A program made the translations under genes and the position numbers. Under the pieces are notes generated by a model that saw only the letters and a program-made list of their open reading frames with translations, ran no database searches and was not told the DNA's origin. 31,375 bases of DNA from a virus: positions 1 through 31,375 of the IMG/VR virus record IMGVR_UViG_3300007354_000012, one strand, 5' to 3'. Shown in pieces: positions 1 through 31,375 of this stretch. Each line of letters begins with the position of its first letter. Position 1 is the first letter of the stretch.

Positions 1-1
1 G

Positions 2-178
2 CGCGGCGAGGGCGGCTACCTGGTCAACTGCCATAACGACCGCTTCATGGAGGTCTGCGCCCCGCACGAGAAAGACCTGGCCTGCCGCGACGTGGTCAGC
101 CGGGGCATCGCCGAGGAGGTCCGCGGCAAGGTGAGGTTCGACAGGAGGGAGGCCGGGCGACGTGAAACGGGAAAGTAA
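2..178 (+). pseudogene. Fragment of succinate dehydrogenase/fumarate reductase flavoprotein subunit, cut at both ends
   Basis: The frame is open from base 2 to a TAA at 176-178 and has no start in the window. Its first ~42 residues read like the central part of SdhA/FrdA: an RGEGGYLVN stretch, then [21 protein letters not shown] and an EEVR end, the pattern around the substrate-binding region of these FAD enzymes. In intact proteins this is followed by an EGRG-type turn and some 300 more residues. Here similarity stops near base 130 and a short unrelated tail of basic residues follows. The 3' end overlaps the next phage gene. I read this as host metabolic DNA joined to phage DNA: a prophage edge, a deletion scar, a transduced fragment or an assembly join. 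Family assignment is fairly firm; the cause of the junction is unknown. Confidence 0.6.
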
Positions 179-356
179 AGCGCAGGAGGACCGGCAAGGA
201 GGCTACACTATCACCTTCAAGGTCGCCGGAAAGCAGCCGCTGACTCTGACGGCTGAGGAGTTTGCCCGCCGGGTGAGGCGGCTTCAAGGCATGACGCGGG
301 AGGAACTGCGGAGGCTGCTCGACCTCGCCAAGGAGGTACCGGCGACCAAAGACTGA
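162..356 (+). CDS. Small hypothetical phage protein (64 aa)
   Basis: The GTG start at 162 follows an AGGAGGGAGG ribosome site at 143-152. The product is small, charged and mostly helical. It begins with a lysine/arginine-rich stretch, then a short beta-like segment ([10 protein letters not shown]), then an arginine-rich helical half with [28 protein letters not shown]. The second half resembles a small DNA- or protein-binding helical hairpin, but I do not recognise the family. It lies upstream of the late regulator and terminase genes in the same direction, so it probably belongs to the end of the early/middle transcript. Confidence 0.6.
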
Positions 357-382
357 CTGGGCGGGCTGACCGGACGAACCGG

Positions 383-427
383 AGGCCGGCTGAGGGAAGA
401 CCCTGGCCGGCCTTTCGCTTTTGGAGG
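383..427 (+). promoter_or_regulatory. Hairpin plus ribosome site, copy A of a three-copy module
   Basis: A GC-rich hairpin (arms 383-396 and 401-413, AAGA loop) is followed by TTTCGCTTTT and then the GGAGG ribosome site of the next gene. The same arrangement (hairpin, TTCGCTTT, strong ribosome site) recurs at 11844 and 14580. It could be a weak terminator, an RNA-processing or stabilising element, or both. Confidence 0.5.
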
Positions 428-432
428 CTACG

Positions 433-642
433 ATGCTGGTCATCGAGCACCTGGACGGCAAGCAGGACTACGAGCTCAGGCTCCTGGAGCGGCGGGTGCT
501 GCTGGACCTGGCGGCGCTACGGGCGTGGCTGGAGGAGCGGGAGCGGCCGCAACCGCCCGAGGTCCCGGTTGTGGTCGAGACCTCGGAGGTCGAGGCACTG
601 ATGGTGCCGGCCGGCCCGAGGGGGGGGCGGCTGCCGCGGTGA
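433..642 (+). CDS. Small hypothetical phage protein (69 aa)
   Basis: ATG 433 is preceded by GGAGG at 423-427. An in-frame TTG at 421 lies inside that ribosome site, so I reject it. The product is acidic with a leucine-rich helix (ELRLLERRVLLDLAALRAWLEERE), a proline/valine linker and a short basic tail. No known family is recognised. Its last codons overlap the GTG start of the regulator gene (GTGA), so the two are translationally coupled. An eight-G run at 620-627 lies just before the stop. A one-base slip there would join this frame to the regulator frame. Confidence 0.55.
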   Translation: MLVIEHLDGKQDYELRLLERRVLLDLAALRAWLEERERPQPPEVPVVVETSEVEALMVPAGPRGGRLPR

Positions 643-1058
643 TCCTCGACGGTGAGCGTCTCCTCGACCTGGCGGACCTCGTCCTGGAGAACCTGGAGGA
701 CTGGCGCGAGGAGCTCGCGATCGCGGAGCCGTCCCGAGGGGGCTCGTGGATCACCTTGACCACCGGCTCGCGCGGCGGAACAAGCCGGCCCGTCGAGTCT
801 TTCGTCATGCGGCGGGACGACCTGGAGGCTACGCTCCGGGCGGTCGAGCGGCGGCTCAAGCGCATGAACCCTCACCTGCGGAAAGTCTACCGGGCCGTCT
901 GGCGCAATCCCCTGGGGGACAAGCGTTTGGTCATCGCGGAGCGAATCGGATGCCATGAGAAGACCCTCGCGCGTGACATCCGGCGGATCCGGAGCATGGT
1001 CGCCGGCACCCTGGCCAACCTCGGCCCGGGACGGCTGAGGGGCCTATTGGGAGCGTGA
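639..1058 (+). CDS. RinA/ArpU-like late transcription regulator
   Basis: The GTG start at 639 overlaps the previous stop and gives a 139-residue product. The N-terminal half is acidic and helical. The C-terminal half (from about residue 75) holds a sigma-region-4-like helix-turn-helix: MNPHLRKVYRAVWRNPLGDKR, then VIAERIGCHEKTLARDIRRI, ending in a basic tail. Small proteins of this type (RinA, ArpU and relatives) sit directly upstream of the small terminase gene in many phages of Gram-positive bacteria and switch on late transcription. The position here fits: a terminator, four phased repeats, a promoter and then terminase follow. Family membership is inferred from HTH character and position. 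Confidence 0.65.
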   Translation: MILDGERLLDLADLVLENLEDWREELAIAEPSRGGSWITLTTGSRGGTSRPVESFVMRRDDLEATLRAVERRLKRMNPHLRKVYRAVWRNPLGDKRLVIAERIGCHEKTLARDIRRIRSMVAGTLANLGPGRLRGLLGA

Positions 1059-1064
1059 AAAAAT

Positions 1065-1090
1065 GGCCTCGAAATTCTCGACGGCCTTTT
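1065..1090 (+). terminator. Rho-independent terminator after the late regulator gene
   Basis: GGCC-TCGA and TCGA-C-GGCC arms (1065-1072 and 1078-1086, one bulged C) form a hairpin followed by TTTT at 1087-1090. It starts 7 bases after the regulator stop codon and would separate the upstream genes from the late promoter at 1171. Confidence 0.7.
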
Positions 1091-1125
1091 CCCAGCTACG
1101 GGCCGGAATCGGTGTCCGAATCTCG

Positions 1126-1168
1126 CTCCTTTTTCGCTCCCTTTTGACTCCCTTTTCGGCTCCTTTTT
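1126..1168 (+). repeat. Four phased CTCC(C/T)TTTT repeats, probable activator sites
   Basis: Near-identical 9-base units occur at 1126-1134, 1137-1145, 1148-1156 and 1160-1168. The spacing is 11, 11 and 12 bases, about one DNA helix turn, so all four lie on nearly the same face. The array ends 2 bases before the -35 hexamer of the late promoter. The composition (T-rich runs in GC-rich DNA) is unlike the flanks. Binding sites for the RinA/ArpU-like protein encoded just upstream are the simplest reading. Confidence 0.65.
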
Positions 1169-1170
1169 GG

Positions 1171-1200
1171 TTGCGAACCCCGCTCCGGAGATGCTATCCT
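1171..1200 (+). promoter_or_regulatory. Late promoter with extended -10
   Basis: A TTGCGA -35 (1171-1176), an 18-base spacer and a TATCCT -10 (1195-1200) with TG at 1192-1193 form an extended -10 site. The weak -35 and the repeats directly upstream suggest an activated promoter. It would drive the terminase, head, tail and lysis genes. Confidence 0.6.
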
Positions 1201-1206
1201 GCTGGC

Positions 1207-1403
1207 AGCGTGGAGTACCACGTACAAAGCCCAGGACCAAGGATAAAAGGCCCTGGGTCGGAGCGTAAGAGCGAAGGCCCTCCCCCGATAAGGCGGAAGG
1301 CCTTCATTCGTCGTAGATTAGGTCGAGACTGCTGAGCCTTACCGACTCCTGTCTCGTAACGAAACAGACCGAACCGTAACGCAACGGGAGCGGGGTGAGA
1401 GCC
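1207..1403 (+). promoter_or_regulatory. Structured leader upstream of the terminase genes
   Basis: About 200 non-coding bases between the late promoter and the small terminase contain several hairpins. They are CGTGG/CCACG (1209-1222), CCCAGG/CCTGGG (1230-1257), GAAGGCC/GGCCTTC (1273-1305) and CGAGAC/GTCTCG (1324-1356); CTGT/ACAG (1349-1368) would compete with the last. This could be a regulatory leader, a small RNA, or a packaging (cos/pac) site, which often lies beside the small terminase gene. I recognise no known riboswitch or RNA family. Confidence 0.45.
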
Positions 1404-1838
1404 ATGGCCAGGCCGTCGAAGATCGACCAGCTCGGGCTGGCCGAGAAGGTGCTGGGTTTGGCCCTCACCAAGACGAGCCGGGAGATCTCGGCGATCCTCA
1501 AGGCAGAGGACGGGGCCGATGTCAGCCACGTGGCCGTCGCCCGTTACATCAAGGGCGTCCGGCAGGAGCGGGCCGAACAAACGAAGGCCCTGGTGCAGGA
1601 CGCCATCAGGGTGACGGTCCCGCGGGACCTCCAGCTCCTCGAACAGATTCGGGACCAGCTCGATGACTGGCGCCGGGACGCCAAGATGAAGGTTGGGCAG
1701 AAGCTCCAGGTGATCGACCGGCTCCGGAAGGTGCTGGAGCTTCGGCTGAAGTATAGCGGCGCCGGCGAGGGTCCGGGGGACCTCCTGGATGCCATCGTGG
1801 CCGCCTACCAGGACCGGACCGCTGATGAGGGCAAGTGA
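1404..1838 (+). CDS. Terminase small subunit
   Basis: The ATG at 1404 follows GGGAGCGGGGTGAG; a GTG at 1395 is possible but lies inside that purine-rich site. The 144-residue product has an N-terminal helix-turn-helix-like region (about residues 10-55, with SREISAILKAEDG and VSHVAVARYIKGVRQ) and a long helical C-terminal half (about 65-125), the usual plan of small terminases. In packaging, this subunit recognises phage DNA and loads the large subunit. It overlaps the large terminase gene by 14 bases. The call rests mainly on architecture and position, because small terminases diverge strongly. Confidence 0.75.
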   Translation: MARPSKIDQLGLAEKVLGLALTKTSREISAILKAEDGADVSHVAVARYIKGVRQERAEQTKALVQDAIRVTVPRDLQLLEQIRDQLDDWRRDAKMKVGQKLQVIDRLRKVLELRLKYSGAGEGPGDLLDAIVAAYQDRTADEGK

Positions 1839-3237
1839 CGCCATCCGCTACTACCGCGACCACCCGGTGGAGTGGGTCCGGGACATCGTCGGGGTGACGC
1901 CCGAGGACTACCAGGCGGCGGCGCTCCAAGACCTGGCCGCCGGCGACAAGGTCGCAATCCGGAGCGGCCACGGGGTGGGTAAGACGGCGGTCGAGGCCTG
2001 GGCCGTGCTCTGGTTCCTATCGACCAGGCCGTTCCCTAAGGTCCCGTGCACGGCTCCGACGGAGCACCAGCTCTACGACCTGCTCTGGGCGGAACTGGCG
2101 AAGTGGCTCAGCCGGAGCAAGATCGCCGGCGCTTTCACGTGGACCCAGACGAAGGTCTTCGCCAACCGCCACCCGGAGAGGTGGTTCGCGGTGGCCCGCA
2201 CCTCGAACAAGCCCGAGAATATGCAGGGCTTCCACGAGGACCACCTCCTCTTCGTGGTTGACGAGGTCTTCGGGGTCGCGGACAGCATCATGGCCGTTGT
2301 CGCCGCCTCGCTCACGGGCGTGGAGAATAAGCTCCTCATCGCTGGCAACCCGACCAGGCTCTCCGGCTACGCCTACGACGCCTTCCACTCCTGGAGGCAG
2401 TCCTGGAGCCTGCACCACGTCAACGCGGAGACGAGTGCCCGGGTGAGTCGGGCTTGGCTTGAGAACATGGCGAGGGACCTCGGCCGGGACTCCGACCTCT
2501 ACCGGGTGCGGGTGCTGGGCGAGTTCCCCCGAGGCGAGGCCTCGGCCTTCATCGACCTGGAGACCTGCGAGCTGGCCGTGGCCCGCTTCGGAGACGCGGA
2601 CCTTGGGCCGGCGACCGAGCCGTTCATCATCGGGGTCGATGTCGCCCGGTTCGGCGACGACGAGACGGTCCTGGCGGTCCGCCAGGGCCGGCGGCTCCGC
2701 GAGCTCCGCCCCTACCGCAAGCAGGACACCATGGAGACGACCGGGCGGGTGGTGGCCGCAGCTCGGGAAATCCGAGCGGCGAACCCGCAGGTGCCCATCC
2801 GGGCCCATATCGACGACACGGGCCTGGGCGGGGGCGTCACGGACCGGCTCGTCGAGCTCAGGCCGGAACTGGCGAGAGAGGGACTCTCCATCGAGATCGT
2901 GCCGTGCACCTTCGGAGGCGCCGGCGACGACTACTACGCCGACTCGGGAGCCGTGATGTGGGCGGCGATGAGGGACTGGCTCAAGGAAGGAGCCATCCCA
3001 GACGACCCGGTCCTGGTCGGTCAGCTCAGCAGCCGCCGCCACGCCCTGACGAGCAAGGGCAAGATTAGGCTTGAGTCCAAGGACGACATGAGGCGCCGAG
3101 GGCTGAGGTCCCCGGACCGGGCGGACGCCCTGGCCCTCACTTTCTGGCCGAGGAACGCTTCCAGCCATGTGACCGCCTCGGCCTTCTCCACTGCACTCGA
3201 CCTGACCCGCGAATCCCCCTGGAAGGTGGCCGGTTAG
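1825..3237 (+). CDS. Terminase large subunit (ATPase and nuclease)
   Basis: This motor pumps DNA into the prohead and cuts the concatemer. The 470-residue product has an N-terminal ATPase with Walker A GHGVGKT (about residues 46-52) and Walker B LLFVVDE (about 142-148). A C-terminal RNase H-like nuclease follows, with acidic residues in GVDVARFGDDE (about 269-279), HIDDTG and a late SPDRADALALTFW block. The length is normal. I chose ATG 1825, which overlaps the small subunit stop; an upstream in-frame ATG at 1789 would overlap much further and adds proline/tryptophan-rich shadow sequence. No clear ribosome site precedes 1825, so translation is probably coupled to the small subunit. Confidence 0.93.
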   Translation: MRASDAIRYYRDHPVEWVRDIVGVTPEDYQAAALQDLAAGDKVAIRSGHGVGKTAVEAWAVLWFLSTRPFPKVPCTAPTEHQLYDLLWAELAKWLSRSKIAGAFTWTQTKVFANRHPERWFAVARTSNKPENMQGFHEDHLLFVVDEVFGVADSIMAVVAASLTGVENKLLIAGNPTRLSGYAYDAFHSWRQSWSLHHVNAETSARVSRAWLENMARDLGRDSDLYRVRVLGEFPRGEASAFIDLETCELAVARFGDADLGPATEPFIIGVDVARFGDDETVLAVRQGRRLRELRPYRKQDTMETTGRVVAAAREIRAANPQVPIRAHIDDTGLGGGVTDRLVELRPELAREGLSIEIVPCTFGGAGDDYYADSGAVMWAAMRDWLKEGAIPDDPVLVGQLSSRRHALTSKGKIRLESKDDMRRRGLRSPDRADALALTFWPRNASSHVTASAFSTALDLTRESPWKVAG

Positions 3238-3240
3238 CCG

Positions 3241-5628
3241 ATGCCTCAACTCGACCTCTCCGAGATAGGGCTTTCCGGCCTGTCCCGCATGGGCGGGACC
3301 GTCTACGAAGAATTTCTGCCCCAGCTGCAGGGGCCGAAGGCTATCAAGGTCTACCGCGAGATGTCCACCAACGACCCGGTGGTCGGGGCCATCCTGTTCG
3401 CGGTGGATATGCTGCTCCGCCAGGTCTCCTGGCGCGTCGAGCCGGCCTCGCCGGAGACGCCCGACCAGGAGGCGGCGGAGTTCCTGCAGTCCTGTCTCGG
3501 CGACATGTCGGCCACGTGGGAGGACACGGTCTCCGAGATACTCTCGATGCTGGTCTACGGCTTTTCGTACCACGAGATAGTCTACAAGCGCCGACTCGGC
3601 GACCAGCGGGACCCGACGAAGCGCAGTCGCTACACCGACGGGCGTATCGGGTGGCGCAAGCTCGCCGGCCGGAGCCAGGATACCCTCTACCAGTGGGAGT
3701 TCGACGAGCACGGCGGCATCCAGGCGATGGTTCAGCAGGCCCCGCCCGACTACTCGCTCCGGCGCATCCCCATCGAGAAGGGTCTGCTCTTCCGGACCAG
3801 AGCCCACAAGGGCAGCCCGGAGGGCTACAGCGTGCTCAGGAACGCCTACCGGCCGTGGTGGATGAAGAAGCGCATCGAGGAGATCGAGGCCATCGGCATC
3901 GAGCGCGACCTCGCTGGCCTGCCCATCGCGTGGGTCCCGCCGGAGCTGCTCGGTCCGAATGCCACCGCCGAGCAGAAGGCGACCCTCGACGCCATTAAGA
4001 AAATCGTTCGGAACGTCCGCAGGGACGAGCAGGAGGGCATCGTGTTCCCCCTCGCCTACCGCGACGGCGAGAAGGCCTTCGACTTCGGGCTCCTCTCCAC
4101 CGGCGGCCGGCGCCAGTTCGACACCGATTCAGTCATCGCCCGCTACGACCAGCGGATAGCGATGACGGTGCTCTGTGATTTCATACTCTTGGGCCATGAG
4201 AAGGTTGGATCGTTTGCTCTGGCACAACCGCTTGGTTCCAAGGTATTAACGCCCACCGGCTGGACTACAATGGGGGAAATCAAGAAAGGCGATGAGGTGA
4301 TATGTCCTCTCGGTTACCGCTCGGTGGTATTAGACACCTTTGAACATGGTGTTAGGGACGTTTACCGCATATCGTTTGCGGATGGTAGAAGCGTGCTTGC
4401 AAGCAGTGACCACAAGTGGGTAGTGACGAGCAAAGAATGGCTGGAGAAGGGATTACCCGGGAAATTTCATCGTCCGCCGGCCCAAGCTCTCCCCGAACCT
4501 TCCCTAATCGATGGATATGGCATTTTAACCACCAGCGAAATCATGAATCGCATGTCTGGGAAGCGCGGGACTAGGAAATTCCATGTGCCGCGATGCGCGC
4601 CAATTCGATTCGGGGAACAATTGCCGCTGCCCATCGATCCATATGTGCTGGGCGTTATCTTGGGTGATGGGTACATTCGTGATAACGCAGGTCCCACGTT
4701 CGCCGCGACCGATGAGGAAATCCGTCGCGAAGTCGAACGAAGATTGCCAGAAGGTCATCATCTAAGCGACGCTGGTGGCAACTCGTCTGTGCCGCAATAC
4801 AGGATCAGTGGGCCAGGAAGCGGCCAAAATCAGGTGCTAAACGGATTGCGCGCTCTGGGGCTAATTGGGGCAAGGAGTCAAACAAAGTTTATCCCGCCAA
4901 TGTATCTGACTGCCTCTATTGAGGACCGCCTATGGCTGCTCCGTGGATTAATGGATACAGACGGGTACGCCGATGGTCAAATCATATTCGCCACCAACAG
5001 TGAGGGCCTTCGTGACGGTGTGGCATACTTGGCACGAAGCCTGGGTGGATGTGCGAGTATGAGCACGAAATTCACTGTGGGTTACCTATCCCCTATTACC
5101 AAGCAGTGGGTTGGTAAGCCATCTGTGGGCTACCACGTGATCATTCGTATGCCCGAAGACCTAAACCCGTTCTTCCTTACTAGGAAGGCCAGTAGAGTAA
5201 GGCCTTCCCAGAAGCGGCTAGATAGGCAGACGAGCATCGTCAGTATCGAACACATTGGACAAGAAGAGGTCCGTTGTATTGCGGTGTCGTCTCCGAGCGG
5301 CATGTACGTTACAGATGACTTCGTTCCAACACATAACTCCACCTCCAAGACGACGCTCTTTTCCACCGCCTGCTCCGCCTGGCTGGACTCCATCGCCGCC
5401 GTGCTCAACCGGCATGCCGTGCCGAGGCTGTTCGCTTTGAACGGCCTTGACACCGAGAAACTACCCCGGCTTGTGCCCGGCGAGGTGGACGCGCCCGATC
5501 TCAAAGAGCTCGGCGAGTTCGTGAAAAGCCTGGCGGGGACGGGCATGGAGCTCTTCCCCGACGACAAGCTGGAGAACTATCTCCGCCAGGCGGCCAAGCT
5601 GCCACTGAAGGAGGTCGAGGCCGTATGA
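3241..5628 (+). CDS. Portal protein (DUF935/Mu gp29-like) interrupted by an intein
   Basis: The open frame encodes 795 residues. Removing the intein (residues 328-699) leaves 423 residues, a normal DUF935 portal: an N-terminal SLxYGxS-like region (ILSMLVYGFSYHEIVYKRR), a central domain, and a joined segment LGHEKVGSFAL + STSKTTLFSTA. The last is the conserved GSFALxSSKT-type motif of the family. Portals form the ring at the unique head vertex through which DNA enters and leaves. The gene starts 4 bases after the terminase stop, and its own stop overlaps the next start (ATGA). The intein sits in the most conserved motif of the portal, where precise protein splicing is needed to make a working ring. 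Confidence 0.92.
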   Translation: MPQLDLSEIGLSGLSRMGGTVYEEFLPQLQGPKAIKVYREMSTNDPVVGAILFAVDMLLRQVSWRVEPASPETPDQEAAEFLQSCLGDMSATWEDTVSEILSMLVYGFSYHEIVYKRRLGDQRDPTKRSRYTDGRIGWRKLAGRSQDTLYQWEFDEHGGIQAMVQQAPPDYSLRRIPIEKGLLFRTRAHKGSPEGYSVLRNAYRPWWMKKRIEEIEAIGIERDLAGLPIAWVPPELLGPNATAEQKATLDAIKKIVRNVRRDEQEGIVFPLAYRDGEKAFDFGLLSTGGRRQFDTDSVIARYDQRIAMTVLCDFILLGHEKVGSFALAQPLGSKVLTPTGWTTMGEIKKGDEVICPLGYRSVVLDTFEHGVRDVYRISFADGRSVLASSDHKWVVTSKEWLEKGLPGKFHRPPAQALPEPSLIDGYGILTTSEIMNRMSGKRGTRKFHVPRCAPIRFGEQLPLPIDPYVLGVILGDGYIRDNAGPTFAATDEEIRREVERRLPEGHHLSDAGGNSSVPQYRISGPGSGQNQVLNGLRALGLIGARSQTKFIPPMYLTASIEDRLWLLRGLMDTDGYADGQIIFATNSEGLRDGVAYLARSLGGCASMSTKFTVGYLSPITKQWVGKPSVGYHVIIRMPEDLNPFFLTRKASRVRPSQKRLDRQTSIVSIEHIGQEEVRCIAVSSPSGMYVTDDFVPTHNSTSKTTLFSTACSAWLDSIAAVLNRHAVPRLFALNGLDTEKLPRLVPGEVDAPDLKELGEFVKSLAGTGMELFPDDKLENYLRQAAKLPLKEVEAV
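4222..5337 (+). mobile_element. Class 3 (WCT) intein with LAGLIDADG homing endonuclease, inside the portal gene
   Basis: The element encodes 372 residues, from Ala1 (GCA 4222) to Asn372 (AAC 5337), followed by Ser+1. It has the splicing blocks: VLTPTGW near the start, a SSDHKW block with His64 and Trp66, and a C-terminal VPTHN. Residue 1 is not a nucleophile. Instead the sequence shows Trp66 (position B:12), Cys352 where most inteins have Asp (F:4) and Thr370 (G:5), the WCT triplet of class 3 inteins, and Ser+1 as expected for that class. Two LAGLIDADG motifs (VLGVILGDGY ~142-151 and LLRGLMDTDGY ~239-249) mark a homing endonuclease. The DNA is visibly more AT-rich than the flanking portal gene, starting slightly upstream near 4180, as expected from homing with co-conversion. 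Confidence 0.9.
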
Positions 5629-6509
5629 GCGTCGTCCTCAAGGCTCGGCCGGCCGAACCCGAGTACCGGGCTATCCACCGGGTGGCCGACGCCCTGGCGC
5701 CGGGCATGGCCAATACGTTCGTCGAGGCTGTGCGGCGCGTGGCAGGCGAGACCGCGCTATCCGAGCTCGAGGCCGCTCTGGCCCGGGGGGACCTCGCCGC
5801 CGCCGAGGCGGCCGTGCCGTGGGAGAAGCTCCCGGCGGAGCTGGCCCCGGTGGGGGCCGCAATCCGAACCGGCTTCGAGCAGGCGGCCCAGGCCTCGGTC
5901 CGGTACCTCCCGCCCAGGCTCCGGCTTGAGCTCCGCTTCGACCTCCTGAACCCCCGGGCGGTCGATTGGGTGAGGACGCACTCGGGCGAGCTCATCCGCG
6001 AGGTGACGGATGAGACCCGCCTTGCCGTCCGGGAGGTCATCCGCCGGGCGTTCGAGGAGGGCATGCATCCCTACACGTCCGCCCGGCACATCCGGAGCAT
6101 GGTGGGTCTCACCCGGCGGCAGGCCCAGGCCGTGGACAACTTCCGCCGCCGGCTCGTCGAGGAGGGCGTTGCGGGCGAGAAGCTCGACAAGCGGGTCGAG
6201 GCCTACCGGCAGCGCCTCGTCCGCTGGCGGGCGAAGAACATTGCACGTACAGAGACCCTCCGGGCCTCCAACGAGGGCCAGCAAGAATTGTGGAGACAGG
6301 CCGCCGAGCAGGGGCTCATCGACCCCGCAGTGACGCGCAAGGAATTCATCACGACTCCCGACGACCGGCTATGCGACATCTGCGCTCCGCTTGATGGTCA
6401 GCGCGTGGGGTTGGAAGAGTCGTTCCAGACGGAGCTCGGACCCGTGCTCACTCCTCCTGTGCACCAGCAATGTCGATGCGCAATGCGGTTGGTGGAGGTT
6501 AGACCCTGA
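5625..6509 (+). CDS. Phage head morphogenesis protein (Mu F/SPP1 gp7-like)
   Basis: A 294-residue minor head protein whose ATG overlaps the portal stop. The C-terminal ~110 residues show the family signature: a basic helix (RWRAKNIARTETLRASNEGQQE), then TPDDRLCDICAPLDGQ and finally PPVHQQCRCAMRL. The CxxC...H...CxC pattern probably binds metal. Members of this family are associated with the portal and act in head assembly or DNA ejection. The N-terminal half is helical and alanine-rich. The downstream gene overlaps by TGATG, so portal, head protein and polyprotein form one translationally coupled string. Confidence 0.85.
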   Translation: MSVVLKARPAEPEYRAIHRVADALAPGMANTFVEAVRRVAGETALSELEAALARGDLAAAEAAVPWEKLPAELAPVGAAIRTGFEQAAQASVRYLPPRLRLELRFDLLNPRAVDWVRTHSGELIREVTDETRLAVREVIRRAFEEGMHPYTSARHIRSMVGLTRRQAQAVDNFRRRLVEEGVAGEKLDKRVEAYRQRLVRWRAKNIARTETLRASNEGQQELWRQAAEQGLIDPAVTRKEFITTPDDRLCDICAPLDGQRVGLEESFQTELGPVLTPPVHQQCRCAMRLVEVRP

Positions 6510-9500
6510 TGCCCGCCCTGGAGTATCTGCACTCGGTCCTGGAGAAGGCCAAGGCGTACCTGCCGGACTGGCTGTGGAAGCAGATTCACCAGGCCGCCAT
6601 GCCCTCGGCCGGCGGCAAGGCCCGGTGGCGCGAGCCCGAGGAGCCCACGCCGCTTGAGAAGATGGCCCTGGCCGACATGACGCCGGACAAGCTGCGGAAG
6701 GCCTCGGACGATGAGGTGCGGCTCGCCTGGCTCAGGCTGCACCAGTGGTACGGCGCGGCCAAGAAGCGCGGCGAGGCCGTGGAGCCGATGGTCAATGCCG
6801 CCCTGTTCGTGATGGACGAGTTCGAGCGGCGCGGCTTCAGCTACGACGAGACGAGCGAGCTGGTCCAGGAGGCCAAGAAGCTCGGGGGTGTCCGCAAGGC
6901 CCAGGGCATCGAGGCGAAACTGGCCGGGCTACCCCAGGAGGTCGTGGTCGTCCCCAACTTCGTCTGCGTCGTCGGCTCGGCGGCCGCGGGCAAGGAAAAC
7001 CCAGAGGACATTGACATTCTCTTCCGGGCCCAGAGGGACCAGTCTGGCGATAACTTCCTGGTGCAGGCCCAGAACATCTGGCTCCCAGTCCGGAAGGTCC
7101 TCGACCCGGAAAAGAGCGGGGCCCTCCACTACATCGACGGCCCCACCGGCCCGCACGGAGACAACGTTCCAATTTTCGACCTCGTGCTCAGGCGCAAGGC
7201 GGAGCTCAAGCGCGAGGTGGTGAAGGGCGAGGCGTTGCGGCTCGACCTCGGCTGCGGTGACGCCACGCCTGAGGGGTATGTGGGCATCGATAAGCGTCCC
7301 GGCCCCAAGGTGGACATGGTCCACGACTTAGAACAGGGCATCCCTTACCCCGACGCCAGCGCCGACGAGGTTCGCGCCAACCACGTTTTGGAGCACCTCG
7401 GCGACAAGGAACGCATCATGGCCGAGGTCTGGCGCGTGCTCAAGCCAGGCGGCCGGTTCGTGTTCGAGGTCCCGAGCACGAAAGGAGAGGGCGCATTCAA
7501 TCATCCGGGCCACCGTTCGTTCTGGAATAAGACATCGTTCGCGTTCTGGACCGAGGACCACCTGCTGGAGGGCCGGCCGAAGTTCGAGGTCGAGACGTTG
7601 GAGGAGGTCCGGAACGGCGACCTCGTCTACGTGCGGGGCGCCCTCCGCAAGCCGGAGGCCCCGGCGACCGTCTCCAAGGGCGCCCTGAAACCCATCATGC
7701 GCTTCGAGATGCCCAAGCCGGCGATGAAGCACTACGCCCAGACCGAGGCGTTCAAGCCGGAAGAGGTCTGGCCCTGGGTCGAGGAGCACCTGAAGGGCGG
7801 AGTGGTCTCGGAGAACAAGTTGAACGGTTTCCGCGCGGCGGTGCAGAAGGCTGGCGACAAGGTGAGCGTCTTCTTCGAGGACGCCCAGGAGGAGCGCAAC
7901 CGCCAGCTACCCGAGGTCGTCAAGGCTCTGGAAGGGATAGACGCCGACTTCATCTTGGACGCCAACGTCGGGGTCGAACAGAACGACCGGCCCTGGCCTC
8001 GGATAAAGCTGATGACCCTGACGGCCGACAAGCCCGAACTGCCCGAGGGCGCCTATCCGAAGGTGACGGTCTTCGACATCATCTACTGGGACGGGGACCT
8101 CCACTCCCTGCCCTTCCGCGAGCGGCGGGCCAGACTGGAGGAGTTCTACGACCGTTACCTCAAGGACGACAAGCATTTCGCCATCACGGCCCAGATGGAG
8201 GTCCGGTCCAAGGCGGACCTGGAGCGGGCTTGGCGGGAACAAGGCGTCAGGGTGCCGCTCTCGGAGGGCATCGTGCTCAAGGACCTTTCCGCGCCCTACA
8301 CGCTCGGTCCGAGCACCGATGCTCTGGCCAAGGTCAAGAAGATGGTCGAGGTCAAGGCCCTCGTGCTCGACGTGAAGGTCAACAAGAACGGCACCCGGGG
8401 CTTCAGGGGCGGGCTCCTGCCCGGTGTCTCGGATTACACCAACCGCACGGAATTCCGGGGGAAGGAGTACATCGACCTCGGCTGGTCGTTCAACGCTCCG
8501 CTCAAGGCCGAACCCGGCGATGTCATGACCTTCGAGGTCGAGGAGATCATCCCCCAGGACGACGGCAGCCTGGCCTGGCTGGGGGCCAAGCCGGTCGATG
8601 TGGACAAGACTCGGACCGAACCTTACTACGCCAACCAGGTTGTTGACATGGCCCGGCGGGGCGGCATCCTGCAGAAGGCGGCGCCCCAGGTCCCTAGCGC
8701 GGGGCCGGCCGGCGCGAAGGTCGCCTTCGTCGGCGCCTCCCCCGGGGCAGTGGAGGCCGCGAGGCGCGAGCCTTTCGTGGGTCCCTCGGGCGAGACGTTG
8801 AACGAGCTCTACCTGAAGCCACTGGGTCTCGCCCGCAGCCAGGTGTTCCTGACGAACGCGGTCCCGCTCTACCTGACCGATGACAGGGGTCGGGTGCGGG
8901 AACCGACGGACACGGAGATAGCCGAGTGGCATGACTGGCTCATGGGCGAGCTCGACCGCGCCGGGCCGCGGGTGGTCGTGGCCCTCGGGCAGACCGCTAA
9001 GAAGGCCCTCGGCGAGAGGGCCGATTTCGTCCTTCCCCACCCGATGGCGGTGAGAAGGTTTGGGGACAGCGGCGAGGTGGCCCGCAAGCTGAAGCAGGTC
9101 AGGCAGGCCATGGAACGGGTGGCCAAGGCCGACGACCTCGAGGAGGGCGACACCCGGGCCGAGGTGGCAGCGAAGTGGTGGGCCGACAACTGGCCCAAGA
9201 TGTTCCCGCCCGATGGCAAGGGGCGCTACGTGTACCATCACCATTACCGCGGGCTGTCCCAGGACGAGACGAAGCTCGATGAGGAGGAGCTTCTCCGGAC
9301 CAGCCACAGCCTGCACGGTGACCTGCGCTTCGAGGGGCCCGACGGCGAGCTCTGGGGGTTTTCAGTGTTCCTCGGCACGACCGAGGAGAACCGCAAGGCT
9401 GGAGGCGACAGGCTCATTGCCCTGCCCCCGGACGATAACCTGCAGGGTTCCTTCAAGTTGAGCCAGCCGAAAGCCTGGCTTGATGTTGCATCCAAGAAGC

Positions 9501-10228
9501 CTTACGTCTCCGAGCCGGGCGGCGTGGGCTCGACCTCGGAGAAGTACGCCAAGTTCTTTGAAGCGGACAGCGGCACTTACGAGATCGGCGTCTGGCGCGA
9601 GCACATGTTCGAGGTGTTCCTGCACGGAGAGAGGCTCAAGGGGCGGTTCCTCCTGGAGTACGCCCCGGTGGCCGGCGGACGGCGGGTCTGGCTGATCGAT
9701 AGGCCGAAGGACCAGACGCCCTATGCCAAGTCGCACAAGCTTGAGGACGTGCTCGCCGAGCTCCGGGAGAAGGACCAACGGTGGCTCGTCTGGCGCGACC
9801 CCGAGGAGGGCGGCCCGCCGCGGAAGATCGACGTGACCTCCGCTCAGGGCCGGGTGGCCAAAGAGTACCAAGGCCGTATCCTCAAGGCCGACGAGGAACG
9901 CCAGCTGGTCTACGGCGTTGTTCTGGAGCCCGATACGCTGGACACCCAGGGCGACACCATCTCGGCCGATGAGATAGAGCGGGCGGCCCACCGGTTCTTG
10001 GCCAAGAGCCGGGTGGTCGGTCAAGGCCACAAGCGGCCGGCCAAGGCCGAGGTCGTGGAGAGCTACGTGGCGCCGGCCGAGATGGAAATCGGCGGCCAGA
10101 GGGTGAAGAAGGGAAGCTGGATCATCGCCGTGCACGTGCTGGACCCCGAGCTCTGGCGGGCGATTAAAGCAGGCGAGTATACCGGGTTCAGCGTGGGCGG
10201 CTTCGGCACGAGGGAGGAGGCGGCCTGA
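6509..10228 (+). CDS. Multi-enzyme polyprotein: NTase, methyltransferase, DNA ligase-like, uracil-DNA glycosylase, LigD phosphoesterase-like, XkdF-type prohead protease
   Basis: A single 1239-residue frame starts at ATG 6509 (TGATG overlap, GGAGG upstream). Residues 1-128 are a helical head. At ~130-235 is a pol-beta-type nucleotidyltransferase (Gly156-Ser157, Asp167/Asp169, Asp224). At ~238-385 is a class I SAM methyltransferase (LDLGCGD 245-251, HVLEHL, LKPGGRF). At ~395-700 is an ATP-dependent DNA ligase-like domain with Lys437 in ENKLNGFR, VFDIIYWDG, EGIVLKD and a K-V-K-K motif; the usual KxDG Asp is Asn439. At ~735-870 is a family-4-like uracil-DNA glycosylase (VGASPG, PFVGPSG, HP 844-845) without iron-sulfur cysteines. 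At ~905-1070 is a LigD 3'-phosphoesterase-like domain (LHGDLRFE, LKGRFLL). At 1130-1239 is an XkdF/S78-type protease (His1174, Ser1228). The catalytic assignments of the nucleotidyltransferase and ligase are the least certain. Confidence 0.85.
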   Translation: MPALEYLHSVLEKAKAYLPDWLWKQIHQAAMPSAGGKARWREPEEPTPLEKMALADMTPDKLRKASDDEVRLAWLRLHQWYGAAKKRGEAVEPMVNAALFVMDEFERRGFSYDETSELVQEAKKLGGVRKAQGIEAKLAGLPQEVVVVPNFVCVVGSAAAGKENPEDIDILFRAQRDQSGDNFLVQAQNIWLPVRKVLDPEKSGALHYIDGPTGPHGDNVPIFDLVLRRKAELKREVVKGEALRLDLGCGDATPEGYVGIDKRPGPKVDMVHDLEQGIPYPDASADEVRANHVLEHLGDKERIMAEVWRVLKPGGRFVFEVPSTKGEGAFNHPGHRSFWNKTSFAFWTEDHLLEGRPKFEVETLEEVRNGDLVYVRGALRKPEAPATVSKGALKPIMRFEMPKPAMKHYAQTEAFKPEEVWPWVEEHLKGGVVSENKLNGFRAAVQKAGDKVSVFFEDAQEERNRQLPEVVKALEGIDADFILDANVGVEQNDRPWPRIKLMTLTADKPELPEGAYPKVTVFDIIYWDGDLHSLPFRERRARLEEFYDRYLKDDKHFAITAQMEVRSKADLERAWREQGVRVPLSEGIVLKDLSAPYTLGPSTDALAKVKKMVEVKALVLDVKVNKNGTRGFRGGLLPGVSDYTNRTEFRGKEYIDLGWSFNAPLKAEPGDVMTFEVEEIIPQDDGSLAWLGAKPVDVDKTRTEPYYANQVVDMARRGGILQKAAPQVPSAGPAGAKVAFVGASPGAVEAARREPFVGPSGETLNELYLKPLGLARSQVFLTNAVPLYLTDDRGRVREPTDTEIAEWHDWLMGELDRAGPRVVVALGQTAKKALGERADFVLPHPMAVRRFGDSGEVARKLKQVRQAMERVAKADDLEEGDTRAEVAAKWWADNWPKMFPPDGKGRYVYHHHYRGLSQDETKLDEEELLRTSHSLHGDLRFEGPDGELWGFSVFLGTTEENRKAGGDRLIALPPDDNLQGSFKLSQPKAWLDVASKKPYVSEPGGVGSTSEKYAKFFEADSGTYEIGVWREHMFEVFLHGERLKGRFLLEYAPVAGGRRVWLIDRPKDQTPYAKSHKLEDVLAELREKDQRWLVWRDPEEGGPPRKIDVTSAQGRVAKEYQGRILKADEERQLVYGVVLEPDTLDTQGDTISADEIERAAHRFLAKSRVVGQGHKRPAKAEVVESYVAPAEMEIGGQRVKKGSWIIAVHVLDPELWRAIKAGEYTGFSVGGFGTREEAA

Positions 10229-11091
10229 TGGTGACAAGGCTCAGGGACCTGGAGGCGGTGGAAGTCAGTCTCGTTCCCAGGGCCGCCAACAAGCGGCGGT
10301 TTCTGGTCATGAAATCGGAAACGGAGGTGGATCACCCCTTGGAGAAAGTGCTGAAGGCGATCCTGGAGACCGACTTAGAGGACGAGGCGAAGGTCGACGA
10401 GGTCCTCAAGGCGGCGAAGCTCAGCGACAAGGGCCAGAACGCGGTCAAGGGCGCCCTGCGGCTGCTCAACGCTTACAAGGACGAGCTGCCGAAGGACATC
10501 CTGAAGACCCTCGCCGGCCTGGCCGGCTACGGCTACCCCGAGCCGGCGCAGAAGGACAAAGGCGGGACTGACGAGGGCAAGAGTTACCCGGCCCCGACCA
10601 AGAAGGCGGACGGGACCTGGGATTTCTCGGGCATCCCCGAGGAGGTCCGGCCGATGGTCGAGGCCCTCTGGAAGGAGCAAGAGACGGCGGTCAAGAAGGC
10701 CGAGGAGCTGGAGAAGGTCCTCAAGGCCGAGCGCGATGAGCGGCTCCGCAAGGAGTACGTCGCCAAGGCGGCCGAGTACAAGCACCTGGCCGTCAAGCCC
10801 GAGGAGTTCGGGCTTGTCCTCAAGGCCATCGCCGAGAAGGCGCCGGACGAACTGGCCAAGGTCGAGGCGGTTCTCAAGGCGGCCGACGAGGCCCTCGGGC
10901 AGAGCGCCCTGTTCGCCGAGATCGGCCGCGGCGGCGAGGGCGGCGGCTCCGCCATGGCCAAGATCGAGAAGGCTGCGGGCGAGATCGTCCAGAAGGACGG
11001 CAAGCTGACGCGCGAGCAGGCTGTCGCCCGGGTGCTCGACGAGCACCCCGATCTCTATGCCGAGTACCTGCGCGAGAAGGGGAGTGTCTAA
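10228..11091 (+). CDS. Head scaffold protein with the C-terminal strand of the protease domain
   Basis: A 287-residue protein coupled to the polyprotein by TGATG, with a GGAGGAGG ribosome site just upstream. The first ~30 residues (RLRDLEAVEVSLVPRAANKRRFLVMKS) look like the usual end of an XkdF-type protease domain. The protease fold therefore appears split between two reading frames. The rest is highly charged, lysine/glutamate/alanine-rich and helical, with likely coiled coil at about 145-235, typical of internal scaffolds. A glycine-rich linker follows, then a small helical C-terminal domain (EKAAGEIVQKDGKLTREQAVARVLDEHPDLYAEY). Scaffolds guide capsid assembly and are removed by the protease. 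Confidence 0.75.
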   Translation: MVTRLRDLEAVEVSLVPRAANKRRFLVMKSETEVDHPLEKVLKAILETDLEDEAKVDEVLKAAKLSDKGQNAVKGALRLLNAYKDELPKDILKTLAGLAGYGYPEPAQKDKGGTDEGKSYPAPTKKADGTWDFSGIPEEVRPMVEALWKEQETAVKKAEELEKVLKAERDERLRKEYVAKAAEYKHLAVKPEEFGLVLKAIAEKAPDELAKVEAVLKAADEALGQSALFAEIGRGGEGGGSAMAKIEKAAGEIVQKDGKLTREQAVARVLDEHPDLYAEYLREKGSV

Positions 11092-11094
11092 GCC

Positions 11095-11820
11095 ATGGCC
11101 CACGAAATCCCGGTTGAGAACGTGACCCTCATCGCTGGCGCCGACCTCTCGGCGAGCCAGTACCTGGCCGTCAAGATTAACGCCAGCGGGCAGGCGATTC
11201 TGGCGGGCGCCGGCGAGAACGCCGTCGGCATCCTCCAGAACAAGCCGGCGAGCGGCCAGGCCGCCGAGGTGATGGCGCTGGGCATCTCCAAGGTGGTCTA
11301 CGGCGCGACCGTCACGGCCGGCCAGAACCTGGCGGCCGACGCCGCAGGCAAGCTCGTGCCGGCGTCCGGCGACAACGCCGTGATCGGGGTGGCCCTGGAG
11401 GGCGGTTCGGCGGACGAGATTCGCTCCGCACTCCTGGTGACCCGCGTTACCGCTGGGGCCAGGACCAGCTCCATCCTGGCCATCCCCGTCAAACTGGCCA
11501 AGGTCGCCGCCGGCGACGTGGTGACCACCTACACGCCCGGCTTCGGCGGGAAGATCGTCAAGGTCAGCTTCCTGGTCACGGACCCGGTCACCACGGCCGC
11601 CAAGGCCGCGACGCTGAACCTGGAGATCGGCACGACCGATCTCACCGGCGGTGTCCTGTCCCTGACCTCCGCGAACTGCACGCCGCTGGGCGCGGTGATC
11701 AATGCCACCGCCATCACGGCCAATAACGTGTTCGGCGCGGCAGACAGCATCAGCGTCGAGGCGTCGTCCGTGACGGCCTTCGTCGAGGGCGAGGGCGTCC
11801 TGCTCATCGTTCTGGCTTAG
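11095..11820 (+). CDS. Capsid decoration (DUF2190-like) protein with an extra C-terminal domain
   Basis: The 241-residue product begins four bases after the scaffold stop. Residues 1-115 show the pattern of DUF2190 capsid cement proteins, with beta-rich repeats such as ENAVGILQNKPASGQAAEVMALGISKVVY and LVPASGDNAVIGVALEGGSADE. These proteins usually coat the head lattice just before or beside the major capsid gene, as here. Residues ~125-241 form a second beta-rich domain absent from the minimal family, perhaps an outward-facing stabilising or binding module. It is low in charge and rich in Ala, Thr and Val. Confidence 0.7.
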   Translation: MAHEIPVENVTLIAGADLSASQYLAVKINASGQAILAGAGENAVGILQNKPASGQAAEVMALGISKVVYGATVTAGQNLAADAAGKLVPASGDNAVIGVALEGGSADEIRSALLVTRVTAGARTSSILAIPVKLAKVAAGDVVTTYTPGFGGKIVKVSFLVTDPVTTAAKAATLNLEIGTTDLTGGVLSLTSANCTPLGAVINATAITANNVFGAADSISVEASSVTAFVEGEGVLLIVLA

Positions 11821-11843
11821 CCAGCTAGAACCTAGAAAGCGAC

Positions 11844-11886
11844 AAAGCCCTGGTCGAAAAGGCCGGGGCTTTCGCTTTGGAAGGAG
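11844..11886 (+). promoter_or_regulatory. Hairpin plus ribosome site, copy B, before the major capsid gene
   Basis: The arms AAAGCCCTGGTC and GGCCGGGGCTTT (11844-11855 and 11861-11872, GAAAA loop, 12 pairs with two G-U) are followed by CGCTTT and AAGGAG. This matches the modules at 383 and 14580. Its place directly before the major capsid gene suggests control of messenger stability or stoichiometry, or a partial terminator. Confidence 0.55.
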
Positions 11887-11895
11887 TGAGTTCCT

Positions 11896-12873
11896 TTGCC
11901 GAATCCTACCCCGTCCGACGTACACGTTAACACGCCCCTCACGAACCTGAGCGTCGCCTACATCCAGCAGGCGACGAACTTCATCGCCGACAAGGTGGCC
12001 CCCATCGTCCCGGTCCAGAAGCAGAGCGACAGGTACTTCGTCTACGACCGGGCCGACTGGTTCCGGACTGAGGCCGACGAACGGGCCCCCGGCACCGAGT
12101 CCGCCGGCGGTGGGTGGAGGGTGGACAACACCCCGACTTACTTCGCCCGCATCTATGCGGTCCACAAGGACATCGACGATCCCACCCAGGCCAACGCCGA
12201 CGCCCCCATCAACATGGACCGGGACGCCACCGAGTGGGTCACCCAGCAGCTCCTGCTCAAGCGGGAGAAGGTCTTCGTCGACGCCTACTTCAAGACCGGC
12301 GTCTGGGGAACCGACCTTACCGGCGTTGCGGCCAGCCCGACGGGCAACCAGTTCCTGCAGTGGGACCAGGCCTCTAGCACGCCCATCAAGGACATCGAGG
12401 GCCAGGCCATCGCCATGGCGGAGAAGACGGGCTACAAGCCCAACGTCCTGGTCATCGGTCCCCGCGTCCTGGCGGCCCTCAAGGACCACGCCGACATCCT
12501 CGACCGCATCAAGTACACCCAGCGCGGCATGGTGACGGTGGACCTCCTCGCCGGGCTGTTCGAGGTCGAGAAGGTCCTGGTCCCCTTCGCCACCGAGAAC
12601 ACCGCCGCCGAGGGCGCGACGGCCAGCTACAGCCTCCTCTACGGCAAGTCGGCCCTGCTCTGCTACGCGGCCCCGAACCCGGGGCTCATGAAGCCCTCGG
12701 CCGGCTACATCTTCGCCTGGACCGGCCTCTTCGGCGCGGGTGCCTACGGCAACAGGATCAAGCGGTTCCGCATGGAGCAGTTGGCCGCCGACCGCATAGA
12801 GGGTGAGATGGCATTTGATGCCAAGCTCGTGGCCGCCGAGCTGGGCGTCTTTCTCAGCGGGGCGGTGGCTTAG
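11896..12873 (+). CDS. Major capsid protein
   Basis: The TTG start at 11896 lies 9 bases after AAGGAG; no ATG fits as well. The 325-residue product opens with a VHVNTPLTNLSVAYIQ stretch and NFIADKVAPIVPVQKQSDRYFVY, the pattern of major capsid proteins in this phage group. It has YKPNVLVIGPRVLAALKDHADILDRIKYTQ in the middle and an acidic MEQLAADRIEGEMAFDAKLVAAELGVFL end. It would form the icosahedral shell. It is placed after protease, scaffold and decoration genes and before the connectors, the expected order. No large N-terminal delta domain is visible, which fits the use of a separate scaffold. Confidence 0.85.
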   Translation: MPNPTPSDVHVNTPLTNLSVAYIQQATNFIADKVAPIVPVQKQSDRYFVYDRADWFRTEADERAPGTESAGGGWRVDNTPTYFARIYAVHKDIDDPTQANADAPINMDRDATEWVTQQLLLKREKVFVDAYFKTGVWGTDLTGVAASPTGNQFLQWDQASSTPIKDIEGQAIAMAEKTGYKPNVLVIGPRVLAALKDHADILDRIKYTQRGMVTVDLLAGLFEVEKVLVPFATENTAAEGATASYSLLYGKSALLCYAAPNPGLMKPSAGYIFAWTGLFGAGAYGNRIKRFRMEQLAADRIEGEMAFDAKLVAAELGVFLSGAVA

Positions 12874-12875
12874 CC

Positions 12876-13319
12876 GTGTTCGTGGCCAAGCGCAGGCTGA
12901 AGGTGGGGGCCGGTTTCCGCGAGCCCGGGGAGCCGGTCCCCGAGGCCGCCTCGTGGCACACCCTGCGGGCGCTGCTCTCCTGCGGGTGGCTCGAGGAGGT
13001 CCCCGACCCGCCGCCCGCTCCCGCGACGCCCGCCGAGCCGGAGGTGACCAGCCATGACGTGGACCTACAGCGGCGACCCGAGCGCGAGCCAGAAGGATCA
13101 GGTCCGGTTCCTGGTGGGGGACACGGACACGACGGACCATCTCCTGCAGGACGAGGAGATCACGTGGCTCCTCGGCCAGCAGGGCAGTCCTCTCGCAGCG
13201 GCGGCAGCGGCGCTGGAGGCCCTGGCCGCAAGGTTCGCCCGCCAGGTGGACAAGGCGGTCGGAGACCTTCGGCTAAGCCTAAGCCAAAAGGCGGCCAGCT
13301 TCGCCGCAAGGGCGGCTGA
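12876..13319 (+). CDS. Small head-tail region protein with a long overlap into the next gene
   Basis: GTG 12876 lies two bases after the capsid stop. The first ~59 residues look real: a basic beta-like start (FVAKRRLKVGAGFREPGEPVPEA), SWHTLRALLSCGWLEEV, and a proline-rich linker. Small proteins of about 60 residues often occur here. No stop follows in this frame until 13319, so the formal product is 147 residues and overlaps the connector gene by 266 bases. The overlapping part is Gly/Pro/Arg-rich, as expected of an off-frame reading of GC-rich DNA. Either the tail is a harmless extension, or a stop was lost, or a shift of frame joins the two proteins. Confidence 0.5.
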   Translation: MFVAKRRLKVGAGFREPGEPVPEAASWHTLRALLSCGWLEEVPDPPPAPATPAEPEVTSHDVDLQRRPEREPEGSGPVPGGGHGHDGPSPAGRGDHVAPRPAGQSSRSGGSGAGGPGRKVRPPGGQGGRRPSAKPKPKGGQLRRKGG

Positions 13320-13476
13320 GCTCCGCTCCAGGCTCGCCCTGGCCGCCGCACCATACGCCGGCGGCTTGTCCGAGGCCGAGAAGGCCGCTAGCGAAGCCGA
13401 CGCCGACCTGGTCCCGCCGGCGTTCAAGCGGGGGCTGCATGACTACGAGACCGGGGGCGGGGAGGTCGGGTACTGA
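13054..13476 (+). CDS. Head-tail connector (adaptor) protein
   Basis: The ATG at 13054 follows GGAGGTGACC. The 140-residue protein opens with TYSGDPSASQKDQVRFLVGDTD and DHLLQDEEITWLL, the usual start of gp6/gp15-type adaptors of Gram-positive siphophages. Long alanine-rich helices follow. Adaptors bind under the portal ring and extend the DNA channel. The end (DYETGGGEVGY) overlaps the next start by TGATG. Confidence 0.75.
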   Translation: MTWTYSGDPSASQKDQVRFLVGDTDTTDHLLQDEEITWLLGQQGSPLAAAAAALEALAARFARQVDKAVGDLRLSLSQKAASFAARAAELRSRLALAAAPYAGGLSEAEKAASEADADLVPPAFKRGLHDYETGGGEVGY

Positions 13477-13790
13477 TGGAGCCTGACTTCCTCGCCCTCA
13501 TGCCCCATACGGTGACGGTCGAGCCGCTCACGGGCCGGGACGACTATGGCCGGCCGACCTATGGGGCCGCCGTCCAGTACCGGGCCCGCGTGGTCGGCAA
13601 GCAGAGGCTCGTCCGGGCCGCCGACGGGGCCGAGAGGGTCTCCGCCACGACGGTCTACGTCGCCGGCGCTCCGGGCATCGGGCCGGAGGACCGCATCACC
13701 CTGCCCGACGGCTCCCAGCCGCCCGTCCTGGCCGTCTCCAGGGTGCCGGACGAGCGCGGCGCCCATCACGAGGTGGTCTACTGTGGCTGA
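13476..13790 (+). CDS. Head closure/head-tail joining protein
   Basis: A 104-residue protein starting in the TGATG overlap. It is beta-rich with the joining-protein pattern: MPHTVTVEPLTGRDDYGRPTYG near the start, RARVVGKQRLVRAADGAE, then GIGPEDRITLPDG. SPP1 gp16/HK97-type stoppers have this size and plan and close the channel after packaging. The stop overlaps the GTG start of the next gene. Confidence 0.75.
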   Translation: MEPDFLALMPHTVTVEPLTGRDDYGRPTYGAAVQYRARVVGKQRLVRAADGAERVSATTVYVAGAPGIGPEDRITLPDGSQPPVLAVSRVPDERGAHHEVVYCG

Positions 13791-14178
13791 GGCCAAGGTC
13801 ATCGTCAAAGGCGTGGACAAAACCCTGGCCCGGCTCGCCCGCATGAACCCCAGGGCCCGCCAGGCCCTCAAGGCCGCCCTCTACATGGAGGGCGAGAACA
13901 TCATGGGCGAGTCCAAGCGCCAGGTGCCGGTCGACACCGGCAACCTCAGGACGACCGGCCACGTGGAGCCGCCCAAGGAGGCCAGCGGGATTATCACGGT
14001 CACACTGGGCTACGGCGGGCCGGCAGCCCCCTATGCCGTCTACATTCACGAGGACCTGACCAAGCGCCACGCCGTGGGCAAGGCTAAGTACCTTGAGGAC
14101 CCGGCTAACGAGGCCGCCAAGGGCCTGACCGAGCGCGTGGGCCGCAGGGTCCGGGAAGCCGTGGAGGAGGAACGCTGA
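13783..14178 (+). CDS. HK97 gp10-like tail-joining protein
   Basis: GTG 13783 overlaps the previous stop and gives 131 residues. The family pattern is clear: a helical N-terminus (TLARLARMNPRARQALKAALYMEGENIMGESKRQ), then VPVDTGNLRTTGHV, then PYAVYIHEDLTKRH. The C-terminus is helical and basic. These proteins sit at the head-tail interface or top of the tail tube. Earlier in-frame starts would overlap the joining protein deeply and read as arginine/proline-rich shadow, so I rejected them. Confidence 0.8.
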   Translation: MAEAKVIVKGVDKTLARLARMNPRARQALKAALYMEGENIMGESKRQVPVDTGNLRTTGHVEPPKEASGIITVTLGYGGPAAPYAVYIHEDLTKRHAVGKAKYLEDPANEAAKGLTERVGRRVREAVEEER

Positions 14179-14179
14179 C

Positions 14180-14557
14180 ATGCTCCTCGACGAGATAGGG
14201 ACCTGGCTGGTCGAGCGGGGCATCGTCGGCGGGACCACGGGCTGGACCCTGGCCAAGGGCTACATGCCGCCCACGCCCGACCGCATCGTAGCCCTTTTCG
14301 ACACCGGCGGCACGCCGGCCTCGCCTAGCGCCGACCAGCCCACTTTCCAGCTCCGGGTGCGGGCTGCGAGGATGGACTACCCCGGAACCAGGGCTAAAGC
14401 CTGGGAAGCCTTCAACGCCCTCCAGAAGCTGCGGGGCGAGCTCTCAGGCGTGGGCTACGAGTCCGTCACCGCCCGGCAGCTTCCTTTCCCGATGGGCTAC
14501 GACACGAACGACCGGCCCGAATTCGCCTGCAACCTGGTGGCGGTAAGGCTGAGGTAA
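14180..14557 (+). CDS. Tail terminator/minor capsid protein
   Basis: A 125-residue protein starting one base after the previous stop. It has the tail-terminator plan: helix (LLDEIGTWLVERGI), a strand with MPPTPDRIVALFDTGG, QPTFQLRVRAARMDYPGTRAKAWEAFNALQKL and a C-terminal strand RPEFACNLVAVRLR. It caps the tail tube and joins it to the head. The order connector, stopper, gp10, terminator, tube is the standard one. Confidence 0.75.
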   Translation: MLLDEIGTWLVERGIVGGTTGWTLAKGYMPPTPDRIVALFDTGGTPASPSADQPTFQLRVRAARMDYPGTRAKAWEAFNALQKLRGELSGVGYESVTARQLPFPMGYDTNDRPEFACNLVAVRLR

Positions 14558-14579
14558 GGCTCTACCCAGCACGCATCCT

Positions 14580-14620
14580 GCCCCGGCCTTTGCGGTCGGG
14601 GCTTCGCTTTCGGAAGGAGG
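14580..14620 (+). promoter_or_regulatory. Hairpin plus ribosome site, copy C, before the tail tube gene
   Basis: GCCCCGGCC (14580-14588) pairs with GGTCGGGGC (14594-14602) with one G-U pair. TTCGCTTTC and a strong GGAAGGAGGAG ribosome site follow. This repeats the arrangement at 383 and 11844, here before the tail tube gene. Confidence 0.55.
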
Positions 14621-14628
14621 AGTGACCC

Positions 14629-15039
14629 ATGCCCGCAGTTCCAGGGGTGGCGTTCCTCATCAAGCTCAACACCGGCACCGAGGCCAGCCCTGTTTGGACT
14701 ACGGTCGGCGGCCAGCGAAACGGCACGCTGAACATGTCTATGGACACCATCGGCGTGACCAGCAAGGACTCCAACGCCTGGCTGGAGCGGCTCGCGGGAA
14801 ACCGCGAGTGGTCGATAGACTTCGACGCGCTCCTTATCGAGAGCGACGCCGGGCTCTCCGAGCTTGAGAGTGCCTACATGAACCACGAGAAGGTCCAGGT
14901 CCAGTTCGTGACGCCCACGAGCATCAAGTACCAGGGCGATGCCTACCTGACCGACTTCGCCTACGGGGCGCCCTACGACGCCGAGGCCACCGCGTCCGGC
15001 ACGCTCACCGGCACCGGCGCCCTGACCAAGCCGGCATAA
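14629..15039 (+). CDS. Major tail (tube) protein
   Basis: The 136-residue product starts at an ATG after GGAAGGAGGAG. It resembles TP901-1-type tail tube proteins: a beta-rich start (VPGVAFLIKLNTG, TTVGGQRNGTLNMSMDTIGVTSKD), WLERLAGNREWSIDFDALL in the middle, and a C-terminal AEATASGTLTGTGALTKP. Hundreds of copies stack to form the tail tube. The gene lies after the tail terminator and before the chaperone pair, as expected. Confidence 0.85.
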   Translation: MPAVPGVAFLIKLNTGTEASPVWTTVGGQRNGTLNMSMDTIGVTSKDSNAWLERLAGNREWSIDFDALLIESDAGLSELESAYMNHEKVQVQFVTPTSIKYQGDAYLTDFAYGAPYDAEATASGTLTGTGALTKPA

Positions 15040-15052
15040 GGAGGAGAGCACT

Positions 15053-15382
15053 ATGGCTACTCTCACTGTCCAGCAGACGAGCCTCACCGGCCTGAACCCT
15101 GCGTTCGGGGCGGCCGCGGCCGGCGGGGACGAGTTCGTTAACTCCGGTAAAGCGGTCCTCTACGTCAAGAACGGCAGCGCCGGCGCGGTCACCGTCACCG
15201 TCAACTCTCAGACGGCCTGCAACTATGGCTTCGACCACGACGCCGAGGTCTCCGTGCCGGCCTCGGGGGAGCGGGTCATCGGCCCGTTCCCGAAGTCGCG
15301 CTTCGACGACGCGGCAGGGAAGGTCCAGGTTACCTACTCCGGCGTCACGTCCGTGACCGTCGCCGTCCTGGAGGTGGCCTAA
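15053..15382 (+). CDS. Small beta-rich virion protein of unknown role
   Basis: The ATG at 15053 follows AAGGAGGAG. The 109-residue protein is rich in Gly, Ala, Val and Thr and has strand-like segments (AVLYVKNGSAGAVTVTVNSQT, VSVPASGERVIGPFPKSRFDD, VQVTYSGVTSVTVAVLEV), like a small immunoglobulin- or jelly-roll-type sandwich. Its place between the tail tube and the chaperones suggests a tail or head surface decoration. I do not recognise a named family. Confidence 0.6.
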   Translation: MATLTVQQTSLTGLNPAFGAAAAGGDEFVNSGKAVLYVKNGSAGAVTVTVNSQTACNYGFDHDAEVSVPASGERVIGPFPKSRFDDAAGKVQVTYSGVTSVTVAVLEVA

Positions 15383-15383
15383 T

Positions 15384-15818
15384 TTGCCCGGCTACGTCGC
15401 CATCGAGCTCGACAAACCCCGGCGGTTGCGGTTCGACATTAACGCCTTGGCCGACCTCGAGGAGACGATGGGGGCCACCTTGCCGGCCATCATCTCGGGC
15501 GGGGTCGGTATCCGCGCCCTTCGCGCCCTCATCTGGGCCGGCCTGAGGTGGGAGGACCCCGGTCTCACCGAGGTCCGGGCTGGCGAGCTGCTTCAGGTTC
15601 ACCTGGAGCGCGGCGGCGACCTCGCCGAGATTTCCAAAGCGGTCCACGACGCCCTGGCGGCCTCGGGGCTGCTCAGGCCGGGCCTGGTGCAGGAGGAGAC
15701 CTCCCGCCCAAACCCTCCGCCGACGGCCGGGCGTGGAGCTTCGCCGAGTGGCTCCAGGAGGCGGAGGCCCTCGCCTACGGCCCGCTCCGGCTCAAGCCCG
15801 ACGAGTTCGGGCGCCTGA
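15384..15818 (+). CDS. Tail assembly chaperone, short form (G-type)
   Basis: The TTG start at 15384 lies 8 bases after GGAGGT. The zero-frame product is 144 residues. The first ~105 residues are the chaperone domain (RLRFDINALADLEETMGATLPAI, RALIWAGLRWEDPGLT, DLAEISKAVHDALAASGLL). The last ~35 are Ser/Arg/Pro-rich off-frame sequence. Such proteins coat the tape measure during tail assembly. A slippery heptamer at 15707-15713 lets some ribosomes shift into the frame that runs to 16078. Confidence 0.8.
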   Translation: MPGYVAIELDKPRRLRFDINALADLEETMGATLPAIISGGVGIRALRALIWAGLRWEDPGLTEVRAGELLQVHLERGGDLAEISKAVHDALAASGLLRPGLVQEETSRPNPPPTAGRGASPSGSRRRRPSPTARSGSSPTSSGA

Positions 15819-16078
15819 CCCCCGCCGAGTTCGGTAAGCTCCTCGAAGGCTACGCCTGGCGCGAGGAGCACGAGCAGCGCAAGCTCTGCTGGGCCGTCTG
15901 GCATACCGCCGCCCTGGTCCGGGCGAGGCGCATGCCGTCTTTCGAGCAGTTCATGGGCCGGGCCCGGGCCGAGAAGCGGCAGGCCGTCCGTCGCAGCCCG
16001 GAAGAGCGGCGGCGTGAACTCGGTGAGCTCAAGCGACTGTTCGGCGAGGAGGAGGTGGCGGACCCGTGCCGGTCGTGA
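15384..16078 (+). CDS. Tail assembly chaperone, long form (G-T fusion by -1 frameshift)
   Basis: After a -1 slip at C CCA AAC (15707-15713) translation continues in the other frame to the TGA at 16076-16078. The fusion has about 231 residues: 108 from the G frame and 123 from the T frame. The T part has its own conserved look (SFAEWLQEAEALAYGPLRL, FGRLTPAEFGKLLEGYAWREEHE, MPSFEQFMGRARAEKRQ) and no convincing start of its own. G and G-T made in a fixed ratio before the tape measure gene is a well-known feature of long-tailed phages. The fusion end overlaps the tape measure start. Confidence 0.8.
15707..15713 (+). promoter_or_regulatory. -1 ribosomal frameshift site in the chaperone gene
   Basis: The zero-frame codons CCA AAC preceded by C form the canonical X-XXY-YYZ heptamer (CCC, AAA, C). 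An internal AGGAGGAG at 15691-15698, about 8 bases upstream, can act as the stimulatory Shine-Dalgarno-like element known from bacterial frameshift sites. The next frame is open through this point. Confidence 0.8.
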
Positions 16079-17814
16079 TATCGGAAATCCAGGTGAGGCT
16101 CGGGGGCGACATCCGAGACCTGCAGGACAAGCTCGAGCAGGCGGCTGGCTCGCTCAGAAACTTGGGCCAGAAGCTCTCCGGCGTCGGCAAGGGCCTCACT
16201 GCCGCTTTCACCGTCCCACTCATCGGGGTCGGCGCTGCTGCCCTGGCGTCCTTCTCGAAAGTCGATCAGGCACTCGATACCATCCGAGTCGGCACCGGTG
16301 AGACCGGCAAGACCTTGGCTGGCCTCCAGGATGTGTTCCGCCAGGTGGCGGCCTCCTCGGCCTCGGACATGGGCGTCGTAGCCCAGGCCGTGGCCGACCT
16401 CAACACGCGGCTCGGCCTGACGGGACGGCCGCTCCGCGATCTCGCCTGGAAGGCCACGGAGGCCGGACGGCTCCTCAAGGAGGACGTCGGGGAGGTCGTG
16501 CGGGGGCTCACCCGTGTCATGGGCGACTGGGCCATCAGTAACGAGCGCGGCGGCAAGACGCTCGACATCCTCTTCAAGGCCAGCCAGAAGACTGGGATCG
16601 GCCTCTCCCGTCTTTCGCAGCTCATCGTCCAGTACGGCGCGCCCTTGAGGCAGATGGGGTTCTCGTTCGAGCAGGCTGCGGCTCTGCTCGCCAAGTTCGA
16701 GAAGGAGGGCGTCAACACCGAGCTCGTCCTCGGCTCGCTACGTATCGGTCTCGTCCAGTTCGCCAAGGCCGGTGAGGAGCCGGCCGAAGCGTTCCGTCGC
16801 GCTGTCGAGACCATCCGGTCGCTCGGCTCTGCCGCCGAGGCCAACGCCTTGGCCGTTGAACTCTTCGGTGCCCGCGCCGGGCCTGACATGGCCGCGGCCA
16901 TCCGGGAGGGCCGGTTCGAGATCGACGACCTGGTCGCCGCCCTGGGCAAGTCCTCCGGTGCCATCAGGTCGGCGTCCGAGGACACCTGGGACCTCGGGGA
17001 AACTTGGGCTCAGACGAAGAACCGGATCATGCTCGCAGTTCAGCCGCTCGGGAGCATCCTCGCCAAACTCGGCGAGGAGTGGATACCCAAAGTGAGCGGC
17101 GCCGTCGAACGCCTGGCGGGTTGGTTCAGCGGCCTTACTGAAGAGCAACAGCGGACCGTTCTGGCCATCGCCGGGATAGTCGCGGCTATTGGCCCCGCGC
17201 TGGCTGTTCTGGGAACGGTAATCAAGACCGTTTCCGGGCTAGGTTCCGTGCTCAGCTGGCTCACCAGTCCCGTGGGCCTCGCCGTTGCTGCCGTCGGCCT
17301 CCTGGTGGCGGCCGGGGTTTGGCTGTACAAGAACTGGGACAGGGTCGTCGCCTGGTTCCGGGACGTTTTTGGGAGGTTCGCCCAGTGGTGGCACGACCTC
17401 TGGGACAGAATCGTCGGCTGGGTCGCACAGAAGGCCGAACGGCTGGTTGACACCATCCAGAGGATCATCGACAGGGTCAAGGCGGCCATCGAATGGCTCC
17501 GCAAGCTCTTCGGCGGCGAGGGCGGCGCTGGGGCGCCCGCGGCCCTCCCCCAGGTCGGCGCAGCCGCCGCAGGCAACATCCCGCGGATGCAGTCCGGCGG
17601 CATCGTCACCAGGCCGACCCTCGCCCTCATCGGCGAGCGCGGTCCGGAAGCGGTCGTGCCCCTTTCCCGCTCCGGCCCCCTCGGCCCCGTCAGTATCACT
17701 ATCAATGTCCACGCCCCGACTGGCAAGGCCGACGACATCGCTACGGCGGTGCAGCGCGTGCTCCGCGAGGACCTGCCCCGCCTGTTCCGCCAGGAGCGCC
17801 TGGCCACCGCTTAG
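16066..17814 (+). CDS. Tail tape measure protein
   Basis: The GTG start at 16066 overlaps the chaperone fusion. The protein has 582 residues. The N-terminus has coiled-coil and small-residue helices (GDIRDLQDKLEQAAGSLRNL, then TAAFTVPLIGVGAAALASFS) followed by the phage tail tape measure core. About residues 360-430 carry two hydrophobic segments (VLAIAGIVAAIGPALAVLG and GLAVAAVGLLVAAGVWLY). A tryptophan-rich amphipathic stretch (KNWDRVVAWFRDVFG to WVAQKAERL) follows. The C-terminus has GGIVTRPTLALIGERGPEAVVPL, the standard end of tape measure proteins. It sets tail length; the modest size implies a fairly short siphovirus tail. No lysozyme or peptidase domain is seen. Confidence 0.92.
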   Translation: MPVVISEIQVRLGGDIRDLQDKLEQAAGSLRNLGQKLSGVGKGLTAAFTVPLIGVGAAALASFSKVDQALDTIRVGTGETGKTLAGLQDVFRQVAASSASDMGVVAQAVADLNTRLGLTGRPLRDLAWKATEAGRLLKEDVGEVVRGLTRVMGDWAISNERGGKTLDILFKASQKTGIGLSRLSQLIVQYGAPLRQMGFSFEQAAALLAKFEKEGVNTELVLGSLRIGLVQFAKAGEEPAEAFRRAVETIRSLGSAAEANALAVELFGARAGPDMAAAIREGRFEIDDLVAALGKSSGAIRSASEDTWDLGETWAQTKNRIMLAVQPLGSILAKLGEEWIPKVSGAVERLAGWFSGLTEEQQRTVLAIAGIVAAIGPALAVLGTVIKTVSGLGSVLSWLTSPVGLAVAAVGLLVAAGVWLYKNWDRVVAWFRDVFGRFAQWWHDLWDRIVGWVAQKAERLVDTIQRIIDRVKAAIEWLRKLFGGEGGAGAPAALPQVGAAAAGNIPRMQSGGIVTRPTLALIGERGPEAVVPLSRSGPLGPVSITINVHAPTGKADDIATAVQRVLREDLPRLFRQERLATA

Positions 17815-17835
17815 CCTAGCAGGAGGTTGACCAGT

Positions 17836-19962
17836 TTGGCCCGTGTCGAACTCCCCGAGCTCCGGACCAGCCACTCTAAGACGTTCCGCCTCGACGACGG
17901 CCGCCTCCAGGTCGAGCTCAGCGCCAAGTGGCCCATTCACTACCTCGATGCCAACGGCCTGTGGCAGGACTGCGACCCCGCCCTGCGGTCGGACACGAGG
18001 GTGAGCGAGTACGACCTTGCCTGCCGGAAGACCTGGTCGTCTGTCACCCGCCTGGCGAAGCGCTCCCCCCAGCCCGTGCGCATCGAGCGCGGCGGGTGCA
18101 AGCTGACCTATCGCGCCCAGGGCGTGGCCAACGTCCAGGGCGTGGTCGAGGGCAACAAGCTTTTCTTCGCCGACGCCTGGCCGGACGCCGACCTAATCTG
18201 GTACGCCGTCCCCGAGGGGCTGAGAAAGGAAATCGTCCTCAAGTCCCCGTCAGCCCCCGCGTCCTACTCGTTCCTGGTCGAACTGCAGGACCTCGAGCTC
18301 CGCCAGGACGACGACGGCGTGGTCCGCGCCTGGGCCGGCCCGTTCCCTGCGTTCGAGATCTATCGGCCCTGGGTCCATGACGCGAACGGTGTCTACGGGC
18401 CGGCGACGGTCGCTCTCAGGACCGAGGGCGGCAAGCAGTACCTCGACCTCGCCATAGACCCCGCCTGGCTCTCCGACCCGGCCCGGGTGTTCCCGGTGGT
18501 CTTGGACCCCACTGTCATCCAGCCCGACGCGGCGGCGGGCAAGGACACGTATGTCAACTCAGGCTCGCCGACCAGCAACTACGGCACCTCAAACGCGATG
18601 TATTGTGGTCTCGTGACCCCGACCGAGTACAGGGCACTCATCCAGTTCGACCTGAGCGGCATCTCGAGCCCGTTCCGTGCGGCGGATATCCACCTGTACA
18701 CGTACTGGGCGGGCAGCGGGACGACGGTAAGTATCCACAAGGTTACCTCCTCTTGGGACGAGGCGACTGTGACGTGGGGCACTCAGCCGAGTTTCGACGG
18801 CACGGCCCTCGACACCGAGGACGTCAGCGTCATCCAGTGGGATATCTGGAGCATCCTCGCTCTGGCCGAAGGCTGGCGGAACGGGTCAATCACGAACAAT
18901 GGTGCCCTCTTGAAGCTAGCCTCGGGCACGAGCTACTGCCGATTCTACTCGTCTGATGAGGTTACCAACCCCACCCTCCGCCCGAAGTTCGTTTATGAAC
19001 TCGACGTTGTTCCCGTCGCCACCCCCACCTCGCCCACGGGGACCGAGGCATCTCCGGGGACCGTCGCGGACGACGTTTCCCCGACGCTGGCATGGTCGTA
19101 CTCCGACAGCGAGGGCGACCCGCAGGCCAAGTACCAGGTGCAGCTACAGACGGCGGACGGCCTCTCGACCATCCTCGATACCGGCGAGGTGGCCTCGGCC
19201 AACGCCTACCACAACTGCTCTGCGAACCTACTCGACTACGGGACCGATTACCGCTGGCGGGTCCGCGTCCACGACGGCTATGGCTGGGGCTCGTGGTCGG
19301 CTTGGCAGTACTTCGAGTGCATCCTCAGCGCCCCCACCGGCCTCACGGCTACCCCGGACTCGGCGAACGCGGAAATCGACCTCTCGTGGGCCGCTCATGC
19401 CGGGGAGGACCTCGCGGGCTACCACGTCTACCGCAAGCTCCAGGGGGCCGGCGACGCGACCTATACCCGGCTCGACCTCACCCTGGTCACCAGCACGACC
19501 TACACCGACGACACTGCCGCCTCGGGGACGGCCTACACCTACGCCGTCACCGCCGTCGCCGACGACGGCTACGAATCGGCCAAGAGCGCCGGGGTCAACG
19601 GGACGGTGGTATTCTCGGGGTACTGGGTGGGCGCGGTGCAGGTCAAACTGCGGCCCGGCCGCGGTTGGGAGCACGTCCGCCGCACCTCGGAGAATCTGAC
19701 CTTAACTGGCACGGCCAACGTGCAGGACTACGGCTACGGGCCGAGACGGGTCAGGCTGACTCTGCGCTATGACTCCCAGGCTGAGAGGCAGTCCTTGCTC
19801 GACCTCTTCCCTGCCGGGCAAGCCGTGAGCTACCGGGACGAGCAGGGCTTCGTCCTCCGGGGCAAGGTTTCCGGCAACGTGGACGAGACCATCATCGAGA
19901 CGCCCGAGACTGCGCACGGCTGGCTGACGTTTACCCTCACGGAGACGGAGGCGTCGGTCTAA
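17836..19962 (+). CDS. Distal tail protein with DNRLRE-type and fibronectin III-like domains
   Basis: I chose TTG 17836, 9 bases after AGGAGG; a TTG at 17827 abuts that site. The product has 708 residues. About 1-225 is a beta-rich region ending in VFPVVLDPTV. About 228-395 matches the DNRLRE/CBM96-type pattern (DTYVNSGSPTSNYGTS, RALIQFDLSGI, SWDEATVTWGTQPSF), usually found in secreted surface proteins. Two fibronectin III-like modules follow (~398-495, ~496-595). The last ~105 residues (VQVKLRPGRGWEHVRRTSENL onward) look like a tail attachment domain. It probably binds the cell surface. It replaces a plain distal tail protein at this locus; the next start overlaps its stop. Confidence 0.75.
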   Translation: MARVELPELRTSHSKTFRLDDGRLQVELSAKWPIHYLDANGLWQDCDPALRSDTRVSEYDLACRKTWSSVTRLAKRSPQPVRIERGGCKLTYRAQGVANVQGVVEGNKLFFADAWPDADLIWYAVPEGLRKEIVLKSPSAPASYSFLVELQDLELRQDDDGVVRAWAGPFPAFEIYRPWVHDANGVYGPATVALRTEGGKQYLDLAIDPAWLSDPARVFPVVLDPTVIQPDAAAGKDTYVNSGSPTSNYGTSNAMYCGLVTPTEYRALIQFDLSGISSPFRAADIHLYTYWAGSGTTVSIHKVTSSWDEATVTWGTQPSFDGTALDTEDVSVIQWDIWSILALAEGWRNGSITNNGALLKLASGTSYCRFYSSDEVTNPTLRPKFVYELDVVPVATPTSPTGTEASPGTVADDVSPTLAWSYSDSEGDPQAKYQVQLQTADGLSTILDTGEVASANAYHNCSANLLDYGTDYRWRVRVHDGYGWGSWSAWQYFECILSAPTGLTATPDSANAEIDLSWAAHAGEDLAGYHVYRKLQGAGDATYTRLDLTLVTSTTYTDDTAASGTAYTYAVTAVADDGYESAKSAGVNGTVVFSGYWVGAVQVKLRPGRGWEHVRRTSENLTLTGTANVQDYGYGPRRVRLTLRYDSQAERQSLLDLFPAGQAVSYRDEQGFVLRGKVSGNVDETIIETPETAHGWLTFTLTETEASV

Positions 19963-21992
19963 TGTCCCGGCGGGTCGAGCTCTACGAGACGGACGGCACC
20001 TACCTCAAGGACCTCCCGGCCACCTATGTCGAGTGGTCCGTGGACCGCCAGCGCCAGGTGAGGCGCACGGCGACGATCCGCCTGCCGCTCGACTGCCTGG
20101 CGGATGTCAAGGTCCTCGGGCGCATGGTCAAGGTCTGGGACGGCGCGACGCTGGTCTTCTGCGGGTACATCGACGGGCCGAGGGCCTCCGTGTCGGGCGA
20201 GGGGCGGGCAGAAATCGAGGTCACCTGCCGGGACAAGACCAAGCGGCTCAAGGTCGCGCGATTCTCGCAGGACACCACCTTCGAGGACCTCAACGCCAAG
20301 GAGACCCCGAACCTCTACCAGGCCGCCTCGGCCTCCTCGGAGCTCGGCGTCGGCGGGGAGATACAGCGCTACGCCGTGGTCTACCAGAGGGCGCTCCAGG
20401 CCACGGTGCTTGGGGTCGTCTCCGACGTGTCCGGCCTGGCTACCGAGGCCCCGGCGACCCTGACGGACCCTAAGCAACGGATCGTGCAGGGTACCGACTA
20501 CTCCATCGACTACTCGGCCCCGGGGCTGACCCAGCTCGCCCTGACCGTCTACATCGACATGCGGGTCGCCGAGAACGTCTCGGACATCATCATCACGACC
20601 AACGGCACGGCGGGAACCCGGTACGTCTCGACCGACGCCTTGACCTGGAGCCCCTTCGCGGCCGGCACGTTCCGGTTCGTCAAATTCACAATCACCAAGG
20701 CCTCGGGGCCCATCACCTGCTCGGTGGTCATCAAGACCGGGGCGAGTTACCCGGCGACAGCCATAGGCGTGGACAACCACAACTCCTGGCGGCCGACGCC
20801 GGCCGATGCGGACAGGTACATCACGGCGACCCTGGTCTCGACCGTCTCCATCACCGGCGAGCCCGTCGGCACCGGGGACGGGAGCACGGCCACTTTCAAC
20901 CTCGACTGGTTCCCGATAACCGCCCTGTCCGAGACGGTCTACGTGGACGAAGTGGTCCAGACGAGAGGGACGGCCTACACCATCAACGACACGACCGGAG
21001 CCATCACGTTCCTCTCGGGCTACATCCCGGCGGCGGGGGCGGCCGTCACCGCCGACTACACGTTCCCGACACAGGGCTGGAACGTCCTGTACCTCCGCTG
21101 GGGCGTCAATGACTTCGACCGGACGACCCGCTATGTCTACGACCTTTACCGCTCGGCCGACGGCGTCACCTGGACCCTGGTGGCGGCCGATTGCGCGGCG
21201 ACGAGCTCCTACCTGGTGGAGCACGTCGTGAGCCTGACGACCGACCGCTACATCAAGATTGTGATCAAGCGGGCTTCCGGCCCGGTGGCCCTCCGCTACC
21301 TCCAGGCCCAGTACGTCTCGACGACCGGGGTGGCCCTGTCCGAGGTCATCCAGTCCATCGCCTCGGCGGCCGGCGAGACCCTGTTCCGCATCACCCCGAC
21401 CAGGCGCTCGACGAAGCCGGTGTCGTTCACCGCCGGGACGGAGCACTGGGCGGCCGCGGAGGAACTGGCCGAATCAATCGGCTGGGAGCTCTACTACTCC
21501 GTCGACGGGTACCTCACGTTCGCCCCGCCCGACACGGACATCACGGACCCGAGCATACCGACCTACGAGGCCATGTTCGACCTCAAGGCCGAGTGGTCGG
21601 ACGCGGATATCTACAACCAGGTCATCGGAATCTGCCAGCGGGCGACGGGGGACCTCCGCTCATTCCAGGAAGACAGCAATGCCTTCAGCCCCACAAGCAC
21701 CGTCCGGTTGGGAGCCAGGACCGCGCCGGTGCAGTATTTCCCCGCCGCAGACACGCAGTCAAAACTCGACGCCGCGACCCTGCGCTACCTCCAGGACGTG
21801 TCGAGGCAACGGGTCAGGGTGTCGTTCACGATGGAGGGCACGCCCAGCCACGAGGCGGGCGACGTCATCCGCCTGCGGGAGACACTGACCGGCATCGACG
21901 GGTATTTCACCCTGGAGAGCTTCTCGGTGTCCGACGACCCGAACGGCGAAGGCTACGTGTTCCGCGCCTCGGTGGTCCAGGAGGTGGCCTGA
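19962..21992 (+). CDS. Tail hub/baseplate (tail-associated) protein with inserted beta domains
   Basis: A 676-residue protein whose ATG overlaps the previous stop. Residues ~1-115 look like the gp27/Tal-type hub start (YVEWSVDRQRQVRRTATIRLPL, VKVWDGATLVFCGYIDGPRAS, IEVTCRDKTKRL). The hub fold resumes at about 450 (VIQSIASAAGETLFRITPTRR, EELAESIGWELYYSVDGYLTFAPP) and ends with EAGDVIRLRETLTGIDGYFTLESF. Between them lie ~330 residues of beta-rich modules: two related domains with repeated KITKASGP/KRASGP-type ends, flanking GTGDGSTATFNL...GAITF. These are probably carbohydrate-binding. The hub caps the tube and initiates infection. Confidence 0.75.
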   Translation: MSRRVELYETDGTYLKDLPATYVEWSVDRQRQVRRTATIRLPLDCLADVKVLGRMVKVWDGATLVFCGYIDGPRASVSGEGRAEIEVTCRDKTKRLKVARFSQDTTFEDLNAKETPNLYQAASASSELGVGGEIQRYAVVYQRALQATVLGVVSDVSGLATEAPATLTDPKQRIVQGTDYSIDYSAPGLTQLALTVYIDMRVAENVSDIIITTNGTAGTRYVSTDALTWSPFAAGTFRFVKFTITKASGPITCSVVIKTGASYPATAIGVDNHNSWRPTPADADRYITATLVSTVSITGEPVGTGDGSTATFNLDWFPITALSETVYVDEVVQTRGTAYTINDTTGAITFLSGYIPAAGAAVTADYTFPTQGWNVLYLRWGVNDFDRTTRYVYDLYRSADGVTWTLVAADCAATSSYLVEHVVSLTTDRYIKIVIKRASGPVALRYLQAQYVSTTGVALSEVIQSIASAAGETLFRITPTRRSTKPVSFTAGTEHWAAAEELAESIGWELYYSVDGYLTFAPPDTDITDPSIPTYEAMFDLKAEWSDADIYNQVIGICQRATGDLRSFQEDSNAFSPTSTVRLGARTAPVQYFPAADTQSKLDAATLRYLQDVSRQRVRVSFTMEGTPSHEAGDVIRLRETLTGIDGYFTLESFSVSDDPNGEGYVFRASVVQEVA

Positions 21993-21993
21993 C

Positions 21994-22293
21994 ATGGGCC
22001 TGCTCGACGAGATACGCACCGCACACCAGGCCTGGCATGCCGGTGGCGGAAGGGAAGGGGACCGCGTGCGCGACATGGTGACCGAACTCGCCACGGTGGC
22101 CCAGATCTTACACCTAGGCGACGGCGTTTACGTGAGGTTGCAGCGGGAGGGCCAGACCGCGCTCTCGGCGCCCGTGCGCTGGGCAGACCCGGTGATTCCC
22201 CCTGCCGTTAACCAGCGCGCCCAAGTGTACCATCCGAGAGGTTCGATGCGATACCTTGATTTGGCTCTACCGCCCGGTGGGGTATCGTTCTAG
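21994..22293 (+). CDS. Small tail-region protein of unknown role (99 aa)
   Basis: The ATG at 21994 lies one base after the hub stop. The protein has an N-terminal helix (LLDEIRTAHQAWHAGGG), a middle part (VRDMVTELATVAQILHLGDGVYVRLQREGQTAL) and a Pro/Arg-rich end. No named family is recognised. Its coupling to the hub suggests a small baseplate or tail-tip component. Its stop lies in a perfect 12-base palindrome (22288-22299) that also gives the stop of the convergent gene. Confidence 0.6.
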   Translation: MGLLDEIRTAHQAWHAGGGREGDRVRDMVTELATVAQILHLGDGVYVRLQREGQTALSAPVRWADPVIPPAVNQRAQVYHPRGSMRYLDLALPPGGVSF

Positions 22294-22551
22294 CTAGAAG
22301 CCGCCCAAGGTCGCCGGAGGGACTCGCCTCTGGATACGGTCCCGCGGGCCCGCCGGCGGCCGCCAGGTCCGGAGCGAGGGCGACACGGGCGGATCCCAGT
22401 GGATCAGGCGCAGGGCTGCGTGGGGAGCCACCCGTAGGTCCTGGACCCGGACCCACCGCTCCGAATGACGCGCCGGCGCCGCCGTCGCAGCCCCGGAGAC
22501 GGCCAGCAGGACGACAGCCACGATGAGCACGCTCGCGACCACGTTTCGCAT
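22294..22551 (-). CDS. Secreted small protein, candidate cargo (moron) gene
   Basis: This is a minus-strand gene inserted between the tail and lysis genes, which all run on plus. ATG 22551 follows GGAGGTGTC. The 85-residue product starts with a clear signal peptide (MRNVVASVLIVAVVLLAVSG, cleavage likely after ATAAPA-type residues near 28-30). The mature part is short, basic and Pro/Arg-rich (ERWVRVQDLRVAPHAALRLIHW, then RDRIQRRVPPATLGGF) without cysteines. It has its own sigma-A-like promoter (22571-22600). That makes it a good candidate for expression from the prophage independently of the late operon. Function unknown; lysogenic conversion or superinfection exclusion are guesses. Confidence 0.6.
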   Translation of the reverse strand: MRNVVASVLIVAVVLLAVSGAATAAPARHSERWVRVQDLRVAPHAALRLIHWDPPVSPSLRTWRPPAGPRDRIQRRVPPATLGGF

Positions 22552-22570
22552 GGTTGACACCTCCAATCAC

Positions 22571-22600
22571 ATAATAGCCCGGCTCTACCCGGGCTGTCCA
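22571..22600 (-). promoter_or_regulatory. Promoter of the secreted cargo gene with a palindromic spacer
   Basis: On the minus strand TGGACA (22595-22600), an 18-base spacer and TATTAT (22571-22576) lie just ahead of the gene. The spacer holds a near-perfect inverted repeat (GCCCGGG/CCGGGC), which could be an operator or, on the plus strand, an RNA hairpin ahead of the lysis genes. Confidence 0.6.
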
Positions 22601-22622
22601 TCCGAGAGGTGAGTTGGTAAAA

Positions 22623-22832
22623 ATGTCCGTTGACCTCCAGATGTGCGGCGCCCACGAGCAGGCCATCCGAGATCTCCAGCGCTGGCAAGCCGACCAGAAC
22701 GGGACGCTCAAGGAACTCCGGGAGGAGGTCGGGGCCGTCCGGCGGCTCCTCACGAGCACGCTGGTCTCGGTCGCTCTCCTCCTCGCCGGGGTCCTGATCG
22801 ATGTGGGGGTGAGACTGTGGCTCGCAAGGTAG
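22623..22832 (+). CDS. XhlA-like haemolysin/holin-associated membrane protein
   Basis: I chose ATG 22623, 12 bases after a GAGGT; TTG 22614 is too close to it. The 69-residue protein has an N-terminal amphipathic helix with heptad-like pattern (CGAHEQAIRDLQRWQADQNGT, then LKELREEVGAVRRLL) and one C-terminal membrane segment (TLVSVALLLAGVLIDVGV). This is the plan of XhlA, which works with the holin in PBSX-type lysis. It overlaps the endolysin start. Confidence 0.75.
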   Translation: MSVDLQMCGAHEQAIRDLQRWQADQNGTLKELREEVGAVRRLLTSTLVSVALLLAGVLIDVGVRLWLAR

Positions 22833-23395
22833 CGCTTGACCCCGGACACGGGGGCCGCGACCCCGGCGCCGTCGGCCCGGGCGGTATTCGGGAGGCCGAG
22901 GTCAACCTGCTGATAGCGCTCGAACTGAAGCCGGTCCTGGAGCGGGCCGGCTTCGAAGTTTTGTTAACACGCACCGGGGACAGGGAGCTCGGCCCTACGC
23001 TGGCGACCGACCTGCGGCGGCGGTCGGACATGGTCAACGATTGGGGCGCCGACGCCTGCGTCTCGATCCATTGCAACGCCTCGGGCACGGCCGACCCCGG
23101 CCGCACGGCCAACGGTATCGAGACCTACGCCCTCCCGGGCGGGCGGGCCGAGGCCTTGGCCAGGCATATCCACCGCTTCCTGGTCGTCTTCACCGGGGCG
23201 AAGGACCGAGGCGTCCGGACCAACAAGCGGTTCTGGATGTTGCGCATGACGGCGCCCCCGGCCGTCCTGGTCGAGTGCGGCTACGTCACCAACGCCGGCG
23301 AGTGCGCGCTGCTACAGGAGCACAGCTACCGCACCAAGTTGGCCCTGGCGATGGCCGCCGGCATCATGACGTGGACGGGGGAGGTGACACGCTGA
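22817..23395 (+). CDS. Endolysin, N-acetylmuramoyl-L-alanine amidase (Amidase_3)
   Basis: GTG 22817 overlaps the XhlA-like gene and follows GGGGGTGAG. The 192-residue enzyme is a single Amidase_3 domain. It has the zinc and catalytic pattern: VALDPGHGGRDPGA (His), GIREAEVNLLIA (Glu), CVSIHCNAS (His) and PAVLVECGYVTN (catalytic Glu). It cuts the bond between the sugar strand and peptide of peptidoglycan. There is no signal peptide and no cell-wall-binding domain, so it needs the holin for release. The stop overlaps the holin start. Confidence 0.92.
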   Translation: MARKVALDPGHGGRDPGAVGPGGIREAEVNLLIALELKPVLERAGFEVLLTRTGDRELGPTLATDLRRRSDMVNDWGADACVSIHCNASGTADPGRTANGIETYALPGGRAEALARHIHRFLVVFTGAKDRGVRTNKRFWMLRMTAPPAVLVECGYVTNAGECALLQEHSYRTKLALAMAAGIMTWTGEVTR

Positions 23396-23781
23396 TGAAC
23401 GGTGGTGGTGTTCTCTGGCTTCTCGCCGACCCGGCAAAGCTCCTGGACTACATGCTCGCCGTGTTCCTGCTGACCGAGCTCACGAAGGGCCTGGCCGACG
23501 CCCTGGCCAAGAGGGCCCTGGGCTACACGCTCCCGACCCGGGGCCTCGCCTGGTTCTGGTCGGTGGTCGTGCTAGTCGTCTGGGAGGTCCTCGGCACGCC
23601 CGTTACCGCCAAGCTCCTTTTCGCGCTCCTCCTGGGCTCGGCCATCCTGTGCCTGGCGACGTTCGCCTGCTGGGACCTCCTGGCCAAGCGGTTCGAGGCT
23701 TACTTCCAGAGGCTCTGGGCCGAAGAGCCGGCCCAGGAAGGCGAAGCGGGCCAGCCCGAGGACCAGCAGCCGGCCGCTTAG
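23395..23781 (+). CDS. Holin-like membrane protein
   Basis: The ATG at 23395 overlaps the endolysin stop and has GGGGGAGGT just upstream. The 128-residue product has about three hydrophobic segments (LLDYMLAVFLLTELTKGL, LAWFWSVVVLVVWEVLG, KLLFALLLGSAILCLATFA) and a charged Glu/Gln/Pro-rich cytoplasmic tail, as in many holins. Its position with the amidase and XhlA-like gene supports a holin. The gene order amidase then holin is reversed from the most common one. It is the last gene before a strong terminator. Confidence 0.7.
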   Translation: MNGGGVLWLLADPAKLLDYMLAVFLLTELTKGLADALAKRALGYTLPTRGLAWFWSVVVLVVWEVLGTPVTAKLLFALLLGSAILCLATFACWDLLAKRFEAYFQRLWAEEPAQEGEAGQPEDQQPAA

Positions 23782-23803
23782 ACCTTTCCCCCCAGTCACT
23801 CTT

Positions 23804-23838
23804 GCCCCCACCTTGTGGGTGGGGGCCTTTTCTTTTTC
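23804..23838 (+). terminator. Strong terminator of the late operon
   Basis: GCCCCCACC and GGGTGGGGGC arms with a TTGT loop are followed by CTTTTCTTTTT. It lies 22 bases after the holin stop. The 126 bases from here to the end of the convergent ParB gene hold only a further GC-rich inverted repeat near 23910-23930. Confidence 0.9.
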
Positions 23839-23964
23839 CGCGCCGACCGCACCCCCGCCCTAAATCGCCCCGCTTTGCCGCCTGGCTTCCCCGGCGCGCC
23901 CGGTTTCCAGGGGGTGGCCGCTACCACCCTACGCGCCGGGGGGTCCGAACGCTTGTACGGCCTC

Positions 23965-24618
23965 CTAGAGCGATTCCGGTGGCCCTTCCTCCCACGCCTC
24001 CGAGAAGTCCTTGTCGGCGAACAGTTCGGCCAGTCCCGTTATCTGCTTCAGCCTTAGCACCTCGTCAGGTTCCATGCCTAATTCGCGCCCGATCTTCTCG
24101 TCGCTCCAGTTCCGCCTCGAGAGTTCCAGGACTATGTCACTCATCCCCGTCACGGCGTGTCTGCCCCTGGCCCGGTTGTGGCGGATGGTGGCCGCGATTC
24201 TATCGGCCCTGTCGCTCCGGTCCGCATTGATGAGCGTGATTGGCAAATGGCCCCGCAGGCGTTCGCGGACATCCGGGCACTCACGGCCCACGCGGTTGCG
24301 GTGGAAGCCGTCGACTACCTCGATATGGTCGCGCTCGTCAAAGCCGACGATAGGCTGGGTGTAGCCGTCCTGTCGAATGGAGTGCTGGAGAAGACGCATC
24401 TCGGGCGGGGCGACCACGTTGGGGTTATAATCGTTGGCCTCCACAGCCTCGGCCGGGAACCACAGCACGCAATCGACGGGTTCGCGGGCGAAGGGGCTGG
24501 CGAGATGCAAGCGCCAGCGGATGGCGTTGAGCACCTCAATCCGCTTGCCCTCCGGCACGGCCGCAAGCGCGGCGACGAGTTCCTCGACCCGCTCGGCTAT
24601 CCCAGGCGGAAGCCCCAT
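23965..24618 (-). CDS. ParB-like protein (IbrB type), partner of the PAPS reductase-like protein
   Basis: I chose ATG 24618, which overlaps the end of the upstream reductase gene by 22 bases and gives 217 residues; a longer start would overlap by about 145. Residues ~1-30 are helical. The ParB/Srx fold follows: VEANDYNPN, SIRQDGYTQPIVGFDE and the core IEVVDGFHRNRVGRE, then HLPITLI and a helix-turn-helix-like end (VLELSRRNWSDEKIGRELGMEPDEVLRLKQ). IbrB proteins pair with IbrA PAPS reductase-like proteins in phages and islands. In E. coli the pair activates immunoglobulin-binding genes; the biochemical activity is not settled. It is the last gene of a minus-strand operon. Confidence 0.8.
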   Translation of the reverse strand: MGLPPGIAERVEELVAALAAVPEGKRIEVLNAIRWRLHLASPFAREPVDCVLWFPAEAVEANDYNPNVVAPPEMRLLQHSIRQDGYTQPIVGFDERDHIEVVDGFHRNRVGRECPDVRERLRGHLPITLINADRSDRADRIAATIRHNRARGRHAVTGMSDIVLELSRRNWSDEKIGRELGMEPDEVLRLKQITGLAELFADKDFSEAWEEGPPESL

Positions 24619-25805
24619 CTCTCGCGCCGGCGCCGCATGATCCTGAGGTACTTTTGGTAAGCCTCGCTCTTCGTCTGGCTGAAAGAGAGTCCCTTGCACC
24701 AGTAGTCGTTCCGGAGCAGAGCCTTGCATACTCGACGCCACGAAGGTACCTCCCTAGCCGCCTCCTGTTCTGCGGGGGCCGCATCGGGTATCCCGTTGGG
24801 GTATCCCCTTTCCTCCCACCAGTGCAGGAAGACGGCGATCTTGTTGGCGAAGTGTTCCCTTGTCCGCTCTGGCATGCTGGCAAGCAGCAGGTTCGCGAAC
24901 TGCTGCCACGTCAGGTGGTCCGGCTTCGTTATCCTGAGCCTGCCCAGGATGTTCCCGGACTCCTGAGCGTAGAGAGCGCCCTGGTTCGCGCCGTTCACGC
25001 GGGCGACTATCTTCACCCAGGTCTCGGGCTCGATGACGTGGAAAAGCCAGAGTCCCTTGCGCTGGTCGTCCCCGTAGGGTTGGCAGATTCGCATCTGGTG
25101 GATGGTCAGGCCGGCCTGGTGCATCAGATCGTAGATACGGTTGTAAGGCCTCCCGGTCTTGGCGTTGTATACCCAGACGTCCTGGGTCCGCCAGTCGTAA
25201 ATGGGGTAGACGTTGTAGCAGTAGCCGCCCGTCCAGGTCGTCCAGAGCTTGTTGCTCATATGAGCCTTCTTGGGATTTGCCACCGTGCGGTAGCGGTTGA
25301 GAGACTCGTCAGCTCGGATGCCCACGAACGACGCGCAGAGCTTGCCCCCGGCGTACCACTCGTTGAAGGCCGGCACGAACTCTTCGAACTCCATGGCGTA
25401 GCGGTAAAAGGGGAAGAACCGCCGGTCGGTGATGGCCGTCGGGGGCGGCTGGCGGACCCACTCGACCCCGTCCTCCCAGCATATCCACCGGGGTTGGAAC
25501 TGGCTGACCGCGTTGCGGAGGACAACCGGCAGGCAGACCCAGTAGGGTTCGATGTGGTCGCGGTAGAGGTCGTACGTGGCCTGGATGTGCTCGATGGTGA
25601 GCCTGTACTGGCCCTCCAGGTCGATGAAAAGGACCCCGACCTTCCGCCCGCGCCGGATAGCCTCCTCCATGACTAGGTGCAACATCACTGTTGAATCCTT
25701 GCCGCCCGAGAAGGACACGCAAGCCCGAGGGAAGTTGTCGAATGTCCAGGCTATCCGTTGCCGGGCGGCATCGTAGACGTTGATACCGAGCGGGACTTTA
25801 GCCAC
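24597..25805 (-). CDS. PAPS reductase-like ATP pyrophosphatase (IbrA type)
   Basis: GTG 25805 follows GGGGGAAG. The 402-residue product matches the usual IbrA length. It has the PP-loop SFSGGKDSTVMLHL (about residues 31-44) that binds ATP, then DLEGQYRLTIEHI, a WTGGYCYNVYPIYDWRTQDVWVY block typical of the DUF3440 branch, ASFVGIRADESLNRYR, and a long C-terminal half with QRKGLWLFHVIEPETW and WWEERGYPNGIP. Family members adenylate a substrate; sulfur reduction is not shown for this branch. It overlaps the upstream 140-residue gene by 55 bases and the ParB-like gene downstream, so the set is translationally coupled. Confidence 0.85.
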   Translation of the reverse strand: MAKVPLGINVYDAARQRIAWTFDNFPRACVSFSGGKDSTVMLHLVMEEAIRRGRKVGVLFIDLEGQYRLTIEHIQATYDLYRDHIEPYWVCLPVVLRNAVSQFQPRWICWEDGVEWVRQPPPTAITDRRFFPFYRYAMEFEEFVPAFNEWYAGGKLCASFVGIRADESLNRYRTVANPKKAHMSNKLWTTWTGGYCYNVYPIYDWRTQDVWVYNAKTGRPYNRIYDLMHQAGLTIHQMRICQPYGDDQRKGLWLFHVIEPETWVKIVARVNGANQGALYAQESGNILGRLRITKPDHLTWQQFANLLLASMPERTREHFANKIAVFLHWWEERGYPNGIPDAAPAEQEAAREVPSWRRVCKALLRNDYWCKGLSFSQTKSEAYQKYLRIMRRRRERWGFRLG

Positions 25806-26173
25806 GCGAGCACTTCCCCCTCGGCCATGGTGATGATGTCACCGTCCAGGCCCACCCGGCAGAAGTAGCGGTCCGTGCGGTTCCAGGAGCGCGGCGAAGA
25901 GACCTCGTAGACCTTGCCCTCGTCGAGTTCGTAGTAGGCGTAGACCCCGCGCGTCCCGACGCTGTTGGCCTGGCGGTAATCCTTCTTGCAGAGCAGGAAA
26001 CGACGGGCAAACTTGTACCGGGGGTCAAGGCCAGTAATCTCGGCGGCCCAGTACCGGTTCCGGAATGACCCCGTGCCGCCGGTGAGCCTATCGAGGAACC
26101 GCCACCAAAGCTGGCCCTCGGGCGACAGACCGTGATTGTCTCCGATACACTCAACCCTGACGAGGGCCTTCAT
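25751..26173 (-). CDS. Unknown companion protein of the IbrA/IbrB-like pair (140 aa)
   Basis: ATG 26173 lies inside the end of the preceding small gene. The product has features of a real globular protein: LSPEGQLWWRFLDRLTGG, NRYWAAEITGLDPRYKFAR, GVYAYYELDEGKVYEVSSPRS, DRYFCRVGLDGDIITM. It is rich in aromatic residues and has no membrane segment. I do not recognise a family. The 55-base overlap with the reductase gene and shared direction point to a joint role. Confidence 0.65.
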   Translation of the reverse strand: MKALVRVECIGDNHGLSPEGQLWWRFLDRLTGGTGSFRNRYWAAEITGLDPRYKFARRFLLCKKDYRQANSVGTRGVYAYYELDEGKVYEVSSPRSWNRTDRYFCRVGLDGDIITMAEGEVLAWLKSRSVSTSTMPPGNG

Positions 26174-26297
26174 ATCTCTTCACCAGAATTTCGTTCAGCA
26201 GCTGGTTCAGAGACTTTCCTGATGCTGCGGCCTCCTGCCTGATCCTTTCGGCCAGGGACGGAGGGACCCGAAGATAGATCGTTTCGGTGGCCGCCAT
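26151..26297 (-). CDS. Small ribbon-helix-helix (Arc/CopG-type) DNA-binding protein, 48 aa
   Basis: ATG 26297 overlaps the stop of the preceding gene (TGATG). The protein has the ribbon-helix-helix layout: a short strand with alternating pattern (ETIYLRVPPS, residues ~5-14), helix A (LAERIRQEAAASGKS), and helix B starting with the usual SLNQLLNEILV. A basic tail follows. Such proteins act as dimers and often repress their own operon or serve as antitoxins. No toxin gene is obvious beside it. Candidate targets are the GCTTGCAAGC palindrome on the operon promoter or the TGAG/CTCA palindromes further upstream. Confidence 0.75.
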   Translation of the reverse strand: MAATETIYLRVPPSLAERIRQEAAASGKSLNQLLNEILVKRYEGPRQG

Positions 26298-26557
26298 CAG
26301 CGGTTGCCTTCCATCTCGGCGAACAGTTCGTAGCCCGGGAAGTCCTCGGGCTGCTTCTGGCCAAAGCGGAGATCGCCCATATCTCGGATGAGCTCGGCCC
26401 GCCTGGCTATCATCCCGGCAAGTTCGCCCAACGCTGTGTTACGTCGGACCGTGCGCTCGATAGGGGCAGCGGCTATCCGGGAGCACGCGTTGTTGACCTG
26501 GCCGTCTAGCTTAGCGATCCTCATATCCAGGTAGGCGATCATCTCTTCGCGTGTCAT
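26297..26557 (-). CDS. Small helical protein, first gene of the minus-strand operon (86 aa)
   Basis: ATG 26557 lies after AGGGAG and AGGAG; ATG 26566 three codons earlier is also possible. The protein is nearly all helix: TREEMIAYLDMRIAKLDGQ, an arginine-rich middle (APIERTVRRNTALGELAGMIA), and a short acidic end (PEDFPGYELFAEMEG). A coiled coil or helical bundle is likely. No known family is recognised. It starts about 25 bases downstream of a good promoter and is coupled to the ribbon-helix-helix gene. Confidence 0.6.
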   Translation of the reverse strand: MTREEMIAYLDMRIAKLDGQVNNACSRIAAAPIERTVRRNTALGELAGMIARRAELIRDMGDLRFGQKQPEDFPGYELFAEMEGNR

Positions 26558-26588
26558 GCTCCTCATCTCCCTTTGCGTCCTCGGACCA

Positions 26589-26617
26589 ATTATACAAGCC
26601 CGGCTGCTTGCTTGCAA
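26589..26617 (-). promoter_or_regulatory. Promoter of the IbrA/IbrB-like operon with palindrome over the -35
   Basis: On the minus strand TTGCAA (26612-26617), a 17-base spacer and a perfect TATAAT (26589-26594) form a strong sigma-A-type promoter. A perfect palindrome GCTTGCAAGC (26610-26619) covers the -35 and is a likely operator. Confidence 0.8.
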
Positions 26618-26790
26618 GCGTCATGGGGACTACTTGCCTCCAAACGTCGTCCACCTGCGTCTCTTCCCAGCAAGCTTCTCAGTCCTCAGCCATAAACAGT
26701 CACTTTCGTGTACCACCAGCAAAACCGCAGGTAAACGACGCGCTAGGAGGCTCTAGGACGGGCCGAAGACGTGGGGCCTTTATGATTGGC

Positions 26791-26936
26791 CGTGAGGGAT
26801 TCTCACGGCGCCTCCTACGGGCTCCCTGGAGGACCGGTCTCCGCTGGCCCCGCAAAAAATCGTGAGAAATCCTCACCGAACCTGTTGACATTACTCACGC
26901 CGCCGACTACAATAAGGTTGTGAGAGATACTCACGG
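26791..26936 (+). promoter_or_regulatory. Three full operators and a half-site, GTGAG-N6-CTCAC type
   Basis: Palindromes CGTGAGGGATTCTCACG (26791-26807), CGTGAGAAATCCTCACCG (26861-26878) and GTGAGAGATACTCACGG (26920-26936) share a common plan. A half-site ACTCACG (26893-26899) lies between the -35 and -10 of the next promoter. The last full site covers the expected transcription start. The binding protein is not identified; a phage-encoded repressor is likely. The gene-free stretch 26618-26884 otherwise shows nothing I can name. Confidence 0.75.
26885..26913 (+). promoter_or_regulatory. Strong promoter for the 26949 gene
   Basis: Consensus TTGACA (26885-26890), a 17-base spacer and TACAAT (26908-26913). 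An operator half-site lies in the spacer and a full palindrome just downstream, so the promoter is probably tightly repressed. Confidence 0.88.
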
Positions 26937-26948
26937 GAGGCGAGACCG

Positions 26949-27323
26949 ATGGCCCGGTTCGAATGGACGACCGAGAGGGGTAACCTGGTGGCTATCGAGG
27001 TTGAAAGGGTCGAGTACACCGTGCATCGCGACCTCGACGGCGAGGGCTACGAGGAAAAACGTGCCGAGAAGCGCATCACGCGGATGACCCTGAATGGCGC
27101 CGAGGTCGAGAGCTCCCGGTTCGACCACCACCAGGGCAACACCTGCGTCAAGTTCCGGCTCGGTGGGCGCGAGGGCCTAGCCCTCCTGCCGACCGACATT
27201 AGCGAGAGCATTTGGGCCGAGGAGCGGGCCGCGCAAGCCGCCGCCTCCGCCCGGGCCGAGAAGCTCGACGCCGAGCGCCGGAAGTTCGAGCGGTTCCTGG
27301 GCGCAGGCGAGACCCACAGGTAG
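26949..27323 (+). CDS. Hypothetical protein under a strong regulated promoter (124 aa)
   Basis: ATG 26949 follows GGGAGGCGAG. The first ~80 residues look beta-rich (FEWTTERGNLVAIEVERVEYTV, KRITRMTLNGAEVESSRFDH, NTCVKFRLGGREGLALL). The last ~40 are one long charged helix rich in Ala, Glu and Arg (EERAAQAAASARAEKLDAER). No known family is recognised. Its promoter is among the best in the window and carries several operators. That is unusual for a gene of no importance to the phage and argues for a role expressed only when a repressor is lifted. Confidence 0.75.
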   Translation: MARFEWTTERGNLVAIEVERVEYTVHRDLDGEGYEEKRAEKRITRMTLNGAEVESSRFDHHQGNTCVKFRLGGREGLALLPTDISESIWAEERAAQAAASARAEKLDAERRKFERFLGAGETHR

Positions 27324-27370
27324 AGCCCGCAGGCCCGCCAAGGGGCCGGGACGAGAGGAGCAGAGTCATA

Positions 27371-27799
27371 ATGGAGACCAAGCGCGAGTCCGAGCGCCTC
27401 TACGGCGCCGCCGAGTTCGCCGAGGCGCTGGGCTGGCAGTCTAACCGGTTCTCGAACGCCCGCAGGAACGGCCGCATTCCCAAGCCCGCACAGGAGGTCC
27501 GGGCGACGCCCCTCTGGACTTACAGTCAGGTCGAGGAGTTCAAGGCCGCGCTGGCCGCCCGGAGGGCCCGGAAGGCCGTCGGCCGCAACCGCGAGATCGT
27601 CGTCGTCAGCGAGGTCGGCTCACCCGACCCGGAGGCCAAGCCCTATGTCGTCAGCTACCACGAGCGGGACGGCGTGCCGGCCCACAAGACCGAGAGCTTC
27701 GAGACGTTGGAGGAGGCCAAGGCGTCGGTGCCTGAGCGGTCGTCCTGGGCCAGCCGCCGGAGGACGCCGACGGCGATGTGCTCCTGGTGGGCCGGGTAA
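27371..27799 (+). CDS. MerR/excisionase-like helix-turn-helix protein
   Basis: ATG 27371 follows AGAGGAG. The N-terminal half has a MerR-type helix-turn-helix: LYGAAEFAEALGWQSNRFSNARRNGRIPKP, then a TPLWTYSQVEEFKAAL wing. The second half starts with a PYVVSYHERDGVPAHKTESF beta pattern. The last ~20 residues are Ser/Arg/Trp-rich and look off-frame. The -1 frame from about 27739 to the TGA at 27805 reads VVLGQPPEDADGDVLLVGRV, which looks more like protein. A one-base change near 27735-27745, natural or a sequencing error, is possible. The gene lies next to the candidate attP, so a directionality (excision) role is plausible. Confidence 0.65.
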   Translation: METKRESERLYGAAEFAEALGWQSNRFSNARRNGRIPKPAQEVRATPLWTYSQVEEFKAALAARRARKAVGRNREIVVVSEVGSPDPEAKPYVVSYHERDGVPAHKTESFETLEEAKASVPERSSWASRRRTPTAMCSWWAG

Positions 27800-27831
27800 G
27801 GCGGTGACCGCCCACCGACTGGGCGATTTGG

Positions 27832-27864
27832 GGGCCGGTCCTCCGGGGCCGGCCCTTCTCATTT
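27832..27864 (+). terminator. Terminator after the 27371 gene
   Basis: GGGCCGG (27832-27838) pairs with CCGGCCC (27849-27855), followed by TTCTCATTT. The U-tract is imperfect, so strength is uncertain. Confidence 0.55.
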
Positions 27865-27890
27865 GATGCCCAAAACGGTGCCCGAAATCG

Positions 27891-28015
27891 GGGCAACAGA
27901 GGGGAAACCAGGGCATCGGAGGCCACGGCAGGGCAACATCCCCGCAGCTACGCGGCGTTTTCCGCAGCTACGCGGGAAGGCCTACGAGAACATGTTGCAC
28001 TCCTAGGTGTTGCCC
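27891..28015 (+). other. Candidate attP region with repeated integrase-type sites
   Basis: Directly beside the integrase 3' end are two direct GGGCAACA sites (27891-27898, 27931-27938; 40 bases apart), an inverted copy TGTTGCCC (28008-28015), and two direct repeats of CCGCAGCTACGCGG (27942-27955, 27962-27975; exactly 20 apart). This is the arm-and-core look of a tyrosine integrase attachment site. The crossover core cannot be fixed without the host site. Confidence 0.55.
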
Positions 28016-28027
28016 GCGCCAACGCGC

Positions 28028-29227
28028 CTACCTGCGGCGGGAGCGGGCGGCGCGGCTTCCGGGTGGCCCATCGGTGCCCATTCGGTGCCCGAGCGCCTGG
28101 TCCATCGCAACGGCAGCCTCCGCCGTGCTGCCCGGCATGAGGTGGGCGTAGAGGTCCATGGTGATCCGGATCGAGGAGTGGCCCAGGATGTGCTGGACCA
28201 CCTTAGGCGGGACCTTCTGCGCCAGCAGGAACGAGGCGCAGGAGTGCCGGAGCCCGTGGAACGTGATGCCGAGCCCCAGCCGGCGAGAGATGACCCGGAA
28301 GCGGGCCGTCAGAGAATCGGGGGCCAGGGGTGAGCCATCCTCGGCGCACACAAGGAGGCCCTGGTCGTGGTAGGCGGGGCCGGCCGCCAAGCGGCGCTCG
28401 GCCTGCTCGCGGAGGGCGCGCCGGGCGATCTCGACGAGGCCCGCTGGCATCGGGAGCAGCCGCTGGCCGGATTTCGTCTTGACGGGGCCGAGGACCGGCG
28501 GCTCGTTCGGTAACCGGGTGACGCCCCGCCGGACCTGGAGCACGGCCCGCTCCAGGTCCACGTCCTCCCGGCGCAACCCGAGCACCTCACTCCGCCGCAG
28601 GCCGAGGTAAAGGCCGAGCGCGACGGCGAGCTCGTCCCGGTGGCCGCAAAGCTGATCCATCATCCGCCTAGCCCTGTCGGGCGTCAGTGCCGGGCGCTCC
28701 CGCTCCTCGGCCATCGGCAGGGAGGCGCCGTCGGTCGGGTTGCGGGCGAGGAGGCCCCAGCGCACCGCATCCCCGAACGCCAGGCGCAGGAGCCGGTGGA
28801 CGCCGCGCACCGTCGAGGCCGCGAGCCCGCCCTCGATGAGGGCCGCATAGAGCTCGCTGACCTGGAGGTTCGTGACCGCGGCGAGGCGCCGCTGCCCCAA
28901 GGCGGGCACCACGTGGCGCTCGATGTTGACCCGGTAGCGCCGCATCGTGGACGGCCGCCGGCCCGGGGCGGCCAGGCGGAGCCATCGGGCCAGGAACGAG
29001 GCCACGGTCTCGGAGCTCGGCTCGACGTAGGTGCCCTCGTCGATATGGACGAGAATCTTGCGGAGGAGCGCCTCGGCTTCCTTGTCGCTCCGGGGAATCG
29101 GCAAGCCGACCTCCTTCAGGCGTCGCGGCCCCAGCCGGTCCCTGTCGCGCTTGCCGTCCGGGCCTATGCCGCGGTCGATCACGAGGCTCGGCCGCCCGTT
29201 CCGCCACTCGACGTGGCCGCTGACCAT
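28028..29227 (-). CDS. int: Tyrosine-recombinase integrase
   Basis: ATG 29227 lies 8 bases after GGAGGT and gives 399 residues, a normal length. The order is: an N-terminal arm-binding region (SGHVEWRNGRPSLVIDRG), a SAM-like core-binding domain (~70-165, ETVASFLARWLRL to EGGLAASTVRGVHRLL), and the catalytic domain with Arg in LGLRRSEVLGLR, HGLRHSCASFLL (His, Arg) and LGHSSIRITMDLYAHL (His and nucleophile Tyr). It integrates and excises the phage genome. It ends next to the candidate attP and is the last gene of the minus-strand lysogeny operon. Confidence 0.95.
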   Translation of the reverse strand: MVSGHVEWRNGRPSLVIDRGIGPDGKRDRDRLGPRRLKEVGLPIPRSDKEAEALLRKILVHIDEGTYVEPSSETVASFLARWLRLAAPGRRPSTMRRYRVNIERHVVPALGQRRLAAVTNLQVSELYAALIEGGLAASTVRGVHRLLRLAFGDAVRWGLLARNPTDGASLPMAEERERPALTPDRARRMMDQLCGHRDELAVALGLYLGLRRSEVLGLRREDVDLERAVLQVRRGVTRLPNEPPVLGPVKTKSGQRLLPMPAGLVEIARRALREQAERRLAAGPAYHDQGLLVCAEDGSPLAPDSLTARFRVISRRLGLGITFHGLRHSCASFLLAQKVPPKVVQHILGHSSIRITMDLYAHLMPGSTAEAAVAMDQALGHRMGTDGPPGSRAARSRRR

Positions 29228-29241
29228 ACGGTTACCTCCAG

Positions 29242-29706
29242 CTAGTCGCCGACTTCGACGGCGGTCATGAGTTCGACCCGCTTCATGTCGCCGGCTCTCG
29301 TCACGTTGTCTCCGACGAGCTTCTCTCCCATTTCGCCAAACCGCTTGATGACCTCCGGAGGCTGTTGTCGGGAACCTTCCAGCGTGCAGCTGGGTATCGT
29401 CTGGAAAGCGAGCCAAACCTCTACCCGGCCCGGAGGCCAGTCTTCGAGAACGACTTGTCGTTCGTACCGACCGCTCCGAACTTGGATTAGACCATCGGCA
29501 AAGAGCGTGATGTCCCCTGGCCTGCGCAGCTCATAGCAGAGCCAGGTGCTATCAGGCAGGTCGGTCTCCCCGGCTACCGTGACCGTCCGTCCTTCGGCCG
29601 ATGCCGAGAGAGTGAGTTTGACGGTGGTTCCCGATGGCCCACAGCCGACGACCACTATGGCTAGCAGCGAGGCTAGGATCGCTCCAATCAGGGGTTTTCT
29701 CGACAC
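29242..29706 (-). CDS. Putative lipoprotein in the lysogeny operon
   Basis: GTG 29706 follows GAGGAGGCG. The 154-residue product has a lipoprotein signal: SRKPLIGAILASLLAIVVVGCG with the lipobox Cys at residue 22. The mature part begins with small residues, then a beta-rich domain (TVKLTLSASAEGRTVTVAGETDLPDS, GLIQVRSGRYERQVVLEDWPPG, VEVWLAFQTI). No named family is recognised. Its place between the ImmA-like protease and integrase means it is expressed in the lysogen. Phage lipoproteins in such positions often block superinfection or alter the host surface. Its start overlaps the end of the protease gene by 155 bases. Confidence 0.75.
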   Translation of the reverse strand: MSRKPLIGAILASLLAIVVVGCGPSGTTVKLTLSASAEGRTVTVAGETDLPDSTWLCYELRRPGDITLFADGLIQVRSGRYERQVVLEDWPPGRVEVWLAFQTIPSCTLEGSRQQPPEVIKRFGEMGEKLVGDNVTRAGDMKRVELMTAVEVGD

Positions 29707-30193
29707 GGTGACGCCTCCTCTCTTCGCTCGCTCGCTCCAACTCCGCGACCCGTGGATGAGCGATGTCGGCGCTCACGCCCAGGACCGCCGCCCCTTCGGT
29801 GGGGCCGAACCCTCGTCGCCGGAGCCACCAGACAACCTCGGCTGGCATCAGAAGCTCGACCGCGAAGGCGTCCGCCTCCCGCTCCCGCCGGCCCCGCCCG
29901 TCGCTACAGAGGAACAGGTCGGCCCGGCCCCGGTGCAGCAGGTAGTGCCCGAGTTCATGCGCCGCCACCAACCGCTCCTCGGGCGGGGACAGGGCCGAGT
30001 TGGTCACCACGTGGTACTCGCCGCCGAGCCCGACCAGGGCGCCTCGCAACCGCCCCAGCGGCCGCCGGTGCCAGGAGATGCCCCGCCGAGCCAGCAGGGC
30101 GGCCACGTCCACCGCCGGCCGAGCCCGCCACGTGTCGAGGTAACCCGCTTCGCCGAGCACCATATGCGCCCATGCCGCTGGGTCTCGCCGCAT
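29552..30193 (-). CDS. ImmA/IrrE-type metallopeptidase
   Basis: The ATG at 30193 gives 213 residues. The zinc peptidase core is clear: AAHELGHYLLHRG (HExxH, about residues 78-82) and the third ligand region EREADAFAVELLMP. In ICEBs1-type elements ImmA cuts the repressor ImmR to start excision; the repressor here is of the short uncleavable-by-itself type, so this partner fits. The domain seems complete by about residue 150. The last ~50 residues overlap the lipoprotein start and are Ser/Arg/His-rich, so the true stop may have been lost or the overlap is an extension. Confidence 0.88.
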   Translation of the reverse strand: MRRDPAAWAHMVLGEAGYLDTWRARPAVDVAALLARRGISWHRRPLGRLRGALVGLGGEYHVVTNSALSPPEERLVAAHELGHYLLHRGRADLFLCSDGRGRREREADAFAVELLMPAEVVWWLRRRGFGPTEGAAVLGVSADIAHPRVAELERASEERRRHRVEKTPDWSDPSLAASHSGRRLWAIGNHRQTHSLGIGRRTDGHGSRGDRPA

Positions 30194-30253
30194 GTCAGGT
30201 CACCGGCTGTGGTTCGCGGCGGACGGCGGCAGTTCCTGGGGACGAGCAAAGAG

Positions 30254-30559
30254 CTAGGCTAGCAGGGCGCGAATCTCCCGCGCGGCCGCCTCGGCGTCCC
30301 TCCTCCTCATGCCGGGGACCGCTACCAGCCCGCCGCCCGTGGTCTCAAGGACCAGGGCGTGGACGAGGACGCCACGCTCCACGCGGACCTGGGCGATCCG
30401 GGCCGGCACGAGGATCTCCTCGCGCTGACGGATGTCGCTCCGGACCCAACGCCGGACGACGACCTCCTTCGGTCCGATGTCGATGGTATCCGGAGCCAAC
30501 CACTTCCGGCCGTCGCCCGACAGGCTGGCCAGGAACCTAGTAGCCCTATACCGACCCAC
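30254..30559 (-). CDS. PH-like domain protein in the lysogeny operon
   Basis: I chose GTG 30559, 8 bases after AGGAGG; a GTG at 30568 lies on that site. The 101-residue product resembles short bacterial PH-like proteins: IDIGPKEVVVRRWVRSDIRQRE, EILVPARIAQVRVERGVLVHAL, VLETTGGGLVAVPGMRRRDAEAAAREIRALL. Such genes occur near immunity modules in Bacillota phages; function unknown. No membrane segment is seen. It overlaps the repressor end by 14 bases. Confidence 0.65.
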   Translation of the reverse strand: MGRYRATRFLASLSGDGRKWLAPDTIDIGPKEVVVRRWVRSDIRQREEILVPARIAQVRVERGVLVHALVLETTGGGLVAVPGMRRRDAEAAAREIRALLA

Positions 30560-30911
30560 CGTCGTCACCTCCTTTCTCCCCGAGCGTCCTCTTCGCTCGG
30601 AGGTAGTCCACGAATATCCGAAGTTCGCGGCGTTCTTCCGGCGTCAGGTCCTCCGGCCCGTCGAGCTGGACCGCCGCCTTCTCGCGGATTTCGCCCGGCT
30701 GCGGGTCGTCGGTGCGGCCCAGGAGATAGTCGGTCGAGACCCCGAAGAAATCCGCGAAAGCCCGGACCTGTTCCGGTGTGGGGGAAGTCTTCCCCGTTTC
30801 ATAGTTCGAAATTGTCTGCTTCGCCAGGTTGAACGGACGCCCAAGGCTCCCCTGGCTGAGGTTAAGCCTTTCCCTGAGCTTGCGGAGCCGTTCTCCAAGC
30901 TCCTCCGCCAT
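30546..30911 (-). CDS. Phage repressor (ImmR/Xre-type)
   Basis: ATG 30911 gives 121 residues. The N-terminus is a typical Xre helix-turn-helix (LGERLRKLRERLNLSQGSLG, NLAKQTISNYETG, SPTPEQVRAFADFFGVSTDYLLGR). The acidic C-terminal part (DLTPEERRELRIFVDYLRAKR) has no LexA-type peptidase domain. Short repressors of this type are inactivated by a separate ImmA-like protease, which is encoded in the same operon. It probably binds the four operators between itself and the Cro-like gene. Confidence 0.88.
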   Translation of the reverse strand: MAEELGERLRKLRERLNLSQGSLGRPFNLAKQTISNYETGKTSPTPEQVRAFADFFGVSTDYLLGRTDDPQPGEIREKAAVQLDGPEDLTPEERRELRIFVDYLRAKRTLGEKGGDDGGSV

Positions 30912-30943
30912 GCTGACCCCCGTTCGTACTTCACTGTCTCTGG

Positions 30944-30972
30944 ATTCTAGTCCGGAAACCCTTGACGCGGAA
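30944..30972 (-). promoter_or_regulatory. Repressor (maintenance) promoter
   Basis: On the minus strand a weak TTCCGC -35 (30967-30972), a 17-base spacer and TAGAAT -10 (30944-30949) lie ahead of the repressor gene. The spacer is exactly operator 1 (30950-30966). The weak -35 fits a promoter under autoregulation. Confidence 0.55.
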
Positions 30973-31051
30973 GACCAGTCAAAGAATCTGCGACGCCCCG
31001 CTTGACAAGTCCGGGAACCGTTGACTATACTGGAGTCAAAGAAACCCGGAC
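30950..31051. promoter_or_regulatory. Four repressor operators, GTC-N11-GAC
   Basis: Four 17-base sites share GTCnnnRAAnCnnnGAC: 30950-30966, 30978-30994, 31009-31025 and 31035-31051. Site 1 fills the spacer of the leftward promoter, site 3 fills the spacer of the rightward promoter and site 4 covers its transcription start. Centre spacings are 28, 31 and 26 bases. This is a complete lysis-lysogeny control region. Confidence 0.85.
31002..31031 (+). promoter_or_regulatory. Rightward early promoter
   Basis: Consensus TTGACA (31002-31007), an 18-base spacer and TATACT (31026-31031). It drives the Cro-like and excisionase-like genes and is covered by operators 3 and 4. Confidence 0.88.
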
Positions 31052-31061
31052 GGTGACGGCA

Positions 31062-31289
31062 ATGGTTCCCGGACAGCGTATTCGCCTCGTCAGGGAGCAG
31101 CATCAGTTGACCCTGGCCCAATTGGCAGGTCGCCTGGGGCGCACAAAGCAGTGGCTTTCCGACCTGGAGCGGGGCAAGATCAAGCTCACCTATGAGACCG
31201 CCGTTGCCATCGCTCATGAGTTTGGCACCACACCCGACGCGATTCTCCTGCCCGAAGCTAAGACTGCCCAGGAGGCCTCCGCCTCATGA
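31062..31289 (+). CDS. Cro-like helix-turn-helix regulator
   Basis: ATG 31062 is taken as the start; GTG 31053 is an alternative, and neither has a strong ribosome site. The 75-residue protein is one Xre-type domain: GQRIRLVREQHQLTLAQLAG, RLGRTKQWLSDLERGKIKLT, YETAVAIAHEFGTTPDAILL. It is the first gene on the rightward early transcript and divergent from the repressor, the standard position of Cro. It overlaps the next start by ATGA. Confidence 0.82.
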   Translation: MVPGQRIRLVREQHQLTLAQLAGRLGRTKQWLSDLERGKIKLTYETAVAIAHEFGTTPDAILLPEAKTAQEASAS

Positions 31290-31375
31290 ACTGGGACGAC
31301 CTGCCGCTCAAGCTCACCGTCCCGCAGGCCGCCGAGGCCCTGGGCATCAGCCCCAAGACGGTCTACCGCCTAGCC
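31286..31375 (+). CDS. Excisionase/MerR-type DNA-binding protein, cut by the window end
   Basis: The ATG at 31286 overlaps the Cro-like stop, with AGGAGG upstream at about 31270-31275. The 30 visible residues (LTVPQAAEALGISPKTVYRLA at the end) are the start of a helix-turn-helix 17 domain, as in excisionases and phage DNA-binding proteins. The rest lies outside the window. Confidence 0.75.
   Translation, partial: MNWDDLPLKLTVPQAAEALGISPKTVYRLA

Follow-up and report, generated by a model that had tools for sequence, protein, structure and literature searches.

A phage IbrA/IbrB operon with a conserved and probably exchangeable third component

The minus-strand operon described here is best interpreted as encoding an IbrA-IbrB complex that is carried by phages, has an exchangeable third subunit and probably acts on nucleic acid. 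In the window (the whole stretch of DNA that was analysed, a virus record of 31,375 bases) the third component is a 140-residue protein, denoted P. Where P is missing in related loci, a second, all-helical family of about 125 residues, denoted Q, is usually present. Judged from gene neighbourhoods, the linkage of P, IbrA and IbrB is near certain; it demonstrates a joint function of the three proteins, and not a complex.

The window is probably a fragment of a virus genome. A Bacillota MAG (isolate SURF_36) has a contig of 18 kb, part of which is 100% identical to the window; the contig starts at the last base of the window and so supplies no host flank. The operon is preceded by an endolysin gene on the plus strand (22643-23395) and followed by a divergent early gene and by genes for an excisionase-like protein, an integrase, an ImmA-like metalloprotease and a CI-like repressor, a setting between lysis and integration genes as had been described. 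All five minus-strand open reading frames were found, and every junction between them overlaps as had been claimed: by 1 nt between the genes of the 86-residue and ribbon-helix-helix (RHH) proteins, by 23 nt between those of the RHH protein and P, by 55 nt between P and IbrA and by 22 nt between IbrA and IbrB. The original family assignments of the RHH, PAPS reductase-like and ParB-like proteins were each borne out by a profile match.

IbrA (24597..25805, minus strand, 402 aa) is a PAPS-reductase-type PP-loop ATP pyrophosphatase with a DUF3440 domain (PF11922, E 2e-36; PF01507, E 3e-16). Its scores lie well above the Pfam cut-offs of both families (125.8 vs 25 bits for DUF3440 and 60.3 vs 22.5 bits for PAPS_reduct). 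Proteins of the PP-loop superfamily activate their substrates with ATP, often ahead of sulfur transfer. The motifs SGGKDS, GIR..ES and DW..D.W are conserved among 117 homologues, and the PP-loop active site is retained in at least 95% of them. The SGGKDS loop is present in the IbrA of the window, and its residues S33, G35, K36, D37 and S38 are invariant in the IbrA alignment. Three cysteines, C241, C360 and C370, are kept in 110, 101 and 106 of the 117 homologues, respectively (86-94%). The nearest solved structures found by a profile search of the PDB are FAD synthase, CysD (ATP sulfurylase) and PAPS reductase; close similarity to an enzyme of known substrate was not found. IbrA relatives are widespread: 505 were found in viral contigs and 216 in phage records, and IbrA/IbrB homologues occur in 591 plasmid records, mostly of Klebsiella and Escherichia.

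IbrB (23965..24618, minus strand, 217 aa) contains a ParB/Srx-fold domain with a DGFHR motif and matches PHROG 2159 (ParB-like, E 1.1e-70). The reading frame extends to GTG 24741, but ATG 24618 is the probable start, favoured by being an ATG and by the family alignment, which sets in only after this codon. The IbrB profile matches the ParB structure 4umk with E 1.5e-6, and the residues D103, G104, H106 and R107 of the DGxHR motif, which is of phosphate-binding type, are invariant in an alignment of 28 rows, which places the protein in the ParB/Srx superfamily; its score with Pfam ParB_N (15.5 bits) is under the cut-off of 26.3. A C-terminal helix-turn-helix is predicted from conserved C-terminal residues.

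The P gene (25751..26173, minus strand) adjoins that of IbrA. A survey of 2.9 million viral contigs gave the 505 IbrA relatives mentioned above, of which the best 80 were kept as loci; in 55-56 of these 80 the gene directly before IbrA, read in the same direction, encodes a P homologue. The linkage is reciprocal: when a reduced P alignment was used as the query of a profile search, 48 loci were obtained and IbrA follows P directly in 47 of them, while one further P locus, likewise without IbrA, came from an earlier scan with a single sequence. Where both genes are present, they share a strand in all cases (109/109) and their ends are at most 100 nt apart in 106. The order P-DUF3440-ParB is also found on two Streptomyces plasmids. 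The P genes standing without IbrA are those of loci L082 and L141 and of Streptococcus phage PH15. Since the linkage is repeated and reciprocal, P is regarded as the third component of the module, and its persistence in very diverged loci is a strong argument that this component is real. Neighbourhood clustering revealed no other gene family recurring widely around the core beyond a few helicases.

P belongs to a conserved family distantly related to PF07410 (Phage_Gp111), a family named from a Streptococcus thermophilus phage. PF07410 is matched by 11 of 44 members of the P family (best E 2e-9); the P protein of the window itself matches PHROG 26647 and neither PF07410 nor any other Pfam model. 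The residues E8, R75 and Y89 are invariant, and the AlphaFold2 model of P (pLDDT 89) is mostly beta. For the additional segments fused in long P proteins, Pfam gave nothing convincing. A relationship of P to the AFV1 ORF157-type nuclease (DUF3258) was considered and rejected on profile comparison, in which hhalign gave probabilities of 0.2% and 0.4%. The structural alignment with AFV1 ORF157 is weak (VIA-align Z 5.5 over 83 residues, rmsd 4.1), under the level separating relatives.

Q was found in 21 of the best 80 of the 505 IbrA-seeded loci, leaving 4 with neither P nor Q. In loci lacking P it is positioned before IbrA or next to IbrB. A survey seeded with Q gave 546 relatives, and among the 80 kept of these IbrA is nearby in 77 and P in none; the gene orders observed are A-B-Q, B-Q-A and Q-A-B. 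All six phage records containing Q also contain IbrA, and two loci (L105 and L106) encode an IbrB with Q fused to its C-terminal end. Four Q members tried against PHROG gave no match, and no meaningful match was obtained in Pfam. The AlphaFold2 model of Q is all-alpha with pLDDT 96. Foldseek searches of the PDB with the P and Q models returned no significant match for either, nor anything convincing at a second look, a result that is not proof of a new fold. P and Q are not one diverged family, as the profile comparison gives a probability of 0.1% and the predicted folds are mostly beta and all alpha, respectively.

P and Q never occur together among 160 loci. On the IbrA tree the choice between them mostly tracks IbrA clades, so that few independent events underlie their mutual exclusion. 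Well-supported branches nevertheless require at least 2 exchanges, the bootstrap trees require 4-5, and in none of these trees would one change suffice. A tree-based test with independent pairs had too few pairs for significance, and the Fisher test of exclusion, which ignores shared ancestry, is not relied on. The role of P and Q as alternative partners of IbrA/IbrB is thus well supported by these neighbourhoods, while it is not proved that the two are never compatible.

A third component is not needed by every pair, since both P and Q are missing from the enterobacterial IbrAB pairs of Escherichia phage PhiR5_2 and of a Klebsiella plasmid. Streptococcus and Lactobacillus phages carry a helicase before IbrA, of the SNF2 type in the one scanned, and in Streptococcus phage CHPC877 the region around IbrA opens with a clear PF07410 protein. 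The partner survey covered the nearer relatives; more distant PAPS-reductase-like proteins occur in Flavobacterium and many Mycobacterium phages.

The two promoter-proximal genes are of a different nature. The RHH protein (26151..26297, minus strand, 48 aa) is of the HicB/CopG type, scoring 29.1 bits with PF05534 (HicB) against a cut-off of 21. It is coupled through TGATG to the gene of the 86-residue protein (26297..26557, minus strand), for which a search with the longer 106-aa reading frame found no match in Pfam, PHROG, NCBIfam or PADLOC. The operon had been predicted to span 23965-26617; its first gene starts at ATG 26557, and 26617 is the end of the -35 element. The promoter itself, TTGCAA-17-TATAAT (26589..26617, minus strand), is sigma-70-like, agrees with the consensus at 10 of 12 positions and is one of 3 promoter-like matches in the operon region, where 0.6 would be expected. 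The palindrome described over its -35, GCTTGCAAGC (10 bp, 26610..26619), is present as well and has a second exact copy at 4395; so short a palindrome is weak evidence for an operator, and the action of the RHH protein on it is only weakly suggested. In locus L113 a different protein occupies the RHH position; it looks RHH-like by eye and has no Pfam match. The most fitting view of the RHH and 86-residue genes is that they form a regulatory leader of local origin, in which the 48-residue protein is a probable local regulator and might control its own operon.

In the mechanism that we favour, with a probability of about 0.4 for the scheme as a whole, P (or Q in its stead), IbrA and IbrB would act together in a single complex. 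Under the control of a nucleoside triphosphate, IbrB would sit on DNA and recruit IbrA. The ParB fold is an NTP-binding switch. A survey of its relatives describes binders of CTP, ATP and GTP (PMC12704722). IbrA would then use ATP to activate (adenylate) a target that is a nucleic acid or is bound to one. Its cysteines might perhaps thiolate that target, and a conserved companion able to supply sulfur was not seen. P or Q would be the adaptor setting the target or the partner. As a result, (pro)phage DNA would be protected or its expression altered, which is in line with IbrA and IbrB being known activators of prophage eib genes.

The original prediction treated the five genes as one functional unit. 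Read strictly, with the RHH and 86-residue proteins obligate, this is very improbable. The overlap at all junctions and the single promoter speak for it, but neither small protein has a detectable homologue in the best 80 of the 505 IbrA-seeded viral loci, and the gene upstream of P changes from phage to phage. The neighbourhood survey thus upholds the unit for P, IbrA and IbrB, which are linked recurrently and, for P, reciprocally, and dissolves it for the RHH and 86-residue genes. Equally improbable is an auxiliary metabolic sulfur gene, with IbrA reducing PAPS or APS. IbrA is indeed annotated as phosphoadenosine phosphosulfate reductase in PHROG and GenBank, but it scores far under the curated cut-offs for CysH/PAPS reductase (39.8 vs 254.2 and 33.6 vs 165.1 bits), its sequence has no ECGLH-type catalytic cysteine motif, and it is constantly paired with a ParB-like protein.

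Two further explanations weigh more, each of them still unlikely. According to one, IbrA and IbrB are mainly transcription co-activators that regulate genes of the (pro)phage or the host; P or Q would be their cofactors, and no stable modification of nucleic acid would be made. The sole experimental role found for the pair agrees with this, namely that the ECOR-9 IbrAB island activates eib genes of prophages (Sandt et al. 2002, according to the citing passage in PMC8065619), as do the ParB-like domain and predicted helix-turn-helix of IbrB and the same kind of pair in E. coli, ybdNM, which is repressed by CitR (PMC9068703). The strong retention of the PP-loop active site in IbrA implies catalysis, however, for which a protein that only regulates would have no use, and the spread of the pair over unrelated phages and plasmids fits poorly with one regulon. 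The other explanation, to which we would give equally little credence, is defence or counter-defence cargo that protects the host of the prophage from other phages or the phage DNA from restriction. It is suggested by the place of the operon between lysis and lysogeny genes, by the PP-loop enzymes DndC, SspD and BrxP that act in defence and to which IbrA has weak partial matches in PADLOC, by the type I-E cas genes beside P-DUF3440-ParB on the two Streptomyces plasmids, and by the cysH-like genes accompanying type IV-B CRISPR systems (PMC8175902). Yet no PADLOC model was matched over its full length, neighbourhood clustering revealed no recurrent nuclease or restriction partner, and in several other phages the pair sits among replication or recombination genes. 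As IbrA has partial matches only and is accompanied by no partner from Dnd, Ssp or BREX, membership of the operon in these systems was rejected. The broader proposal of a role in nucleic-acid modification, defence or counter-defence is a possible one for the operon as read from its genes.

Returning to the complex with an exchangeable subunit, we suggest tentatively that IbrA/IbrB with P or Q may represent a so far undescribed class of mobile complexes for nucleic-acid modification, in which the unrelated P and Q would be alternative specificity adaptors for one core of catalyst and clamp. Phages across many phyla would employ it for gene switching or counter-defence. IbrA/IbrB is very common in phages and plasmids, and studies of the pair alone may have missed a component required in most phage versions near this one; a comparison of P with Q could show what it is that this subunit selects.

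The IbrA/IbrB pair is already known and commonly annotated, and one report describes it from a Heimdallarchaeal virus (PMC8813620). The organisation with P or Q as third subunit is provisionally considered new, as neither is described as a partner of IbrA/IbrB in the open literature searched (subscription papers and preprints were outside its scope). The type IV-B CRISPR systems resemble the module, by description, in having a CysH-like accessory gene, i.e. a PAPS-reductase-like gene on mobile elements (PMC8175902), but no csf genes accompany the module of the window. Dnd phosphorothioation likewise combines a PP-loop sulfurtransferase (DndC) with a protein of the ParB superfamily (DndB). The operon differs in lacking DndA, DndD and DndE as well as dndB, none of these families being recurrent in the neighbourhood clustering, and IbrA is not a DndC, its match being confined to residues 161-223 (~60 residues; 29.6 vs 290.4 bits). 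Also similar is ybdN-ybdM of E. coli K-12, which encodes a PAPS reductase/DUF3440 protein and a ParB-like protein in one operon but is chromosomal and placed under the LysR regulator CitR (PMC9068703). The layout is shared with the IbrAB island of E. coli ECOR-9 and with phage PhiR5_2 (54.7% identity between the IbrA proteins), where a DUF3440 PP-loop protein is followed by an overlapping ParB-like protein. In contrast to the enterobacterial pairs checked, which are without P and Q, the window has P before IbrA in the same operon.

The strong promoter TTGACA-17-TACAAT is located on the plus strand at 26885-26913, upstream of the early gene at 26949-27323, which encodes an unknown protein of 124 aa. 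Three exact copies of GTGAG-N5-CTCAC (26792-26806, 26862-26876 and 26920-26934) are grouped around this promoter, and they are likely to be operators for the phage repressor. A protein resembling the early gene product (MTTYKWTTEKG...) is also encoded upstream of P, the 140-aa protein preceding IbrA, in L006 and in two further loci.

An intein-like insert is present in the portal gene of the window (3241-5628): the gene product matches the Mu-type portal over its N-terminal part and, in parts further along, LAGLIDADG and homing-endonuclease domains. The window itself is matched at 100% identity by an 18-kb contig from a Bacillota MAG (isolate SURF_36; L090), the start of which coincides with the last base of the window.

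In the Streptococcus and Lactobacillus phages L087, L159 and L160 the gene directly 5' of IbrA encodes a helicase, which is of the SNF2 type in L087, and the helicase-IbrA genes are placed between the lysin and Cro/antirepressor genes. Natural fusions of IbrB with Q, the all-helical family usually present in loci without P, are encoded at L105:3813-4958 and L106:326-1468.

IbrA/IbrB pairs were found in 591 plasmid records, the majority of them from Klebsiella and Escherichia. On the one plasmid examined (L166) the pair is flanked by fec and iro genes, and on two different Streptomyces plasmids (L162 and L163) type I-E CRISPR cas genes adjoin P-DUF3440-ParB.
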